Origin: Candidatus Raymondbacteria bacterium RIFOXYA2_FULL_49_16
GTDB lineage: Bacteria; Fibrobacterota; OXYB2-FULL-49-7; XYB2-FULL-49-35
Assembly (NCBI GenBank): GCA_001789205.1
Contig: MFYT01000064.1
Coordinates: 1 to 64,000 of the forward strand
DNA length: 64,000 nt
Direction: 5' to 3'
Shown: positions 1 to 64,000 of the stretch, piece by piece
Position numbering within the stretch: the stretch's first letter is position 1
Layout of the letters: the number at the start of each line of letters is the position of its first letter
Translations under genes and position numbers: made by a program
The notes under the pieces: generated by a model
The model's input: only the letters and a program-made list of their open reading frames with translations
Databases searched by the model: none
Told to the model about the DNA's origin: nothing

Positions 1-11
1 TTGATCAACTG

Positions 12-34
12 GCGCTTTACACGAAAAAAAGCGC
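12..34. terminator. weak hairpin downstream of the first lipoprotein gene
   Basis: A 7-bp inverted repeat (GCGCTTT at 12-18, AAAGCGC at 28-34) lies just past the stop codon of the leftward gene that ends at 44. It could end leftward transcription, but no clear U-tract follows on the minus strand, so the call is weak. Confidence 0.3.
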
Positions 35-43
35 GAGAAAAAT

Positions 44-1156
44 TTAAATACAAAAAGTGTAAAAATTAAGTGGTCGTGGCACTAGCACCGGAACAGAGGC
101 AAACATCATGGTACAGTAGCAGTCCACAGGAACTGGAGGCATTGGCGGCAGGACCGGATCATCGGGATATTCAATGGCTTTCGTGACTGTTGCAAAGCTG
201 AAGGTATAGCCGCTGTCCACCGTATTTCCTCCGGAATCCTTTGCCGCTGTTGAGAAAGACACCGTATATATAGTGTCTTTTGGCGGATAAAAATAATAGG
301 TCATTGACATTACGTGTTTCGGCGGGTCCCATACAGGCATGATCATTGCGCCGGGAGATGAAGCCGTGGCAGTCCCTGCCTCGGCCATGTAACCTCCGCC
401 TGACGCGGTCATTGTTCCCGCGGTACGGTCGAGGGTTATGTAGTCGCAACCTCCGGGTACAGGGGGATCGGTTGGCACAAACCAGTTTTCCCAGGTGAAA
501 TAGCCGTCTGTGGCGTTTGTAATACTGAATGACTGCTCGATGCTGACCCTGTCCATGGGCTTTGTGAAAAAGACCGTGACAGCAACCATTGGCTGATACA
601 TGGGGTATCCTGGTTCCACAATGCCGGTTGAACCAACGCTGCCGTCCATGGGCATTGGGTACACTGTGTCAACTATTATATTGCCTGGTTCCCACAGAGT
701 CACCACTTCACCGTTTGAAGGATAGTGCCAAAGCACAAAATCGGATTGGGGCGCCAGATAAGGATATGTCGGATCGTCCGGATACACCATACCGTAATCC
801 ACGGTCATTTCGCCGCACGAAATAATCCCGATTTCCCCCAGATAGACATCAGCGCCCTGCTCCACGCTGATGGTATTCTGATATTCCTTTCCATCTGCAG
901 TGACCACGGTAAGCATATATGAGCCTGCCTCAAGACCGGGAAATTCGATTGTGTTTCCCGTAACCGCAATGGTGTCGCTGGAATTCTCACCCGTAAGCAC
1001 AAGTTTGCCGCCGGTCAATTCGTCCGATACGCTTGCCGAAATAGAAGCCTTGGTATCTGGCTGGCTGTCCGCAGGGTTGTCGGCTTTGGAACAACCGGAC
1101 CATAGAGCCAGCCCCACAGCAACACACGTAGCAAAAACCAATCCGTGTTTTCTCAT
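44..1156 (-). CDS. lipoprotein with Ig-like fold, function unknown
   Basis: The protein starts with a lipoprotein signal peptide whose lipobox reads LWSGC, so the mature protein should be anchored to a membrane through Cys. The early part (VSDELTGGKLVLTGENSS) resembles a carboxypeptidase-regulatory or Big-type beta-sandwich. The middle (VAVTVFFTKPMDRVSIEQSF) has the look of an SbsA-type bacterial Ig-like domain. The start at 1156 is preferred over the ATG at 1162 because AGGAG at 1163-1167 stands 6 nt before it. It has no PNPFNP sorting tail. The final residues (VLVPRPLNFYTFCI) are odd and may be a frameshifted tail. It is followed on the same strand's upstream side by a sorted secreted protein, suggesting a surface-protein group. 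I do not recognise a specific function. Confidence 0.8.
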   Translation of the reverse strand: MRKHGLVFATCVAVGLALWSGCSKADNPADSQPDTKASISASVSDELTGGKLVLTGENSSDTIAVTGNTIEFPGLEAGSYMLTVVTADGKEYQNTISVEQGADVYLGEIGIISCGEMTVDYGMVYPDDPTYPYLAPQSDFVLWHYPSNGEVVTLWEPGNIIVDTVYPMPMDGSVGSTGIVEPGYPMYQPMVAVTVFFTKPMDRVSIEQSFSITNATDGYFTWENWFVPTDPPVPGGCDYITLDRTAGTMTASGGGYMAEAGTATASSPGAMIMPVWDPPKHVMSMTYYFYPPKDTIYTVSFSTAAKDSGGNTVDSGYTFSFATVTKAIEYPDDPVLPPMPPVPVDCYCTMMFASVPVLVPRPLNFYTFCI

Positions 1157-1197
1157 CACCATCTCCTATTAATTATGTATGACAAACCCACCCTGTC

Positions 1198-2883
1198 CTA
1201 TCGCTGGAGCAACAGTTTCTTTGAATATACATTCTTTCCTGAAATCACCTTTAAAAGATATACCCCGCTGGCAAGATTTGAGGCGTCCCAGGTTATGCCA
1301 GCAGCCAGTTGACTGGCTGTAGCCGGCAATGTCTGGATCAAATTTCCATGAATAGAATATATTTTAATTTCTATTTTCTTGCTGCCAGCTGCCCACTGCC
1401 CACCCGCTTCACCTACGAAGCGAGGCAGGCTGCCAACTATTTTGGTTCTTGGATTAAAAGGATTGGGCGCAACAGTGAGACCCGTTGCAGCGCTCGCGGC
1501 CCGCGATGATTCGGTTTTCATGGACCATAAATCAATGGCCAGGACTCCCTCCATAAACCAGTTAAGTCTGACCAAGCCCTGACGGTAGTATGATTGTTGG
1601 CTGTTATAACGCGAGGCATAATACGCATAATCGATATATGGATCGAGTGATACGCCCGAAAACGACAGTTGCCCGTTTCGGTCAGTATACCCTCCATAGT
1701 TTTGCGATATACCCGCGCTCTTAGCCAGAGGCTGTTTCAGCAGCATGGGGCAGATGAGCATTTCCCGGCCGCCGGTTAGGGACACATAGACGCTCTCCGC
1801 TGGGCTGCCATCGATTGTAGCAACAATATCGATGCCCGCGGCAGGCGGCGTGTTGGCCGTGTCGAGTAGTTCAAAGGACAGGTCCATCTGCGGTGGAATA
1901 CTTTTTGATACCGGATACTGGCTGGTATAAAGCGCCTGGGGGAAATATCCGTCCTTCTGCACGGTGATCTCAAAATCGACTCCGGCATAGGGCAGATTGA
2001 GCGTAAACTGGCCAAACTGGTCAGTAGTTGTCCTGAATGTATCCAGCGCCAAGGCATTGTCCACAAGAAACCACCAGTCGGAGCACTCTTCAGCTCGTAT
2101 CGCTGTGACCATAACGCCCCCAACTGGCCGGGGTATGGCATTGATAAGAGGATGCTGCATAATCGTAACATGACCGTCCACAACCATGAAATCATGCACT
2201 GTGAAAGTCCCCACTGTTATCGAATCCTCGATAATGACCGTGTATTCACCAGCGTCAAGCTGGCCCAGGTCGAATGAGGGGCCATACTGCTGCGGGTCAA
2301 TGTTACCGCATAAAAGCCGGGGATCAGGAGGTATTTCAGTCCAGCTCAGGGAAACGGTACCTCGCTGAATATGGAAATTGGAAACATACGTCGGCGGACA
2401 GGCAATACTCACCCGGCCAAGGACAAGATCGAGCGTTACCGGTTGTCCCGTGACAGACATTGCCGGAATCGTCTCGATTCGGGGATATATCCGTACGCTT
2501 CCCAAAGGGCTGATGTTGCAGCCGGCCATAATACAAACCATTTCGGTATTGACCTCATAAGCCTTATACACGCCTGCCCTGTTGAACACCACAGTATTGG
2601 AGTAATAGGGCAAAATAACAATGAGACCGGACGTATCAGTGGTTGTGCTGATAAGCATCGAGTCTCCGGATACGGCAAGACCGGAAATGGTTTTCCGCGG
2701 CGTGGATGTGAGGAAAACACCCACACTTTCGCAGGTGCGCGGCTGCCCATACGCAACAGGCGCAGTGCCGTCGGTATAAAACGTTATTGAGGAATTGTAA
2801 CTATAAATCGGCGCAACAAATCCCTGCGCTGTGGCATATGCGGCCAGCATAAAAAGACCGGCACATAGCGCTTTTCTGATCAT
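1198..2883 (-). CDS. secreted protein with type IX-type sorting tail
   Basis: A Sec signal peptide (MIRKALCAGLFMLAAYATAQ) is followed by about 460 residues of beta-rich sequence with carboxypeptidase-regulatory-like stretches (for example TTTDQFGQFTLNLPYAGVDF near residue 285). The C-terminus carries a sorting domain of the TIGR04183 type: APNPFNPRT, then WDASNLASGVYLLKV, and a final KKLLLQR. Between the first two strands of that domain the protein has an extra loop of roughly 15 residues (GEAGGQWAAG) encoded by heptamer repeats and a hairpin (see the repeat entry at 1381-1439). The stop of the upstream lipoprotein gene lies 10 nt before this start, so the two are probably co-transcribed. Enzymatic function is not evident; a surface or extracellular structural role is inferred. 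Confidence 0.85.
   Translation of the reverse strand: MIRKALCAGLFMLAAYATAQGFVAPIYSYNSSITFYTDGTAPVAYGQPRTCESVGVFLTSTPRKTISGLAVSGDSMLISTTTDTSGLIVILPYYSNTVVFNRAGVYKAYEVNTEMVCIMAGCNISPLGSVRIYPRIETIPAMSVTGQPVTLDLVLGRVSIACPPTYVSNFHIQRGTVSLSWTEIPPDPRLLCGNIDPQQYGPSFDLGQLDAGEYTVIIEDSITVGTFTVHDFMVVDGHVTIMQHPLINAIPRPVGGVMVTAIRAEECSDWWFLVDNALALDTFRTTTDQFGQFTLNLPYAGVDFEITVQKDGYFPQALYTSQYPVSKSIPPQMDLSFELLDTANTPPAAGIDIVATIDGSPAESVYVSLTGGREMLICPMLLKQPLAKSAGISQNYGGYTDRNGQLSFSGVSLDPYIDYAYYASRYNSQQSYYRQGLVRLNWFMEGVLAIDLWSMKTESSRAASAATGLTVAPNPFNPRTKIVGSLPRFVGEAGGQWAAGSKKIEIKIYSIHGNLIQTLPATASQLAAGITWDASNLASGVYLLKVISGKNVYSKKLLLQR
1381..1439. repeat. heptamer repeats plus hairpin, in frame inside a CDS
   Basis: Three consecutive heptamers (GCTGCCA, GCTGCCC, ACTGCCC; 1381-1401) run into an imperfect hairpin: CTGCC 1396-1400 pairs with GGCAG 1424-1428, and CGCTTC 1405-1410 pairs with GAAGCG 1417-1422. 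The element lies within the sorting domain of the 1198-2883 protein and keeps its frame. It looks like a small inserted palindromic element rather than ancestral coding sequence. Confidence 0.6.
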
Positions 2884-2893
2884 AAAAACCTCC

Positions 2894-3694
2894 TTAGTGG
2901 TTCTCGATAATGAAATAGTCGATTGTTATAGATCCGTTGGTTATGCTGATGGAACCGGTGACGCCGTTGTACGCGACATTAACAGAATCAGTAACAGCTG
3001 CCGCGGGCATCATATGTACGGAAATCCCGGAATAAGGAATCACTACAACAGCGTTCGTCATTGAAGCAACAGAAGTGACAAATAACGGCGAGTTGCCGGC
3101 AACAGTTGTGTCCCTGGGTCCAATGGTGAAAGTGGACAATATTTCAAAGCTGTAATCGCCTGATGGGATACTATCAAAATGGAACGAATCGTTGCTTGAT
3201 ATTGTGTCGAAATACGGCGTACCGACAAGCCACACAGCGAACGACTGAGCGACCATGTTCGCGGTATCGGAAATCGTCCCCGTGATATTCATGGTGTTTT
3301 GCAGCACAAGCGTATCGAGCGCATTGCTTGGGACCAGGGACGCATGCTCTTTATCATAATAAAAATATCCCGAGAAAAACTTAAGTCCGTCCTTGCACCC
3401 GATAATGCTATAGTACCCGCTATGCCGCGGCGCCAGCGCGAACTTCCCATTGGCGCCTGATGCCGCAATTGTGTCCAGTTCCCATGCATAGTCTCCCAAA
3501 CTATCGACCTGGATCGCATAGAGAGAAATCGTCGCAGAAGCGACCACATGGATTTCGTCCAAGGCAATTGAGGCATACACGCTGCCCGAGAGCGCATTGG
3601 GCGACTCGGACCCGGTACCGGCAATATCACCTGGCCCGCCGGACCCGCACCCGGCTGCTACCGCCAGTATTACAAATAAAAGACCGTATTTCAT
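2894..3694 (-). CDS. lipoprotein coupled to a TIGR02147-family gene
   Basis: The N-terminus is a lipoprotein signal peptide with lipobox VAAGC (MKYGLLFVILAVAAGC). The rest is 240 residues of beta-rich sequence with two or three carboxypeptidase-regulatory-like units (SGSVYASIALDEIHVVASAT, then ITGTISDTANMVAQSFAVWL). The start codon overlaps the stop of the upstream TIGR02147 gene by ATGA (3691-3694), which predicts translational coupling. The same arrangement, a TIGR02147 gene with an ATGA overlap into a lipoprotein gene, recurs at 52898-55470. The gene is followed 10 nt later by the sorted protein gene at 2883, so regulator-like gene, lipoprotein, sorted protein and lipoprotein may form one operon. 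Function unknown. Confidence 0.8.
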   Translation of the reverse strand: MKYGLLFVILAVAAGCGSGGPGDIAGTGSESPNALSGSVYASIALDEIHVVASATISLYAIQVDSLGDYAWELDTIAASGANGKFALAPRHSGYYSIIGCKDGLKFFSGYFYYDKEHASLVPSNALDTLVLQNTMNITGTISDTANMVAQSFAVWLVGTPYFDTISSNDSFHFDSIPSGDYSFEILSTFTIGPRDTTVAGNSPLFVTSVASMTNAVVVIPYSGISVHMMPAAAVTDSVNVAYNGVTGSISITNGSITIDYFIIENH

Positions 3695-4542
3695 GACCCC
3701 ACCGCCTGCCGAGCCACGGGAAAAAATTGCACGTTCATCTGATAGACCGCATCAGCGGGCCGCGAATCATTCACCGCAAAATTAAGCACCTTTTTCTTGA
3801 ATTCACGGACCATTTCCTTGATCTCCTGCGCGCACTCGCTGGACACGCCAATGGTGCACCCACTCACTTCGCGCTCGTCCTGCGTAAACCGTTCAATGGC
3901 CTCTTTTCCAAGGTCCGCCATGCTCCGGTTGAAATTCCGGATTGCCAGGGTTGAAAGATCAGGATCGACTTCGAGCTTTGGGGTTTGCTGGGAAAGGGTA
4001 GTGTCCTCATGCTGTTTTAGTAGGCCAAGACGAAGCAAAAGTTCAATGGATTTTTTCGCCTCACTGGGTTTAATGGAAGGGACAAGATGTTCGGCGATCC
4101 AGTCAGGACTGTTTTTAAATCCCGGAAGCGCCGCAAGTTCGCGGATGGCCGCGTTGTACCAGTTTGAATAATATTCATATTGATGGGCACCGAGAGTGGC
4201 GCTCTTTTTTACCTGCTGCAGTTTGAGCACTTCACGGTAATGCTTGTTTTTCTCCTCTTCACTCCCGCTTTGGTTGAATAGCACGAGGTTCTGGAGGTAT
4301 TCGGTCTCGGTTTTCGTAAGGTTGAACGCAATGGCGAATTTGAGAAGACTCCCGGACGTGAGGTTTTTCTTCGCATCAATGACTTCCTTGAGCGCGCTTG
4401 GCGAAGCGAGACCCGCTTTTTGTGAAACATACCTGCAGGTAAAATGGCGATTTCTGGCCCTATGATATGAAAAAAGATCGCGCAGAAAGGTCCGGTAGTT
4501 GGAATATAAAAAAATATTCGGCGCGGTTTTTCTTGGTCTCAT
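3691..4542 (-). CDS. TIGR02147 / DUF4423-like family protein
   Basis: The 283-residue protein matches the layout of TIGR02147, a family described from Fibrobacter: an N-terminal part beginning with a tyrosine-rich YRTFLRDLF helix, a helix-turn-helix-like stretch (LASPSALKEVIDAKKNLTSG), then a helical body containing HQYEYYSNWYNAAIRELAAL and a C-terminal MNVQFFPVAR. The paralogue at 52898 shares the anchors YDYYSCWYNPIIRELA and MNIQLFPVSR. Its molecular job is not established; the N-terminal fold suggests a DNA-binding regulator. The ATG at 4542 is chosen over TTG at 4563 because it begins the conserved region; neither has a clear ribosome binding site. It is translationally coupled to the lipoprotein gene that follows. 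Confidence 0.85.
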   Translation of the reverse strand: MRPRKTAPNIFLYSNYRTFLRDLFSYHRARNRHFTCRYVSQKAGLASPSALKEVIDAKKNLTSGSLLKFAIAFNLTKTETEYLQNLVLFNQSGSEEEKNKHYREVLKLQQVKKSATLGAHQYEYYSNWYNAAIRELAALPGFKNSPDWIAEHLVPSIKPSEAKKSIELLLRLGLLKQHEDTTLSQQTPKLEVDPDLSTLAIRNFNRSMADLGKEAIERFTQDEREVSGCTIGVSSECAQEIKEMVREFKKKVLNFAVNDSRPADAVYQMNVQFFPVARQAVGS

Positions 4543-4605
4543 ATTATTTATAATATAGACCAAAGCACCCTGGCTTGCAAGATGTTTCTGCGTTTATTTT
4601 AAACA

Positions 4606-4703
4606 TTTCGTACTTCATAGCGTACATACAATTACCTATCTCATTTTAATTCATTGTTTTATGTTTATTTTAGTATGTTTTATTATATTTTTTGCGTACG
4701 CAA
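4606..4703. promoter_or_regulatory. GTAC palindromes between TIGR02147 gene and ppiD
   Basis: The 260-bp AT-rich divergent spacer 4543-4803 contains a perfect 12-bp palindrome TTGCGTACGCAA at 4692-4703 and two further CGTAC cores near 4607 and 4620. A GTAC-centred inverted repeat also precedes the second TIGR02147 gene. They are candidate operators; no clear sigma-70 promoter pair stood out here. Confidence 0.35.
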
Positions 4704-4803
4704 CATCCATTATATAGCCTCATTCCAAAATGATATCCTTGATACGAAAGAATGTACTTTGTTATTTTATCGGTTCTAAATATTCGAAGGAGATTGCCGC
4801 ACT

Positions 4804-6627
4804 ATGATAATGGAAAAAATGAGAAGCGGGACTGTGGTCAAATGGGTCATGTATATCGTGATTGTGGCCTTTGTGGGCACCATCATCTTTGCCTGGGGCA
4901 TGGACCTTGGCGGAACACGGTTCCAGAAAATGACCGTGGGAAAAGTGGGAAAAAACACCATCTCGTACCAGGCCTTTGACGAGGAACTGAAAAACAGGCT
5001 CCAGCAGCAGCGTGGCTCAGGCGAAAACCTTTCCGCATACCAGTCAGCGACAATGCGAGACGAACTTTTTCAGAACATGGTTGCCCAATACATCCTGACC
5101 GAGAAGATCAGGGCCCTGGGCCTCAAGGCGTCGCCCGATGAACTCATCAACTATTTCAGGGGCAATCCTCCTCCAGGCCTGGCGAACAACCCCTATTTCA
5201 AAAAAGCCGACAGCGTCACCTTTGACACGGCAAAATACCTCCAGTTCCTCGATTCACCCGAAACCTACAATATTCCCGGCATGGCGTATCTCGAAGACTA
5301 TGCCTCACGTTTCACCATTCCCACCAACCAGTTGCAGTTGCTCATCAGCCAGTCGGTCAAAGTCACGGAATTGGACGCCCGGCGACAGGTTGTCGCTGCC
5401 GAGGAAAAGGCCGATATCGAATACGCGCACATGTCCGCGTCCGCCATGGATCTCGCGAACGCCCCGATAACCGGCCAGGAAATTGAGGAATACTACAAAA
5501 ACAATCCCGACTCATTCAAAACCGAAGGAATGAGCGACCTGGAATATGTTTCCCTGCCCAAACTCGCAACAGCGCAGGACGACAGCATAACCCTGGCCGA
5601 AATAGAGGACATCTACGCCAGGCTCATGAACGGCGAACGGTTCGAGGCCCTTGCTGTGGAAGCTTCGGACGATGCCACAGTCAAAGACTCAGGCAGTCTG
5701 GGCACCTTTGGCAAAGGATCAATGGTAAAACCCTTTGAGGAAGCCGCCTTTGCGCTTAAACCGGGTGAAATCTCAAAACCAATCAAGACCCGTTTTGGAT
5801 ACCATATCATCAAAGTATATGGAAAAAACCTGAAGGATTCAACTATTACGGCCAGCCATATCCTGCTGAAAGTAAAGCCATCTAACACCACGACCGACAA
5901 CCTGAAAGAAAAAGCGGATTCCATTGTTGCTGAGATTGGCCGCGGCGCATTGCTCAAGGACCTTGCCGCCAAATACGGCCTCTCCTACAATGCCACGGGC
6001 GTCTTCCAGAAAGGGGAACCCGTGCCCGGCTTTACCGGCGAGGGTAAGTATGTATCCGGCGTCCGCAGCTTTGCCTTTCAGACGGAAAAACGCGTTGAGA
6101 CGTTCGAAAGTGACGAGTCCTTTTTCATCTTTTGTATCGTAAAACAGAGTCCCAAGGGCAAGGCGCCGCTCGATCTTGTCAAAGACAAGATCAAATACGC
6201 CATTGAAATCCGGAAAAAAGACGCAATGGCCAAAAACCGTATGGACGCGGTTTATGCCAAACTCCAGGCCGGCATTGCGCTCAAAAACGTTGCCACAGTC
6301 GATAATCTGTGCACCTATACCGATAGGCCCGGTGCCACCCGTTCACAATATCTCCCCTACCTTGCGGCATCCTCAGAGGCTGTCTACCAAGCCTTTGGCC
6401 TGGCTGACGGGCAGATGACGGGCGTAGTGAAAACGCCCAATGGCTACAGCGTCATCCGGATGGTGAAGAAATACCCCCTTTCAGAGGAAGATATCACCAA
6501 AAAAATCCCTGAGACAATACGCGGCATGTACGAGCAGCAACGGTATATGGCGTATTCAGACTGGTTTGAAAAAGAAAAGAAAGACCTGAAAATAGAGAAC
6601 AATCTTGACCAGTTCTATGCCCAGTAA
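4804..6627 (+). CDS. ppiD: membrane-anchored periplasmic peptidyl-prolyl isomerase, PpiD/SurA-like
   Basis: This 607-residue protein assists folding of exported proteins. A single membrane anchor lies near the N-terminus ([20 protein letters not shown]), typical of PpiD. A SurA_N-like helical region follows (residues about 40-200, [17 protein letters not shown]). A parvulin domain sits around residues 230-345, with the signatures [19 protein letters not shown] and [13 protein letters not shown]; a second degenerate parvulin-like unit begins at [17 protein letters not shown] at 4786-4792 precedes the ATG at 4804 by 11 nt; an in-frame ATG at 4810 is the alternative. In a genome with many large secreted beta-sandwich proteins, it probably serves them on the way to the outer membrane. 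PpiD is favoured over SurA because of the anchor. Confidence 0.85.
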
Positions 6628-6671
6628 ATTTGCTTTTTCAGAAAAATTATATTAGATTATAGGTAAGAATT

Positions 6672-6797
6672 ATGTTCAGTAAAATAGTGGCGTTCTCACT
6701 TATCATGGTCCTTTTTGCCGCATCGGTTTCACCGGTCAGCGCAGGGACCACCACACGGAACAAAAGCTGGTCTAAAATTAAAGATCTGTTCCGTTAG
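6672..6797 (+). CDS. small secreted peptide, 41 residues
   Basis: The ORF encodes a clear Sec signal peptide (MFSKIVAFSLIMVLFAASV, cleavage expected after SPVSA) and then a mature peptide of only about 17 residues, GTTTRNKSWSKIKDLFR, which is basic and potentially amphipathic. It begins 45 nt after the ppiD stop on the same strand, so it may be co-transcribed with it. The ribosome binding site is weak (AGGTAAG about 4 nt upstream). Signals, peptides and short envelope proteins all fit; I do not recognise the family. The clean signal peptide is the main support for it being real. Confidence 0.5.
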   Translation: MFSKIVAFSLIMVLFAASVSPVSAGTTTRNKSWSKIKDLFR

Positions 6798-7295
6798 CCA
6801 TATTCCCCCTTCTTCAGATCAATGTTTCTTGGTACAAACCTATACTCTGGGTTCATTTATATATTTACCGACAATTGTATTTAATCAATACATTACTTTA
6901 TTTTTTACTTGTTTTCTAGTCTTTGAACGACTATCTTTCTTAACAAACAGACCTCGTTGAACGTCAATTTTACGCAGTATCATTGAACCAGAAGGTATCT
7001 TAATGATATGCGAGGAAAGCACTATTTCGGCGGGACAGCTAGTTAAGACACCTCGGGCGATAGAACCCCATAACTATTTGTTATTGCAATAGTTACATTT
7101 ATTGTTTACGTATTCTTTAAAAAAACAGGTTTTTATACTATAAATAGGGATGAAAATTAGAATAGGCAGGTCTAATATATTGAACGGTTTATGAACAAAA
7201 CCAGTAACAAAAAACCTGTTTTCCGGATAACTCATTGATTTAATTATTAATTAGAAATGACAACATTTAAATCAATACAAAACAAAGGAGAGGGT
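6798..7295. other. 500-bp AT-rich intergenic region with possible structured RNA
   Basis: No credible gene is seen. The first 170 bp are AT-rich. The stretch 6978-7095 contains three helices in series (see the separate entry), and 7110-7290 is again AT-rich and probably contains the promoter and leader of the large secreted protein gene that starts at 7296. Confidence 0.6.
6978..7095 (+). ncRNA. candidate structured RNA or leader element
   Basis: Three local helices occur in tandem. TATCATT (6978-6984) pairs with AATGATA (7002-7008), and inside it ACC (6987-6989) pairs with GGT (6994-6996) closing an AGAA loop. CGAGG (7011-7015) pairs with CCTCG (7051-7055) around a GC-rich core containing GGCGGGACAGC. 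TAACTATT (7071-7078) pairs with AATAGTTA (7088-7095). The block is more GC-rich than its flanks. I compared it by eye with c-di-GMP-I, SAM and cobalamin riboswitch consensus cores and found no match. Strand is assumed to be that of the downstream gene. Confidence 0.3.
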
Positions 7296-10200
7296 ATGTT
7301 GCCGTACGGCCGCAATCGCTATTTTTTTCTTTTGGTCTTCTGTCTCTTTAGTAGCTCTCTTTTCTCACAAACATTCTATCAGCCATTTTTTGTCGAACGA
7401 TTTGAAAGCACCCCCGCTGGATGGACTGTTTCCGGGGGAGGCTGGCAATTTGGTACACCGACCTATTCCAGTGGGCCATCTTCCGCCTACGAAGGCGCTG
7501 GTTGCGCTGGCACCATCCTCAACGGTGCATATGCCAACAGCGTCGCCTATTATCTTGTCTCACCTGTAATTTCACTGCCCAACACTGATACTGTCCGCAT
7601 GTCATTTTACGAGTGGTACTACCTCGAATCATGCTGCGATTATTATTCCGTCCAGATAACCCTCGATTCGGGCCGCACGTGGACAAATCTCCTGGCTTCA
7701 CGCAACGGTGCGTACGCAACCTGGAACCGCCAGTCAATCAATCTGACACCGTATAAAAGCAGGGCCATACAGCTCCGTTTCAGTTTAACGGCCGACGGCT
7801 CGGCTACCTACGCCGGGGTATATCTTGACAGTCTTGTCCTTTCCTCCACCACTTTTGACACAACAGTACTGCCCCGCGTATCAATCTTCCCCCCAAGCTT
7901 TAACATCGCACTGACCGACAGTGTCATGCGCTCCCTGCAGATATGTAATCCCGGCGGCGGCGCGAACCTCTCGTACAGCATGAATATAGCATGCAGAGGA
8001 GGTCTTTCACCCCGTATTCTCGCCTGGACATACGGCGCCGACTTGGTGCAGGAATACGCCAACACGGTCACCGCAATCATGAGCAACATTCCAGGGGCAG
8101 CCATAACCACGACAACGACTGCGGACGCAAATGTGTTGCGGCAGCGGCTGCTTCAGGCTGATGTATTCCTGATTCCTGACCAGGAATTGATGACACCCTC
8201 TTCAACCATCGGATATGCGTTCCAGCCTGTTCTCAACGATTTTATGAGCGCGGGCGGCACGGTCATTGTCCTGTATCCCTATTCCATTTATTCCTTCCTT
8301 TCCGCGGCCGGCCTCACCTATATGACCAGCCTCACCTATACCAGTTCCGGTATCATCCAATTAGTCTCCCCAACACATCCCATCTTCGAAGGAATTTCCC
8401 AGGGAAATCTTTCCTGTCTATCATCCACTTCTCTCTGGATATCCACCGGCGCCGCGTCTTCGCTTGCCACCTACTCCAGCTACACCGTTGTTTCCGAAGA
8501 ACAGCGGGGAATGGGTAAAATTGTCATGTTAGGGTATGATTACTACACCCAAAACACAGTGTGGAACAAGCTTCTCGCAAATACGGTAAACTCCGCGTCC
8601 ATAAACCCGGCGGCCATCTCCGCGGACACCAATTCAGGTGTGATTCTTCCTGACGAATGCGGTTTTTCCTCCCTTACGTTCCGCGCTGGTTCGCTGATCG
8701 GCGGGGTCCATGTGCTTTCCATCGCCCTTTCTCACAATGCGTATGGGATGGCCAGTCCTATAATCATTCCGTGCACACTGACAGTTCCGCAACCCTCCAT
8801 GCAAATCACCATTCCACGAATGAATGTCCCGCTCTTTACCGGAGACACCGCCCGTGTGGCTATTCCCCTGCTCAACAATGGTCCGGGTATGCTCTCCCTG
8901 CAGACAACCTTCCTCCCGGGAACCAATGGTGACAACAGCGGCAATGTCATCATCAACGAGGTCTGCTCCGAACCGGACAATATCGAGCTCCTGAATCTAG
9001 GACCGGACCGGAATATGGGCGGCTGGCAGGTAGTATGGATCGACGATGAAGGCTCGTCAGGAAGTTACACCTTCCCCTCTTCCTTTACGCTGCGGAGCGG
9101 CAAAGCCGTAACGCTCATGGAAGGTTCTGGAACAAGCAACGATTCTATCGTATATATCATCTCGTTGATGAGTTGGGGCACAGGCAGTTCCATAGCCGTA
9201 TCATTGTACAACGGAAGCGGATCGGGGGTCGATTTCATGCGAACAGTGTACAGCGCCACCCTGCCGCCAAGCGGAGTTGCCTGGAACGGCACTGGCGTGG
9301 ACAATACACTCTATTACAATATGTATCGAAATTCCACTTTTGACACCGATAGTCCGCTGGATTGGAGCCAATCCAGCGGCTATACTCCTGGCGCCCGGAA
9401 CCTGGGGCAAGGCACGGGCAGCGCTTCCAGCGGTATCAGCCTTACTGGCCCGCTGACACTATCCGTTCCCGCAGGCGCAAGAGACACCCTCTTTGCCCGT
9501 TTCAACGCCATATCATTGACCAAAGACGCGCTTTTTATTGACACTATTATGATTGAACACAATGCAATGAACATGGCCAGCCCCATGTTTATTATCTGCA
9601 CGTTGTCGGTTGAATCGAACATTCCGAATCTAATTGCCGTATGGCCCGACCCCACCCGGAACCGGCGGTCCGCTATGACCTGGCATCCTGTGCGGAGCGG
9701 CGGCATCTATACGATTCAGGTGGATACCAGCGCCAGTTTTTCCACCTCTTTTATTGTTCAACAGACCACGGACACAACCTTTGTCCCTCTCATCAACCTG
9801 CCAATTGACACCATCCATTGGCGTGTGCGGTGTAACAGCGGTATCTGGTCCCAAAAAGATGTTTTCATAATTCAAAATGATTCCGTACCGCTCATTATTC
9901 CAATAACCCCGGACACGTTACTTGCGGGTTCCTCTCCGGTCTTCAGATGGTGTTCGGCTGTTGGCGCAACGAACTACCGCATTGAAATCGATTCGTGCGG
10001 CGCAATCCTTACCCCCTACACCATCTCCTTTGTGGCCGATACCTTTTTCTCGCTGCTTACCACGTTGAAAAGCGGCAGATACAGCTGGAAAGTTTCAGCC
10101 GATGTTAATTTCAACCGCTATTCCATCACCGATACTTTCTGGATTGTACCATCGAGCGCTGCTGAATGGAACAAAAATACACTTCCCAAGGTTTTCGCGC

Positions 10201-10487
10201 TGCATGCGAACCTACCCAACCCATTCAATCCCTCCACCACGATACAATACGATCTGCCGGAAAACTGCGTTGTGGAACTGACGGTTTTCAATGCGCAGGG
10301 ACGTCTGGTACGGAGATTGGTTACGCGCGCCATGCCCGCGGGCTATCATCGCGTCGAATGGGACGGTCGCGCTCAGGACAATACCGCGCAACCCAGCGGC
10401 GTCTATTTTTACCGGATCAGGGCGGCTGGGGTTGGTGACAACCGAACGCTATACAGTCTGACAAAAAAAATGGTCATGGTACAATAA
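7296..10487 (+). CDS. large multidomain secreted protein with sorting tail
   Basis: The start at 7296 follows AAAGGAGAGGGT, a strong ribosome binding site; the in-frame ATG at 7257 would spoil the signal peptide. After a Sec signal (RYFFLLVFCLFSSSLFSQ) comes a jelly-roll/MAM-like module (residues about 25-190, FVERFESTPAGWTVSGGGW), a segment resembling a glutamine-amidotransferase-like or ThuA-like fold (DVFLIPDQELMTPSSTIGY, SAGGTVIVLYPYS), a lamin-tail-like domain (NVIINEVCSEPDNIELLNLG), fibronectin-III-like repeats, and a FlgD-Ig/type IX sorting tail (LPNPFNPSTTI ... PSGVYFYRI ... KKMVMVQ). It heads a set of four same-strand secreted-protein genes. No catalytic residues are recognisable; adhesion or matrix roles fit best. 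Confidence 0.85.
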   Translation: MLPYGRNRYFFLLVFCLFSSSLFSQTFYQPFFVERFESTPAGWTVSGGGWQFGTPTYSSGPSSAYEGAGCAGTILNGAYANSVAYYLVSPVISLPNTDTVRMSFYEWYYLESCCDYYSVQITLDSGRTWTNLLASRNGAYATWNRQSINLTPYKSRAIQLRFSLTADGSATYAGVYLDSLVLSSTTFDTTVLPRVSIFPPSFNIALTDSVMRSLQICNPGGGANLSYSMNIACRGGLSPRILAWTYGADLVQEYANTVTAIMSNIPGAAITTTTTADANVLRQRLLQADVFLIPDQELMTPSSTIGYAFQPVLNDFMSAGGTVIVLYPYSIYSFLSAAGLTYMTSLTYTSSGIIQLVSPTHPIFEGISQGNLSCLSSTSLWISTGAASSLATYSSYTVVSEEQRGMGKIVMLGYDYYTQNTVWNKLLANTVNSASINPAAISADTNSGVILPDECGFSSLTFRAGSLIGGVHVLSIALSHNAYGMASPIIIPCTLTVPQPSMQITIPRMNVPLFTGDTARVAIPLLNNGPGMLSLQTTFLPGTNGDNSGNVIINEVCSEPDNIELLNLGPDRNMGGWQVVWIDDEGSSGSYTFPSSFTLRSGKAVTLMEGSGTSNDSIVYIISLMSWGTGSSIAVSLYNGSGSGVDFMRTVYSATLPPSGVAWNGTGVDNTLYYNMYRNSTFDTDSPLDWSQSSGYTPGARNLGQGTGSASSGISLTGPLTLSVPAGARDTLFARFNAISLTKDALFIDTIMIEHNAMNMASPMFIICTLSVESNIPNLIAVWPDPTRNRRSAMTWHPVRSGGIYTIQVDTSASFSTSFIVQQTTDTTFVPLINLPIDTIHWRVRCNSGIWSQKDVFIIQNDSVPLIIPITPDTLLAGSSPVFRWCSAVGATNYRIEIDSCGAILTPYTISFVADTFFSLLTTLKSGRYSWKVSADVNFNRYSITDTFWIVPSSAAEWNKNTLPKVFALHANLPNPFNPSTTIQYDLPENCVVELTVFNAQGRLVRRLVTRAMPAGYHRVEWDGRAQDNTAQPSGVYFYRIRAAGVGDNRTLYSLTKKMVMVQ

Positions 10488-10518
10488 AAGCCATCGCCAT
10501 TCCCATACAACGTCCAGG

Positions 10519-10549
10519 GCCCCGGGGTTCAAAAGAGCGCCGGGGCTTT
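10519..10549 (+). terminator. GC-rich hairpin between two secreted-protein genes
   Basis: GCCCCGG (10519-10525) pairs with CCGGGGC (10540-10546), 14-nt loop, followed by TTT. It lies between the genes ending at 10487 and starting at 10572. It may be a weak terminator or attenuator that lowers expression of the downstream genes. Confidence 0.45.
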
Positions 10550-10571
10550 GGGCTTACTCAGCGGAGGCGCA

Positions 10572-13172
10572 ATGCGCATATTCAGCCTGTTTCTCCTTGG
10601 CGTTTTTGCATACATGGCCTTTTGCCAATATGATTATATCAACCCGTCCAACTATCCTGACGATATGAAGTGCGACACATCCGGCATGATATCCGTCTTT
10701 AACCAGCACTGGCAGGGCACGCTACAATACAAGGTCTACCTTCCACCCGCAAATCCCGATAATCCTGACCGCTATCTCTCCCCTGTCATCGATGGCTTTC
10801 TCGAACCCGAGATCTGGTCATATTCCGACACGCTTGTCATCAACAGCTGGGAAATGGCCGGTCTCCACGGCGCCTGCACCGATGGATATTTCTATGGCGC
10901 CGAAGACTTGCATGTTATCTGGCGCTTCATGTACAACCACGACGGTCTGTTTGTCTCAGCCCAGATACACGACGATATCCACGATGTGGATAGTCTTAAC
11001 CAATGGTATCTGGATGACTGTCTTGAAATCATGGTCGATCCGTGGGACTGGGGTGATTTTGCCGTAGGCAACTGGACGACTGATCCGCCTATTTTCCGCA
11101 GATATTACAGCAATCTAGGCCAAGTAATACCAGGCGGCGGCGTGGGATTGGATAATTCGCACCTCAGTTACTTTCACCTCATCAAAAGACTGAACGAAGA
11201 ACCCTACCTCGCAGGTCTTCTGCATGGCATCTCGCGCGGCAACTACAACAGGGGCCAGGAAGCCACCAACTTTACTAAAGGCAATCCTGATTGCATGGAT
11301 ATTGATTTTGCAGTTGCCTATCAGGGTGTTGACAACTTTTTCCGCGAAGTGTACCATGCTGAATTTTTGTTTCCCTATCCTACTCCACAGGCAAGCAATC
11401 CTTCGGAACTGTGGGCCGCTCTGGAAGAGGGATCCGGTGGTTTTTTTGACCAGGAAGGTCTTCCCCGAGACGGCACCCTTTTTAAAATGTCCTTTTGGCA
11501 CAGCGACGATGACATGCTTGGTCCGGATGGGTCAACGCCCAGGTTCAATCAACTAGGTACTATGCGCTGGCCCGAATTTCACCAGGAAGCCAGCGGCCAC
11601 GACCATTGGTCTGACACCAAATATTACATGACCTTTGAATACCAGCCCTATATTGGCATGCTTGTTACGGTTCCATTTTCCGGCGATAAAGGACATGGCG
11701 ACAGCCGTCTTATTGGTCCCTGGATCAGCGTTAGCGCATCAGACAGCAATCGTTACGATTTTACAGAAGGCGGTACAATCAAAATCGACGGCTCCACATA
11801 TTTTTACGACTATGCCGATATAAATGGCGGGGAAATCAAGGTCGGGGTAAACCCAATCGCAAATTATACTGTTTCCCTCAATGAGACAAACAGATATCTG
11901 GACACTCTGGTTATTTCCGGAGCCAGCATCAACGAAACCCTGGTCCGTTATCTCGCATTCGGCTGGCCCGCTATTGAGGGACGCCGGTGGATTGAGTCAC
12001 AACTTACCTACGGCCGGGATGATTGCAAAGACAGTTCCTTTTACAAATTCACTCCGGTATGGGCAGCGCGCGAATTCAGATTTGTCCCCTCCTCAAGGTT
12101 CACCACGCCCGGATACGAAGATGCATTTGACTCCATGCGCGTCTACGATTTTGACAGCGGCATCATGGTATCAGATCTGGCCTATACCGCCACCACGGCA
12201 CTGCTTGGCCGCAATAAAATCTATTGCACCTATCGCCAGACAAAACTTGTCAATCTGGACGATGTTACGGCCCCGCTTCAGCTTGCTGTTACCTTTGGTA
12301 ACGGCGATTCTGCAATTTTCCAGGAAATCCCCGTATGGGATTTATGCCAGATCGGTGAGACAAACAACAGCACTGACCCCAAGAAAAACACGGCCATCGT
12401 GTTCAACGCAACGAATCGGGTAAATGCGGCTGCAAACACCACTCCGGCAATCAGCCTTATTGTTGTCAGCAAATATCTGGCACAGGGTTCCGGCGCTTTC
12501 AAAATGAACATTGGCACGCTTACCGAATACCGGGTCTATCCCGATGTGCTCGTACGGGTGGCTGATTCGAACAAGGCACAATGCCTCACGCCCGCATTCA
12601 GGTTCAATACTTCAGTGGACAGCTTTGCTTTTACATCGTACGACCCTGCATCCAGCACTGGCTCAGGAGAATACCGTCACAATTCGGCAACTGCCTGGTT
12701 CGACTCCTCGTGGGTTGTCACGACACGATACCTCTACATTTCAGACATCGTCACCGGTGGAACCGATACCTTTTACTTCCGCGACACAGTCCAAGTGCAG
12801 GTCACAAATCCCTCTGCACCCAACTACGTGGACACAAACACTTGTCCGGTAATTTACACAAAAACGAGCACCAGCAATAGTATTGTCGCAATGGCCCTTA
12901 CTGTTTTTCCCAATCCCTTTAATCCTTCCACAACCGTTGAATTCAGCCTGCCAGCACAGGAACAACTAGTCAAATACACAGTGCTGGTGTACGATATACG
13001 AGGCAGACTTGTGCGAACACTTGCTTCAGGCACAACAAGAAACAGCATGCAAAAACGCGTGATCTGGAATGGTATGGACAATACAGGCAAGACTGTGGGA
13101 TCAGGAATGTACCTGCTTTGTCTTGCGCACAGCAACAAGGTATTGCACAAATCAATGGTGTTTGTAAAATAA
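10572..13172 (+). CDS. secreted protein with CBM9/DOMON-like domain and sorting tail
   Basis: GGAGG at 10563-10567 places the start at ATG 10572, which begins a clean signal peptide (MRIFSLFLLGVFAYMAFCQ). Residues about 60-230 resemble a CBM9-like or DOMON-like domain: YLSPVIDGFLEPEIWSYSDT, HVIWRFMYNHDGLFVSAQIH, then the DDCLEIMVDP signature typical of this fold. The remainder is beta-rich and unassigned, ending in FPNPFNPSTTVEFSLP and GSGMYLLCL with a final KSMVFVK. CBM9-like domains often bind sugars, but no catalytic module accompanies it. The next gene starts 13 nt after the stop, so this is probably the first of a three-gene operon of surface proteins. Confidence 0.85.
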   Translation: MRIFSLFLLGVFAYMAFCQYDYINPSNYPDDMKCDTSGMISVFNQHWQGTLQYKVYLPPANPDNPDRYLSPVIDGFLEPEIWSYSDTLVINSWEMAGLHGACTDGYFYGAEDLHVIWRFMYNHDGLFVSAQIHDDIHDVDSLNQWYLDDCLEIMVDPWDWGDFAVGNWTTDPPIFRRYYSNLGQVIPGGGVGLDNSHLSYFHLIKRLNEEPYLAGLLHGISRGNYNRGQEATNFTKGNPDCMDIDFAVAYQGVDNFFREVYHAEFLFPYPTPQASNPSELWAALEEGSGGFFDQEGLPRDGTLFKMSFWHSDDDMLGPDGSTPRFNQLGTMRWPEFHQEASGHDHWSDTKYYMTFEYQPYIGMLVTVPFSGDKGHGDSRLIGPWISVSASDSNRYDFTEGGTIKIDGSTYFYDYADINGGEIKVGVNPIANYTVSLNETNRYLDTLVISGASINETLVRYLAFGWPAIEGRRWIESQLTYGRDDCKDSSFYKFTPVWAAREFRFVPSSRFTTPGYEDAFDSMRVYDFDSGIMVSDLAYTATTALLGRNKIYCTYRQTKLVNLDDVTAPLQLAVTFGNGDSAIFQEIPVWDLCQIGETNNSTDPKKNTAIVFNATNRVNAAANTTPAISLIVVSKYLAQGSGAFKMNIGTLTEYRVYPDVLVRVADSNKAQCLTPAFRFNTSVDSFAFTSYDPASSTGSGEYRHNSATAWFDSSWVVTTRYLYISDIVTGGTDTFYFRDTVQVQVTNPSAPNYVDTNTCPVIYTKTSTSNSIVAMALTVFPNPFNPSTTVEFSLPAQEQLVKYTVLVYDIRGRLVRTLASGTTRNSMQKRVIWNGMDNTGKTVGSGMYLLCLAHSNKVLHKSMVFVK

Positions 13173-13185
13173 ACCCGGAGGCCCC

Positions 13186-15738
13186 ATGGCTGCCCGCATC
13201 GCTTTAGTATTGGTGAATTTTCTGATATCTGTGTTGTGCGCCGAGGACCATGTTTTCTGGTACAAGGCCCTGACTAATAGCTACGACATCACCTATTCCG
13301 ACAGCAATGGCCATGGCCCAGGCCTGCCTGTTGGTGCCCAGATCCACCAAGGGAAGATCGTGACATGCAACAACTCCACAGGTCTTGGATATGCCGGATC
13401 AGCTCTCTCCTGCGGCTCGGATATCAATGACGACCAAGGATGGTGTTGCGCCTTTTTCTCCGGTGATTTGCAGACCTCACCCGTACGAAACGTTACCAGC
13501 GCAAAAATCCGCGCTGAGTTAAGCGACTGGGTTTCTGGAAATGGTCCTGTCTGCAATGGCGGCCCAATAGCCATCAGGGTCGGGGTTGCCGATGTATCGT
13601 TCGGTATCATGATGTGGGGGAGCGCGGACGCCATGCCCGATGACGCGGTTTGGGCAGATCTCGACCCAATGAATACCCTGAACTATTCGCTGATGCTGAG
13701 CGGCGCCGAGGAAACTATTCAGTTTACAGCCCCAGCCGGACGTCTCTCTAACGATGTTCCTTCCCTTCTTGACGGTCATTTCATTGAGATCGACGTAACC
13801 GATCAGATAAACTGGATCCTCGACAACCAATCGTCCGGTTCGGCGTGGGCGATCGTTCTTCTTTCCCAGGTTGGCGTGGGCAGCACGGGAAAGTTCACCA
13901 CTCTCTCTGCTGAAAATGGCTTCTGTATGGATCCAGGCAGCGCTGGAATTACCATACCGAACGACCCTTGGTCAACCGACTGCAACACAGTCCACCTCTT
14001 CATGACAACATCCCCCCTCATACCCTCTATCACCTCCGTTGTTCCGGACAGCGGGGCTTTGTCCGGCGGCTATACCGCCAGCATCTATGGATCGGCCTTC
14101 TCATCCGGTATGCAGGTTTTTTTCGGCGCCCTCCCCTCCCCCAGCGTCACCTATTACAGCAACACACGCCTGATCGTAGTGGTACCGCCGTCTTCGTCTG
14201 ATGGTCCGGTCAATATCACGGTCATCATAGACACATTGCGGGACACGCTTTCAAACGGTTTCCGGTACTACGTCAACTTTCCGCCAATTATCACGACTGT
14301 CCTGGGCCAGGCCGACACCATAATTTCGGACAGCGTGCCCTATACGCTTGACATTAACGCCACTGATCCCAACCATGATATCCTCACCTATTCACTCGCC
14401 CTTAAACCATCGACCATGGCCATCAATGCGGCAACCGGGATCATCTCATGGTCGCCAATCATAAGCGACAGCGGCAGAAAAGCCATACGCGCAATCGTGT
14501 CCGACAACCACGGCATGTACGATACTCTGGATTTCGCCGTGCATGTGACACCGTGGAATTATTATCCGATTTTCGTGTCCCAGCCTGAGACCACAACGCT
14601 GGAGGATTCGGTATACCGGTATATTGCGCGGGCGACTGATCCTGATTCTGATACAGTCGCGTACACTATAATCACCGGGCCCGGGGGCATGGTTTTGTCA
14701 GGTGACACCCTGCGTTGGACACCGGTTGACGCCAATATAGGGGTGCATCCGGTCTCAGTACGGGCCACGGATGGAAAAGGGGGCTTTGCGGTCCAGACCT
14801 TTTCCCTGCGGGTCATAGGCACGCCCGATCCGCCGGTGTTCCAGTCCTTTGTCCCTTCGGGTGACACATCGCTCGCGGAGGGTGATACACTGACGTTCAG
14901 GGCGCGGGCAGTGGATCCCGACAATGCTGAGGCAGTGGGGTTCTTCTGGTTTTTAAACAACGGGTACATGTCTAACGAGTCGACCTACACCCTGCGTCCT
15001 GATTTCAACGCAGCCGGGCTCTGCAGCGTACGGGTAATGGCGTTTGACGGTAATGGTACGGTCGATCATTCCTGGTATATCACTGTTGTAAACCGGAGCG
15101 CACCGCCGGTCCTTATTGCGCCAGCGCGGAACGGGAGCGCCACGGGAGATTCAACAGTCGCGTGGAATGCATCCGCCGATCCTGATTTGGACACTGGTTC
15201 GACAATGTACCGCGTGGAATTCTCCGCCACGTCGAATTTCTCCCTTGTTCTGGCCCTGAAGGACTCGCTGATAGGACGGTCGTACCGGATGAATGAGCTT
15301 GTTCCAGCAGGAGCGCTGCCCGAGGCGTCTGTGATCTTTGTCCGCGTCATGGCTTTCGACGCCTCCGGTTACGCCACAGGGTACAACCCTGCGACACCCT
15401 TTATTTTCCTTTATTTCATGAACACGGAAAAGGGCATTGCCGTCCCATACAAATTCGCGTTGGACCAAAACAGCCCCAATCCATTCAATCCCCGCACCTG
15501 CATACGGTTCGCGGTCCCCGCGATGGACAAAGGCGCCGCAACCATGCATATGACAGTGTACGACATTAAAGGAAGTGTCATCCGGTCGCTTGTGCAGGGC
15601 GTGGTCAGCCCCGGGTATCATACGGTTGTGTGGGACAGCAGGGATGACAATGGCGCTGTGTGCCAGAACGGCGTATACGTGCTAAAAATGGCGTGCGGGT
15701 CGTTCACAAAGTGCATCAAGATGGCGCTGTTGAAATAA
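13186..15738 (+). CDS. secreted protein with IPT/TIG and Ig-like repeats, sorting tail (paralogue A)
   Basis: GGAGG sits 4 nt before the ATG. A short signal peptide (ALVLVNFLISVLCA) is followed by an N-terminal DNRLRE-like beta module of about 260 residues (SAKIRAELSDWVSG, HFIEIDVTDQINWILDNQ), then an IPT/TIG domain (SVVPDSGALSGGYTASIYG, residues about 285-365), several putative-Ig/cadherin-like repeats (ATDPDSDTVAYTIITGPGGM), and a sorting tail (SPNPFNPRTCIRF ... NGVYVLKM ... KMALLK). From the IPT domain onward it is closely similar to the next gene, whereas the N-terminal module differs. This points to tandem duplication followed by module replacement. Probably an adhesin or wall-associated protein. 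Confidence 0.85.
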   Translation: MAARIALVLVNFLISVLCAEDHVFWYKALTNSYDITYSDSNGHGPGLPVGAQIHQGKIVTCNNSTGLGYAGSALSCGSDINDDQGWCCAFFSGDLQTSPVRNVTSAKIRAELSDWVSGNGPVCNGGPIAIRVGVADVSFGIMMWGSADAMPDDAVWADLDPMNTLNYSLMLSGAEETIQFTAPAGRLSNDVPSLLDGHFIEIDVTDQINWILDNQSSGSAWAIVLLSQVGVGSTGKFTTLSAENGFCMDPGSAGITIPNDPWSTDCNTVHLFMTTSPLIPSITSVVPDSGALSGGYTASIYGSAFSSGMQVFFGALPSPSVTYYSNTRLIVVVPPSSSDGPVNITVIIDTLRDTLSNGFRYYVNFPPIITTVLGQADTIISDSVPYTLDINATDPNHDILTYSLALKPSTMAINAATGIISWSPIISDSGRKAIRAIVSDNHGMYDTLDFAVHVTPWNYYPIFVSQPETTTLEDSVYRYIARATDPDSDTVAYTIITGPGGMVLSGDTLRWTPVDANIGVHPVSVRATDGKGGFAVQTFSLRVIGTPDPPVFQSFVPSGDTSLAEGDTLTFRARAVDPDNAEAVGFFWFLNNGYMSNESTYTLRPDFNAAGLCSVRVMAFDGNGTVDHSWYITVVNRSAPPVLIAPARNGSATGDSTVAWNASADPDLDTGSTMYRVEFSATSNFSLVLALKDSLIGRSYRMNELVPAGALPEASVIFVRVMAFDASGYATGYNPATPFIFLYFMNTEKGIAVPYKFALDQNSPNPFNPRTCIRFAVPAMDKGAATMHMTVYDIKGSVIRSLVQGVVSPGYHTVVWDSRDDNGAVCQNGVYVLKMACGSFTKCIKMALLK
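14032..15738 (+). repeat. 1.7-kb direct repeat, copy A
   Basis: The segment from the IPT domain to the stop codon of the 13186-15738 gene is repeated in the next gene (about 16475-18188). By eye the last 260 bp of the two copies differ at about 14 sites, while the mid-region differs far more, at roughly 30 percent of positions in the stretch compared. Confidence 0.8.
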
Positions 15739-15755
15739 TCAAAAAAGGGAGTGGT

Positions 15756-18188
15756 ATGAATAAGCTTTTTTGTGCGGCAATTATACTCTGTGCCGTGTTC
15801 GTGATCCATGGCAGGGACACCTTAAAGGTGTACAATACAAACACCCCGCCTGTAATAGATGGGGATTTGTCGGACTGGAACGAAGCATATATGGTTCGCA
15901 ACGTTGCATTCAATTCCTTGGATCAGCTGTATTATGTTGAATCCTCCGACATGAGCGCCTGGACCGGCTTCGATACCGACTACAATGCAAAGGTATATCT
16001 GGCCCATGATAATAATAACCTGTATATCGGCTGGCAGACCACTATTGACGACATACCCTTGCATGCCGGATACGATTGGTACGAGTCCGACAACCTATGC
16101 CTCTCGTTTGGCGCAAAAGATGATTGGATGTATGTTATCAACGCCCCAATCCTCCATGATTCAAATCCCCGGACTCTTGCCTATGACTATTTATTGGATG
16201 GAGCCGAGGCCGCAGTCACGGTCCAAGACCTTCCTGTGTACGAAATAAAACTCCCTCTTCTTTCCATCCCAAGATTCTATCCCACGAATCCTCCCTTCAT
16301 GTTAATCAGCATTGGTACGTGGGACGCTGATGGTACCGGGGCCGGTCAATACATGGGGCTTGGCGCAACCTATATTGGTTCTAAACACGATGCGATTACC
16401 AATCCGTGGGACAACTCGGCGTACTATCCGATTATGCAAATTCTCTCCACGAGTCCTCCAGAACAAAATACAGCCCCGGTTATTTCCTCGATCGTTCCAG
16501 ATAGCGGAAATAGATCGGGCAGCTACACTGCCAGCATCTTTGGTTCGGCTTTTTCATCGGGCATGCAGGTGTTGTTTGGCGCCCTCCCCTCCCCCAGCGT
16601 GACGTATTACAGCAGCACACGTCTGGACGTGGTGGTACCGGCAGCGGCCTCCGATGGTCCGGTCAATGTGATGGCAGCAAAGGACACCCTGCGGGACACG
16701 CTTATAAACGGCTTTAAATACTACACAAATTACGCGCCGGTCATAACCACGGTTTTAAGCCAGGCGGACACCATGATTTCCGACAGCGTTCCCTATTCAC
16801 TCGACATTGACGCCGTGGATCCTAACCATGATATCCTGGTCTATTCGCTTGCCATAAAACCATCAACCATGACCATCAATAGTACAACCGGGACCATTAC
16901 GTGGTCGCCAACCATAAGCGACAGCGGCAGACAAACCATACGCGCAATCGTGTCCGACAACCACGGTATGCACGATACCCTGGATTTCGCCGTACACGTG
17001 ACGCCATGGAACTATTACCCGATATTCGTGTCCATGCCCGAGACAACGACGCTGGAAGATTCGGTCTACCGGTATGTACTGCAGGCGAATGATCCGGACG
17101 CAGACCCGATGTCATACAATATTATCACCGGTCCTGCGGGAATGGTTCTCTCAGGAGATACCATGCGCTGGACCCCTGTCGACGCGAATATTGGCGTACA
17201 TGCGGTTTCTGTTCGCGCCTCAGACGGAAAAGGAGGATCTGCAACCCAGACCTTCTCCCTTCGGGTTATAAACACTCCCGACCCGCCCCTATTTCAGTCT
17301 TTTGTTCCTTCAGCCGACACTTCGCTTGCCGAAGGTGATACGCTGAAATTCAGGGCCAAGGCCGTTGATCCAGATGGCGCGGAAGCCGTAGGATACTTTT
17401 GGTTCTTTAACGGCGGATATGTGTCAAACGATTCAACCTACACACTGCGTCCGGACTACAGCGACGCGGGTGTATGCAGCGTACGTGTCGTGGCGTTCGA
17501 CGGCAACGGCCAGACCGTCCATTCCTGGAATATCACCGTGATAAACAAAAGCGTGCCGCCGGTCCTTATTGCGCCCACGAGAAACGGCAGCGCCACAGGG
17601 GATTCAACCATCGCTTGGAACGTATCAGCCGATCCTGATTTGGACATCAGCTCCACCATGTATCGAGTGGAATTTGCCACTACATCCGGTTTCTCACCTA
17701 TTCTGGCCATGAAAGATTCCCTTATCTGTGCGTCCTACAAGATGAACGAACTTGTCTTGCCGGGAATGCTGCCCGAGGCATCGGTGATCTTTGTCCGCGT
17801 TGCCGCCTTTGACACTTCCGGTTATTCCACAGGATACGGTCCCACGACACCCTTTATTTTCCTGTATCTCGCGAATACGGACCGGGACGTTGCCATGCCG
17901 GATAGATTCATGCTGGACCAGAACAGCCCCAACCCATTCAATCCCCGCACTTGCATACGGTTCGCGGTCCCCGCGATGGACAAAGGCGCTACCATGCATA
18001 TGACAGTGTACAACATCAAAGGAAGTGTCATCCGGACGCTTGTGCAAGGCGCGGTCAGCCCCGGGTATCATACGGTTGCTTGGGACAGCAGGGATGACAA
18101 TGGCGCTGTGTGCCAGAACGGCGTATACGTGCTAAAAATGGCGTGCGGGTCATTCGCAAAGTGCATCAAGATGGCGCTGTTGAAATAA
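15756..18188 (+). CDS. secreted protein with CBM9-like N-terminus, IPT/TIG and Ig-like repeats, sorting tail (paralogue B)
   Basis: The start at 15756 follows AAAGGGAGTGGT and opens a signal peptide (MNKLFCAAIILCAVFVIHG); longer in-frame starts would run into the previous gene. Residues about 20-250 look like a CBM9-like domain (NTNTPPVIDGDLSDWNEAY, KVYLAHDNNNLYIGWQTT, ESDNLCLSFGAKDDW). Then the IPT/TIG domain (SIVPDSGNRSGSYTASIFG), the Ig-like repeats and the sorting tail (SPNPFNPRTCIRF, final KMALLK) match paralogue A closely. It sits 17 nt after paralogue A and is probably co-transcribed. The pair shares the C-terminal two-thirds but not the N-terminal module, so the shared part may be an anchoring stalk and the N-terminus the variable binding head. 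Confidence 0.85.
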   Translation: MNKLFCAAIILCAVFVIHGRDTLKVYNTNTPPVIDGDLSDWNEAYMVRNVAFNSLDQLYYVESSDMSAWTGFDTDYNAKVYLAHDNNNLYIGWQTTIDDIPLHAGYDWYESDNLCLSFGAKDDWMYVINAPILHDSNPRTLAYDYLLDGAEAAVTVQDLPVYEIKLPLLSIPRFYPTNPPFMLISIGTWDADGTGAGQYMGLGATYIGSKHDAITNPWDNSAYYPIMQILSTSPPEQNTAPVISSIVPDSGNRSGSYTASIFGSAFSSGMQVLFGALPSPSVTYYSSTRLDVVVPAAASDGPVNVMAAKDTLRDTLINGFKYYTNYAPVITTVLSQADTMISDSVPYSLDIDAVDPNHDILVYSLAIKPSTMTINSTTGTITWSPTISDSGRQTIRAIVSDNHGMHDTLDFAVHVTPWNYYPIFVSMPETTTLEDSVYRYVLQANDPDADPMSYNIITGPAGMVLSGDTMRWTPVDANIGVHAVSVRASDGKGGSATQTFSLRVINTPDPPLFQSFVPSADTSLAEGDTLKFRAKAVDPDGAEAVGYFWFFNGGYVSNDSTYTLRPDYSDAGVCSVRVVAFDGNGQTVHSWNITVINKSVPPVLIAPTRNGSATGDSTIAWNVSADPDLDISSTMYRVEFATTSGFSPILAMKDSLICASYKMNELVLPGMLPEASVIFVRVAAFDTSGYSTGYGPTTPFIFLYLANTDRDVAMPDRFMLDQNSPNPFNPRTCIRFAVPAMDKGATMHMTVYNIKGSVIRTLVQGAVSPGYHTVAWDSRDDNGAVCQNGVYVLKMACGSFAKCIKMALLK
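16475..18188 (+). repeat. 1.7-kb direct repeat, copy B
   Basis: Counterpart of the repeat at 14032-15738. The two copies are most alike in the last 260 bp, which encode the sorting domain, suggesting a recent gene-conversion tract there. Confidence 0.8.
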
Positions 18189-18214
18189 ATTTATTCTGTT
18201 TTTCCTCAACTATT

Positions 18215-18649
18215 TCATCTCAACCCGGCGCCGGGGGCCGCTCTCTCCATCTCCTCAAGGCATTGACTGATCCATACGTCCAGATCAATCTTTTTTCCCT
18301 GACTTGGAGCATCGTCGGTTTCATACACTGTCCCAAAATCTGCGTATCCATTGCTCCATTGCTCACCACTAAGCCCATTCTCGGTCTTGAAGGTGACCAT
18401 GTCATTGCCCCACATGAAATACAGCTGCAAATCATTGGACCCTGGCTCATCCCTATTCTTACGAACATAGGCCGCTTGTTCGATTTCTCCTTCACAGTCG
18501 TACTGCAGGTACAAAAACCCGTTGTTCAAGGGCACGTATTGTACGCTGTCCGGTGTGCCTTTGCGGTAGTTTGAGAGGAATGATTCTTTTTTCATGACAT
18601 GCTTAATACCAATCCCTCCAGTTTCACCTTTCTTAAGATTCGGATTCAA
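18215..18649 (-). CDS. doubtful hypothetical protein, possibly a gene remnant
   Basis: The frame encodes 144 residues from a TTG at 18649, or 126 from an ATG at 18595; neither has a well-placed ribosome binding site. The body (GFLYLQYDCEGEIEQAAYVR, LQLYFMWGNDMVTFKTENGL) has the look of a small globular protein, perhaps an immunity-type or contact-dependent fragment, but no family is recognised. Upstream on the same strand (about 18675-18780) another frame reads ARDRLSIGELGTINYEALWK before a stop, which also looks like former coding sequence. The region may be a decayed gene. It lies convergent to the secreted-protein operon. Confidence 0.4.
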   Translation of the reverse strand: MNPNLKKGETGGIGIKHVMKKESFLSNYRKGTPDSVQYVPLNNGFLYLQYDCEGEIEQAAYVRKNRDEPGSNDLQLYFMWGNDMVTFKTENGLSGEQWSNGYADFGTVYETDDAPSQGKKIDLDVWISQCLEEMERAAPGAGLR

Positions 18650-18857
18650 TATAAGATATAGAATAGACTGCTTTCTATACTCCGGAAAGGGTAGATTTCA
18701 GTCCTTCTTTCCACAACGCTTCATAATTAATCGTTCCAAGTTCTCCGATTGAAAGACGATCTCTAGCCAATAATTGGTTTCATATCAAGGAAAATGATAT
18801 GCAAAATACTGATTACGCCTTGTACAATCTCTTCAAATAAGGTTATTTTACAACATT

Positions 18858-20615
18858 ATGAATACCAAACTATTTCCAACCCTTTTCCTCATGCTTGCTG
18901 CGTACGCGTTTGCCGTTGATAGCACCTCGTACCGCTTCGCGATCCTTGGCGACCGGACTGGCGGAAACCATCCGGGAATTTTCGAGAAAATCGTGGAACA
19001 AGCAATGCTCCTGAACCCAAAACCCGATTTTTTCATCAACGTTGGTGATTTGATCCAGGGATATACCCCTGATACCAGCGACGTGCGCAGACAATGGGAA
19101 GAAGCCACGCGGATCATGGCGCCACTCAAGGCCCAGTTCCCGTTTTACCAGGTGCCAGGCAACCACGACCTTTCAGACCCGGCTACGAGGAGCATGTACG
19201 AAACATACGCCACAAAGCCCTACTATTCATTTGATAAAGGCCCTGACCACTTCATTGTTTTGAACAACGTTGAATCAAGAAACCCGGCTGATCTGGATAC
19301 AGCGCAGTTCGCGTGGTTAAAAAAAGACCTGAAAGCATCCAAGGGAAAACGGCATACATTTGTCTTTTTTCACATACCGCTTTGGAGCGTATCGACCCGC
19401 GAAAAACAAATGGACGCGCTCCACGCGCTCTTTAAAAAGTCAGGCGTTGACCATGTTTTCAACGGCCATTACCATAATTATCAGCAAGGCAAACGGGACA
19501 ACATCACCTACACTATCATAGGCTCATCAGGCGGCATATGCGGCAACTCAGTACCAGACGGGACTGTGTTTCATTTCGCGGTTGTCGATGTTGGTCGCAC
19601 AGTCCGCATCAGGCCCATTCTCCTTTCCGGAGATACCATGGACGCGTCCTGGATCACTGAGAAAAAAGCGCGCATTTTCGAGGACCTGGACACAAAGGCC
19701 TTTGTGTTCAAACCCATTCTCTTCCCCTATGGCGCGGAACCAAACAGCGGCCCAACAGTGTTGAACATCACGAATATATTCGACAAAACCCAGACATTCA
19801 ACATCAGCTGGACACAGGACAGTACCTGCGCGTGGCGTATGACGCCTGTCTCTATACCCGCGTTTACTCTTGCTCCTGGAGCAAAAAAGTCTCTGAACTT
19901 CACGTATACGCGGCAAAAGCCCGGATATATCAATATTCCTGAAATCCGGTTCCGCCTGCCCTATGGCCAGGATACGCTCACAAGGGTCGTGTATCCCTTT
20001 TTCAAGCGTGAACTTAAGATACTCAAAGCCGCAAAACCCATCCTTGTCGACGGCAATCCAAACGAATCAGTCTGGACAGGAACGCGTACACGGCCCGAGC
20101 ACTGGCTGGGAAATGCCACGCCTGACTACGATTCCTCGTGGGTTGCGCTGACATACAATGACTCCAACATCTATCTTGCCTATTCCTGTTTTGATCCGCA
20201 CCCTGATTCCATCATTGCGCCAACCGAGGCCAGGTTCCGCGATGGCGTGCAACTTCCAGAAGACAAATTACGGGTTTATTTTGCCCTGAAAAACGGCGGC
20301 GACTCTATTTACTACCAGATATATCTTTCAGCAAAAGGAGCGCTCAAAGACATCCGGTTTACCATTGAGAGCGACGGCACGCGCATGGACACCAAGTGGG
20401 ACGGCGTGTCCGCGTATATAGCGCACACGACAAACACGGGTTTCGAAGGCGAGATGGCGCTTCCGTGGAAAGCCCTGGGTGTGAACAAACCTGTTCCCCT
20501 GCTGGTGAATTTCCGGCATGCCAGCGCGCGGTTGAATCCTCGGGGTGACCACTGGTCATATCAGGAGCCGTGGGATTCAAAACCCGCGTCGTTTGCTGAT
20601 GCGCCATTGGAATAA
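18858..20615 (+). CDS. secreted calcineurin-like metallophosphoesterase with CBM9-like C-terminus
   Basis: A signal peptide (MNTKLFPTLFLMLAAYAFA) leads into a metallophosphoesterase domain with the metal-binding motifs in order: GDRTGG, NVGDLI, GNHD, FFHIPLW and FNGHYHNY (residues about 28-235). These bind a dinuclear metal centre that hydrolyses phosphate esters. After a linker with an Ig-like stretch, residues about 395-575 form a CBM9/DOMON-like domain (KPILVDGNPNESVWTGTRT, LTYNDSNIYLAYSCFDPHP, FEGEMALPWKALGV). Unlike neighbouring secreted proteins it has no PNPFNP tail, so it is probably periplasmic or released by another route. The stop is 6 nt from truA, but their functions are unrelated. 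Confidence 0.85.
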   Translation: MNTKLFPTLFLMLAAYAFAVDSTSYRFAILGDRTGGNHPGIFEKIVEQAMLLNPKPDFFINVGDLIQGYTPDTSDVRRQWEEATRIMAPLKAQFPFYQVPGNHDLSDPATRSMYETYATKPYYSFDKGPDHFIVLNNVESRNPADLDTAQFAWLKKDLKASKGKRHTFVFFHIPLWSVSTREKQMDALHALFKKSGVDHVFNGHYHNYQQGKRDNITYTIIGSSGGICGNSVPDGTVFHFAVVDVGRTVRIRPILLSGDTMDASWITEKKARIFEDLDTKAFVFKPILFPYGAEPNSGPTVLNITNIFDKTQTFNISWTQDSTCAWRMTPVSIPAFTLAPGAKKSLNFTYTRQKPGYINIPEIRFRLPYGQDTLTRVVYPFFKRELKILKAAKPILVDGNPNESVWTGTRTRPEHWLGNATPDYDSSWVALTYNDSNIYLAYSCFDPHPDSIIAPTEARFRDGVQLPEDKLRVYFALKNGGDSIYYQIYLSAKGALKDIRFTIESDGTRMDTKWDGVSAYIAHTTNTGFEGEMALPWKALGVNKPVPLLVNFRHASARLNPRGDHWSYQEPWDSKPASFADAPLE

Positions 20616-20621
20616 ATTCTT

Positions 20622-21347
20622 ATGAACCTCCGCCTTGACATTGAATACGACGGCTCACTCTATTCAGGGTGGCAGCGCCAGCCAAACGCAACCTCTGTCC
20701 AGGGTGAAATAGAAAAAGCCTTAAAAACCATCTTCAGACTGGAAATCGGCATCATTGGCGCTGGCCGGACCGACGCAGGTGTGCATGCAAAAGACCAGGT
20801 CGCGCATTTCAAGGCAGAAGCGCTGCCCATACCCCTGCACCAGATCAAACGGTCTCTCAACGGCATACTGAAAGCCGGAATAACCATCCGAAATATATGC
20901 CAGGTTGACGAGGAATTCCATGCCCGGTATTCGGCAAAAGAACGGACCTATGTGTATGCCATGTCCAAGGTCAAACGTTCAATCGACCGTAACCTCTTCT
21001 ACCTTCTCCCCTTTCCCCTGGACATGGAAAAACTGAAAAAAGCCGCAAAACGCCTTGAGGGCGAACACGATTTCATTAATCTTTCCATTGCCACTGGCGA
21101 AAAATCGACCATCTGCACCATAAAAAAAATCACCATCAGGGAAACGGAAAATGAAATCTACCTGACCCTCACTGCCAACAGGTTTTTGCACAAAATGGTG
21201 CGCATGATAGTGGGAATGCTCATCGATATTGGCAGAGGAAAACAGGACATCAGCGTGCTGGATTCCATCTTCGCCAAACGCTGGAAACGGAAAAAAGGCT
21301 TTGCCGCGCCCGCGCATGGCCTCTGCCTCATAAAGGTCGATTACTGA
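20622..21347 (+). CDS. truA: tRNA pseudouridine synthase A
   Basis: TruA converts uridines 38-40 in the anticodon arm of many tRNAs to pseudouridine. The 241-residue length fits the family. The signature GAGRTDAGVHA contains the catalytic Asp (residue 51). Other anchors are LDIEYDGSLYSGWQRQ at the N-terminus, FHARYSAKERTYVY, and FLHKMVRMIVGMLIDIGRG near the C-terminus. The start has no obvious ribosome binding site and lies 6 nt after the preceding stop, so it may depend on translation of the upstream gene. Confidence 0.95.
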   Translation: MNLRLDIEYDGSLYSGWQRQPNATSVQGEIEKALKTIFRLEIGIIGAGRTDAGVHAKDQVAHFKAEALPIPLHQIKRSLNGILKAGITIRNICQVDEEFHARYSAKERTYVYAMSKVKRSIDRNLFYLLPFPLDMEKLKKAAKRLEGEHDFINLSIATGEKSTICTIKKITIRETENEIYLTLTANRFLHKMVRMIVGMLIDIGRGKQDISVLDSIFAKRWKRKKGFAAPAHGLCLIKVDY

Positions 21348-21448
21348 TCGGCAAAAAGATCGGCCAAACAACTTATTATATAAATTATATTTGCTTGATT
21401 TATATTGTTTTATAATATATATTTAACTATATATAGATCGGCCAAAAC
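21346..21448. promoter_or_regulatory. GATCGGC direct repeats upstream of the Fic gene
   Basis: GATCGGCAAAA at 21346, AGATCGGCCAAACA at 21357-21370 and AGATCGGCCAAAACA at 21435-21449 share an 11-12 bp core and flank a very AT-rich stretch. The last copy ends directly before the Fic start codon at 21452. They may be operator sites for autoregulation. Confidence 0.4.
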
Positions 21449-21451
21449 ACC

Positions 21452-22657
21452 ATGCCATACAAACAATATAACCATATATCCCAGATGGAGCCACTTTTTA
21501 CTTCTGATTCTGAAGGCAGATTAAAACTCTTAGCAACAACTCTATTGGCAGAATCCGCAGCCCTTTCAGGTTCTTTGCCGCAAGCAACCACCAAGGCCAT
21601 TGCCTCTCTCGTACATCCCATGAACAGTTATTACTCTAACCTCATTGAAGGTCATGCTACAAATCCTTTGGATATAGAACGGGCGTTGAACAATGACTTC
21701 TCGGAAAAGCCGGAAATGCGCGCGCTTCAGGTCGAAAGCAGGGCGCACATAGAAGTCCAGCGCCTTATCGAAGCCCGTCTGGAAACAACCACCGCGAATA
21801 AAACCAGCATCTGCAGCGCGGATTTCCTTTGTTTCATCCACAAGGAATTCTACGCCCGTATGCCGCAGGAATACAGGTTCGTCAAAGGCCCGGGTGGTCA
21901 AAATGAACCCGTGACGCCTGGACAATTCCGCACACGTGAAGTTTTAGTCGGCAACCATCTCCCCCCTGCTTTTGCATCACTCCCCGATTTTTTAAAACGG
22001 TTTGCGGAGGCGTACGATCCAGCGAAGCTTGATCCACTGTCGCGTATCATTGCAGCTGCCGCGTCGCATCACAGACTCGCCTGGATACACCCCTTCCTTG
22101 ACGGCAATGGCCGGGTGGCGCGTCTGTTTACGCAAACATATCTGTCGGTTGCGGGGGTCGATTCCCGCGGCCTCTGGTCAATTGCGCGCGGTCTGGCCAG
22201 ATCGCGTTCTCAATACAGGGAACGTCTTGCCGCTGCGGACGAACAGCGATTAAACGACTATGACGGACGAGGCAACCTCAGCGACAAAGGGCTTGATGAT
22301 TTCTGTCACTTCTTTCTTGAAACCGCGCTTGATCAGATCAGATTCATGAAAGGGTTAATAGCTATAGAAGGCCTGAGTGAACGGCTGCACAGATTCTCCT
22401 CGTTCGAGGCTGCACACGGCAGACTGCGACCCGAAAGCGCGCATATCCTACGCGAAGCGTTTTTACGAGGAACCATCAGCAGAGGTGATGCTATCAGGGT
22501 GACCGGCCTACCGGAACGCAGCGGCCGCAGGATACTTGGCGAACTGATCAATTCGGGCCTATTGTCCACAACCAGTCCAAAAGGTCCGTTAAGTATTACA
22601 TTTCCAATACGAATGGCAGGGTTTATCTTTCCCGGACTGTTTCCGGAAACGCCTTAA
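21452..22657 (+). CDS. Fic-domain protein, probable AMPylator with self-inhibitory helix
   Basis: The 401-residue protein has the Fic core motif HPFLDGNGRVAR (residues 213-224), with the catalytic His and the phosphate-binding NGR. Near the N-terminus SNLIEG (62-67) matches the inhibitory (S/T)xxxE(G/N) motif of class II Fic enzymes, whose Glu blocks productive ATP binding. The C-terminal 80 residues (RGDAIRVTGLPERSGRRILG) look like a winged helix-turn-helix, common in this Fic subfamily. Such proteins usually AMPylate a target protein; the target is unknown. No ribosome binding site is visible, and repeats just upstream suggest control by a DNA-binding protein, possibly itself. Its stop overlaps that of the convergent gene by 4 nt. 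Confidence 0.85.
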   Translation: MPYKQYNHISQMEPLFTSDSEGRLKLLATTLLAESAALSGSLPQATTKAIASLVHPMNSYYSNLIEGHATNPLDIERALNNDFSEKPEMRALQVESRAHIEVQRLIEARLETTTANKTSICSADFLCFIHKEFYARMPQEYRFVKGPGGQNEPVTPGQFRTREVLVGNHLPPAFASLPDFLKRFAEAYDPAKLDPLSRIIAAAASHHRLAWIHPFLDGNGRVARLFTQTYLSVAGVDSRGLWSIARGLARSRSQYRERLAAADEQRLNDYDGRGNLSDKGLDDFCHFFLETALDQIRFMKGLIAIEGLSERLHRFSSFEAAHGRLRPESAHILREAFLRGTISRGDAIRVTGLPERSGRRILGELINSGLLSTTSPKGPLSITFPIRMAGFIFPGLFPETP

Positions 22658-23319
22658 TTGGATTGAAGCGAGCGGGGCTTACCAAGCACTTCGGAAAGAA
22701 TGATTCCCTGCTGCATCAGAGGCATTGCGGCAAGCCGCTGTGAAAAAGAGAGGGCCGGCTCCAGTGCGCCTGGCAGCGACAATTCACCGGCTACGATGGG
22801 AGATGAGTGCTCTGTTTCTGTAATCAACGGGGTCTTAGAATCTAAATAATTCTCAACTTTACGTTCCTTCCACACGCCCACCTCGCCGTCGCCGTTGTTC
22901 GAAGCGTTTGTCTCAAACGGATCCTGCTGAGGCGCTGGTGCATCGTGGCCCTCCAAAATGGTACGTTTCTCTGCTTCCTTCCAAGCCGCCTCTTTCTTTT
23001 CCAGCTCAGTAAGACGGACAGAACTTGTTGTAATGGGCGAACGCTCAATATCCGGCGCTGGCCGGGCCGGCTGCTCCTCCTCTTCAGCAGGAGCAGCGGC
23101 ATTGCCTTCAAGGCGTTTGAAAAAGTCAGCCAGTTCCCGGCCAGGGTCATCGAAATCAAAAACCTTCTTTTCCTCTTCTTCCGGCGCCTGCGCATGCGGA
23201 ACAGCCACAGGGTCCTGCGGCTGCGCTTGCGCCTCTGCCAGACGCTTCTTCTTTGCCCATTTTTTGAAAATGGACCCTGCAATATTCAGAAAGATAATGA
23301 AAAGAATGAGTTTTGTCAT
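22654..23319 (-). CDS. membrane-anchored hypothetical protein downstream of floA
   Basis: The first 20 residues form one membrane segment (MTKLILFIIFLNIAGSIFKK) followed by a basic stretch. The rest is acidic, Pro/Ala/Glu-rich and probably disordered (EEEEKKVFDFDDPGRELADF), and the C-terminus has a compact motif MQQGIILSEVLGKPRSLQ. The same type of LSEVLGxPR ending is common in short proteins of unrelated phyla, but I cannot name the family. It is the last gene of the nfeD-nfeD-floA group, in the position where Bacillus has yqfB; homology to YqfB is not implied. A scaffold or partner of the flotillin is a reasonable guess. Confidence 0.75.
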   Translation of the reverse strand: MTKLILFIIFLNIAGSIFKKWAKKKRLAEAQAQPQDPVAVPHAQAPEEEEKKVFDFDDPGRELADFFKRLEGNAAAPAEEEEQPARPAPDIERSPITTSSVRLTELEKKEAAWKEAEKRTILEGHDAPAPQQDPFETNASNNGDGEVGVWKERKVENYLDSKTPLITETEHSSPIVAGELSLPGALEPALSFSQRLAAMPLMQQGIILSEVLGKPRSLQSN

Positions 23320-23328
23320 TGCGCTGTT

Positions 23329-24327
23329 CTATTTCCCTTCAGGTTTCTGATCTCCGGCAATGGACGAACGCATGTCTGTATCAGCGATCACGTTTTTCAT
23401 GCGGTAATAATCCATGATGCCAAGGTTGCCTTTTTCAAAGGCATTTGCCATTGCCTGGGGTATCTTGGCTTCGTTCTCTGTGACCTTGGCGCGCATTTCA
23501 ACAACCCGCGCCTTCATCTCCTGTTCCTGAGCAACAGCCATTGCACGTCGTTCCTCTGCCTTTGCCTGGGCTATTTTCTTGTCAGCCTCGGCCTGGTCGG
23601 TCTGCAGCTGCGCGCCGATGTTCCTGCCAATATCAACGTCAGCAATATCAATGGAAAGAATCTCAAAGGCCGTGCCAGCGTCAAGTCCCTTTTTAAGGAC
23701 GGTTTTACTGATGGAATCGGGATTTTCAAGAACGTCCTTGTGTTTGTTCGCTGAGCCAATGGTTGAGACAATGCCCTCGCCCACGCGCGCGATAATAGTG
23801 TTTTCGCCAGCGCCGCCCACCAGGCGGTCAATGTTTGTGCGAACGGTAACGCGCGCAATGGCCTTTACCTGAATGCCGTCTTTGGCAACACCTGAAATAA
23901 GGGGAGTTTCTATAATCTTTGGAATGACCGATGTCTGGACAGCCTCGTACACATTGCGGCCAGCAAGGTCAATAGCCATGGCCTGCTTTATCGTAAGCGT
24001 GAGATTCGCCTTTTCAGCCGAAATGATCGCATTTACCAGGTTGGTCATGCGGCCCTCAACATGGGGATTTTTTGTGCCAATGGCCATATAGTGCGCTTCG
24101 AGCAACGATACTTCGAGGTCCTTGATCCCTGCCTTGCGCGCGGAGATGAGCGGCCGGACAATATAGTAGGGATTAATAGACCTGAAGCGCATGCCAATGA
24201 GCGCGACAATGCTCACCTGCACGCCTGATGAAAAGGCCTCGAACCAGAGACGCAAAGGCACCAGGTAGAAAAAGATGCCCAAGAAAACAAGCACGCCCGC
24301 TATGACGGGCAGCATTAGAAATTCCAT
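23329..24327 (-). CDS. floA: flotillin-like protein FloA
   Basis: FloA proteins (UPF0365, YqfA) organise functional membrane microdomains. The N-terminal hydrophobic hairpin-like segment ([20 protein letters not shown]) is followed by an SPFH/band-7-like domain with the typical [22 protein letters not shown]-type stretch and [21 protein letters not shown] helical Ala/Glu-rich region then follows ([20 protein letters not shown]), characteristic of flotillin coiled coils. The 332-residue length is normal. It is 13 nt downstream of an NfeD gene, the usual partner, and precedes the membrane-anchored hypothetical gene by 9 nt. Confidence 0.93.
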
Positions 24328-24340
24328 GATATTCCTCCTG

Positions 24341-24832
24341 TTACTGTGAAATTGTTTCCGGTTCTGTCTGACGGACCTTTACCTGGCCTTCGCTCAGAGC
24401 AATGACTTCAATGCTTTTTCCTATATCGACAAAACCCTCTTCAGAGACTGCGTCATATTTTTTACCTTCGATAAAAACCGCGCCGCCGGGCCGCAAAGGT
24501 GTGGCCACAACACCTTTCTTCCCTATCAGAGCGCCAAGCGATTCCTTAAAGGATGAAAAACCCGTTTTGCTGTCCTCGTGTTCCTTGACAACAAACTTGT
24601 TCCAGACCTGGAATTTGACACTCACAAAGGCGAGTACACACGCAAGCGCAACGCTGCCTGCTCCTATGAGCAGGGTCGTTTGTTTGCCCAATACTTTGTA
24701 TGAACCGACAAGCGCGCCAACAATAAACAGTCCGCCTACTGCGGCCACAATGCCGCCGGGAATAAAAAGCAGGTCAGCCATAATAAGGGCGAAACCGAAA
24801 AGGATGATAAGAACAATAAAAAGTGTTTCCAT
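24341..24832 (-). CDS. short NfeD-family membrane protein
   Basis: Three to four membrane segments occupy the first 95 residues ([38 protein letters not shown]), followed by an OB-fold NfeD domain (residues about 95-160) with the signatures [20 protein letters not shown] and [18 protein letters not shown]. Short NfeD proteins of this type are encoded next to flotillin/SPFH genes and are thought to aid assembly of their complexes. It lies between the long NfeD gene (2-nt gap) and floA (13-nt gap), so the three are surely one operon. Confidence 0.9.
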
Positions 24833-24834
24833 GT

Positions 24835-26241
24835 CTAGGCCTTGCGCACAACAATCCGGTTGCCCACTGTTTCTGACACAACCACAGGTTCGTTCATCTC
24901 AATAAATTCTCCGTCAGCAACCACGTCGTACCGTTTGTTCTCGATAATCGCGGTGCCCGCTGGCCGCAGCGGAGTTGCTGCCCTGCCCTCTTTTCCCACC
25001 AGTATTGATGAGTCGGCCGCGGGACCAAAGCCCTCGCTTGTCTGTTCAGAGGTATGGTGGCCCAGCCGCGACGCAAAGACAAGCCGCGAAGTTGAAAAGA
25101 GCGCAAGGAAAAAAAGCGGAATGCTTATGAGAAAGAGAATACCTACAATCATGAGATTACTTTTAAAAAGCACAAAATCCCATGGCATTTTCGGAATCAC
25201 AAACGACTGCATGGCCAAAAGAACGCTGGCAAGGAGAAATCCAATGCCCACAACGCCAATAATGCCAAAGCCGGGTATGACAAAGAGCTCAACAAACAAC
25301 AAGGCAATGCCCACAAGGAAAAGCACCAGTTCGATATAATCCGCAAGACCCACAATATGTTTTATGCTGAAAAAAAGGAGGAACGCTGTTATGCCGATAA
25401 TGCCCCACATGCCAAAGCCGGGGGTTTTTATTTCCATATAAATGCCCGCAAGTCCAATGAGAATAAGAATAGGCGCAATGCCGTTCATAAAAATGAGCAG
25501 CCGTTCAGACCGTTTTTTTTCAATGCGCCGGATCTCCTGCGACTTTGTCTGCAGCAAGCCAACAACCTCCTCAAGGGTTTTTACTGTTTTTTTTGAAAAA
25601 CCCAGGGTCGCGGCTTCGGTCGCACTCATGGTAAGAAGTTCGCCCTTTGGTACAATGGTCCGTTTCTTAACAATCTTCTTTTTCTCGGACTCGGTCAGGT
25701 CGTTGTATTCAACGCCAGTGATAATCCGCTTGGCGCCAGAGGCGTCGGTTATTTCAATAATTTCCTTTTCTGAGCTGACCAATGCCTCGGTCAGTTTGAT
25801 GGGATATCCGTTCTTCTCGGCCAAAGCGCGGAACTTGGCGCGCAGGGGCGACTGGAATTTCTCACCCAGCATCTCCGGACCTTCCTTGGTCTGCATAATG
25901 GGCGCCACATCGCCCAGCGTGGTGTTTTCCATCATATAGAGTTCGCGGCACGAAAGCGCGATAAGACAGCCAGCGGAAATGGCCTTTTCTTTGACAACAC
26001 CAACGGTCCGAATTTTTATGTTTGAAATGAGTTCGACAATATCGAGCGCGGCATCGACCCTGCCGCCAAAGGTGTTGATCTCAAAAACAATGGCCTCGGG
26101 GTTCTGCGCTTCAGCGTCCTTTACCGCCCGTTTCAAAAAAGTATAGAGGCCTGGTTCAATCTCTTTATCTATTGGAATGACAATAACCTGGGCCCACAAT
26201 GCTGAAACAAGCACAAGAGATGAAATGATAAGATTTTTCAC
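24835..26241 (-). CDS. NfeD1b-type ClpP-like membrane serine protease
   Basis: The protein combines a ClpP-like serine protease domain (residues about 20-220: FEINTFGGRVDAALDIVELI, then KEKAISAGCLIALSC holding the Ser-containing turn, and TTLGDVAPI), a run of membrane segments (residues about 255-395), and a C-terminal NfeD OB-fold (GKEGRAATPLRPAGTAIIEN, YDVVADGEFIEMNEPVVV). NfeD1b proteases cut membrane-associated substrates and accompany SPFH proteins. The GTG at 26241 is preferred because it opens a signal-like segment (VKNLIISSLVLVSALWAQ); starts further upstream add basic sequence that overlaps the divergent gene. No clear ribosome binding site is present, so the start is the least certain part. 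Confidence 0.85.
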   Translation of the reverse strand: MKNLIISSLVLVSALWAQVIVIPIDKEIEPGLYTFLKRAVKDAEAQNPEAIVFEINTFGGRVDAALDIVELISNIKIRTVGVVKEKAISAGCLIALSCRELYMMENTTLGDVAPIMQTKEGPEMLGEKFQSPLRAKFRALAEKNGYPIKLTEALVSSEKEIIEITDASGAKRIITGVEYNDLTESEKKKIVKKRTIVPKGELLTMSATEAATLGFSKKTVKTLEEVVGLLQTKSQEIRRIEKKRSERLLIFMNGIAPILILIGLAGIYMEIKTPGFGMWGIIGITAFLLFFSIKHIVGLADYIELVLFLVGIALLFVELFVIPGFGIIGVVGIGFLLASVLLAMQSFVIPKMPWDFVLFKSNLMIVGILFLISIPLFFLALFSTSRLVFASRLGHHTSEQTSEGFGPAADSSILVGKEGRAATPLRPAGTAIIENKRYDVVADGEFIEMNEPVVVSETVGNRIVVRKA

Positions 26242-26272
26242 AGCAATAAAATATATATTTATTGATCTTCGA
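26242..26272. promoter_or_regulatory. 31-bp divergent intergenic region
   Basis: The spacer between the nfeD operon and the transglycosylase gene is only about 31 bp and very AT-rich (AAAATATATATTTATTG). It has no ribosome binding site in either direction. Back-to-back -10 elements with leaderless or near-leaderless transcripts would fit, unless the true starts lie elsewhere. Confidence 0.3.
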
Positions 26273-27124
26273 ATGGATAAGCTTTTTACTATTGGACAAT
26301 TAATTGGCCGCTGGCTTGTACGCATACTGGTCGCATACGCGGTCATCTGCTCTCTAGCGATAACCATTGGCCTGGTGGCTGCGTACCGGTATGTTATGGC
26401 CCCGATAAACGAGATAAAGGCATTGGCTGCTTCAAACCCGGTTGAGAGCGCCTACATGGCAGCCTATCGTGAAGACCTACGGCGGCAAAACAAACCCGAT
26501 ACATTGACCCATCTCTTTGTTCCCCTTGATTCAATTTCCAAAAATCTCCAGAACGCTGTAATCGCGGCTGAAGACGACGGCTTCTGGGTTCATCCGGGCT
26601 TCAATATCGACGCCATGGTGCGCGCCTATGCCTACAATGTGCAGTCAGGAAAGATAAAACGAGGGGGCAGTACCATTACCCAGCAGCTGGTGAAAAACCT
26701 CTTTCTGGACACAGACAAAAATTTTGAACGCAAATACAAGGAAATGGCCTATACCCTGCTGGTTGAGAAATTTTTGGGAAAAAAGAGGATCCTTGAATTG
26801 TACCTGAATTATGCCCAATGGGGGCCCTCGCTCTTTGGGTGCGAAGCTGCGGCGCAACTCTATTTTAAAAAACCAGCATCACAGCTTTCACGGTATGAGG
26901 CCATACGCATGGCAGCGCTCCTGGCAAGTCCTGAAAGGAAAAATCCATTTTACGAGAAATCGACCTTTCTCAGTTCACGCATCCAGGTCATTGCCAACAA
27001 TCTGTATATTCATCATATAATAGACGATACCGGATATCGGAACATTACCGGCGCTCCGCCTCCAAACGATTCCACACATGCTGATTCAAGCCAGGCCCAG
27101 ACCGACACTTCCAGCATTGAATAA
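26273..27124 (+). CDS. mtgA: monofunctional peptidoglycan glycosyltransferase
   Basis: The protein belongs to family GT51 and polymerises lipid II into glycan strands on the outer face of the inner membrane. One N-terminal membrane anchor (LVRILVAYAVICSLAITIGL) is followed by the GT51 motifs: AVIAAEDDGFWVHPG with the catalytic Glu, RGGSTITQQLVKNLFL, RKYKEMAYTLLVEKFLGKKR, and ILELYLNYAQWG. There is no transpeptidase domain. The start at MDKLFTIG is chosen to fit the anchor; an upstream ATG at 26225 would overlap the divergent nfeD gene and has only a weak ribosome binding site. The C-terminal tail is short and polar. Confidence 0.9.
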   Translation: MDKLFTIGQLIGRWLVRILVAYAVICSLAITIGLVAAYRYVMAPINEIKALAASNPVESAYMAAYREDLRRQNKPDTLTHLFVPLDSISKNLQNAVIAAEDDGFWVHPGFNIDAMVRAYAYNVQSGKIKRGGSTITQQLVKNLFLDTDKNFERKYKEMAYTLLVEKFLGKKRILELYLNYAQWGPSLFGCEAAAQLYFKKPASQLSRYEAIRMAALLASPERKNPFYEKSTFLSSRIQVIANNLYIHHIIDDTGYRNITGAPPPNDSTHADSSQAQTDTSSIE

Positions 27125-27140
27125 AAAACGCTTGTTTTTT
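27123..27140 (+). terminator. weak A/T hairpin after mtgA
   Basis: AAAAAAC (27123-27129) pairs with GTTTTTT (27134-27140) around GCTT, just after the mtgA stop. It has the U-tract of an intrinsic terminator but an AT-only stem, so termination would be weak. Confidence 0.35.
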
Positions 27141-27167
27141 CAAGTTTCGATTATTTAAATTATATAG

Positions 27168-27181
27168 TGAACACCTGTTCA
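27168..27181. promoter_or_regulatory. candidate SOS (LexA) box upstream of recA
   Basis: TGAACACCTGTTCA contains the perfect half-site pair GAAC-N4-GTTC, which is the core of the Bacillus-type LexA operator CGAACRNRYGTTYG. It lies 83 nt before the recA start and upstream of the best promoter candidate. Damage-inducible control of recA by LexA is the obvious reading. It does not resemble the operator reported for Fibrobacter succinogenes LexA (TGCNC-N4-GTGCA). Confidence 0.55.
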
Positions 27182-27211
27182 GTATTTGAAATTTTGTAGA
27201 TATGACAGGTT

Positions 27212-27240
27212 TTGTCACATCAAAAGGTTATATTTATAAC
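27212..27240 (+). promoter_or_regulatory. probable sigma-70 promoter of recA
   Basis: TTGTCA at 27212-27217 and TATAAC at 27235-27240 are separated by 17 bp, predicting a start near 27247 and a leader of under 20 nt that still includes AGGAGG (27253-27258). The -35 overlaps an inverted repeat TGACA-N5-TGTCA (27203-27217). Confidence 0.5.
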
Positions 27241-27263
27241 GAAAAACAAAACAGGAGGAACAC

Positions 27264-28331
27264 ATGGCAGAAGAAAAAGACAATGCGAAAAAACGGGCTG
27301 TAGACCAGGCATTGGCCCAAATTGAGAAGGATTATGGCAAAGGAGCCATCATGCGCCTGGGAATTGACCACGCTTTTACCGAAATAAAGGCCATTCCCAC
27401 TGGTGCGGTAAACCTGGATGTTGCCCTTGGCGTGGGCGGTATTCCCGTGGGACGCATAACCGAGATATATGGGCCAGAATCAAGCGGCAAAACCACCCTT
27501 GCCCTGCATGTTATTGCCGAAGCACAGAAAAGAGGCAGCATTGCCGCATATATTGATGCTGAACACGCTTTTGACGCTGGGTATGCGAAAAACCTGGGTG
27601 TTGATATCGACAATCTGCTGGTCTCTCAGCCCGATACTGGCGAACAGGCGCTCAATATAACTGAAACACTTATCCGGTCTGGCGCAATCGACATTATTGT
27701 GGTCGATTCCGTTGCAGCCCTGGTTCCCCAGGCTGAAATTGACGGTGAAATGGGCGACTCTCACATGGGCTTGCAAGCCCGTCTCATGTCCCAGGCACTC
27801 CGGAAACTCACGGGCATTATTTCAAAATCCGCCTCAGCTCTCATTTTCATCAATCAGATCCGCATGAAAATCGGGGTCATGTTCGGCAATCCCGAGACAA
27901 CCACTGGCGGCAATGCGTTAAAATTCTACGCATCAGTGCGCATCGATATCCGCCGTATTGCCACGATCAAGGACGGCGAAGTGGTCAAGGGTAACCGGAC
28001 CCTGGCAAAGGTTGTTAAAAATAAGGTGGCCCCGCCCTTTAAAACCGCTGAATTTGACATTATGTATGGCAAAGGTATCTCAAAAGAAGGCACGCTCATT
28101 GACATGGGCGTGGAAAAAGAGATCATTAAAAAAAGCGGTACTTGGTTTTCCTTCAACGACGAGCGCATTGGCCAGGGACGTGAAAACGCCCGCCAGTTCC
28201 TTATCGACAATCCTGATGTTGCCATCGAGATAGAGATCGCCATAAAAAAAGCCTATGGCTTCTTGCCTGCCGATCCTGTTGAAGTTGAAGGCGAAAATAA
28301 GAAAGAGAAGAAGGAAAAGGTGAAGGCGTAA
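27264..28331 (+). CDS. recA: recombinase RecA
   Basis: RecA forms filaments on single-stranded DNA, drives strand exchange and triggers LexA self-cleavage. The 355-residue sequence has the Walker A motif GPESSGKT (residues 70-77), the [20 protein letters not shown] region, [16 protein letters not shown], and the [20 protein letters not shown] loop L2. The C-terminal tail is rich in Lys and Glu. AGGAGG stands 5 nt before the ATG. A candidate SOS box and promoter precede it. It is monocistronic, bounded by a weak hairpin upstream and a strong palindrome downstream. Confidence 0.98.
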
Positions 28332-28346
28332 AGCCGCCAGCGTTAC

Positions 28347-28377
28347 ATGCAGCATAGTTTAGCAAACTATGCTGCAT
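28347..28377. terminator. perfect 14-bp palindrome between convergent genes
   Basis: ATGCAGCATAGTTT (28347-28360) and its exact complement (28364-28377) flank a 3-nt loop AGC. It lies between the recA stop and the stop of the convergent gene, whose stop codon it touches. Being symmetrical it could terminate both directions, but neither strand has a U-tract. Confidence 0.5.
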
Positions 28378-30713
28378 CACTTCTGCAGCACCATCTTTTT
28401 TGTTAAAATAAGGCTGCCTGATCTTACTCGCGCCACATAGATTCCGCTGGGCCGGTTTCCTGCGTTCCATTCCATTCCACTGGCCAGCGTCTGTGCACTG
28501 ATATTTTGGCTGAAAATCGTCTTCCCGGTAATGTCATACACCAAGACTTGCGCTTTTCCGGCAAGCCCGGCGACCCTGATGGTTACGGCAGGATTAAAAG
28601 GATTGGGGCGTATCTCAAGCATTGCCTGGCTAAAAGCCGCTTTAGCCGGGTTTCCTGCCTGAAGCGCGGATGAATCCACATTGAAGATCATCAAGTCGCA
28701 GATGGCAGCAGTGTCCAGTTCAACTGTCAGATATCCGTCCGTCACTGTGACGGGTATATAGCGCGCACAAGCGGGCAGGCCGGCAGAGACGGGACGGCCG
28801 GTCTCGCGGAGACGTGAGCTTCCTGCTGGATAAAACCTGTTCGGGAAGTAAAAAACCGTATCGTGCAGCGCTGAAACACCTTCAACGCGGATGTTTTTGA
28901 TCACATTTGAGGAATCGGTATATAAGGCGCAGGAATTATTCGCCCGCAACGATACATAATATGACCCATTAATTATGGGATAATTCCATGTCGCGGTTGA
29001 AGAAGTTTGTATGCATCGCATTGCCAGGAAATCTTCGTCCCGATCTCTGAGTACAGGCCAATATGCGCCATCCAAAGCGGTAAAACTCCCTGTCCAGCCC
29101 GAGCTTATCACGTTGACCCAGCCTGCGGGTTGCGTAATATCATGACTCCATCCCCATTGGCTATAATTGCCAAAATTGATCTTCGCCACTGTATCCAAAG
29201 GACAAGTGACATATACCCGGCGTGTGTCGACATTGCTGTTCCCATTATTATCCGATGCTGTCAGATAGAATGTATAATAGCCTTCGATGTCAGGAACAAA
29301 ATTGCCTGAATCCGCTATTCCTGCCACCTGAGTCAGCGCCACTACCGGCGTTCCGTCAAAATGGTCGACCTTGTACGACCAGGACAGCCTAGCCGGAGAA
29401 AGCACACCGTCCTCATGGTCCGCCCCTGTACCATGCAAGACAATAGAGGAACCCGTTATCGTATGAGACTGGTCTATTGGAGATTGAATATGCGCAACAG
29501 GAGGATCGTTCCCGTTTATGGTCTTGGTGATGGTCCACTGATCGGAGACAATGAAATTGTTGCTAACATTCTTTTTCCAGTTTGTGCCAATCATAACATT
29601 GCCATTGATCTCAATGTGCAGTTTCTCGTGCCAGTGGAACGATTCCGCATTCACAAAAAACGTGCCCGCGCCATGCCGTGTTTTAACATGGAACGAATTG
29701 CCGGGCCTTGCCTGGATTGTAAACAGACTCTCAACGGTCATGAGCGGTGACCGGAAATTGCCGTCAATGTGGCCTGAAATGACGACATCAACACCATAAC
29801 GGTCGCACAAAGTATCATAGAGTTTCTCTCCCCGGGTGGAAAGGCCCAGATACGAAGGATTGTTGCAATACACCGGATAATGCTCGAACATGATCTTCCA
29901 CATTGGCGTTGTATCCGCCAATTCCTTCACAAGCCAGCGGTATTGGACATTATTGGTGTCTGTGGGCAGTCCATGGAGTGAGATGAACCTCGTGTTGCCA
30001 TAATCAAAGGAATAATACCATTCAGTGCCATCATAATCGTTGCGCGGCAGATAAAACGCGGCAAAATAATACATGCCTGCCGGACACTCCTGGTCATGGT
30101 TGCCTACAGAGGGGCAAATGGTGGTTTTTTGTATCATGGATCTGAAGGGGTCCCACCATGATCCATCAGTGTATTGTTCTATGCATCCTTGTTGCTGCTC
30201 AACATCACCCTGGCATATCCATAATTCAGGCACGGGATTATGGACTGTATGCATTTCAGCGACCTTGATGGAATCCGCGCTTCCATACCAGGGCGTCGAG
30301 GGCCCGTAGATCAGGTCGCTCTCGGCAAAAAGCCTGAAATGAGTATTGCCGTCTCCTTTTACCGGCGCAGTGGTAAAAAGCATTGAGTCTATCCCGGTAT
30401 ATTCATCAGCGCCGCTTACGACTTTATAATAATAGCGTGTTGCCGGTTCAAGTCCTGCAAGCTTGGCCACATATACATTGTCTTCCCAGGCATCCCAGGA
30501 TTCCTTTTGATCCAGGATGGCATCTGCGTGTGCATTCATATTGGACGGGCTTGTTCCGTAATGGACGCTAAAAGCGGATGAAATATCGCTCTGGAATACG
30601 ATAAGACAAGATTCATGGGTGACCTTCTGGCTGTAAGGACCCCTGATAATTTCAAGGCCCGCAACAGGATGGATACAAAGCATGACTGGAATTATCATAA
30701 AAACTTTCCTCAT
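28377..30713 (-). CDS. secreted purple-acid-phosphatase-like metallophosphoesterase with sorting tail
   Basis: After a signal peptide (MRKVFMIIPVMLCIHPVAG) comes a purple-acid-phosphatase N-terminal Fn3-like domain (HESCLIVFQSDISSAFSVHY, YYYKV) and a calcineurin-like phosphoesterase domain with metal motifs LFAESDLIYG, WICQGDVEQ, SVGNHDQE, MFEHYPVY and VISGHIDGN (residues about 120-330). The first motif has ESD where GD is usual. An Ig-like region (DPPVAHIQSPIDQSHTITGS) and a galactose-binding-like beta domain follow, then the sorting tail RPNPFNPAVTI ... PSGIYVARV ... KKMVLQK. GGAG 7 nt before the ATG supports the start. It probably releases phosphate from organic phosphate outside the cell. 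Confidence 0.88.
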   Translation of the reverse strand: MRKVFMIIPVMLCIHPVAGLEIIRGPYSQKVTHESCLIVFQSDISSAFSVHYGTSPSNMNAHADAILDQKESWDAWEDNVYVAKLAGLEPATRYYYKVVSGADEYTGIDSMLFTTAPVKGDGNTHFRLFAESDLIYGPSTPWYGSADSIKVAEMHTVHNPVPELWICQGDVEQQQGCIEQYTDGSWWDPFRSMIQKTTICPSVGNHDQECPAGMYYFAAFYLPRNDYDGTEWYYSFDYGNTRFISLHGLPTDTNNVQYRWLVKELADTTPMWKIMFEHYPVYCNNPSYLGLSTRGEKLYDTLCDRYGVDVVISGHIDGNFRSPLMTVESLFTIQARPGNSFHVKTRHGAGTFFVNAESFHWHEKLHIEINGNVMIGTNWKKNVSNNFIVSDQWTITKTINGNDPPVAHIQSPIDQSHTITGSSIVLHGTGADHEDGVLSPARLSWSYKVDHFDGTPVVALTQVAGIADSGNFVPDIEGYYTFYLTASDNNGNSNVDTRRVYVTCPLDTVAKINFGNYSQWGWSHDITQPAGWVNVISSGWTGSFTALDGAYWPVLRDRDEDFLAMRCIQTSSTATWNYPIINGSYYVSLRANNSCALYTDSSNVIKNIRVEGVSALHDTVFYFPNRFYPAGSSRLRETGRPVSAGLPACARYIPVTVTDGYLTVELDTAAICDLMIFNVDSSALQAGNPAKAAFSQAMLEIRPNPFNPAVTIRVAGLAGKAQVLVYDITGKTIFSQNISAQTLASGMEWNAGNRPSGIYVARVRSGSLILTKKMVLQK

Positions 30714-30976
30714 AACTTTTCTCCAGGTTGAGGGAACGTTTCTCTATAATTAATATATTCAAAGATATATGGCTACTGTACTACTTTAATGTAGAAACCC
30801 CCGGCTTTTTCGGAAAATTCCCTGCTTTTCAGGAAAAAAATGGAAAACCAACTGAAAAAATCAGAAATAAGCACGTTTAATCACGATTCAACCGGAAAAA
30901 TCAATACTTTTCTACTGAGAAGTCATCGCATTTCCTCGATTTTTGAGTATATTACTAGTAAAAAAGGAGGATTCTG
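30714..30976. other. divergent intergenic region, 263 bp
   Basis: No gene is seen. The region is AT-rich and contains several GGAAAA-type runs and a small hairpin (CCTG...CAGG near 30817). It must hold the promoters of the divergent phosphoesterase and transglutaminase-like genes. TATATT near 30952, 20-odd nt before the ribosome binding site of the rightward gene, is a plausible -10. Confidence 0.4.
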
Positions 30977-33250
30977 ATGAAAATGCAACTCATTGTTCTG
31001 CTTGTGGTTCTAGTTGGAACAAGCGCCTTTGGACTGTCTTATTCACCATGGTTGAATTCTGAACGTGTGCCAGACTGGAGCGGTAACTGGGAAAGTTTTA
31101 GAAACTATTCAACGCTCCAGGGCAAGACCGGGCAGGATTTTGCCATTGGCGTCTACAACATATTCAAGGACAAGTCCCTGGGTATTATGCATGTTGGCGG
31201 CACAGTGGAACCGTTTATCAATACAGTTGGATATGACTATACACAGCTCTGGTGCTACAAAGCAATCCGCGACCCGGTGAAAATCATGAACCTTAATGGC
31301 TGGGGATGGTGCGGACAGGAAGGAAGCAATATGGCAGGGGCCATGCAGCAGGCCGGCGTTGGACCCACACACGACATTGGCTGGAATGGCCATGGGCTCA
31401 TGGAGGTGTATTACGGAGGCGCTTGGCATTATTTCGACGCTGACCTCAGAGGGTATGTAGCAAACCCGGCCACAGGCGAGGTTGCGAGCGCGCAGCAGGC
31501 CATTGACAGCAGTTCATGGGTTCTTGCGACCGATTACAACTGCGCGGTCGATGCGACGTATATCCGTAACCTCGTGTGGCCCAACGGCGCCTTTTTGGCC
31601 CAACGGTTGTGGACCAGTTCGCATACCATGGATTTCGCGCTCCGCATGGGTGAGACCTTCACGCGGTACTGGAAAGGCGATAGCACTCGTTATTTCAACA
31701 GTATTGACTGGTATAACGGCTTTCCGCATATTGGCAATAATATCCTGACAACAAGTTATAACGGCGTTGTAAAAGAAAACGGCATGCCCTGCCATGGCAG
31801 GCCCTATTCCTATTGCAGCGGGTACTATTATGCGACCCCGGGTATGGGCATATTCCAGTATGCACCCAACCTCAATTCCGCGTATGCCGACTACCGCGAC
31901 GGTGTGACCATTGACAGCAATGTAACGCAGGACAACGCGGGCGCGGGCGTCCCATCGGGCCAGAATGGATACATTGTGTTCGACCGTTTTACTCCCTATA
32001 TACTGTGCGGCAAAAACGGGCTGGATTTTACCAACCTCAGCAACCAGACCGGCCAGACCGAAGGCGCGGTGGTGACCCTTGCGCTGCTGGGCAACGCGAA
32101 TGTGCGCGTGTCGCGCAATAACGGCCATACCTGGACCATCCTCGGGACCAATGTGACCGGTACGCAGACCTTTGATTTCACCCATACGGTGTATGGTTTC
32201 TATCAATACATGATCAGGATCGATCTTTTAGATGGCGCGAAGCTGACGTCATATGCCGAGAAGGCTGTTGTTTCCGCTGCGCCCGCCTCCCTGCCGCTTA
32301 TCAGCGGGACAACACAGATGCAGTTCCGCACGGGTGATAGGTATGGGTTCAGGACAAAGACATATCTCATGGACCTTGACTTGCACGACAGCACGCAAAA
32401 TCTACCCGCAACGGTGACCAACCACCAGCCCACCAGCGTCACCACGCGGGCCACGGGCGCGATTGTAAAGGTCAATCCCCCGGGCAATGGCAAAATCCGG
32501 TGGCTTTCCATTGGCGGCGCGTTTGCACGGACGCAAAACCCCGGTGTTGAAATAAGCACGGATGGAACCCATTATACGCCGATCTGGAACGCCGGCAGCT
32601 ATAGCTGGACCACATGCCCGTACAGGGACTGTCACTGGGAAGCGCAATTCGACACCTCGGTCATTTTCACCACTGGCCCTGCGGGCGCAACGTATGATTG
32701 GGGCCGCGCAGCGATAATCACCGCCAATGCTCCTGAAAGCGTGTGGGTCAAATACACGAACAATGTCAATATGATCCGCATATACGCTCATTACGAGGAA
32801 CCGGACAGGCCAATGCAGGAAAGTCCGGTCACCATTATCAATGCCACTGACTCGGGTTCTGTACAGCAAAGTTTCGATAGCACGGCGGCATATACGGTAA
32901 GCGCGCTCACAGGCCATAACCTGTGGTATTCGATGTCCGTTGCAAGCCAGGAAAACACGGAACTGGAAAAAGCCATGATTGATAAAATGATCCTTGCCCT
33001 TGAAATAGCGCCAAATCCGTTCAATCCTGTAACGAGAATCAGGAGTCAGAACCCAGGATTCGGGAACCAGACGGTTGAAATAGAAATATGCACTGTTCAC
33101 GGGAAAGTGGTCGACAAACTGCACGCCACCAGTTATGAATTGTCCGCTGGAATCATCTGGGACGCAGCACGTTTTCCCAGCGGCCTGTATATTGTCCGGG
33201 TCAAGGCGGGAAACAGGGTGACAGCAAAGCCAGTGATGCTCATGAAATAA
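30977..33250 (+). CDS. secreted transglutaminase-like protein with sorting tail
   Basis: AGGAGG precedes the ATG by 6 nt. A signal peptide (MKMQLIVLLVVLVGTSAFG) leads into a domain with a likely papain/transglutaminase-type Cys-His-Asp triad: Cys112 in GWGWCGQEG, His139 in WNGHGLMEVYY and Asp154 in WHYFDADLRG. The spacing and the surrounding aromatic strands fit transglutaminase-like enzymes, which cleave or cross-link peptides. Beta-rich domains follow (residues about 330-670). The sorting tail APNPFNPVTRI ... PSGLYIVRV ... KPVMLMK is interrupted by a heptamer-repeat insertion (33034-33068). A strong terminator follows the gene. Activity is inferred only from the triad; it could also be a non-catalytic relative. 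Confidence 0.8.
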   Translation: MKMQLIVLLVVLVGTSAFGLSYSPWLNSERVPDWSGNWESFRNYSTLQGKTGQDFAIGVYNIFKDKSLGIMHVGGTVEPFINTVGYDYTQLWCYKAIRDPVKIMNLNGWGWCGQEGSNMAGAMQQAGVGPTHDIGWNGHGLMEVYYGGAWHYFDADLRGYVANPATGEVASAQQAIDSSSWVLATDYNCAVDATYIRNLVWPNGAFLAQRLWTSSHTMDFALRMGETFTRYWKGDSTRYFNSIDWYNGFPHIGNNILTTSYNGVVKENGMPCHGRPYSYCSGYYYATPGMGIFQYAPNLNSAYADYRDGVTIDSNVTQDNAGAGVPSGQNGYIVFDRFTPYILCGKNGLDFTNLSNQTGQTEGAVVTLALLGNANVRVSRNNGHTWTILGTNVTGTQTFDFTHTVYGFYQYMIRIDLLDGAKLTSYAEKAVVSAAPASLPLISGTTQMQFRTGDRYGFRTKTYLMDLDLHDSTQNLPATVTNHQPTSVTTRATGAIVKVNPPGNGKIRWLSIGGAFARTQNPGVEISTDGTHYTPIWNAGSYSWTTCPYRDCHWEAQFDTSVIFTTGPAGATYDWGRAAIITANAPESVWVKYTNNVNMIRIYAHYEEPDRPMQESPVTIINATDSGSVQQSFDSTAAYTVSALTGHNLWYSMSVASQENTELEKAMIDKMILALEIAPNPFNPVTRIRSQNPGFGNQTVEIEICTVHGKVVDKLHATSYELSAGIIWDAARFPSGLYIVRVKAGNRVTAKPVMLMK
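33034..33068 (+). repeat. heptamer repeats in frame inside a sorting domain
   Basis: Five consecutive heptamers: GAGAATC, AGGAGTC, AGAACCC, AGGATTC, GGGAACC. They encode the loop SQNPGFGNQ between the first two strands of the sorting domain, the same place where the 1198-2883 protein has its repeat insertion. Confidence 0.6.
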
Positions 33251-33285
33251 GCATCGTAAGACTATCTGCTGATTATATCCTATGG

Positions 33286-33325
33286 AAAGGGCCCTGCCGG
33301 AATTCCTGGCCGGGCCTTTTCTTTT
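33286..33325 (+). terminator. intrinsic terminator after the transglutaminase-like gene
   Basis: AAAGGGCCC pairs with GGGCCTTT (one bulged G), with an inner GCCGG/CCTGGC helix closing an AATT loop, followed by TTTTCTTTT. This is a strong rho-independent terminator 36 nt after the stop at 33250. Confidence 0.85.
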
Positions 33326-33366
33326 ACACTTGGTTTCTACGAGAAAAATTCCGCTTTACCGATGAT

Positions 33367-34575
33367 TTATTGCACGCTTTTCCTGATGAAATTCAACGCG
33401 GTATACGCCGCTCTTTCCTGGATCGCAGATCTGCCGCCAAAGAGCTGGATTTTCTCAACAATCCGCTTGTGTCCGGAAACACACGCGATACAAACGGTCC
33501 CCACAGGCTTTTTCTTTGTGCCGCCGCCAGGCCCTGCTATGCCTGTGACCGAAAGAGCCACGCCTGCGCCTGTTTTTCTCCTGATTCCCTGCGTCATTGC
33601 CAATGCCGTCTCTTCGCTGACAGCGCCATAGCGTTGAATAACTCTTTTTGGAACACCTGCCATTTTTATTTTAAGAGCATTGCTGTAGCAGACAACGCTT
33701 CCTAAAAAATAACGCGAACTGCCCGGGACCGCGACCAGTTTTGACGCTATGAGCCCGCCAGTACACGATTCAGCAAGGGCAAGGGTGAGTTTTTTTCGTA
33801 TGAATATGCGCTGAATAACACTTTCAAGCGTATCCCCTCTCCTGCCATAGATATATTCCCGCAACCGCGCCCGTATCTTGTTTCTCAGGGGAACAATGGC
33901 TTTCGTGTTCCTGCCCGACAGCCTGACAACAACCCCGGATATTTCCGGCAAATAGGCAAGAGTGATAGACGCGGGGACCGCGATATCTTTTATCCTATCG
34001 AACAGCGATGACTCGCCAATTCCCGTTGTTTTTATCTCCTTGTGGACAATAGGCGTAAGCCTGAAATGTGATTGCACAAGGGGAAGCACGGCGCTGGTCA
34101 TCAGATTGCGCGCTTCGCGGGGAACGCCCGGAAGAACGCAGATAAAGGGCTTTTTCCTGAACAGCATGGGCGCTGTGCCAAAATCATTGTCAAGCGCGGC
34201 AAAGCCTTGCGGAACAAGCGCCTGCACATAGTTGCTCTGCGCCATAGGCCGCTTGAAGCGTTTGAAAAAGGCCTCGATGCGCTTTGCCTGGCGCTGGTTA
34301 GGAAAAAGCCTGGTGTTAAATGCCCGGGCAAGCGCCTGGCGCGTGAGATCATCGTCCGTTGGGCCAAGACCGCCGGTGATTATACAGATATCCTCTTCCT
34401 GGTTTTTAACAACTTGTGCGATAGTGGCAATAGTATCGGGAAGGGTTGCCTTGCGGGCAATCTTTACCCCTGCTGCCGTAAGCTGTTGGGCAATAAACGC
34501 CGCGTTAGTATCAATGGTTTCGCCAAAGAGCAGCTCATTGCCAATGGTAAGAATGCAGGCTGAAACGGGCTTCAT
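33367..34575 (-). CDS. cinA: CinA-like competence/damage-inducible protein (NMN amidase and molybdopterin-binding-like domains)
   Basis: The N-terminal half is the COG1058 domain (CILTIGNELLFGETIDTNAA, ITGGLGPTDDDLTRQALARA, CVLPGVPREARNLM), linked to ADP-ribose pyrophosphatase activity. The C-terminal half is the PncC-type nicotinamide-nucleotide amidase domain (LALAESCTGGLIASKLVAVP, SVTGIAGPGGGTKKKPVGTV). Together they help recycle pyridine nucleotides. The start at 34575 forms an ATGA overlap with the pgpA stop, so translation is probably coupled. It is the last gene of the dnaX operon. Length (402 residues) is normal for the two-domain form. Confidence 0.93.
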   Translation of the reverse strand: MKPVSACILTIGNELLFGETIDTNAAFIAQQLTAAGVKIARKATLPDTIATIAQVVKNQEEDICIITGGLGPTDDDLTRQALARAFNTRLFPNQRQAKRIEAFFKRFKRPMAQSNYVQALVPQGFAALDNDFGTAPMLFRKKPFICVLPGVPREARNLMTSAVLPLVQSHFRLTPIVHKEIKTTGIGESSLFDRIKDIAVPASITLAYLPEISGVVVRLSGRNTKAIVPLRNKIRARLREYIYGRRGDTLESVIQRIFIRKKLTLALAESCTGGLIASKLVAVPGSSRYFLGSVVCYSNALKIKMAGVPKRVIQRYGAVSEETALAMTQGIRRKTGAGVALSVTGIAGPGGGTKKKPVGTVCIACVSGHKRIVEKIQLFGGRSAIQERAAYTALNFIRKSVQ

Positions 34576-35051
34576 GCGGCAAACCGGACTAAAAGGTTGA
34601 GGAGCGCGCACGCGTACATGCCCGCAAGCACATCGTCCATCATAATGCCCACCCCGCCGGGAAGGTCTTCAGCCCTGCGAATGGGAAAGACCTTGGTAAT
34701 GTCAAAAAAACGAAAGAGAAAAAACCCCGCCGGCAGCACCCACCAGTGGGCGATAATGACCGCTGGCGGGACAAAAAGAAAAGTGACCCATTGGCCCGCG
34801 GCTTCGTCAATGACCACAATCCCGGGATCGCGAACACCCTCGGCGTTTTCAATATAGGCTGCCGCGGGAATGCCCGCTGCAATAAAAAATAGTATGCCGC
34901 ACGAAAGAATGACTGAAAACAGCGGCGCGGGCGCGAACATTGCTGCAGCGGCAAGGGGAATCAGGGCCGCGAACGAGCCCGCGGTCCCGGACGCAATGGG
35001 TGCCTTGCCCGCAAAGAAAAATGTGCCAATACAGTAGGCTATGAATCTCAT
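34572..35051 (-). CDS. pgpA: phosphatidylglycerophosphatase A
   Basis: PgpA removes phosphate from phosphatidylglycerophosphate in the inner membrane. The 159-residue protein has several membrane segments and the family motifs KAPIASGTAGSFAAL, DPGIVVIDEAAGQWVTF with the acidic metal-binding residues, LFRFFDITKVFPIRRAEDLP, and GGVGIMMDDVLAGM. The start at 35051 (MRFIAYCIGTFFFAGK) is chosen because the longer frame would overlap recR and add a poor N-terminus. It lies 7 nt after the recR stop and overlaps cinA by 4 nt. Confidence 0.92.
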   Translation of the reverse strand: MRFIAYCIGTFFFAGKAPIASGTAGSFAALIPLAAAAMFAPAPLFSVILSCGILFFIAAGIPAAAYIENAEGVRDPGIVVIDEAAGQWVTFLFVPPAVIIAHWWVLPAGFFLFRFFDITKVFPIRRAEDLPGGVGIMMDDVLAGMYACALLNLLVRFAA

Positions 35052-35058
35052 AAACGCG

Positions 35059-35655
35059 TCAAAGTTCGGTCCGGCCCTCAAGGGCGCGGTATAAGGTCAC
35101 CTCATCGACATATTCAATGTCCGAACCAGCGGGAATGCCGCGCGCCATGCGCGTTACCTTGGCCCCGTTTTCCTTGAGAATACGCGTTAGGTATAGGGCC
35201 GTGTGGTCGCCCTCGGTGCTGGTGCCCGTGGAGAGAATAACTTCACAGTCAGACCCATTGACTCTCTGAAGCAAATGCTGGATATTCAGCTGTTCGGGCG
35301 TTATGCCGTCGAGTGGGGATATGGCGCCACCCAGCACATGGTAGAGGCCCTTGTAGTAGCCGGACCGTTCAATGGCAAGGATATCAACCGGCTTCTCGAC
35401 CACGCAGATGATTTTGGGGTTCCGGTTGGGCGCGCTGCAGATAGGACAGAGGTCTGTGTCAGCATAGCTGCCGCAGAGTGAACAGGGTTTAATCCCGGCT
35501 TTGGCGGCCACAATGGCCGCTGCAAGCTGGCCCGCCTCTTCAGCGGACCGCCGCATGATATGGAAGGCGAGCCGCTGCGCTGTTTTTCTGCCAACGCCGG
35601 GCAGCCGGGCAAGTTCGTCAATAAGGTTTCGGAAAGCCTGGGGCAAAAAGTCCAT
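35059..35655 (-). CDS. recR: recombination mediator RecR
   Basis: RecR, with RecF and RecO, loads RecA onto gapped DNA. The sequence shows the helix-hairpin-helix (ELARLPGVGRKTAQRLAFHI), the C4 zinc finger (CSLCGSYADTDLCPIC), and a Toprim domain (ICVVEKPVDILAIERSGYYK, VILSTGTSTEGDHTALYL). At 198 residues it is full length. Its start codon directly abuts the ybaB stop, a typical ybaB-recR junction. Confidence 0.97.
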   Translation of the reverse strand: MDFLPQAFRNLIDELARLPGVGRKTAQRLAFHIMRRSAEEAGQLAAAIVAAKAGIKPCSLCGSYADTDLCPICSAPNRNPKIICVVEKPVDILAIERSGYYKGLYHVLGGAISPLDGITPEQLNIQHLLQRVNGSDCEVILSTGTSTEGDHTALYLTRILKENGAKVTRMARGIPAGSDIEYVDEVTLYRALEGRTEL

Positions 35656-35970
35656 TTACATGAGACCCGGAATGTTTAAGCCGCCGGTGAGGCCCGACAT
35701 CTTTTCCTGAGAAGACTGCTGCGCCTTTTCGCGCGCGTTGTGGATTGCGGCCATGATAAGGTCTTCGAGCATGCCCACGTCAGAGGGGTCAACGGCCTCG
35801 GGCTTTATCGCAATGTTCGTGATTTCCATCTGACCGTTCATGGTGATCGTCACCATGCCGCTTGAGGCCTCGCCGATGAATTCCTGCTTTGCCAGGTCTT
35901 CCTGGGCCTTGAGCATTTCCCGCTGCATGCGCTGGGCCTGTTTCATAATGTCCTTCATGCCTTTTGCCAT
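35656..35970 (-). CDS. ybaB: YbaB/EbfC nucleoid-associated protein
   Basis: This 104-residue protein belongs to the small DNA-binding YbaB family that lies between dnaX and recR in many bacteria. The helical N-terminus (MKDIMKQAQRMQREMLKAQE) and the beta-sheet segment (GMVTITMNGQMEITNIAI) match the family. The ATG at 35970 follows AAAAGGAGTTTCA; longer in-frame starts would run through the heptamer-repeat island just upstream and are not real. Confidence 0.95.
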   Translation of the reverse strand: MAKGMKDIMKQAQRMQREMLKAQEDLAKQEFIGEASSGMVTITMNGQMEITNIAIKPEAVDPSDVGMLEDLIMAAIHNAREKAQQSSQEKMSGLTGGLNIPGLM

Positions 35971-35990
35971 TGAAACTCCTTTTGCTGGAA

Positions 35991-36075
35991 TGCAATTCCA
36001 GGAACGAGGATCGAGGCGCGAGGAACGAGAAAGTTCAAAGCAGCCTTCAGCCTCTAGCCTCATTCCTCGATCCTT
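35991..36075. repeat. two opposed arrays of heptanucleotide repeats
   Basis: From 36001 the heptamers GGAACGA, GGATCGA, GGCGCGA, GGAACGA follow each other; from 36041 CAGCCTT, CAGCCTC, TAGCCTC, ATTCCTC, GATCCTT. The two arrays are roughly inverse complements (GGATCGA against TCGATCC), so the island could fold back. It fills the dnaX-ybaB gap and overlaps the dnaX stop codon. Confidence 0.75.
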
Positions 36076-37726
36076 ACATTACTTCTCCCTTAAAAACATC
36101 GAGCACCTTGTGTATAACCGGCTCCTTGGCCATTGCCTCGTTGATATTCTTCTTTGGCCGCTCCGCGCTGGTAAGGTCTTTTTTTTCGAATTGAGGAAGG
36201 CTGGTTGAGAGATAATTCTTTGACTCTTCAGTGGACACCGCCTCAAACGAAAGCGCGCCGTCGTAGCCGCCGCTGTTTCTTAAAAAATCCTTGAGCACTT
36301 TCATGTTTTCAGGCTTGGTCAACTGTCCAAGCTGGAATTTTTGGTTGTCCGGCAGACCGATCCGCAGTTCTTTTTCGCTTGACGAGATGACGAATGAATA
36401 GGTAAGATAGGTGCCTACCTGCATGTTCTGGGGAATTAAAGCGGCCACCAGGCCCTTCCATTCGTGCTTGATCGAAGCAGGGTCAATAACCCGCGCTGCC
36501 GATGCCTGTACGCTTGGGCCTGGCAACGGCGGAGCAGGATGTTCGGGCTGGGAAACAGGCTCACTTAGGGGTTCACTCTTTTTTTTTACCTGTGGTAAAG
36601 CATTGGTCCCGCGAATAAACGCGGCAATGTCGATGGAGCTGTCCATGCGGGCCAATTTAAGAAGCGCGGCCTCCAGTTCAAACCGCGGCATTGAGCTGCG
36701 CGCAATGCTGGTTGAAAGACGCGATACCAATTCGAGCATGCGCAGCAGGTCGTTCCGGTTGAATGTATTAGCCTGGTTTCTGCAGTTTTCAAAGGTTTGC
36801 TGGGAAATGCCCAGGGTCTCGCTCCGGACGCCTTCGATGGAGGCGCAGAGAACGTTTCTGAGATGTTCCTCGAGCCCATTGGTAAATTCGGCAAGGTCGT
36901 ATCCTCCGGAGAATATGCCAGCAACATCGGCAAGCAGGCCCGCCTCGTCTCGCTCCCCTATCCGCGCAAGCAGGCCGCGGTACATGTCGGCATTGACCAG
37001 GCCGCAGACAGACCTGACCTCAGCCGCGGTAATGCCATTGGCGCAAAAGGGTATCACCTGGTCGAGGAGCGTGAGAGCATCGCGCATGGAACCATTCGCC
37101 TTGTGCGCCACCAGGGAGAGCGCCTCCTCCTCGTACGTTACCTTTTCGGCATCGCAGATCTGCTTGAGTCTCCCGAGAATGTCGGCCGGAGAAATACGCT
37201 TGAAATCATAGCGCTGCACGCGCGAAAGGATGGTTTCAGGAACACGCTGCGGTTCTGTGGTGGCAAAAATGAAAATAAAATTGGGCGGCGGCTCTTCGAG
37301 GCTCTTTAACAACGCGTTAAAAGCCTCCTTAGTGAGCATATGCACTTCATCGATGATGACAATCCTGAATTTTCCGCCTGCTGGAGTAAATCCTATCTGT
37401 TCGCGCAGTTCGCGGATATCGTCGATACCGCGGTTGCTGGCGCCGTCGATCTCCATGACATCGAGCCCCTGGCCGCTTTTAATGGAGCGGCAGGAAGAGC
37501 ATTCGCCGCAAGGGTGTGCCGTGGGTCCGGTCTCACAGTTGAGCGCCATGGCCAAAATGCGGGCAGAGGTGGTTTTGCCCACCCCGCGCGTGCCCGTAAA
37601 CAGGAAGGCGTGGGCAATGCGCTTTGTGGCAATGGCACGCTCAAGGGTGCGGGCCACATGCTTCTGGCCAACAAGATCATCAAAAGTGGATGGGCGCCAC
37701 TTGCGCGCAAGGACAAGATATGCCAT
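36074..37726 (-). CDS. dnaX: DNA polymerase III subunit gamma/tau
   Basis: DnaX is the clamp-loader ATPase. The 550-residue protein has the AAA+ Walker A motif GTRGVGKT (45-52), a zinc module (Cys64, Cys73, Cys76, Cys79), the IIDEVHML Walker B region (about 124-131), the SRV arginine-finger segment and domain III up to about residue 370. The tau-like C-terminus follows a linker. At the linker (codons 381-383, KKK) the gene has nine consecutive A residues, and a one-base slip leads to KE and an immediate TGA, giving a predicted 384-residue gamma-like form. It lies downstream of tRNA-Ser and SRP RNA, and upstream of ybaB and recR, all on the minus strand. Confidence 0.97.
   Translation of the reverse strand: MAYLVLARKWRPSTFDDLVGQKHVARTLERAIATKRIAHAFLFTGTRGVGKTTSARILAMALNCETGPTAHPCGECSSCRSIKSGQGLDVMEIDGASNRGIDDIRELREQIGFTPAGGKFRIVIIDEVHMLTKEAFNALLKSLEEPPPNFIFIFATTEPQRVPETILSRVQRYDFKRISPADILGRLKQICDAEKVTYEEEALSLVAHKANGSMRDALTLLDQVIPFCANGITAAEVRSVCGLVNADMYRGLLARIGERDEAGLLADVAGIFSGGYDLAEFTNGLEEHLRNVLCASIEGVRSETLGISQQTFENCRNQANTFNRNDLLRMLELVSRLSTSIARSSMPRFELEAALLKLARMDSSIDIAAFIRGTNALPQVKKKSEPLSEPVSQPEHPAPPLPGPSVQASAARVIDPASIKHEWKGLVAALIPQNMQVGTYLTYSFVISSSEKELRIGLPDNQKFQLGQLTKPENMKVLKDFLRNSGGYDGALSFEAVSTEESKNYLSTSLPQFEKKDLTSAERPKKNINEAMAKEPVIHKVLDVFKGEVM
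36578..36587 (-). promoter_or_regulatory. A9 slippage site in dnaX
   Basis: On the coding strand the sequence is GGT, nine A, GAGTGAA. In the normal frame it reads V-K-K-K-S-E. Adding one A by polymerase slippage, or a -1 ribosomal slip, reads V-K-K-K-E-stop. Thermus thermophilus dnaX uses an A9 run for transcriptional slippage, and E. coli dnaX uses A6G for -1 frameshifting. Confidence 0.6.
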
Positions 37727-37787
37727 GGTATGATATGTTAAAAAAGCCGTGCGCCCGGCTGTCGAAAGCTCTCCACAGGAAAAAGAA

Positions 37788-37903
<116 letters not shown>

Positions 37904-38034
37904 AACGCCGGAAAGACGCTCTCCTTTCGAGCGGAAAAACATCCTCGAACACGGGCAGTCGACCCTGCTGGAGCGGATTGCAGGTACAGGGCACCGCTAG
38001 CTCCCCGTCTAGCACGGCAAAATTAATTTCAAAG

Positions 38035-38124
38035 CGGAGAGAGCGGGATTCGAACCCGCGATCCGCTTTTCGGCGGATACACGATTTCCAGTCGTGCTCC
38101 TTGAACCAGCTCGGACACCTCTCC
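38035..38124 (-). tRNA. tRNA-Ser (GGA)
   Basis: The minus strand folds into a class II tRNA: acceptor GGAGAGG/TCTCTCC with discriminator G, D-arm TCCGAGC.GGTTCAAGGA, anticodon stem-loop with loop CTGGAAA (anticodon GGA, reading UCC/UCU), a long variable arm (TCCGCCGAAAAGCGGA), and T-arm GCGGGTTCGAATCCCGC. CCA is not encoded. The long variable arm, G73 and anticodon all agree on serine. Confidence 0.97.
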
Positions 38125-38184
38125 GGGAACAATAGGACATCAAAATAATAATTGGGTCTCGGGAAGCACAACATGAAAGGCCGT

Positions 38185-38217
38185 AAAAAAGAAAAGGCGC
38201 CTCCATGCGGGGGCGCC
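38185..38217 (-). terminator. intrinsic terminator of the flagellin gene
   Basis: On the minus strand GGCGCCCCC pairs with GGAGGCGCC around GCAT, followed by TTTTCTTTTTT. It lies 33 nt after the flagellin stop. Confidence 0.9.
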
Positions 38218-38249
38218 GTGATAATCGGCCGGAAATGTCTGGCTCGCGT

Positions 38250-39092
38250 TTACTGCAACAGGGCCAGCACGTTCTGCGGGATCGCGTTAGCCTGGGCCAA
38301 CATGGCGGTCGCCGACTGCGTGAGGATCTGGTTGCGCGTGAACTGCGAGGTCTCTGACGCGAAATCAACATCGCGTATCAAAGATTCGGCAGCCTGTGTG
38401 TTGTGTTCCTGGTTGTCCAGGTTGTTGATAGCGTGCTCGAGACGGTTGATGTACGCGCCAAGGTCGCTGCGCAACTGATTGACCGAGTTGATCGCAACAT
38501 CAATGGACGTGAGCGCGCTGTTGGCGCGCACCTGCGTGGTGACGCTGGAACTGGTGAGACCCAAAGCGCCAATTGAAGTGCCATTGATGCTTACTGAAAA
38601 CTGGTCATTCGACGAGGAATTAGGACCAATATGCAATATGCACGATCCACTGCCGGTAGCGCCAAAAGAACCGAGCTGTCCATCGAGCAAGGTCTGCGTG
38701 TTGTACTGGGTCACATTGGTGATGCGGTCGATTTCGCTCATAAGCGCCGTGTATTCCTGGTTGGTATACGCGCGCTCAGTGGTCGTGAGCGTGTCATTGG
38801 TCGACTGGACAGCCAGTTCGCGCATTCTCTGCAGCATGGATTCGATTTCGTTCGCAGCGCCTTCAGCGATCTGGAGCAACGCAATACCGTCTTGTGCGTT
38901 TGCCTTTGCCTGGTGCATGCCGCGTACTTGCGTACGCAACTGTTCAGATACGCTCAGACCTGCGGCATCATCGCTTGCACGGTTGATCCGCAAACCTGTT
39001 GAAAGACGTTCCAGGGATACATTCAGGCCTTTGTTTACTTGATACAAAGCTCCCTGAGTGATCATTGAGGAAATGTTGTGATTGATACGCAT
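38250..39092 (-). CDS. fliC: flagellin
   Basis: The 280-residue protein has both conserved flagellin ends that form the filament core: N-terminal MRINHNISSMITQGALYQVN, LERLSTGLRINRASDDAAGL and the C-terminal LGAYINRLEHAINNLDNQEH, DVDFASETSQFTRNQILTQS, AMLAQANAIPQNVLALLQ. The variable centre is short (about 60 residues), so the filament surface is minimal. AAGGAGG stands 7 nt before the ATG. A sigma-28-type promoter, a long leader with a CsrA-type hairpin, and a strong terminator show it is monocistronic and regulated at both levels. Its presence means the organism is probably flagellated. Confidence 0.97.
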   Translation of the reverse strand: MRINHNISSMITQGALYQVNKGLNVSLERLSTGLRINRASDDAAGLSVSEQLRTQVRGMHQAKANAQDGIALLQIAEGAANEIESMLQRMRELAVQSTNDTLTTTERAYTNQEYTALMSEIDRITNVTQYNTQTLLDGQLGSFGATGSGSCILHIGPNSSSNDQFSVSINGTSIGALGLTSSSVTTQVRANSALTSIDVAINSVNQLRSDLGAYINRLEHAINNLDNQEHNTQAAESLIRDVDFASETSQFTRNQILTQSATAMLAQANAIPQNVLALLQ

Positions 39093-39099
39093 AAAAAAA

Positions 39100-39140
39100 C
39101 CTCCTTGTTTGGTTTAGTAACTTCTCTGCATCCTTGCAGA
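39100..39140 (-). promoter_or_regulatory. candidate CsrA binding sites in the flagellin leader
   Basis: On the transcript TCTGCA-AGGA-TGCAGA (39140-39125) forms a hairpin exposing AGGA in its loop; CAAGGATG matches the CsrA consensus RUACARGGAUGU core. A second site, ACAAGGAGG (39108-39100), covers the Shine-Dalgarno. Two such sites, one distal hairpin and one on the ribosome binding site, also occur in the Bacillus subtilis hag leader. Confidence 0.5.
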
Positions 39141-39216
39141 ATTTAATCGATTAACCTCTTTAACCTTTTTTCCTTTTTCAACCTCCTTTCATACTTTTTG
39201 CTTGTTTCCTTTAAAA

Positions 39217-39243
39217 ATATCGGAATACTTTGCGACCGCTTTA
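39217..39243 (-). promoter_or_regulatory. sigma-28 (FliA/SigD) type promoter of flagellin
   Basis: On the minus strand TAAAGCGG (39243-39236), 11 nt, TCCGATAT (39224-39217) matches the sigma-28 consensus TAAAGTTT-N11-GCCGATAA at TAAAG and CCGATA. The predicted start near 39210 gives a leader of about 118 nt. Nearby are a 12-bp palindrome TTAATCGATTAA (39143-39154) and repeated TTAACC. Confidence 0.65.
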
Positions 39244-39295
39244 ATAATTTCTTAACTTTTACTTAATCGATAACTTAACCATTTAGAGATTAACC

Positions 39296-40174
39296 ATGCA
39301 AAAAATCATTTTCCTTTTTATTGATGGTTTTGGGAAAAGCCTTTGCCCGGAAAAAAACAATCCAGTCTCTTCACTGTCCTTTCCCGAACTATTTAATTTA
39401 GTATATGATAAATCTATTTCCATAGATGCTGTGATGGAAGTTCCTGGCCTGCCCCAATCAGCCACCGGGCAAACCAGCATTCTCTGCGGGGTCAATGCGC
39501 AAAAAGAGATTGGCCGCCATTTTCCGGGTTTCCCGGGTCCTGCGCTAAAAAAAATCATCGAGGAAAAAAATGTATATCTCCAATTAAAAGAGCGCGGACT
39601 GAGCGGGACCTTTGCCAATGGATACCTCTGCTCTACTCTGCGTGAAGTTTCCATACGACTGGAACGGCACATGTCCGCGACAACCATAGCCGCGCTCAGC
39701 GGGCTAGGCCAGGTCAGGCTCATACGAGATCTGCAGACAGGTAATGCCGTGTATCAGGATATAACGAATGAAATCGCGTCACAAAAAGGTTTTCCTGTCC
39801 CTGTCATCAGTCCCACGCTTGCCGCGCAAAATCTTATACGCATCGCTGAAAGACACCACTTGACGCTGTTTGAATACTTCCAGACCGATCTCGCGGGCCA
39901 CCAGCAGGATAGCATAGCAGCAGCCCGGGTCCTCCAAAACCTTGAAACCTATCTCGTCCACCTGATGTATCCGGGATTGCCGACTGATACAACGCTTGTC
40001 CTGACCAGCGACCACGGGAACCTGGAAGACCTTTCAATAGCACAGCACACTCAAAATCCAGTTCCTTTCTTTGCCTGCGGGCCAGGCAGGGAGTTCCTCT
40101 ATTCCCGGGTGCGGAACCTGGCCAACATTGTCCCGGCGATGATCGACTGGCTCACCATAAAACAGTTGAACTGA
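39296..40174 (+). CDS. alkaline-phosphatase-superfamily metalloenzyme
   Basis: The 292-residue protein has the metal-binding motifs of the superfamily that includes phosphopentomutase and cofactor-independent phosphoglycerate mutase: LFIDGFG at the N-terminus, QSATGQTSILCG with a Thr/Ser nucleophile candidate, EYFQTDLAGHQQD, TSDHGNLEDLS and a final QHTQNPVPFF with the last His. The length is short for true mutases, so the substrate is open; phosphate transfer or hydrolysis of a small metabolite is likely. It is divergent from flagellin and followed after 27 nt by a HEAT-repeat gene. Confidence 0.8.
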   Translation: MQKIIFLFIDGFGKSLCPEKNNPVSSLSFPELFNLVYDKSISIDAVMEVPGLPQSATGQTSILCGVNAQKEIGRHFPGFPGPALKKIIEEKNVYLQLKERGLSGTFANGYLCSTLREVSIRLERHMSATTIAALSGLGQVRLIRDLQTGNAVYQDITNEIASQKGFPVPVISPTLAAQNLIRIAERHHLTLFEYFQTDLAGHQQDSIAAARVLQNLETYLVHLMYPGLPTDTTLVLTSDHGNLEDLSIAQHTQNPVPFFACGPGREFLYSRVRNLANIVPAMIDWLTIKQLN

Positions 40175-40201
40175 AAGCTCTTGTTAACGTAATTTACGTG
40201 T

Positions 40202-41128
40202 ATGGATGACAAACAATTCAACGCCATTCTCCTGACCGGTGACGAAGGTACGATTGTACAGGCGCTGCGGACAGCGGAGGACGAGGGCGCGCTCTCACTG
40301 GTCAAACCCATGCTGGCCCTGCTGAAGCACCCGAACAAGGCCATTGTCCGCCAGGCCATCATGAGCTCGGCAAACTTGATTAAGACCCAACTGGTTTCAT
40401 CGTGGGGTGACATAGAAAAGAACGTTAAAGACGGACTTGCCACCATCCTCAAGCGGCTCAATCCCGCGGTCGTTGACCGCATTGCCGATGACCTCTATTC
40501 CAAGGACGAAGAAAACAGGCTGCGTACGCTCCAGGTTCTTGGCCTTCTGGGCCAGGACGAGAAAATCAAGCAATCAGTCTCAAAAATGCTCACCGACCCG
40601 GACGAACGCATGCGCGCCACCGCCATCAGCATCCTTAAGAACATGCTGGGCCACAAGGACATTACCATTATCTACCGGGTCATTCAGGACCCTGACCCGC
40701 GCGTGCGCGCAAACGGTGTTGAGACCATGGAAGCCGTAGGCAATACCAATGTCATCTCCTCGCTCCTGAAGATGCGGGGAGACAAAAACAACCGGGTGCG
40801 CGGTAATGTGCTCAAGGCGCTCTATTCCCTTGGCTACAAGGAAATCGCGGGTGATCTGTGCAAAATGCTCGAGGATTCGAACAAATGGATGCGCGCGACC
40901 GCCGGATGGGTCTTGGGCGAATTGGGCCAGGTCCAGGAAGAGCCCTTTCTGGACCTTGTGGGCGAATATGGTATTGATCGCGACCCTGATGTCAGGCAAA
41001 ACATGATAAAAGCGCTCATGAAAATAAACAACATAAAATCCCTGCTCTACTGCAAATACCTCTTTCCCGGTACTGAAATAAAACAGGCCCATGCGGCCCT
41101 CGAACGGATGAAAAAATTCCGGGGCTAA
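40202..41128 (+). CDS. HEAT-repeat protein
   Basis: The 308-residue protein is almost wholly made of two-helix HEAT-like repeats of about 32-38 residues, seen in ENRLRTLQVLGLLGQDEKIK, DERMRATAISILKNMLGHKD, PRVRANGVETMEAVGNTNVI, NRVRGNVLKALYSLGYKEIA and KWMRATAGWVLGELGQVQEE. No signal peptide or catalytic motif is present. Such solenoids act as protein-binding scaffolds. The gene sits between the metalloenzyme and a FlgM-like gene in the motility neighbourhood, so a regulatory partner role is possible, but the partner is unknown. Confidence 0.85.
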   Translation: MDDKQFNAILLTGDEGTIVQALRTAEDEGALSLVKPMLALLKHPNKAIVRQAIMSSANLIKTQLVSSWGDIEKNVKDGLATILKRLNPAVVDRIADDLYSKDEENRLRTLQVLGLLGQDEKIKQSVSKMLTDPDERMRATAISILKNMLGHKDITIIYRVIQDPDPRVRANGVETMEAVGNTNVISSLLKMRGDKNNRVRGNVLKALYSLGYKEIAGDLCKMLEDSNKWMRATAGWVLGELGQVQEEPFLDLVGEYGIDRDPDVRQNMIKALMKINNIKSLLYCKYLFPGTEIKQAHAALERMKKFRG

Positions 41129-41191
41129 AAACCATTTAATTTTAAGCTAAAGAACAGCTTTAATTTTACCGATAATGTAACCAAAGGGTTA

Positions 41192-41221
41192 TCCAAGGAC
41201 GGACGGGTCTCCAAGGACGGA
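41192..41221 (+). repeat. 12-bp direct repeat with 18-bp period
   Basis: TCCAAGGACGGA occurs at 41192-41203 and 41210-41221, in the leader of the FlgM-like gene. It has the same low-complexity look as the heptamer islands elsewhere, but the period here is 18 bp. Confidence 0.55.
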
Positions 41222-41252
41222 GAAAAACCCTTTAAAAACGAAGGAAAAACAT

Positions 41253-41564
41253 ATGAATATAGAAAATCTTCTTGGCGAACTCAGGTTCAACAGCCTTAAA
41301 AAAGAGGCGGACAAGTCCTCTGGAACTGAAAAAAAGAGAGCCGCGAACAATGTTCCGGCGCCGGCTGATTCATTCCAAAAAAGCGGCGTCCAATCCGCCC
41401 CCGCGGACGACCTCTCGCAGATCGCCATCTTTGCGCAAAACCAACCCGATGTACGAGCTGACAAAGTGGCTGAAGTGCGGCAGAAGGTGGCTGAACATTT
41501 CTACGATTTCACGCAGGTGCAGGACGCGCTGGCGGAAAAGATAGCCCGGTATCTCATCCCTTGA
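41253..41564 (+). CDS. FlgM-like anti-sigma-28 factor (probable)
   Basis: The 103-residue protein has a flexible polar N-terminal half and a helical C-terminal half (QPDVRADKVAEVRQKVAEHF, QVQDALAEKIARYLIP). The PDVRxDKVxxVRxxV pattern followed by a second helix resembles the sigma-28-binding part of FlgM, which holds FliA inactive until the hook is complete. The sigma-28-type promoter upstream of flagellin, 2 kb away, makes this role sensible. The ribosome binding site is GAAGGA about 8 nt before the ATG. Sequence conservation in this family is low, so the call is moderate. Confidence 0.55.
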   Translation: MNIENLLGELRFNSLKKEADKSSGTEKKRAANNVPAPADSFQKSGVQSAPADDLSQIAIFAQNQPDVRADKVAEVRQKVAEHFYDFTQVQDALAEKIARYLIP

Positions 41565-41622
41565 CGAGGTACCGTCACTTTTTCATTGACACCCTTTTTC
41601 TCCAGTTGCTATACTTTTATTC

Positions 41623-42534
41623 ATGGACCGCATCCTTGTCGTCGATGATGAAAGTTCGCTCCGTGAAGTATTGAAAGATTACCTGGAAACCGAAGGATAT
41701 CAGGTCGTCACCGCGTGCGATGGGGTCGAAGCGCTTGAGCTGCTTGAAATAAATTCCAATTTTTCCCTTATACTTTCAGACATCAACATGCCCCGCATGA
41801 AAGGGTTTGAGCTCCTGAGAAAGGTTGAAGAGCTCTATCCCTCGATCAAACGCGTGCTTATTACCGCGTACAATGTCGAAGAGTACCTTTCCTACGCTCT
41901 TTCCTATGGTATCACCAATATCATTACCAAGACCGCCCCTTTCAATCTGGAAGAGGTTTCCACCATTGTGGGAACGCTCATTTCAGGAAACATTTTCGGG
42001 CTCAACCAGTTCCTGGCAGAGGGATGTCCCATCACCGCTGTGCCCATTCTCGACCCGAAAAAAACAAACGATTATTCACTCATACCCATTCAACAGCTTT
42101 CAGTTGCCAAGGCTCAGAAAAACCTCCAATTGGTCATTATCGAATTACTGAACAACGCCATCTTTTATGGAGTTAAAAACTTTGATCCTGAAGACCGTGC
42201 GACCTGGAACACAAATTTTACGTTAGTAAGTGGTGAAGTCGACATGTTTTTCGGAACCGACGGCCAGAAATACGCCATATCAATCACGGACAATGGCGGC
42301 AAGCTGAGCAAGGAAAAGGTGCTCTACTGGTTGGGCAGGCAGATTGAAAAAGACGCCGCTGGCCTTCCCAAAGGTATCTTTGACCACCATGGACGCGGGT
42401 TCTTCATCTGCAGGGAGTATGTGGACCGGCTGGTCATAAATATTGAACCGGGAAAAAAAACCGAAATCATCGGCATCAACTACATCAACGCCACATTCAA
42501 GGGCCACAAACCGCTGCTCATCAACGAACTCTAG
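41623..42534 (+). CDS. response regulator fused to a HATPase domain
   Basis: The N-terminal receiver domain (residues 1-120) has the acidic pair DD8-9, the phospho-acceptor Asp53 in LILSDINMPRM, the Thr in VLITAYN and the Lys in ITKTAPF. The C-terminal part (residues about 150-290) has features of a HATPase: an N-box-like IIELLNNAIFYGV and a G1-like ITDNGG, with HGRGFFICREYVD later. No His phosphoacceptor or phosphatase domain is present. It therefore resembles a receiver-controlled RsbW/SpoIIAB-type anti-sigma kinase more than a histidine kinase. It follows the FlgM-like gene by 58 nt and may act in motility or stress signalling. Confidence 0.8.
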   Translation: MDRILVVDDESSLREVLKDYLETEGYQVVTACDGVEALELLEINSNFSLILSDINMPRMKGFELLRKVEELYPSIKRVLITAYNVEEYLSYALSYGITNIITKTAPFNLEEVSTIVGTLISGNIFGLNQFLAEGCPITAVPILDPKKTNDYSLIPIQQLSVAKAQKNLQLVIIELLNNAIFYGVKNFDPEDRATWNTNFTLVSGEVDMFFGTDGQKYAISITDNGGKLSKEKVLYWLGRQIEKDAAGLPKGIFDHHGRGFFICREYVDRLVINIEPGKKTEIIGINYINATFKGHKPLLINEL

Positions 42535-42581
42535 CGCTGTGACCGGAAAATTTCTTCACTAAAAACTTTATGGTCGTGGCC

Positions 42582-43127
42582 CTAGCCCTGGATGTCCACG
42601 GGCTTGTATTCATTCAGCGCATTTTTCGCGGTAAAATAAAAAGCCCTGTCTCCCAAGCCAAAAGGCAGGTCCGGGTTGAGCCCCATGCCGGTGATTTCCT
42701 GACGCACGCGATCCATACCGCCATCCTCGCTGCCATAGCGTTCGTTGAAATCAGCGCGCGCCAGTTCGCCGAATCCCATGAGCACAAGGCCCCGGATCAT
42801 CTTTCTCCTGTCGCTGATGTCCACGCCGTTCCGCGCCTCAACCTTGACGTTTTTTCTGTCTGAAATAGTTATGGCTATGGGAGTATTGTCGCTTCCACTC
42901 GTGTACTCAAACACAAATCCAGCTTTAAAGGGGATGGAGTTGGGTTTGGGCTTTTCCGGCGCCTGCACGGATGGGAGTTGTTCGGTTTCAAGTGAAATTT
43001 TTGCCTGCTGCTGCACGGCCGGATCAGGACCTGTTTTTTTCCCTTTCTTCATATCATCAAAAAGATTGGCCCTTGAATAGGCCTGCTGGCTGACGACAAG
43101 ATGGGGCTGAATAGTTGAAATAGGCAT
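42582..43127 (-). CDS. hypothetical protein
   Basis: The 181-residue protein has no signal peptide. The first 70 residues are polar, Gln/Pro/Lys-rich and probably disordered (KGKKTGPDPAVQQQAKISLE). The rest looks folded, with FKAGFVFEYTSGSDNTPIAI, ISDRRKMIRGLVLMGFGELA and a glycine-rich GLNPDLPFGLGDRAFYFTAK. I do not recognise the family. It is convergent with the receiver-HATPase gene and lies near flagellar regulators, so a flagellar accessory role is possible but unproved. No ribosome binding site is visible before the ATG. Its stop codon lies inside an 18-bp sequence that recurs at 71-88. Confidence 0.6.
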   Translation of the reverse strand: MPISTIQPHLVVSQQAYSRANLFDDMKKGKKTGPDPAVQQQAKISLETEQLPSVQAPEKPKPNSIPFKAGFVFEYTSGSDNTPIAITISDRKNVKVEARNGVDISDRRKMIRGLVLMGFGELARADFNERYGSEDGGMDRVRQEITGMGLNPDLPFGLGDRAFYFTAKNALNEYKPVDIQG

Positions 43128-43476
43128 AGTTTATCAATCATGCTATATGCAATGAACAGACCAAAACCTGTTTAACGCACCCTCTGTCTCATATAATTTA
43201 AAATCATCGTCTTATTATTGGATCGGTTAAGTATTTAATCTTCAAGTAAAATTTGAACCAGGTAAATACTTCCAGAGATGTGAGCGGGACCCGCCTCCCA
43301 AATCCCATCAAATTCAATGAACTCAGCACCGCTGAGTTCATACTTGTTTTGCATGTACGAAAGGGTTATTTTCTTGGAGTCAGTTCGAGAAGTCCGGCCG
43401 TCAGCCAAAGCACGTACGAGAATGGCCGGATGCGAGACGCGCGACCGAAGCGTATCTTTTTGCAAAGGAGTTTTTC
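43128..43476. other. 349-bp intergenic region with two strong hairpins
   Basis: No convincing gene is seen. ATGAACTCAGC (43317-43327) pairs perfectly with GCTGAGTTCAT (43331-43341) over a 3-nt loop, and TCCGGCC (43393-43399) pairs with GGCCGGA (43424-43430). Both lie in the probable leader of the TIGR03790 gene, whose ribosome binding site AAAGGAG is at about 43464. A minus-strand ORF (43235-43465, 76 codons) crosses the hairpins and lacks a ribosome binding site. Confidence 0.55.
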
Positions 43477-45594
43477 ATGCGTTACCTTATTATCGCGCTT
43501 GTGGCGATCGCAGCGTGTCCTTATGGACAAGACGCAATTACCGGCCCGGCCAGAGTGCTGGTTGTCTACAACACAAACAGCAGCGACGCGGACAAGAATG
43601 GACTCAAAGACTCATGGGAAATCGCCCAGTACTATTGCAGCCGCCGTTCAATTCCATCACAGAATATGTGCAGTGTAACCACGGCCAACACGAATAATTA
43701 CATTGGCGATACCGCTTTCTTCAACCAGATAGTTGTCCCCATTAGGGCGAAGATTGACTCAATTGGCCAGGATAGTATTGTCTACATTGTCTTATGCAAA
43801 GGCGTGCCGCTCCGCGTTACCGGCTATGCCAGCGGCCAGTCCCTGGACAATAAAATCGCCGCCATATACGCGTTAGGGAGCACGGGCGGACCATATTCTT
43901 TTTCCACAAAAACAAACCCCTACTATGAAAACAGCGTCCTTGGCGCAAGTGTCAATGGACATTTTAACCATACCCAGTACAAGGTAAACACATATAACAT
44001 GTACCTTGTATGCCGTTTAGAAGCTTCAACGGTCCAAAAGACCAAAGACCTTATTGAAATGACCTTATATGGCGAGAAATATATTTTCCCTGGAGCGGGA
44101 TATTATAACGGCATAGGGTATGTCGATTCCAGATATGCAACGTACTCAGACGCTGATCTGGCCGCCTACCCATTTGGGTACGGAAGCTATGGCAACGCGG
44201 ACAAGGACATGGCATATGGAAAATATTTCGTCGACACCGCCGGATATGAACGCAAATGGGAACCAACAGGCGCAAATATAGGTTCCACAAGCGCTGTTTT
44301 TTCCGATGGTTCCAGCGCTGCCCTGGCCCCAAACGCACTCTGGTACGGAGGATGGTATAACTTTCAACATTATAACGACTCATGGGAATGGCTCCCTGGA
44401 TCTATTGCCTGCGACCTGAATTCAGACAGTTATATGACCTTTCTCAACGGCGCATTTAAACACGGTCTTACCGCCGGATGCGGCGTTGTTGGCGAACCGT
44501 ATTTAAATGGCCATACACAACCCGAGAAACTGCTGTGGGCGATTTTTCATGGATATACATTTGGCGAAGCTTCCTATTTTTCAGACCCCTACCTCTGCTG
44601 GATGACGGCCAATGGTGGAGACCCTCTCTATTGCCCCCACTACCAGGGTAAAACAGCCTTATTCGACACGCATTTGCCTGAATTCGATGCAATAAATATG
44701 ACACGGCAGGTTGCACGCATCGTTGAAGTGGAATATCCGAACAAATGGGGCGCGGGCGCAAGCTGCCTTATCGCATGGGGCAAAAATTCAACCTACGAAA
44801 ACAGCACAGGATATGTCGCCTATGAATCCTCCACATATAGATTCATACTAGACGGGTTAAAAGAGGACAGTACGTATAAGATAAAGATTTCAGTAAATAA
44901 ATATCCCGAAGGCAGCTATCAGGTCATTGACAGTATCTTTGTAAATACAATCGGCGACAGCACGGTAAAACAATACGCGGATTCGAATTATCCTCCTGAA
45001 ATAAGGATGTATACGAAGTTGTGCAAAAGAATCGATGTCTGGTCCGCTGCTAACACGGAGCCTGAGATTACAAAAGCAAAAATTGAATGGGGTGAGACGG
45101 AAACATACGCACAGAGCCAAGACTACCAGGAACTCTTTTCAATGTTCCGCAGGTTTTATTGCGAAAATCTGCAAAACAACGCGGACTACCACTGTAAAAT
45201 ATCCTTGAAAGACCCTGTCGGAAACGTATCCGCCAGCAGGGACATCGTATTCAACTCAGAGGACGACAGTACAACTATTGAAGAACCCATGATGCGCAGC
45301 GGCCAGCTTTCCGCTTCCGGCAATGGAAAAGCGTTGTCTCTAACAGCGTGCCCCAATCCCTTTAACCCTTTCACCGTACTTCAGATACATAACGCGAATT
45401 TAAAAAGCGAAAAAGCCCTCATAAGGATTTATAGCGTCAAGGGCTCGCTCATCAAAGTCATTCCAGCGCAAACCAAGGCCACGGGAAACACGGCAATTAC
45501 CTGGGATGCGCGTTCTGTAGCTTCGGGTCTGTATGTTGCCTCTATAGAATGCGGCGGAAAAAAGGCTGTTACGAAACTTTTTCTCATCAGATGA
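43477..45594 (+). CDS. TIGR03790-family secreted protein with sorting tail
   Basis: A signal peptide (MRYLIIALVAIAACPYGQ) is followed by the conserved TIGR03790 core: RVLVVYNTNSSDADKNGLKD, SWEIAQYYCSRRSIPSQNMC, SIVYIVLCKGVPLRV, and a long region ending in HGLTAGCGVVGEPYLNGHTQ, PYLCW. The family is widespread in surface-rich bacteria and has no established function. Fn3-like domains follow (residues about 405-600), then the sorting tail CPNPFNPFTVL ... ASGLYVASI ... KLFLIR. AAAGGAG precedes the ATG. The stop overlaps an ATG of the following frame (ATGA), so the UroD-like gene may be coupled to it. Confidence 0.85.
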   Translation: MRYLIIALVAIAACPYGQDAITGPARVLVVYNTNSSDADKNGLKDSWEIAQYYCSRRSIPSQNMCSVTTANTNNYIGDTAFFNQIVVPIRAKIDSIGQDSIVYIVLCKGVPLRVTGYASGQSLDNKIAAIYALGSTGGPYSFSTKTNPYYENSVLGASVNGHFNHTQYKVNTYNMYLVCRLEASTVQKTKDLIEMTLYGEKYIFPGAGYYNGIGYVDSRYATYSDADLAAYPFGYGSYGNADKDMAYGKYFVDTAGYERKWEPTGANIGSTSAVFSDGSSAALAPNALWYGGWYNFQHYNDSWEWLPGSIACDLNSDSYMTFLNGAFKHGLTAGCGVVGEPYLNGHTQPEKLLWAIFHGYTFGEASYFSDPYLCWMTANGGDPLYCPHYQGKTALFDTHLPEFDAINMTRQVARIVEVEYPNKWGAGASCLIAWGKNSTYENSTGYVAYESSTYRFILDGLKEDSTYKIKISVNKYPEGSYQVIDSIFVNTIGDSTVKQYADSNYPPEIRMYTKLCKRIDVWSAANTEPEITKAKIEWGETETYAQSQDYQELFSMFRRFYCENLQNNADYHCKISLKDPVGNVSASRDIVFNSEDDSTTIEEPMMRSGQLSASGNGKALSLTACPNPFNPFTVLQIHNANLKSEKALIRIYSVKGSLIKVIPAQTKATGNTAITWDARSVASGLYVASIECGGKKAVTKLFLIR

Positions 45595-45620
45595 AACATG
45601 TTCGCAAGGAACCAGTATAC

Positions 45621-46700
45621 ATGACCTCGCATGAACGGCTGCGTCGTTGTTATTTCCACCAGGAACTAGACCGGCCAGCAGTGCAGACACGGGAGTCATA
45701 TCCCCAAAATGACCCGACCTATGATCCGCTGAAAGCATATCTTGAAGAAAATACGGATCTCACGCGGCGGGGCATAGACTCCAATCTCCTGGAAACACAA
45801 TACCCTGGTGACCACATTGTGGAAAAAGCCAAAAATGGTTGTGACCGGTTTGTTACTGTGCTGCATACACCCCAAGGCGACCTGACCGCCGCGGAAAAGA
45901 CCAACCTGCCCGGTCAACCGCCCATGACTGAACAATACCTGCTGAAAAGCCGGAAAGACGCGGAAAAATACCTCTCTTTGCCCATGCCAAAAACAGGCGG
46001 AGACGTCACGCCCTTTTTTATTGCGGACCAAGCCATGGGCGACCGGGGTATTGTTGATGTACGCCTGGGTTCCAATCCAGCGGGTTTTGCCGCGGAACTG
46101 ATGGGTTCGGAACTGTTCGCTATTCTATCGATCACAGACCGGGACATTATCCATGCTCTATGCGAACGCAGAATGACCATCCTTTTAAACCGCATCAAAT
46201 TCATCCATGAGAGAAAACTGGGTCCGTACTTCAACATGCAAGGCGAAGAAATGGTGGTACCGCCCCTGCATGGGCCGCAGGATTTCCTTGATTTCAATTA
46301 TGCATACGACAAACCCATCATTGATCTGATTCACGAGGGAGGCGGACGTATCTACATCCATTGCCATGGCGCGCTCAAAAGCGTCCTGAAGTATTTTGTG
46401 GATATGGGCGTTGACGTACTTCACCCTATCGAGGGGGCGCCCACTGACACCATGACACCCGCGGAAGCCAAGGCGATCATCCGGGGAAAGACCTGCATGA
46501 ACGGCAACATCCAGATCGCCAACTTTTACGAACGTTCACCCGGCGAAATACGGGAAGAAACCGCGCAGCTCATCCGGCAAGTTTTCGACGACCATAAAGG
46601 GTTGATAGTAGCGCCTTCAGCCTCGCCATACATCCACGGCGCGGGATTACAATGCTTTGAACAGTTCAAAGCCATGGTGGAGACGGTCACAGGATCGTGA
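45621..46700 (+). CDS. uroporphyrinogen-decarboxylase-fold protein (methyltransferase-like)
   Basis: The 359-residue protein has the UroD/MtaA barrel pattern: an N-terminal MTSHERLRRCYFHQELDRPA, a central FNMQGEEMVVPPLHGPQDFL, GGGRIYIHCHGALKSVLKYF with His-x-Cys-His reminiscent of the zinc site of corrinoid methyltransferases, GVDVLHPIEGAPTDTMTPAE, and KGLIVAPSASPYIH. True HemE residues are not all evident, so a methyltransferase or unknown small-molecule role is more likely. AAGGA 11 nt upstream supports ATG 45621; an ATG at 45591 overlapping the previous stop (ATGA) is the alternative and would couple translation. Confidence 0.75.
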   Translation: MTSHERLRRCYFHQELDRPAVQTRESYPQNDPTYDPLKAYLEENTDLTRRGIDSNLLETQYPGDHIVEKAKNGCDRFVTVLHTPQGDLTAAEKTNLPGQPPMTEQYLLKSRKDAEKYLSLPMPKTGGDVTPFFIADQAMGDRGIVDVRLGSNPAGFAAELMGSELFAILSITDRDIIHALCERRMTILLNRIKFIHERKLGPYFNMQGEEMVVPPLHGPQDFLDFNYAYDKPIIDLIHEGGGRIYIHCHGALKSVLKYFVDMGVDVLHPIEGAPTDTMTPAEAKAIIRGKTCMNGNIQIANFYERSPGEIREETAQLIRQVFDDHKGLIVAPSASPYIHGAGLQCFEQFKAMVETVTGS

Positions 46701-46755
46701 TGATACAGGGAACAGGCATACCAGACTTTATGGGCTGGTGTAATCCAGCATTTTA

Positions 46756-46784
46756 TTGACAAATAATATATATTTATTGGTATA
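46756..46784 (+). promoter_or_regulatory. candidate sigma-70 promoter of the SGNH hydrolase gene
   Basis: A perfect -35 TTGACA (46756-46761) is followed after 17 bp by GGTATA (46779-46784); TATACC two bases later is an alternative -10. It lies just before AGGAGGG and the ATG at 46799, leaving a very short leader. Confidence 0.4.
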
Positions 46785-46798
46785 CCAGGAGGGTTCGT

Positions 46799-48886
46799 AT
46801 GAAAATTCCATGCTGGAGAGCGTTTTTTTTCTTCGCGTGCGCCGCAACCGCAACATTCGGGCAGTTAAAAGGCGGTTCATCAACTGACATAGACAACTAT
46901 TGCGCTGAATTTACCCAGGCCATTGTCAACAACCTGCGCACCATTCACACTGGCTGGTCGGGCAACACCTACCGTGTGGCAACTTTCGGCAACAGTCTTA
47001 CCTATACGGCCCAGCATTGGGAACCTCTCAACAGTCCGGTCTCAGGTATCAGCACAGCAACGGCAATCAATGCCTTCAAAGACACCACCTTCAACCGGAA
47101 TGGCTGGCTTCTCTTTGCAAACAGCAAAGGTCCAGCGCACGGCAATGAAAGCGGCCGTACCATTGCCTGGGTGGCCCAGCAAGTGCCCACTGTGCTTGCG
47201 GGAGACCAGCCTATGGCCGCCGAGATCATGATAGGTACAAACAACGTACGCAACGGCTGGGGCGGCGCATCGTGCACAACATCTCTCGACTGCTGGCCCG
47301 ACACCATTGAATACGCGCAGATTATTTCCCAGCTCATCGCGGCCCACGTCATTCCCATCATTACCACCATTCCTCCCATCAACAACGCCGCTGGTCTGGG
47401 CTGGGAACCCCGCACCCATGATCCTGACACCTATCTTATTCCATACAATAACAAACTGCGCGCCTTTGCCGCGCATCACAATCTCCCCCTCATCGACATG
47501 CACCAATGGTGCCTGGACCATGGCGGCGCAGAGACCCTTCTGGCTGATTGGGCCCATCCAAAAACGTGCGCCGGAGGCGACTTCGCCAATGACTGTCTCG
47601 ACGGCGGCGCAAGCGGCGGAGCCTACGAGGTCCGCAACTATCTGCTTACCATGGCAATCTACGATATTGTGAAATATGTAATTGAAGGCCAAAACCCGCC
47701 CGCTGATGTTACCGCCCCAGCGGCCATCACTGACCTTGCCGCGTCAACAGGCTCATTCCCTGGTTCGGTAAATCTGAGCTGGTCAGCCACTGGCGACGAT
47801 AATACGACCGGCACTGCTTCATCGTACGACATCCGGTATTCAACAGAGACCATCAACGAGGGTAATTTCAGCGCTGCCACAGCAGTCTCAAACCCGCCAA
47901 ATCCACAAAGCCCGAGCTCAAACGAAACCATGGTTGTCAGCGGTCTTTCCGCCGGGCAAACCTACTTTTTCGCCATCAAGGCTTGGGATGGATCAAATAC
48001 CAGCGCAATCTCAAACATTGTCTCAGCGGCAGCCGCATCCACCGTGACCCGTGACGATAGCGTCAGGCTCGATGTCGTTGCCGACACCTATCTTGAATGC
48101 AATGATCCCGCGCCCAAGGGCTCCGCAATCTATCTGAAACTCAAATCAGGCAATCAAGGCGTTATACTCCTGAAGTTCGACATGAGCGGCCTTGCCTTTA
48201 CCCCGGACAGCGCGATCATTTTCATGAGGCCGTCGCTCTATGCGGACACCTTTTACTACTACGCCTATGCCCGCACAATTGCCGCGGACTGGGACGAGAC
48301 CACCAAGGGCTGGACAGGCTCTGTCTGTGGTATATCCCTCGATTCAGCACTGGGCGCACTCGCCTACCAGGTAAAGGCAACAGGCCTGGTGCGCGGGGCG
48401 CCTGTCCAATCGCAGGAATATGCCTTTGGCATTGGACGGGACATTATCCGTTCCTATGCCGCTGGGACCTCGTACGGCATTGCCCTGATCGACCTTTCGG
48501 GAAGCGCGCGGAACAACGTCTTTGCAAGCAGGGAGGGCGAGCCTGCAAAAGCGGCCTATATGATGGCGTATATCAAGGGACCGGTTGCGGCTGAGAAAAA
48601 CGCAATGGCAACGGCCCACGCGGTCCTCAAAATTTCTCCCAACCCGTGCAACCCAACCGCGACCATCCAGCTCTGGGACAGGTTTTCCAATGAGCCGGCA
48701 AAAGCCAGCGGCTATTCTCTCAAGATTTTTGGTACCAATGGAAAAATGGTCGCTGACCTCTCCGGCAAAACCAATACGGGCGGCGCTGTGATATGGGATG
48801 CGCGCGGTATTTCAAGCGGCGTCTATGTTGTCAGGGCCCAGGTCAATGGAAAAACACTGGTGAAGAACGTCACGCTGCTGAAATAA
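46799..48886 (+). CDS. secreted SGNH/GDSL-type hydrolase with sorting tail
   Basis: A signal peptide (WRAFFFFACAATATFGQ) leads into an SGNH-hydrolase domain (residues about 55-300). Catalytic candidates are Ser66 in FGNSLTY, Asn148 in IGTNNV, and Asp250/His253 in ADWAHP, the usual order for esterases of this fold acting on acylated carbohydrates or lipids. A fibronectin-III domain (residues about 310-415, GSVNLSWSATGDDNTTGTAS) and a DNRLRE-like beta module (VADTYLECNDPAPKGSAIYL) follow. The sorting tail is a variant, SPNPCNPTATI with Cys for Phe, then SSGVYVVRA and a final KNVTLLK. An acetyl-xylan-esterase-like role is a guess. Confidence 0.85.
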   Translation: MKIPCWRAFFFFACAATATFGQLKGGSSTDIDNYCAEFTQAIVNNLRTIHTGWSGNTYRVATFGNSLTYTAQHWEPLNSPVSGISTATAINAFKDTTFNRNGWLLFANSKGPAHGNESGRTIAWVAQQVPTVLAGDQPMAAEIMIGTNNVRNGWGGASCTTSLDCWPDTIEYAQIISQLIAAHVIPIITTIPPINNAAGLGWEPRTHDPDTYLIPYNNKLRAFAAHHNLPLIDMHQWCLDHGGAETLLADWAHPKTCAGGDFANDCLDGGASGGAYEVRNYLLTMAIYDIVKYVIEGQNPPADVTAPAAITDLAASTGSFPGSVNLSWSATGDDNTTGTASSYDIRYSTETINEGNFSAATAVSNPPNPQSPSSNETMVVSGLSAGQTYFFAIKAWDGSNTSAISNIVSAAAASTVTRDDSVRLDVVADTYLECNDPAPKGSAIYLKLKSGNQGVILLKFDMSGLAFTPDSAIIFMRPSLYADTFYYYAYARTIAADWDETTKGWTGSVCGISLDSALGALAYQVKATGLVRGAPVQSQEYAFGIGRDIIRSYAAGTSYGIALIDLSGSARNNVFASREGEPAKAAYMMAYIKGPVAAEKNAMATAHAVLKISPNPCNPTATIQLWDRFSNEPAKASGYSLKIFGTNGKMVADLSGKTNTGGAVIWDARGISSGVYVVRAQVNGKTLVKNVTLLK

Positions 48887-48896
48887 GGAGCACCCT

Positions 48897-50294
48897 ATCC
48901 GCTGGCTGATACTCTGTTTAATAGCCGCAATCCCGTGCGCGGCTGAAAACGTCTTTTCCGACTCGCTCAAAAATTCGGCGCACGCGGGATTTGAATGCGC
49001 CGACTGCCACCAGGCCCTTACCCCGGGTGAAATGCCCCAGTACGGCGCAATCAAGGCGGTTGAGTGTGCAAACTGTCATGATGACATTGCGGTAATCGTT
49101 GGTCAAAGTCCTCATGGAAAAAACGGCCACGGCCCGTCATGCAGCCGCTGCCACGGCGCGCACGCCATTGCCAAACACTCTGAACAACCCGATGCCGCAG
49201 CCATGCTCTCTTCGGCGCAGAAATGCGGTTCGTGCCACCAGCATATGTATAAAAGCTTTGCCTTAAGCTACCACGGTCTGGCCCTGCGTACTGGTTCAGC
49301 GCAATCGGCAACCTGCACCAATTGCCATGGATCTCACGCAGTACACGCAAACCGGGACTCTATGGCCGCTGCCTGCGCCTCGTGCCATCCTGGTGCAAAC
49401 GACCGCTTTCTGCAGGGCCGCATGCATGTATTTACAGAATCTAAAACCCCGGCCATACTCTACTGGATCAGGCTTCTCTACCTCGCTTTCATCGTTGTGG
49501 TTATCGGCGGCATGATCGTCCACAACGGCCTTGATCTCATCAAACGGACCCGCGTCAGACTGACCCAATGGCGCGAAAAAACTCTTTTGCCAGTCCATGG
49601 AAACGAAAAATTCGTGCGCATGACCCTGAACGAACGCTTCCAGCATGGAGTGCTTCTGGTCAGCTTTATCACCCTGGTCATAACAGGGTTCATGCTCAGA
49701 TATCCTGATTCGTGGTGGGCCGCCCCCCTCTTTGCGTTAAGCCCCAAAGTGGCTGTTGCCCGCGCCCTGCTCCACCGTATTGCCGGCGTTGCAATGCTGC
49801 TAGCAGGGATATATCACATAGGCTATGCGATTTTTACAAAACGCGGCCGGAATCTGATACGCGATATTTTCCCGAAATTCAGCGATCTCAAAGACTCGTT
49901 CGCGTATGTGCTCTACAACCTTGGCCTCAGGAAAGAAAAACCCCGTTTCGACCGTTTCAGCTACATTGAAAAATCAGAATACTGGGCAATGGTCTGGGGC
50001 ACCATCATCATGGGCGCCACGGGCCTCTTCATGTGGTTCGAAAACTTCTTCATGGCACGGTTCACCAAACTGGGCTGGGACATTGCGCGTACTATCCATT
50101 TCTACGAGGCAGTGCTTGCGGGCCTGGCCATCCTGGTATGGCACTTCTACTTTGTTGTACTCAGCATCGACATTTGCCCGTTCAAACGCGCGTGGATCAC
50201 AGGAAAGATATCAGAGGCCGAAATGCTCGAAGACCACCCGCTCGAGCTCGAACGCATCAAAGCGGCCGAATTCAAACGGCTCGAAGAAAAATAA
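48897..50294 (+). CDS. fused hexahaem cytochrome c / membrane cytochrome b, CbcL-like
   Basis: The frame encodes six CxxCH haem c motifs (Cys at residues 34, 57, 82, 110, 140 and 160) and then a membrane domain of about five helices with His-bearing segments (FQHGVLLVSFITLVITGFML, LLHRIAGVAMLLAGIYHIGY, TIHFYEAVLAGLAILVWHFY) typical of dihaem cytochrome b. This c-b fusion resembles Geobacter CbcL and could pass electrons from quinol to periplasmic carriers. The first normal start, ATG at 49032, would remove the signal peptide (RWLILCLIAAIPCAAEN) and the first haem. AGGAG at 48886-48890 stands 6 nt before ATC 48897, so I place the start there as a non-canonical ATC, or a mutated or miscalled ATG. 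Confidence 0.8.
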   Translation: MRWLILCLIAAIPCAAENVFSDSLKNSAHAGFECADCHQALTPGEMPQYGAIKAVECANCHDDIAVIVGQSPHGKNGHGPSCSRCHGAHAIAKHSEQPDAAAMLSSAQKCGSCHQHMYKSFALSYHGLALRTGSAQSATCTNCHGSHAVHANRDSMAAACASCHPGANDRFLQGRMHVFTESKTPAILYWIRLLYLAFIVVVIGGMIVHNGLDLIKRTRVRLTQWREKTLLPVHGNEKFVRMTLNERFQHGVLLVSFITLVITGFMLRYPDSWWAAPLFALSPKVAVARALLHRIAGVAMLLAGIYHIGYAIFTKRGRNLIRDIFPKFSDLKDSFAYVLYNLGLRKEKPRFDRFSYIEKSEYWAMVWGTIIMGATGLFMWFENFFMARFTKLGWDIARTIHFYEAVLAGLAILVWHFYFVVLSIDICPFKRAWITGKISEAEMLEDHPLELERIKAAEFKRLEEK

Positions 50295-50316
50295 TACGAC
50301 AGGTTAAAAACACTTG

Positions 50317-50338
50317 TATTAGCTAACGTTATTAGCTA
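50317..50338. promoter_or_regulatory. tandem TATTAGCTA operator-promoter of the toxin-antitoxin pair
   Basis: TATTAGCTA occurs at 50317-50325 and 50330-50338, each containing the palindrome TAGCTA, 13 bp apart. They overlap a possible promoter (TTGTAT 50315-50320, 16 bp, TATATT 50337-50342) that would start transcription at or next to the antitoxin ATG at 50349. Autorepression by the antitoxin is the likely purpose. Confidence 0.5.
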
Positions 50339-50348
50339 TATTTATATT

Positions 50349-50579
50349 ATGCATACAGTAACCGTCCATCAGGCAAAAACCAATTTATCACGGCTGCTCC
50401 AGGAAGCACAGCATGGCGAGGAAATCATTATTTCACGCGGAAAGACCCCTATTGCCAAACTCGTGGCACTCCCTTCGGCCCGGGCCAACCGGCGCATAGG
50501 CAGCGCGCCCGGCCTTGTCCTATCAATGACACCCGACTTCCAAGACATGCCCGCTGAATTTAGAGATTATGTCGAATGA
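50349..50579 (+). CDS. Phd/YefM-type antitoxin
   Basis: The 76-residue protein starts with the Phd/YefM DNA-binding fold (MHTVTVHQAKTNLSRLLQEA, GEEIIISRGKTPIAKLVAL) and ends with a short acidic tail (SMTPDFQDMPAEFRDYVE) of the kind that plugs the toxin active site. There is no ribosome binding site, in keeping with a leaderless transcript. Its stop overlaps the toxin start by ATGA, ensuring antitoxin is made first. The tandem repeat upstream is a likely operator. Confidence 0.9.
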   Translation: MHTVTVHQAKTNLSRLLQEAQHGEEIIISRGKTPIAKLVALPSARANRRIGSAPGLVLSMTPDFQDMPAEFRDYVE

Positions 50580-50962
50580 ACCTTCTTATCGATACCCACG
50601 CACTACTCTGGCTTTTCTCCGGCGATACTCGCCTCAGTCACAAGGCCAAGTCAACGTTTCTCAATCTGGACAATACCCTGTTCTTCAGCCTGGCATCGTA
50701 TTGGGAAATGTGCCTGAAAATACAAGCAAAAAAACTGGCCCTGCACAAGGATTGGGAAAAATCGCTTGATTCGCTCATGGAGGAAAACAGCGTCCGGTGG
50801 CTCAATATTTCACGTACTCATCTTGGGCAAACCCTAAAGCTGCCATTGATACACAAAGACCCTTTTGACCGCCTCCTGATTGCCCAGGCATTGAGTGAGA
50901 AATTGGTGATAATGACAGATGATGGCCAAATCGGGAAATATGCCGTGAATACGCTCTGGTGA
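50576..50962 (+). CDS. PIN-domain toxin, VapC-like
   Basis: The 128-residue PIN domain has the expected acidic residues: Asp6 in LLIDTHALLW, Glu44 in SYWEMCLK, Asp98 in KDPFDRLLIAQA and Asp115/116 in IMTDDG. PIN toxins are ribonucleases that often cut tRNA or rRNA. The CxxK spacing and DPFDRLLIAQA match the type II VapC subgroup paired with Phd-like antitoxins. Translation is coupled to the antitoxin through the ATGA overlap. The pair marks the left edge of an AT-rich accessory stretch. Confidence 0.92.
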   Translation: MNLLIDTHALLWLFSGDTRLSHKAKSTFLNLDNTLFFSLASYWEMCLKIQAKKLALHKDWEKSLDSLMEENSVRWLNISRTHLGQTLKLPLIHKDPFDRLLIAQALSEKLVIMTDDGQIGKYAVNTLW

Positions 50963-51012
50963 TTAAGGCTAACTTAAAAATAGGTCCTATTGTTCTTCGC
51001 TATTGCACCTTA

Positions 51013-52482
51013 TTAATATTTTTTACAGAATACACTATACTGGGCAATCTGGCCATGCAAAAAGTAATCGTATCTGAAAAGCGTGTCCTGAATACCATCA
51101 GTTTTTCCCCACACGAATACCAAATCATATTTCTTTAATCTTTCCGGCATCAGAGAAGAAGAATACGGTGAATAGTCGGGTTTAAAACGATACCGAACAG
51201 GCATATATTCCGTTGAAAACAAGGAAGGAACGTATCCGTCATTATCGATGGTATAATAAGCCTGAATATTTGCCCAAACCCCAATTCTCTCAACATAAGG
51301 CAATCCGCGATGGATGGGTAACAGCCTTTTTTCTCTCGGAAGAGCTTTAAGCAGATTTCGGGCCTGTTTGAGGCTTGGACTCAGCGAATCAGAACAGATG
51401 GTAAAATAATGGAAAGCCTTGAGAAAAGTAAGCGAACAAAGGAGAAGCACCACAATTCTCTCCAGACGGATGTATTTCATGTTGATGCAACAAATCGGCA
51501 ACAAAAACAAGACGAAATAGAGAATCCGTTCATGTGGGCGTATAAAATCACCAATTTTGACTGGAGACAGAAGATACATGACAATCAATATTCCACACAT
51601 GATAAACGGGAGTGGCTCATTACGAATTCCCTGAAGACTGATAATAATCAATATGGCCAAGCCCGTAAAATACGGCACTAAAAACAAAGCGTCTGATTTA
51701 TGAAAGAAAGTGATTAAATTTGCCAGTTCAGCTATTTTTCCATATTCACTGGCAAGATGAACATTTTCATCTTCAGACATATACTTAAATAGTACCAAGA
51801 AAGCCACCCCTCCCACGGATGCTATAACAAGGAACAATACACGGTATTTTGCACTGATATGGCCTAAATTTATTTTTTTATACAAAAGCATCAATGCCGT
51901 CAGTATTATGCAGAATAATAAGGGCGCAGGGTGCGCCAAATATAAGAGAAAAACAAGAACAAAAAGGCCCGCCCAACGTTTTATAGAGACTTTGTCCAGG
52001 GCGAACAGTATTTTCCATACCATAGCCAAGACACTAAAAGCCAAGGAAAATCCCAAGAGACAATTTATATTTCCTTTAAACAGAAGAATATTCCACATCA
52101 GGGGCAATGACAACCAGCAAAGATACTGTTTTCCAGGACGGACGACTTTGATCATATAGAAAACGCTCAAGGGAATGGCTACCATTGAAATTAGGACCAA
52201 GCCTTTTGAGGCAAACGAAATACCTCCGAACATTAATAATGCCAGAAGCATGTCCTGAAGAATGTATGGATATGGTAAAACAAGTACTGTGAAATGCGAT
52301 TTAAAGAAAAATGATGTGTTGTATTTCAATAAAATATGCGCATTTGCCAGATGGTTGGGAAGATCCTGAATCGGGAGTATCTCATTATGCAAAATCCAAA
52401 ATATTACCAATAAAATGCAAGATCCGTATCCAGCATATGAGATAGCATTACAAATATTATTTTTGTGCTGCTTGAAGTTCAT
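51013..52482 (-). CDS. polytopic membrane protein, possible GT-C-type glycosyltransferase
   Basis: The 489-residue protein has roughly ten or more hydrophobic segments (GSCILLVIFWILHNEILPIQ, LFVLVFLLYLAHPAPLLFCI) and a soluble C-terminal region. An early DLPNHLANAHILL loop, acidic and on the outer side, resembles the first loop of GT-C lipid-linked sugar transferases, but no diagnostic motif was found. The gene is much more AT-rich than its neighbours and next to a toxin-antitoxin pair, which suggests lateral transfer. The start at 52482 lies inside the end of the small ORF 52457-52660 (26-nt overlap), suggesting translational coupling. A longer start at 52512 is possible. Confidence 0.7.
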   Translation of the reverse strand: MNFKQHKNNICNAISYAGYGSCILLVIFWILHNEILPIQDLPNHLANAHILLKYNTSFFFKSHFTVLVLPYPYILQDMLLALLMFGGISFASKGLVLISMVAIPLSVFYMIKVVRPGKQYLCWLSLPLMWNILLFKGNINCLLGFSLAFSVLAMVWKILFALDKVSIKRWAGLFVLVFLLYLAHPAPLLFCIILTALMLLYKKINLGHISAKYRVLFLVIASVGGVAFLVLFKYMSEDENVHLASEYGKIAELANLITFFHKSDALFLVPYFTGLAILIIISLQGIRNEPLPFIMCGILIVMYLLSPVKIGDFIRPHERILYFVLFLLPICCINMKYIRLERIVVLLLCSLTFLKAFHYFTICSDSLSPSLKQARNLLKALPREKRLLPIHRGLPYVERIGVWANIQAYYTIDNDGYVPSLFSTEYMPVRYRFKPDYSPYSSSLMPERLKKYDLVFVWGKTDGIQDTLFRYDYFLHGQIAQYSVFCKKY

Positions 52483-52660
52483 TGGAATTAATCGAAATAT
52501 AATATTTTGCATTCTTTGCGATGTAGCAAGCAGAACAGGGGCAAATATTTATCTCGTTTGCGCCTCCCTCGATCGCACCATCGCGTGCCTGGATTCCATT
52601 GATAGAGTTATCGTTTCTCTGAAGAACTAAAGCCGTTGTCGCTTCATGTTTTTGGCCCAT
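52457..52660 (-). CDS. small cysteine-containing protein, 67 residues
   Basis: GGGAGG 8 nt before the ATG is a strong ribosome binding site. The protein has no signal peptide; the first half is polar (NDNSINGIQARDGAIEGGAN) and the second half has a Cys cluster, ICPCSACYIAKNAKYY, which could bind metal or be modified. The gene end overlaps the start of the polytopic membrane protein, so the two are translated together. I do not recognise it. A peptide precursor or a small partner of the membrane protein are both possible. Confidence 0.5.
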   Translation of the reverse strand: MGQKHEATTALVLQRNDNSINGIQARDGAIEGGANEINICPCSACYIAKNAKYYISINSNELQAAQK

Positions 52661-52760
52661 ACTTAAAACCTCCCGTGTTGAGCGTACTCTTTTTTCAATA
52701 CTATTCTCTTTATGTAATATATTCTACCCCCCCTATAACACAATAGTTTTCATTTTATTT

Positions 52761-52780
52761 TGTACTCATTTTTGAGTACA
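52761..52780. promoter_or_regulatory. GTAC-containing inverted repeat upstream of the second TIGR02147 gene
   Basis: TGTACTCA (52761-52768), TTTT, TGAGTACA (52773-52780) is a perfect 8-bp inverted repeat, 118 nt before the TIGR02147 start. GCGTACTC also occurs at about 52682. Compare TTGCGTACGCAA upstream of the first TIGR02147 gene. A shared operator is possible. Confidence 0.4.
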
Positions 52781-52897
52781 TTTAATTAATAATGCCATTG
52801 ACTTTTGCTTTGAAGCGTGGTATATTCATTGGTAAGAACACGGAGACACTTATGAGCCCTTTGGGAACCATACAAGCAAACGTAAAAGGTCTGTAAC

Positions 52898-53734
52898 ATG
52901 CACCGAATTGAATCCTATTCCGATTATCGAGCATTTCTAAAGGACCTTTTTGCTGAAAAAAAAAGGCTGAACCCATCATTTTCTTACAGGGTATTTAACC
53001 GCCTTGCGGGCATCCGCTCCCCTTCCCTGTTTATGGAAGTGGTCAAAGGCAAACGAAACCTCTCACGCAAGGCGCTATCCGCGTTTGCCAGGGCGTTTGG
53101 CCTCAAACCAGCGGAAACTCGCTTTTTCACCCTGCTGGTAAAATTCACCCAGGCAAAAGACCTGTCCGAGAAACAAGCGTATCTCGAACAAATGCGTGGG
53201 CTAACCCCCAACGTAGACCGTAAAATTGTGCCAGCAAGCCATTATGACTATTATTCATGCTGGTACAATCCTATTATCCGTGAACTTGCCTGCACCTTGG
53301 ACTGGAAAGGCGATTACCTTACTTTGGCAAAAGCAGTACACCCTCCAATAACCAAAGGCCAGGCGCACCAGAGCATGGACATCCTGGTGCGCCTGGGGTT
53401 TTTGGCAAAACAAAAGAACGGGTCCTATATTCAGACAAATCCTTCAATAACAACAGGACCTGAAGTGGTTTCTCTCGGCGTTCGAAAGATGAATACGGAA
53501 TTCGCCAAACTCGGTGTCCAGGCAATTGACCGTTTTTTGCCTTTGGAAAGGGACGTTTCGAGCATGACTCTGGGTATTTCGGAAAAAGGGTTTGGGCTGT
53601 TGAAACGTGAAATTCAGGAATTCAAGCGCAGGGTCGCGTTTATTGTTGATGATGACAAGGAATCTGACCGGGTTTTTAATATGAACATTCAATTATTCCC
53701 TGTTTCCCGTAAACGCACCAAGGAGAGCATATGA
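52898..53734 (+). CDS. TIGR02147 / DUF4423-like family protein
   Basis: This 278-residue paralogue of the 3691-4542 gene has the same anchors: YSDYRAFLKDLFAEKKRLNP at the N-terminus, a helix-turn-helix-like SPSLFMEVVKGKRNLSRKAL, YDYYSCWYNPIIRELACTLD, the MDILVRLGFL segment, LPLERDVSSMTLGISEKGFG, and a C-terminal MNIQLFPVSR. A role as a DNA-binding regulator is suggested by the N-terminal half, but family function is not established. AAAGG 9 nt before the ATG is the ribosome binding site. The stop overlaps the next lipoprotein's ATG (ATGA), exactly as at the other locus. Confidence 0.87.
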   Translation: MHRIESYSDYRAFLKDLFAEKKRLNPSFSYRVFNRLAGIRSPSLFMEVVKGKRNLSRKALSAFARAFGLKPAETRFFTLLVKFTQAKDLSEKQAYLEQMRGLTPNVDRKIVPASHYDYYSCWYNPIIRELACTLDWKGDYLTLAKAVHPPITKGQAHQSMDILVRLGFLAKQKNGSYIQTNPSITTGPEVVSLGVRKMNTEFAKLGVQAIDRFLPLERDVSSMTLGISEKGFGLLKREIQEFKRRVAFIVDDDKESDRVFNMNIQLFPVSRKRTKESI

Positions 53735-55470
53735 AAAAGTATTTGCTGGCAATCGCGGCTATTGCTGCCGCTGTTTTTTTTACTTGTTCCGATGGTCCCA
53801 CTGATGTGGCTGGTGGCACAGACGATCATGGCAATGCCTTTGTCGAGGGTCGGATTTATAACCCCGGCGGCTCTCCTGCTGCAAATGCCACTGTGGCCTT
53901 TTACCCTGCCAACCAGAATCCGCGTACCAGTGCCACGGCAACGGTTACCGCCACAACGGATGCGAATGGCAGGTACAGCATTGTAACCATTGCGGCAAAG
54001 ACCTATAACCTGTTGTGCGAAGGAGACAGCGGCAAGGCGTTCAGGGATTCCATTATCGTTGCTGATGACTCCTTGAATCTGTCAGATACCCTGCATGCGC
54101 CCGGAACGCTTCGTGGCCATGCTATGCTCGAAGGCGGGGTAGATAGCGGGTATATTTTTGTGATTCTGCTGGGGACAAATACATATGCTACAACTGATTC
54201 CCATGGTCTGTTCTCTTTGGAGAATCTTGCGCCTGGCTCGTATCAGGCGCTTGTGTTGACCACTGTGCCGGAATTTGCCTCTGTTGAAACCACGCTGACT
54301 GTGCATGCTGCGCAGGATGAGATGATGGCTGACACGATTGTACTGGAATCCACTGGGATACCGATACCAAAAAATGTAAGCCTTTCCTTTGATTCGTTAA
54401 GAAAAATCGTAACCCTCAGATGGAGCAAATGCGATTCTACTATTGTGACATCATACCACGTCTATCGCTCCAATTCTGATTCCAATACCGTTGCTGTCAA
54501 AATCAATGAGCAGCCAATCACTGATACCATGTATATGGACAGTTCCGGTGTGTGGAGCAATACATATACCTATTGGGTAACCGCAGTCGATTTGCACATG
54601 TCAGAAGGAGTGAAAAGTACGCCTAGAAGCGTTACAATGGCGTGCCCGTATGTCTTTATCAATAATTTCGGTCAATCCGGTACAGCCGAAGGACAATTAA
54701 GTGGTCCCAGTGATATCGTCTCGGATGCTGCTGGCAATTTCTGGGTCGTTGACGGTCTTCGTAGCAAAATAATGAAATTCAACAGTAACGGAACTTTTAT
54801 TCGCGAGTGCAGTGTAGAATTCCCGGCCCAACAACACCCATTTGGTATTGATATTGATAACAGTGGATACCTTTACATAAGTGCATGGCGGGGCCACAGA
54901 ATCCAAAAGCTAGATACATTGGGCAACTTAATAATGCAAATTGACAGAAACGATCTTATGGTCGGCGATGTCAGCGTTGATGAGGACGGTTATATTTACG
55001 TACTCGGTGATCTACCGGATTCGGGATACAGCACCATAATTAAATATAGCGCAGATACAACCCAAACCTTATCATGGTCAAGAAATGTCGCGTTCGGATA
55101 TGCAATCTTGGCCCAAAACGGCAGAGTATATTCGGCTACTTACCCTTCAATAAGAATAGACATTTTCAGCACTATGGGCGACTCACTCGGCAGAATATCT
55201 GTAATGCAGCCTGGTGAAACAGACTTTATCGACGTTAGAGACATTGAACTGGATGATAACGGTAACCTGTACGCTTCTGATTGTACAAATAGACTTATTC
55301 GAGTGTTTGGTTCTGATCTGAGTTTTATAACTTCGTTTGGAGTAAAAGGAACCGGTGTTTCCGAGTTCGGTTTTAATCAAGGCTTGGCAATCTCAAGTGG
55401 AAGACTCGCAGTTGCCGATGCTGGGCAGAATGGACAAAACATCTGCATCCATCTATTCAGATTGCCGTAA
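53731..55470 (+). CDS. NHL-repeat lipoprotein coupled to a TIGR02147-family gene
   Basis: A lipoprotein signal peptide (lipobox FFTC) is followed by two carboxypeptidase-regulatory-like domains (VEGRIYNPGGSPAANATVAF, DANGRYSIVTIAAKTYNLLC; then LRGHAMLEGGVDSGYIFVIL), a fibronectin-III-like domain (residues about 205-300), and a six-bladed NHL-type propeller (residues about 305-579: SGPSDIVSDAAGNFWVVDGL, HPFGIDIDNSGYLYISAWRG, VRDIELDDNGNLYASDCTNR). The propeller half is visibly more AT-rich than the N-terminal half, suggesting a domain gained separately. ATGA overlap with the TIGR02147 gene predicts coupling. Likely a surface-exposed binding protein whose synthesis is tied to its cytoplasmic partner. 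Confidence 0.88.
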   Translation: MKKYLLAIAAIAAAVFFTCSDGPTDVAGGTDDHGNAFVEGRIYNPGGSPAANATVAFYPANQNPRTSATATVTATTDANGRYSIVTIAAKTYNLLCEGDSGKAFRDSIIVADDSLNLSDTLHAPGTLRGHAMLEGGVDSGYIFVILLGTNTYATTDSHGLFSLENLAPGSYQALVLTTVPEFASVETTLTVHAAQDEMMADTIVLESTGIPIPKNVSLSFDSLRKIVTLRWSKCDSTIVTSYHVYRSNSDSNTVAVKINEQPITDTMYMDSSGVWSNTYTYWVTAVDLHMSEGVKSTPRSVTMACPYVFINNFGQSGTAEGQLSGPSDIVSDAAGNFWVVDGLRSKIMKFNSNGTFIRECSVEFPAQQHPFGIDIDNSGYLYISAWRGHRIQKLDTLGNLIMQIDRNDLMVGDVSVDEDGYIYVLGDLPDSGYSTIIKYSADTTQTLSWSRNVAFGYAILAQNGRVYSATYPSIRIDIFSTMGDSLGRISVMQPGETDFIDVRDIELDDNGNLYASDCTNRLIRVFGSDLSFITSFGVKGTGVSEFGFNQGLAISSGRLAVADAGQNGQNICIHLFRLP

Positions 55471-55480
55471 GGATCAGTCA

Positions 55481-55515
55481 AAGGGCTGCAATCTCTTTGA
55501 CTGCAGCCCTTATTG
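55481..55515 (+). terminator. hairpin after the NHL lipoprotein gene
   Basis: AAGGGCTGCA (55481-55490) pairs with TGCAGCCCTT (55502-55511). A short TTATT follows. It lies 10 nt after the stop and would also serve the convergent small ORFs. Confidence 0.65.
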
Positions 55516-55534
55516 ACATCATCGTATCGCTAAG

Positions 55535-55717
55535 CTACATCGCCGACAATGCAATTTTCCTCCACTTGAGAAGATGATTTAAAGGGTCGTATACTCGTAC
55601 ATATAAATACGAATAGTCATATGCAAGTTGGCCCTGTTCACCATCGCTGGATTCGGAAGCCGGAACAGACGGGCTATCAATGATAATTGAATTACCACTT
55701 CCACTTATCTTGAGCAT
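55535..55717 (-). pseudogene. C-terminal part of a probably frameshifted small gene
   Basis: This 60-codon frame (MLKISGSGNSIIIDSPSVPA, GQLAYDYSYLYVRVYDPLNH, LLKWRKIALSAM) reads like the C-terminal half of short proteins that end in WKRIALS-type sequences. It overlaps the preceding frame (55705-55866) by 13 nt, has no ribosome binding site of its own, and continues that gene's theme. The two are best explained as one ancestral gene of about 110 codons broken by a frameshift, or a sequencing error. Confidence 0.5.
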
Positions 55718-55866
55718 TCCACTGCCATGGTGGTAGCACCATTATTGGCTTTAACCACTTCCAAGGGATAGGCCGGTGCTGTTGTACCAATGCCGGCCTT
55801 GCCGCCATTGGTTAACACAATGTCGGAAGTAAAAGCCGTGGTGGTGGTTGTTGGATAATTTGCCAT
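55705..55866 (-). CDS. short Thr-rich protein with GIGTT motif, probably the N-terminal part of a frameshifted gene
   Basis: ACAGGAGGT 5 nt before the ATG is a strong ribosome binding site. The 53 residues run MANYPTTTTTAFTSDIVLTN, GKAGIGTTAPAYPLEV and a short tail. GIGTTxPxYPLEV is a motif familiar from phage tail-fibre and endosialidase-chaperone-like surface proteins. The downstream overlapping frame seems to be the rest. It follows the GT9 gene and its coiled-coil extension, and five consecutive Thr make it a conceivable O-glycosylation substrate, which is speculation. Confidence 0.5.
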   Translation of the reverse strand: MANYPTTTTTAFTSDIVLTNGGKAGIGTTAPAYPLEVVKANNGATTMAVECSR

Positions 55867-55934
55867 AAAAAGACCTCCTGTAAAAAGTTATACTCCCCTC
55901 CCCGGTACCATACCGGAAAAGGCCGATTTGTTGA

Positions 55935-56162
55935 CTACGCTGCTTTCTGCGCCTTCTTTGCCTCAGATTCCTTGATCTGGTTCTCCAATTCAATGATCCT
56001 ATTCTTCATCAAATTCACTGTCTGCACAAGCATGTCTACCGTGTCGCTGTATTTTTTCAATACAACATCATAAGCCTCCCGCGCGCGATACGATTCGAGC
56101 TGCGCCTGCAAAGCCTGCTGGCACACAACATCAGGATTGACCGTGACATTCTGGTTTTCCAT
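55935..56162 (-). CDS. internal start: possible separate coiled-coil protein
   Basis: Within the GT9 frame, AAAGGAG followed by TTTT and ATG (56162) forms an ideal translation start for a 75-residue protein, MENQNVTVNPDVVCQQALQA followed by a heptad-rich helix. The GT9 frame reads straight through the ribosome binding site as LTQRSF. Either the two genes fused by loss of a stop codon, or both long and short products are made. Confidence 0.45.
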   Translation of the reverse strand: MENQNVTVNPDVVCQQALQAQLESYRAREAYDVVLKKYSDTVDMLVQTVNLMKNRIIELENQIKESEAKKAQKAA

Positions 56163-57179
56163 AAAACTCCTTTGTGTTAAATGATTGTGGTCCCATGCTA
56201 TTAAATTTTGGAATGTGCTAAAAACAGTCCCAGCGCCAGGCATACACGTCGGGACTTTGGCAACAACACAGGCATGCAGCCCATGACGCATGTCCTTTCT
56301 ATTCACTGAACAGTACCTGCACTCTCCTTGTGGCACAACAGCCGCAAACTTGTAATCAAAGCTGCCATGTCGAAATACCTGCCTGTATTTGGGATCAATG
56401 ACCGTGAAAATGCCGACAACATTGGTATCTGTGGAAAGGGCCAAATGCATAAGACCCGTGTCCACGGTAATTACCCCCAGACTCAAGGAACACAAACAGA
56501 CTGTCTCAAGAATGGACAATTGATCGATAAGGTTTATTGCTCCTTTTGGACACACTTGCATGCCCATATTTTCTTCGCCAGGCAAAGTACGCCTGCGTTC
56601 AAGCACTGGATCGCTCTTTCCAGCAGCAATCACCTCAAAACCCTCATGAATAAGCAAATCGGTCAAAGCCTGCCACTGTTCAAAAGGCCAGGTACGGGAA
56701 GCCCATGTTTTACTGGGATGAATAACCACTGTTTTGGAAAAATCTTTCGGTTTGTTGTCCAGTTTCTTCAACAAAGATTGCTTTTCCTTGGCTGTGTAAT
56801 AAATTTCAGGCCATTTCTCACAATCAGCCAAACGAGTGTTCAGGGCTATGAGCGAACAGACGTCCATAATACTGTTTGTCGCATGGTCTATTACTGGCTT
56901 ATTTTCAGTTGAGAAAAACGTAGAAAACCATCTATCGTGCTCATGTTTTCTGATTTCCGTGTAATGCCCGTTCAATTCAAGGGCCTCCTCGAACAACCTG
57001 GAATGCGTTACATAGGGGTTATAAACAAAAACTTCAGGATAATATGAATACACTTCCAGAACGCGGTCTGGGTACATATCACGGATTTTCCGGACAACAG
57101 GAGTGGCGCACACAGTGTCACCCAACCCCAATGAGGGAATCCAGATAGATATTGGTTTCATAGTTTTGAATCTTTGCAT
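55935..57179 (-). CDS. GT9 (heptosyltransferase-like) glycosyltransferase with C-terminal coiled coil
   Basis: The main part (residues 1-335) is GT9: SIWIPSLGLGDTVCATPVVR, VIHPSKTWASRTWPFEQWQA, LIDQLSILETVCLCSLSLGV, VDTGLMHLALSTDTNVVGIF. A Cys cluster, CRYCSVNRKDMRHGLHACVV followed by a fourth Cys (C-x2-C-x13-C-x7-C), recalls the iron-finger of autotransporter heptosyltransferases (TibC/Aah), so a protein acceptor is possible rather than lipopolysaccharide. After residue 340 the frame continues without a stop into a coiled coil (VVLKKYSDTVDMLVQTVNLM, RIIELENQIKESEAKKAQKA). That extension begins at an ATG with its own ribosome binding site, so a separate 75-residue product is likely. AAAAGG 4 nt before ATG 57179 supports the start. 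Confidence 0.8.
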   Translation of the reverse strand: MQRFKTMKPISIWIPSLGLGDTVCATPVVRKIRDMYPDRVLEVYSYYPEVFVYNPYVTHSRLFEEALELNGHYTEIRKHEHDRWFSTFFSTENKPVIDHATNSIMDVCSLIALNTRLADCEKWPEIYYTAKEKQSLLKKLDNKPKDFSKTVVIHPSKTWASRTWPFEQWQALTDLLIHEGFEVIAAGKSDPVLERRRTLPGEENMGMQVCPKGAINLIDQLSILETVCLCSLSLGVITVDTGLMHLALSTDTNVVGIFTVIDPKYRQVFRHGSFDYKFAAVVPQGECRYCSVNRKDMRHGLHACVVAKVPTCMPGAGTVFSTFQNLIAWDHNHLTQRSFMENQNVTVNPDVVCQQALQAQLESYRAREAYDVVLKKYSDTVDMLVQTVNLMKNRIIELENQIKESEAKKAQKAA

Positions 57180-57297
57180 GACCTTTTGTCGTCTTTATGT
57201 CGTTTAAAGCAAGATAAACCATTTCAATCACCTTGTCAAATAAACTTGCACCTTGTTTTGGTGCTGTTTTACACCATTTTCCCAGTTTTTCCGTCAT
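57118..57297 (-). CDS. small ORF overlapping the GT9 start
   Basis: Fifty-nine codons from ATG 57297 (MTEKLGKWCKTAPKQGASLF, DKVIEMVYLALNDIKTTKGH) read as a plausible helical protein. The ATG overlaps the stop of the frame upstream (ATGA), and its 3' end overlaps the GT9 start by about 60 nt. Real coupling or the decayed end of a longer gene are both possible. I recognise no family. Confidence 0.35.
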   Translation of the reverse strand: MTEKLGKWCKTAPKQGASLFDKVIEMVYLALNDIKTTKGHAKIQNYETNIYLDSLIGVG

Positions 57298-57464
57298 ATG
57301 CCGTTCCAAATTGATACACCAGCCAGATTAATCAGTGATTTCGTTAAATATGCTGGGGCGGATTCAACAGGTTTGCCCTGACAGACCTCTATGAACCATG
57401 TGCCATGCCCATCATTTCCAGACAGATTATTACAGATGTGCAATTTAACACCGGAAAACAGGGA
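57294..57464 (-). CDS. small ORF or 3' fragment of a lost gene
   Basis: The frame MSLFSGVKLHICNNLSGNDG, HGTWFIEVCQGKPVESAPAY, LTKSLINLAGVSIWNGI looks like real protein but has no ribosome binding site and is cut off upstream by the repeat element at 57516-57575. It may be the tail of a glycosyltransferase-locus gene broken by that element, or a short peptide with two cysteines. Confidence 0.3.
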   Translation of the reverse strand, partial: SLFSGVKLHICNNLSGNDGHGTWFIEVCQGKPVESAPAYLTKSLINLAGVSIWNGI

Positions 57465-57515
57465 CATATCGCACCATAGACATACACGGATAGACCGTAC
57501 CACCAAAGCACGGCT

Positions 57516-57575
57516 CCCCCCCTCTCACCTTGGGAGAGGGGGTATCTTTAGGAAGAGTGCCTTGGGGGTGAGGTC
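57516..57575. repeat. G/C-rich palindromic repeat element
   Basis: CCCCCTCTC (57518-57526) pairs with GAGAGGGGG (57534-57542) and is followed by CTTGGGGGTGAGG. Sequences of the type CCCTCTCCCAAGGTGAGAGGG are a common dispersed repeat in environmental bacterial genomes. It lies directly before the PHP gene promoter region. Confidence 0.55.
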
Positions 57576-57639
57576 AGCCATGGAACACCAGGCCTTTCTT
57601 TCTGTTTCCTGAAGAATCTATTTTATCATCAACACACAT

Positions 57640-58974
57640 ATGACATCATCCATCCCCGACCTCGAAGCGCAACTGAACGATTTTGACCCTCAGAAAAGAA
57701 AACAGGCCCTGCAAAGCCTTGCAGTATTGGCTGAGCAAAAAGAAATAATTCTTCCCCCGTGTGGCGATGAGATAAACCTCCATTGTCATACTTTTTTTTC
57801 ATTCAACACATACGGTTATTCTCCCTCTGCAATCGCCTGGCTCTCGCGCAAACGCGGCCTTGTCATTGCCGCGACCATTGATTTTGACAACATGGACGGC
57901 GCGGCAGAATATCTGGAAGCTGCCGCGCTCCTGGGTCTACGCGCATGCACGGGCATTGAAACGCGCGTCTTTGTCCCCGAATACGAGACAAAGGTGATCA
58001 ATTCTCCGGGCGAACCGGGCGTGGCCTACCATATTGGCATTGGATTTACCCCGGGAAAACTCCCTGCTGCCGCAATTGAATCCCTTGCCCGGCTGCGCGC
58101 CATGGCAGGCAAACGGAACCTGGGCCTGCTCGCAAAGGTCAATGCATTCCTCTCCCCTGTTGTTTTGGACTATGAAAAAGAAGTGCTGCCACTCACTCCC
58201 TCGGGAAACGCCACTGAACGCCACATCTGTATTGCTTACGCGAAAAAAGCGGCAGCATATTTCAACAATGACATGGAGGCCCTAGGAATATTCTGGTCTG
58301 GAAAACTGGGCGAAGACGCGTCAAAACTCGACCTGCCACATGGTGCAAAACTTCAGGGAAAAATACGCGCAAAAACCATGAAAAAAGGCGGCGTAGGGTA
58401 TGTGCAACCGGAACGGGACGCGTTTCCCCTGCTCAGGGATGCAAACAGTTTTATTCTCGCTTCAGGCGCCCTTCCCGTGCATTGCTGGCTCGATGGTCAG
58501 TCTGACGGCGAACGCGAGCTGGAGCAGCTTCTTACCGTGTCACGGGATGCGGGCACAGCCGCTTTCAGCGTCATACCCGATAGCGCGTATACCGCAGGCG
58601 ACCGCACGTTGAAAATCAAGAATCTGTATAGCGCCGTTGCCTTGGCCGACGCTCTGGGACTTCCGGTGATGGCTGGTACGGAAATGAACACCGCAGGCCA
58701 AAAATTCGTGGACGATTTCCAATCTCCCGAGCTTCAGCCCCTGCATCATATCTTTCTGAAAAGCGCGTTCATCCTCTATGGCCACGCAACCCTGTCGCGG
58801 TTGCTGGGTATGGGGTATGGCAGCGCGTGGGCCGCTGCCCATTTCACGGAAACCGGTAAAAAAAACGATTTTTTCAGGAGTGTTGGGGAAAAACTGTCAC
58901 CAGAGCAGGAAAAACTTCTCGCAAACCTTGATTCTTCAGCAACTCCGGCAAATATTTTACAGCGCCTCGGATAA
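57640..58974 (+). CDS. PHP-domain metal-dependent phosphoesterase-like protein
   Basis: The 444-residue protein has a PHP-type start to its barrel, EINLHCHTFFSFNTYGYSPS, with the metal-binding HxH, then IAATIDFDNMDGAAEYLEAA, ACTGIETRVFVPEY with the conserved Glu, and a late region (SGALPVHCWLDGQSDGEREL) that could hold another metal ligand. PHP proteins hydrolyse phosphoesters or act in polymerase proofreading; no polymerase domain is attached here. The substrate is unknown. There is no ribosome binding site. Its 3' end overlaps the convergent gene by 18 nt. Confidence 0.8.
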   Translation: MTSSIPDLEAQLNDFDPQKRKQALQSLAVLAEQKEIILPPCGDEINLHCHTFFSFNTYGYSPSAIAWLSRKRGLVIAATIDFDNMDGAAEYLEAAALLGLRACTGIETRVFVPEYETKVINSPGEPGVAYHIGIGFTPGKLPAAAIESLARLRAMAGKRNLGLLAKVNAFLSPVVLDYEKEVLPLTPSGNATERHICIAYAKKAAAYFNNDMEALGIFWSGKLGEDASKLDLPHGAKLQGKIRAKTMKKGGVGYVQPERDAFPLLRDANSFILASGALPVHCWLDGQSDGERELEQLLTVSRDAGTAAFSVIPDSAYTAGDRTLKIKNLYSAVALADALGLPVMAGTEMNTAGQKFVDDFQSPELQPLHHIFLKSAFILYGHATLSRLLGMGYGSAWAAAHFTETGKKNDFFRSVGEKLSPEQEKLLANLDSSATPANILQRLG

Positions 58975-59925
58975 CCCTTCAAAGACAATGTCATTGCCCT
59001 GCCAGGCATAGAACACCCCGCAAACATTGTAGTGCGATAACGCGTTCGCGTTGTCTGGGATCATAACGTGAGGAAGAACCATGATAAGTGGCAGAGGACG
59101 GCACAGGCGCGCTTTGAGCAGCAGCAGCCGACCCAAAGACGCGGTCAATACGGTAAAATCAGGGGACAAGACCAACGCAACAAGATAGCGCACTTCACCA
59201 GACTGGTCAATCGCGTAGAGCAGGTTTCCGGCAGCAGGCCGCACTGTATATGCCCTGGCTGCAAAATGGGCCGCAAGGGAGTGCGCAACGATCAGGCGGT
59301 CACATGCCTGGCCAAGGCCTTCAGAAACAATGGCATCCGGATCCGCGGACACAAGGATCGTCTCAGAGTCTCTGACAGGCCGCATATCGGGCAGCAGCGC
59401 CAGCGTCTTGATGCGCTCAACTTCGCGGACAAACTGGCCAATCTGCCGTATAAAATGTTCGCTTGTAATTTCAGCCGCGACAAGAACAGGCGATGTCCCG
59501 TTTTCTTCCGTAATAATGGCCCTGGCGCCAAGAAAATGGGTAAAAAAAAGCGACTTGCCGATAGTCTCGCGGCCGCCCCCCATTTTTCCCCGATGCACAA
59601 CCGCAATGATCTTTCCCTGGCGCGTAAAAGCGCCGCCCACGGCCCGGTTGGCGCCCTGCGCAGGGACATTGATCTCGCAGGCAATTGAGACTGTGCTATT
59701 AGGTCGCGGCTTTTCGAGTCCAAAGGCATTCACAAACCGTGTTTCTGATGTGATACATGAATACCAGAACTTCTGTTTCTCTGACCAGAAGACAGGCGCA
59801 TACACCTGTTTGTCGTCGAGGGGGAGCTTTGCCTTAATGCGCTCATCAGCGTTCGCACGCAACATGCGGGCAAATTTGCGCTGGGCATTGGCTATTTCTT
59901 TGGGATCTGAAAGGGCCTGGATCAT
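58957..59925 (-). CDS. hypothetical protein
   Basis: The 322-residue protein has no signal peptide or membrane segment. It contains a conserved-looking glycine-rich stretch (FTRQGKIIAVVHRGKMGGGR, ETIGKSLFFTHFLGARAII) and a hydrophobic C-terminal beta/alpha region (LVALVLSPDFTVLTASLGRL, LPLIMVLPHVMIPDNANAL, GVFYAWQGNDIVFEGL). I do not recognise the family. It overlaps the PHP gene tail to tail and follows ahcY on the same strand after a 182-bp gap rich in repeats. No ribosome binding site is evident. Confidence 0.7.
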   Translation of the reverse strand: MIQALSDPKEIANAQRKFARMLRANADERIKAKLPLDDKQVYAPVFWSEKQKFWYSCITSETRFVNAFGLEKPRPNSTVSIACEINVPAQGANRAVGGAFTRQGKIIAVVHRGKMGGGRETIGKSLFFTHFLGARAIITEENGTSPVLVAAEITSEHFIRQIGQFVREVERIKTLALLPDMRPVRDSETILVSADPDAIVSEGLGQACDRLIVAHSLAAHFAARAYTVRPAAGNLLYAIDQSGEVRYLVALVLSPDFTVLTASLGRLLLLKARLCRPLPLIMVLPHVMIPDNANALSHYNVCGVFYAWQGNDIVFEGLSEAL

Positions 59926-59940
59926 TGACTAGAAAATAGC

Positions 59941-60041
59941 CTGTATGGGTATCATTCAGCAAGGCAGGCAATATTATGAAAGACTGATTTCTGTACGGGC
60001 GTCATTCTGCAATGGAGGTAATCTTAAAATGAATGACGCCC
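59941..60041. repeat. imperfect 40-bp direct repeat with 11-bp hairpin
   Basis: A 40-bp unit starting CTGTATGGGTATCATTCAGC (59941) recurs as CTGTACGGGCGTCATTCTGC (59991) at roughly 78 percent identity. The second copy begins a perfect inverted repeat: GGGCGTCATTC (59997-60007) with GAATGACGCCC (60031-60041). It occupies the ahcY downstream gap and may act as terminator or processing site. Confidence 0.55.
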
Positions 60042-60107
60042 CTAAGTCTCGCAATACAGGCCTTAACAAATTGAATAACGCCCCCGCAGACCGATAGCAC
60101 CCGAAAA

Positions 60108-61505
60108 TCAATACCGGTAATGGTCCGCCTTATACGGCCCGTTCACTGGAACACCGATATACTCGGCCTGTTCCTTTGACAGCTTGGTGAGCTTTGCCCC
60201 AAGTTTGTCCAGGTGCAGCCGCGCCACTTCCTCGTCCAGGTGCTTGGGCAACCGGTAGACGCCGACCTCGCGCCTGTTGGTCCAGAGATCAATCTGGGCA
60301 AGGGTCTGGTTGGTGAAGCTGTTGCTCATGACAAAGCTGGGATGGCCGGTCGCACAGCCAAGATTGACCAAACGCCCTTCAGCAAGCAGGTAAATAGCAT
60401 GGCCGTCCGGAAAGACGTATTTATCTACCTGGGGCTTGATATTGATCTTTTTTATCCGCGGCCACTTGTTCAGACGGTCGACCTGTATTTCATTGTCAAA
60501 ATGGCCGATATTGCAGACAATTGCCTGGTCCTTCATCTTGGCCATGTGCTGGGCGGTAATGATGTCTTTGTTGCCCGTTGTGGTGACAATGATGTCCGCA
60601 AAGGGAAGCGCGTCCTCAATAGTGGTCACCTTATATCCGGCCATGCATGCCTGGAGCGCACAAATGGGGTCAATCTCTGTTACCCATACCTGCGCCTTCT
60701 GGCCAGCGAGCGAGTCAGCCGATCCCTTGCCCACATCGCCATATCCGCATACCAGCGCAATTTTCCCGGAGATCATGACGTCCATGGCGCGCATGATACC
60801 ATCGACCAGCGAATGGCGGCACCCGTATATATTGTCGAACTTACTCTTGGTGACCGAATCATTGACATTGATGGCCGGTACCAGCAATTCTCCCTTTTCC
60901 TGCATCTGGTAGAGCCGGTGTACGCCCGTAGTGGTCTCTTCGGACACACCTTTCCAGTCCTGCACCAGGCGATGCCAGACCTTTTTGTCTTTTTTATGTA
61001 TTTTTTTGAGTAAATTTTTGATGATCTGTTCCTCATGACTCGCTGACTTGGTGTTGACCCAGGTGCTGCCATTTTCGAGCTGGAAACCTTTGTGGACGAG
61101 AAGCGTGGCGTCTCCCCCATCATCAACAATAAGCTGCGGCCCCTTGCCATTTGGCCAAGTCAGCGCCTTGAAGGTGTAATCCCAGTATTCCTCCAATGAT
61201 TCGCCTTTGTAGGCAAACACGGGAATACTCCGCTTGGCAATGGCAGCGGCAGCGTGGTCCTGGGTTGAAAAGATATTGCAGGTACACCAGCGTACATTCG
61301 CACCTAATTCAGCGAGTGTTTCAATAAGCACCGCCGTCTGGATGGTCATGTGGAGACTTCCCATGATCCGCACGCCCTTCAAAGGTTTCTTGGGCCCGTA
61401 TTTGGCACGGGTAGCCATAAGACCAGGCATCTCTTTCTCAGCAATCTCTATTTCTTTGCGCCCCCATGCGGCCAGGGCAATATCTTTAATAATAAAATCT
61501 TTCAC
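60108..61505 (-). CDS. ahcY: adenosylhomocysteinase
   Basis: AhcY hydrolyses S-adenosylhomocysteine to adenosine and homocysteine, removing the product inhibitor of methyltransferases; the enzyme uses tightly bound NAD. Family motifs are present: [35 protein letters not shown], the NAD fold [49 protein letters not shown] and C-terminal [15 protein letters not shown]. The start is GTG at 61505 with GGAG 7 nt upstream. At 465 residues it is the long (insert-containing) form. It follows metK across a 59-bp gap filled with heptamer repeats, forming a methyl-cycle pair. Confidence 0.97.
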
Positions 61506-61521
61506 TCATGTCTCCTGTTTT

Positions 61522-61563
61522 AATTACGAACTAATAATTCGTAATTTGAAATTCGTAATTTTT
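61522..61563. repeat. array of six AT-rich heptamers
   Basis: Consecutive heptamers AATTACG, AACTAAT, AATTCGT, AATTTGA, AATTCGT, AATTTTT fill the metK-ahcY gap. The consensus AATTCGT is close to the AATTACGA-type arrays seen in cyanobacteria and other environmental genomes. Confidence 0.75.
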
Positions 61564-61564
61564 A

Positions 61565-62725
61565 TTAGGCCTTCAGTTCTTTTTTAACCGCATTCACCTT
61601 GTCCAGCTTTTCCCAGGTAAAATTGTCTCCCGTTCGTCCAAAGTGGCCATAGGCCGCTGTTTCGCAATAGCGCACCTTTTTAAGCTTCAGATGCGAGATG
61701 ATACCAGCGGGCTTAAGCGGAAAGACCTTGCGAACCACGGCGGACAGTTTCTCGTTTGAATACGCGCCAGTGCCAAAAGTATCCACTAATACGGAAACCG
61801 GGTCAGCAACGCCAATGGCATAGGCGAGTTGTATTTCGCACTTTTTGGCAGCGCCTGCCGCGACTAGGTTTTTGGCAATATACCGCGCCATGTAGGCTGC
61901 GCTGCGGTCGACCTTTGAGGGGTCTTTGCCTGAAAAAGCGCCGCCACCGTGGCGTGCCATGCCGCCATAGGTGTCCACGATGATTTTGCGGCCCGTGAGT
62001 CCGGTATCGCCATGCGGCCCGCCAATGACAAAGCGGCCCGTGGGATTAATGTAATATTTAGTTTTCGCGTCGAGATATTTGCCACATACGGGTTTAACCA
62101 GCTTTTTGATGATATCGTTACGGATACGCGCGTGCGATGCCTCAGGCGCGTGCTGGGTTGAAACAATGACCGAATCGATGCGTTTGGGCTTGCCGTCCAC
62201 ATACTCAACCGTTACCTGCGATTTAGCGTCGGGCCGGAGATAGGTAAGCTTCCTGCTCTTACGGAGACGGGCAAGCTGAAACACCAGTTTCTGGGCAAGC
62301 ATGATGGGAAGAGGCATGAGTTCTGGGGTCTCGTTGCAGGCATAGCCGAACATGAGGCCCTGGTCGCCCGCGCCCTGTTCCTTGAACAATCCCTGGCCAG
62401 CGGTAACGCCCTGTGAAATATCGGGCGACTGCTTGTGGAGCATGACCATGACCCCACACGCGTCAGCATCAAACCCCATGCCCGCCTGGGTATAGCCGAT
62501 CTTCCTGATTGTGGAACGCACAACTTCCTGGATGTCGACATAAGCGGTTGAAGTGACTTCGCCTGAAACAACGACCGTTCCTGTAGTAACCAGGGTTTCG
62601 CATGCGACCCGGGAGTTGGGGTCCTGTTGCAACATGCCATCGAGGATGGCGTCGGAAATCTGGTCAGCGACTTTGTCCGGATGACCTTCGGAAACCGATT
62701 CAGAGGTAAAAAGCACACGTTCCAT
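61565..62725 (-). CDS. metK: S-adenosylmethionine synthetase
   Basis: MetK makes S-adenosylmethionine from methionine and ATP. The 386-residue protein has [20 protein letters not shown] at the N-terminus, [40 protein letters not shown] and [20 protein letters not shown], all conserved signatures. AAGGAG precedes the ATG. The upstream spacer (62726-62787) is too short and shows no SAM riboswitch. It is the first gene of the metK-ahcY pair. Confidence 0.98.
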
Positions 62726-62787
62726 ACAAACTCCTTAAAACTTAGGTGAATGATTGGCTCACAGAAGGCATAAAATACTATTTGCCA

Positions 62788-63951
62788 TCACGCTTTCACA
62801 AAACCTTTTACCCGGATGACCTCTTCGTAAATGATGCGCACCGGCACCCCTTTTTCAATGGCCAGTTGTCTGCACGACTCATATTCGGGTGTTATGCGCT
62901 CTTCACCAAAAAGATCAATGACTTTTACCTTCACCATACCCCATGCGGTGGCAACTACGCCTGATGATCGCGTCAGGCATATACGTTCCTTTTCAGAAAA
63001 TCGCAGGCCAATGGAACCGGTTTCTTCCAGAAGAATACGGGAAAGTTTCTCGCGTTCCGCGGGCTGACAGAGGACTGTGACCAATACTCCGGGCCGGCCT
63101 TTTTTCATGCCCACGCTAGTGGTAAAAGCGTCGAGTGCGCCGTTTTCCATGAGGCGCTCCATGGTCCTGCCAACAATTTCTCCCGTAGTATCGTCAAGAT
63201 TTGTCTGCATCTCAACTACCCGTAATCCATTGCCCGGCGCTCGGTCTCCCTTGAGTATCCTGAGCACATTGGCCTGACCTGGAATTTCGCGGCTGCCTGC
63301 TCCATAACCAATGGCCGAAATCGTATATTCTCCAAGTTCAGCCGCAGGCCTGCCAAGCGTTGTCGCGATTGCCGCGCCGGTTGGGGTCACCAATTCGGCC
63401 TCCACAGTACTCCTGCGTACAGGAAACCCTCTGGTTAATTCAGCAGTCGCGGGCGCAGGGATGGGCATGACCCCGTGGTCACATTTGATAGTGCCGGTCC
63501 CAAAGCAAAAAGGCGTAAGGAAAAATTCCTCCGCGCCTATAAGCGTATAGACCAGGGAAGCGCCCACTATATCGACAATGGAGTCCACTGCGCCCACTTC
63601 GTGAAAATGGACCTTTTCCACGGCAGTATTGTGCACCTTTGCCTCCGCTTCGGCAAGTCGCAGAAAAATCGCCCTGGCCCGTTCCTTGACAGCAACTGGA
63701 AGACCGCTGCGTAAAATAATATCATTGATATGGGAAAGATGGCGGTGCTGGTGCTGGTGCGGATAATCAACGGAAAAACGGGTGGCGGCAATACCGCCCC
63801 GGTCGACCTTCTCTACGGTTATTTCAAACTTCAGGTCCAATGTGGAGAGTTTTGACCTAAACTCCCGCTCATCAATGCCAAAATCAAGGGCGGCGGCGAC
63901 CGCCATGTCGCCGGAAATACCGCTCTGCATATCAAAGAGAATAAAGGACAT
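62788..63951 (-). CDS. larC: nickel-pincer cofactor biosynthesis protein LarC
   Basis: LarC inserts nickel into the pincer nucleotide cofactor used by lactate racemase LarA and related racemases. The 387-residue protein has the family start FILFDMQSGISGDMAVAAAL, a His-rich metal stretch (YPHQHQHRHLSHI), KVHFHEVGAVDSIVDIVG, PAPATAELTRG, ELVTPTGAAIATTLG and TNLDDTTGEIVGRTMERLME. It is one uninterrupted frame, unlike Lactobacillus plantarum larC, which is expressed by frameshifting. GGAG precedes the ATG at 63951. LarA, LarB and LarE are not in the window; they may lie beyond the right edge. Confidence 0.93.
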   Translation of the reverse strand: MSFILFDMQSGISGDMAVAAALDFGIDEREFRSKLSTLDLKFEITVEKVDRGGIAATRFSVDYPHQHQHRHLSHINDIILRSGLPVAVKERARAIFLRLAEAEAKVHNTAVEKVHFHEVGAVDSIVDIVGASLVYTLIGAEEFFLTPFCFGTGTIKCDHGVMPIPAPATAELTRGFPVRRSTVEAELVTPTGAAIATTLGRPAAELGEYTISAIGYGAGSREIPGQANVLRILKGDRAPGNGLRVVEMQTNLDDTTGEIVGRTMERLMENGALDAFTTSVGMKKGRPGVLVTVLCQPAEREKLSRILLEETGSIGLRFSEKERICLTRSSGVVATAWGMVKVKVIDLFGEERITPEYESCRQLAIEKGVPVRIIYEEVIRVKGFVKA

Positions 63952-64000
63952 GGGGACTCCGTTGTTAAGTATATTTAAAGTTATATATTGACAATAATAA

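Follow-up and report, generated by a model that had tools for sequence, protein, structure and literature searches.

A conserved A run in the dnaX genes of Fibrobacterota as a probable site of programmed transcriptional slippage

In Thermus and E. coli the tau subunit of the replication machinery joins polymerase and helicase, gamma is a clamp-loader subunit that makes neither contact, and replication needs tau. To our knowledge, slippage in dnaX is represented by one measured case, that of Thermus, together with scattered predictions. In E. coli, gamma is made from a uniform mRNA by ribosomal -1 frameshifting at the heptamer A_AAA_AAG. The dnaX gene of Thermus thermophilus undergoes transcriptional slippage at a run of nine A residues, A9 (Larsen et al. 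2000, as cited in PMC1088944 and PMC5009743). Two-ORF dnaX genes have been collected with GeneTack, nine of them with A10 and those of Chlorobi with A7-A9, and all are of the -1 type (PMC3711429). Among the texts available to our literature search no report of dnaX slippage in Fibrobacterota was found.

We analysed a window of 64,000 nucleotides (the whole stretch, positions 1 to 64,000 of contig MFYT01000064.1) whose source genome (G000) belongs to the phylum Fibrobacterota. A dnaX gene is present on its minus strand and can be read in the following ways.

36074-37726, minus strand: dnaX, 550-residue DNA polymerase III tau as the full-length reading (from the ORF, Pfam, TIGR02397 and E. coli structures)
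36573-37726, minus strand: predicted gamma-like product of 384 residues ending in VKKKE, reached by one added A in the mRNA or by a -1 ribosomal shift
36077-36578, minus strand: tau-specific C-terminal part, missing from the short form (from the ORF reading)

The protein matches the Pfam families DNA_pol3_delta2, DNAX_ATPase_lid and DNA_pol3_gamma3, scores 435.7 bits against the NCBIfam model TIGR02397 (cut-off 250) and matches the E. coli gamma/tau structures in the PDB with E values of about 1e-76. Clamp-loader domains I-III are intact. The match to domain III (PF12169) ends at about residue 363, and therefore the predicted short form would retain domains I-III, as the initial annotation had held. 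The tau-specific part ends in EPVIHKVLDVFKGEVM, and similar tau tails are found in most families of Fibrobacterota.

The candidate slippage run and the stop codons behind it are located as follows.

36579-36587, minus strand: candidate A9 slippage run, codons gtA AAA AAA AAg (from the sequence and from homologous A8-A12 runs in the phylum)
36573-36575, minus strand: UGA closing the -1 (one-base-insertion) frame, from the frame reading
36565-36567, minus strand: UAA closing the +1 (one-base-deletion) frame after a 386-residue product, from the frame reading

Codons 380-383 are GTA AAA AAA AAG, so that the last base of codon 380 is the first of the nine A's. The initial annotation had the length of the run right but placed the nine A's after codon 380; the run begins inside that codon, and position 36578 is a G. 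With one A added (or after a -1 shift) the reading becomes V KKK E UGA, a protein of 384 residues with the same KKKE end and stop that had been read from the sequence earlier; with one A removed (or after a +1 shift) it becomes V KK R V N P UAA, 386 residues. The two alternative frames are thus shut by UGA and UAA within 2 and 4 codons. Thermus had already been named as the precedent for such an arrangement. The two genes share an A9 in dnaX, a single-ORF tau, stops in both other frames just past the run and a genomic tRNA-Lys for AAG. However, the Thermus run is located seven-eighths along the gene (PMC1088944), whereas that of the window gene is located 69% along it and directly past domain III. 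Furthermore, slippage has been measured in Thermus, and here it is predicted from the sequence.

Comparison with relatives revealed a run of A8-A12 just past domain III in 102 dnaX genes, the window's included, from 34 genera and 11 families. Ten A's is the commonest length (76 of the 102), the positions span codons 375-428, and the runs fall in all three codon phases and encode two to four lysines. Retention of the run and of a nearby stop in relatives, proposed earlier as a check, is therefore seen across 34 genera; the dnaX genes of families f4 (L020, L120, L138, L139 and L184) and f14 (L173 and L174) have no run. The absence in these two families suggests that parts of the phylum can do without the short form. 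Chance origin of the dnaX run was considered and is ruled out by its conserved position.

Both off-frames are closed within a median of 4 codons past the run, compared with 25 elsewhere in the same dnaX genes, and none of 20,000 resamplings gave a value as low in this phylum-wide test. Codon usage at the run itself was followed in 36 species of a single genus. Every one of them has AAA at the three Lys columns that the run covers. In each of the other 13 invariant Lys columns AAG predominates, and among the Lys codons of these genes AAG is about twice as frequent as AAA; just 4 of 136 fourfold columns are invariant in the same set. At the run, it is the nucleotides that are conserved and not the amino acids.

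Relative to the start codon, the tau frame is 0 in 81 of the 102 genes, +1 in 11 and -1 in 10. Genes with tau displaced consist of two ORFs (L132, L028, L175-L181, L017, L021, L023, L182, L183, L008, L009, L015, L016, L163, L171 and L172), and translation in their zero frame ends 0-5 codons past the run, or as many as 47 in genus g37. That the displaced tails belong to tau can be recognized from their matches: the -1 tails of L009, L015 and L028 match tau tails that other species carry in frame (1e-42 to 3e-83), the +1 tails of L008, L016, L163 and L132 do so at 1e-19 to 1e-87, and the short displaced tails of g8 and g37 show weak matches to in-frame tails. In g37 (L175-L181) the tau tail is shortened to 80-111 codons. 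Like the genes collected with GeneTack, these 21 two-ORF relatives have a poly-A run at the gamma/tau boundary and a displaced tau. The window gene differs from the GeneTack set in being a single ORF, and the phylum differs from it in that one-ORF, -1 and +1 forms interchange within Fibrobacterota and even within genera, the GeneTack genes all being -1. Annotation pipelines will truncate the proteins of the two-ORF genes, and dnaX in the phylum will be split or cut short by gene callers.

A tree built from domains I-III requires at least 10 changes of tau frame and at least 18 changes in the length of the A run. All seven genomes of g37 have tau in +1 with an A9, and five genomes of g8 and g9 have it in -1 with an A10; tau out of frame is the norm in the whole genera g37, g9 and g34. 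Since the displaced arrangement is common to whole genera, it is not assembly noise. Several of the two-ORF genomes are fragmented drafts in which an error in run length can look like a change of frame, and single displaced cases, such as L132 (A11, its siblings having A10), could be assembly errors.

Ribosomal shifts go in one direction only, and the authors of GeneTack therefore took a direction that changes as the sign of transcriptional realignment (PMC3711429). The tau frame in Fibrobacterota varies between 0, +1 and -1 while the run stays, which argues for polymerase slippage and not for a fixed -1 ribosomal shift. A survey of 2005 noted that truncating slippage adds no coding sequence that could be traced, which makes it hard to judge comparatively (PMC1088944). 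In Fibrobacterota such a comparison is possible because the tau tail is located in another frame in a fifth of the genes.

The recurrent change in run length is also what might be expected if the runs were phase-variation tracts, altering in DNA and not in RNA, and at least 18 changes on the tree mean that slippage at the level of DNA does happen. However, tau is essential (which is general knowledge), and a cell whose tau is out of frame should be unable to grow unless recoding takes place; yet in g37, g9 and g34 such genes are the norm. We therefore regard phase variation as highly improbable.

A bare A9 is not rare. Two are present in the window, against 2.5 expected from the shuffled window, and the genome has about 110 A9 positions and only 9 A10 positions; of 48 A runs sampled, 28 belong to the coding strand of an ORF. 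An argument from the rarity of A9 itself was dropped, since A9 is common in window and genome. Strong genomic avoidance of A9 and A10 was likewise discarded as support for slippage, the counts of A8, A9 and A10 declining smoothly. If A9 slips efficiently in this genome, many genes would be affected. Upstream of the run, no A run longer than 8 occurs in about 64 kb of dnaX sequence (first 56 genes read), and in a genome of 5.4 Mb (G007) the only A10 is the dnaX run.

Because nine A's fall short of the usual ten of the relatives, and because about 110 such positions exist, many of them in the sense strand, A9 alone need not slip much. It is conceivable that the A9 of the window is incidental or decaying, a low-slippage relic of an A10 ancestor, with tau as the sole product that matters here. 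This would fit with the commonness of A9 in the genes of this genome, with a length one short of the mode of the relatives and with the loss of the run in two other families. Against it, both off-frames of the window gene are still shut at once. Moreover, L008 and the seven g37 genomes have an A9 with displaced tau and must slip at A9 for tau to be made; these gene structures suggest that A9 is enough for slippage in Fibrobacterota. Decay of the site thus appears improbable.

The window gene also contains a potential signal for the ribosomal route.

36578-36584, minus strand: in-frame A_AAA_AAG heptamer, identical to the shift site of E. coli dnaX (from the sequence and comparison with E. coli)

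The resemblance to E. coli dnaX, with which the gene had been compared before, extends beyond this shared heptamer to the logic of the products and to 15 identical nucleotides, AAAAAAGAGTGAACC, at 36570-36584 of the window and at the E. coli frameshift site (L211). Ribosomal -1 frameshifting at A_AAA_AAG, with gamma made from a uniform mRNA as in E. coli, would account for these likenesses and for the same KKE-stop end, and pairing of Shine-Dalgarno type upstream of the run is slightly above background over the genera (rank 0.405, p = 0.016). However, only 3 of the 102 dnaX genes of the phylum, the window gene among them, have the heptamer in frame, and it is not kept in relatives. The 15-nucleotide identity is probably convergent. 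The stimulators of the E. coli site are likewise missing. No Shine-Dalgarno-like motif was found in the 25 nucleotides before the run of the window gene. The 69 nucleotides folded downstream of it yielded no stem-loop (z = +1.0), in agreement with the earlier remark that no strong one is visible, and downstream structure is absent across genera (rank 0.526, p = 0.64), whereas the downstream stem-loop of E. coli dnaX folds at -19.7 kcal/mol. Relatives with tau in +1 cannot use a -1 shift. A tRNA-Lys(CUU) is present in the genome of the window; a tRNA-Lys for AAG has been offered in a review by Atkins and colleagues as a possible reason why Thermus uses polymerase rather than ribosomes (PMC5009743). 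Ribosomal frameshifting as the source of gamma is therefore unlikely, and the preference of the initial annotation for a transcriptional route is borne out by the three tau frames, the scarcity of the heptamer, the lack of downstream structure and the tRNA-Lys(CUU). Both levels might also operate together, polymerase slippage being the rule of the phylum and a ribosomal shift adding to it in the species with A_AAA_AAG. Both signals are physically there, but stimulators of the E. coli type were not found, and we consider this combination slightly more doubtful than ribosomal frameshifting by itself.

Polymerase slippage may be assisted by structure in the nascent RNA. An IS element of Roseiflexus needs a stem-loop of the nascent RNA, adjacent on the 5' side, for its T5C5 motif to slip (Penno et al. 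2015, as described in PMC5009743). At the window locus, a candidate inverted repeat that might form such a hairpin abuts the A run on its 5' side; neither this hairpin nor the two-ORF relatives had been noticed in the initial annotation.

36585-36599, minus strand: possible nascent-RNA hairpin UUUACC-ACA-GGUAAA, adjoining the run and taking its first three A's

For the window gene alone, the hairpin is marginal and not significant, with a folding energy of -4 kcal/mol and a shuffle p of 0.053. Local folding of 24-nucleotide windows was scanned over the 34 genera, and it peaks where the 24-nucleotide window ends at the run, with a mean z of -1.4 at the start of the run and -2.0 four bases into it. 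At this peak 41-56% of the genera are below z -1.5, and at most upstream offsets the mean z is about 0; the mean of -2.8 at offset +32 has few genera behind it (12% below -1.5). At the level of genera, a rank test gives p of about 6e-6 and a shuffle test about 2e-6, both of which ignore shared ancestry. Stem sequences vary by genus (GCGCCTC/GAGGCGT-like, GACCTC/GAGGTC and CCCTG/CAGGG). Within one family, covariation is modest, with 76% of cells paired as compared to 32-64% when the alignment is slid and one clear compensatory pair (C-G to T-A), because both sequence and register of the stem vary among genera. The 5' hairpin likely enhances slippage in many members of the phylum, and possibly promotes it in the window gene. 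In contrast to the hairpin-dependent Roseiflexus motif, the A run of Fibrobacterota could slip alone, its hairpin is variable and the support is statistical.

Taken with the frame-independent conservation of the run, these comparisons make it probable that the A run serves dnaX as a site of programmed transcriptional slippage. RNA polymerase would copy the run, and the weak rA:dT hybrid would realign to give dnaX mRNAs with varying numbers of A. Messages with 9 (or 9+3n) A's would encode the 550-residue tau, whose C-terminal part elsewhere binds polymerase and helicase. A gamma-like subunit some 384-386 residues long would come from messages with other numbers, in which UGA or UAA follows after a few codons. 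A nascent-RNA hairpin just behind the run would promote the slip in many relatives and possibly in the window gene. We infer from the gene sequences that slippage occurs, how efficient it may be and that both proteins are made and used. The mechanism is thus a known one, that of Thermus, in a new phylum; the three-frame interchange and the 5' hairpin are unusual. The conservation points to a site of polymerase slippage, within a gene essential for replication, that is kept up phylum-wide, and it supports a role for gamma. The genes also differ in run length (A8-A12), in the frame of tau (three frames) and in the presence of a hairpin, and so offer a natural series for learning what determines the efficiency of slippage.

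Slippage gives access to every frame, and the frame that tau occupies in the genome would therefore be free to drift. Fibrobacterota dnaX can accordingly be pictured as a hairpin-assisted, frame-agnostic slippage cassette, in which one-ORF, -1 and +1 forms would interconvert by single-base changes in the run and both subunits would still be made. We hold the arguments for and against this broader picture to be evenly balanced. If it is true, an essential cellular gene would have a DNA reading frame that is effectively neutral at one point, and a nascent-RNA stem-loop would tune the slip, as in the IS element.

Outside the phylum, an A9-A11 near dnaX codon 400 is patchy among 79 loci. It is seen in Desulfobulbales-like, Ignavibacteriae-labelled and Bacteroidetes-labelled genomes, and no such run was found near codon 400 in the Myxococcales and Binatia loci among the 79. 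The 5' hairpins of other phyla are weaker (mean z -0.88, n = 16). Candidate sites are present in L042, L057, L059, L061, L070, L080, L082, L087, L094, L095, L100, L104, L108 and L110, from genomes labelled as Ignavibacteriae, Bacteroidetes, Desulfobulbaceae, Deltaproteobacteria and Planctomycetaceae.

At 35059-37726 of the window, dnaX, a ybaB-like gene and recR are arranged in a row, and dnaX and ybaB are also neighbours in E. coli (L211). Between dnaX and the ybaB-like gene, an imperfect inverted repeat (36007-36074; arms of 17 nucleotides, 82% complementary, with a 34-nucleotide spacer) extends to the last base of the dnaX stop codon and is possibly a processing or attenuation hairpin.
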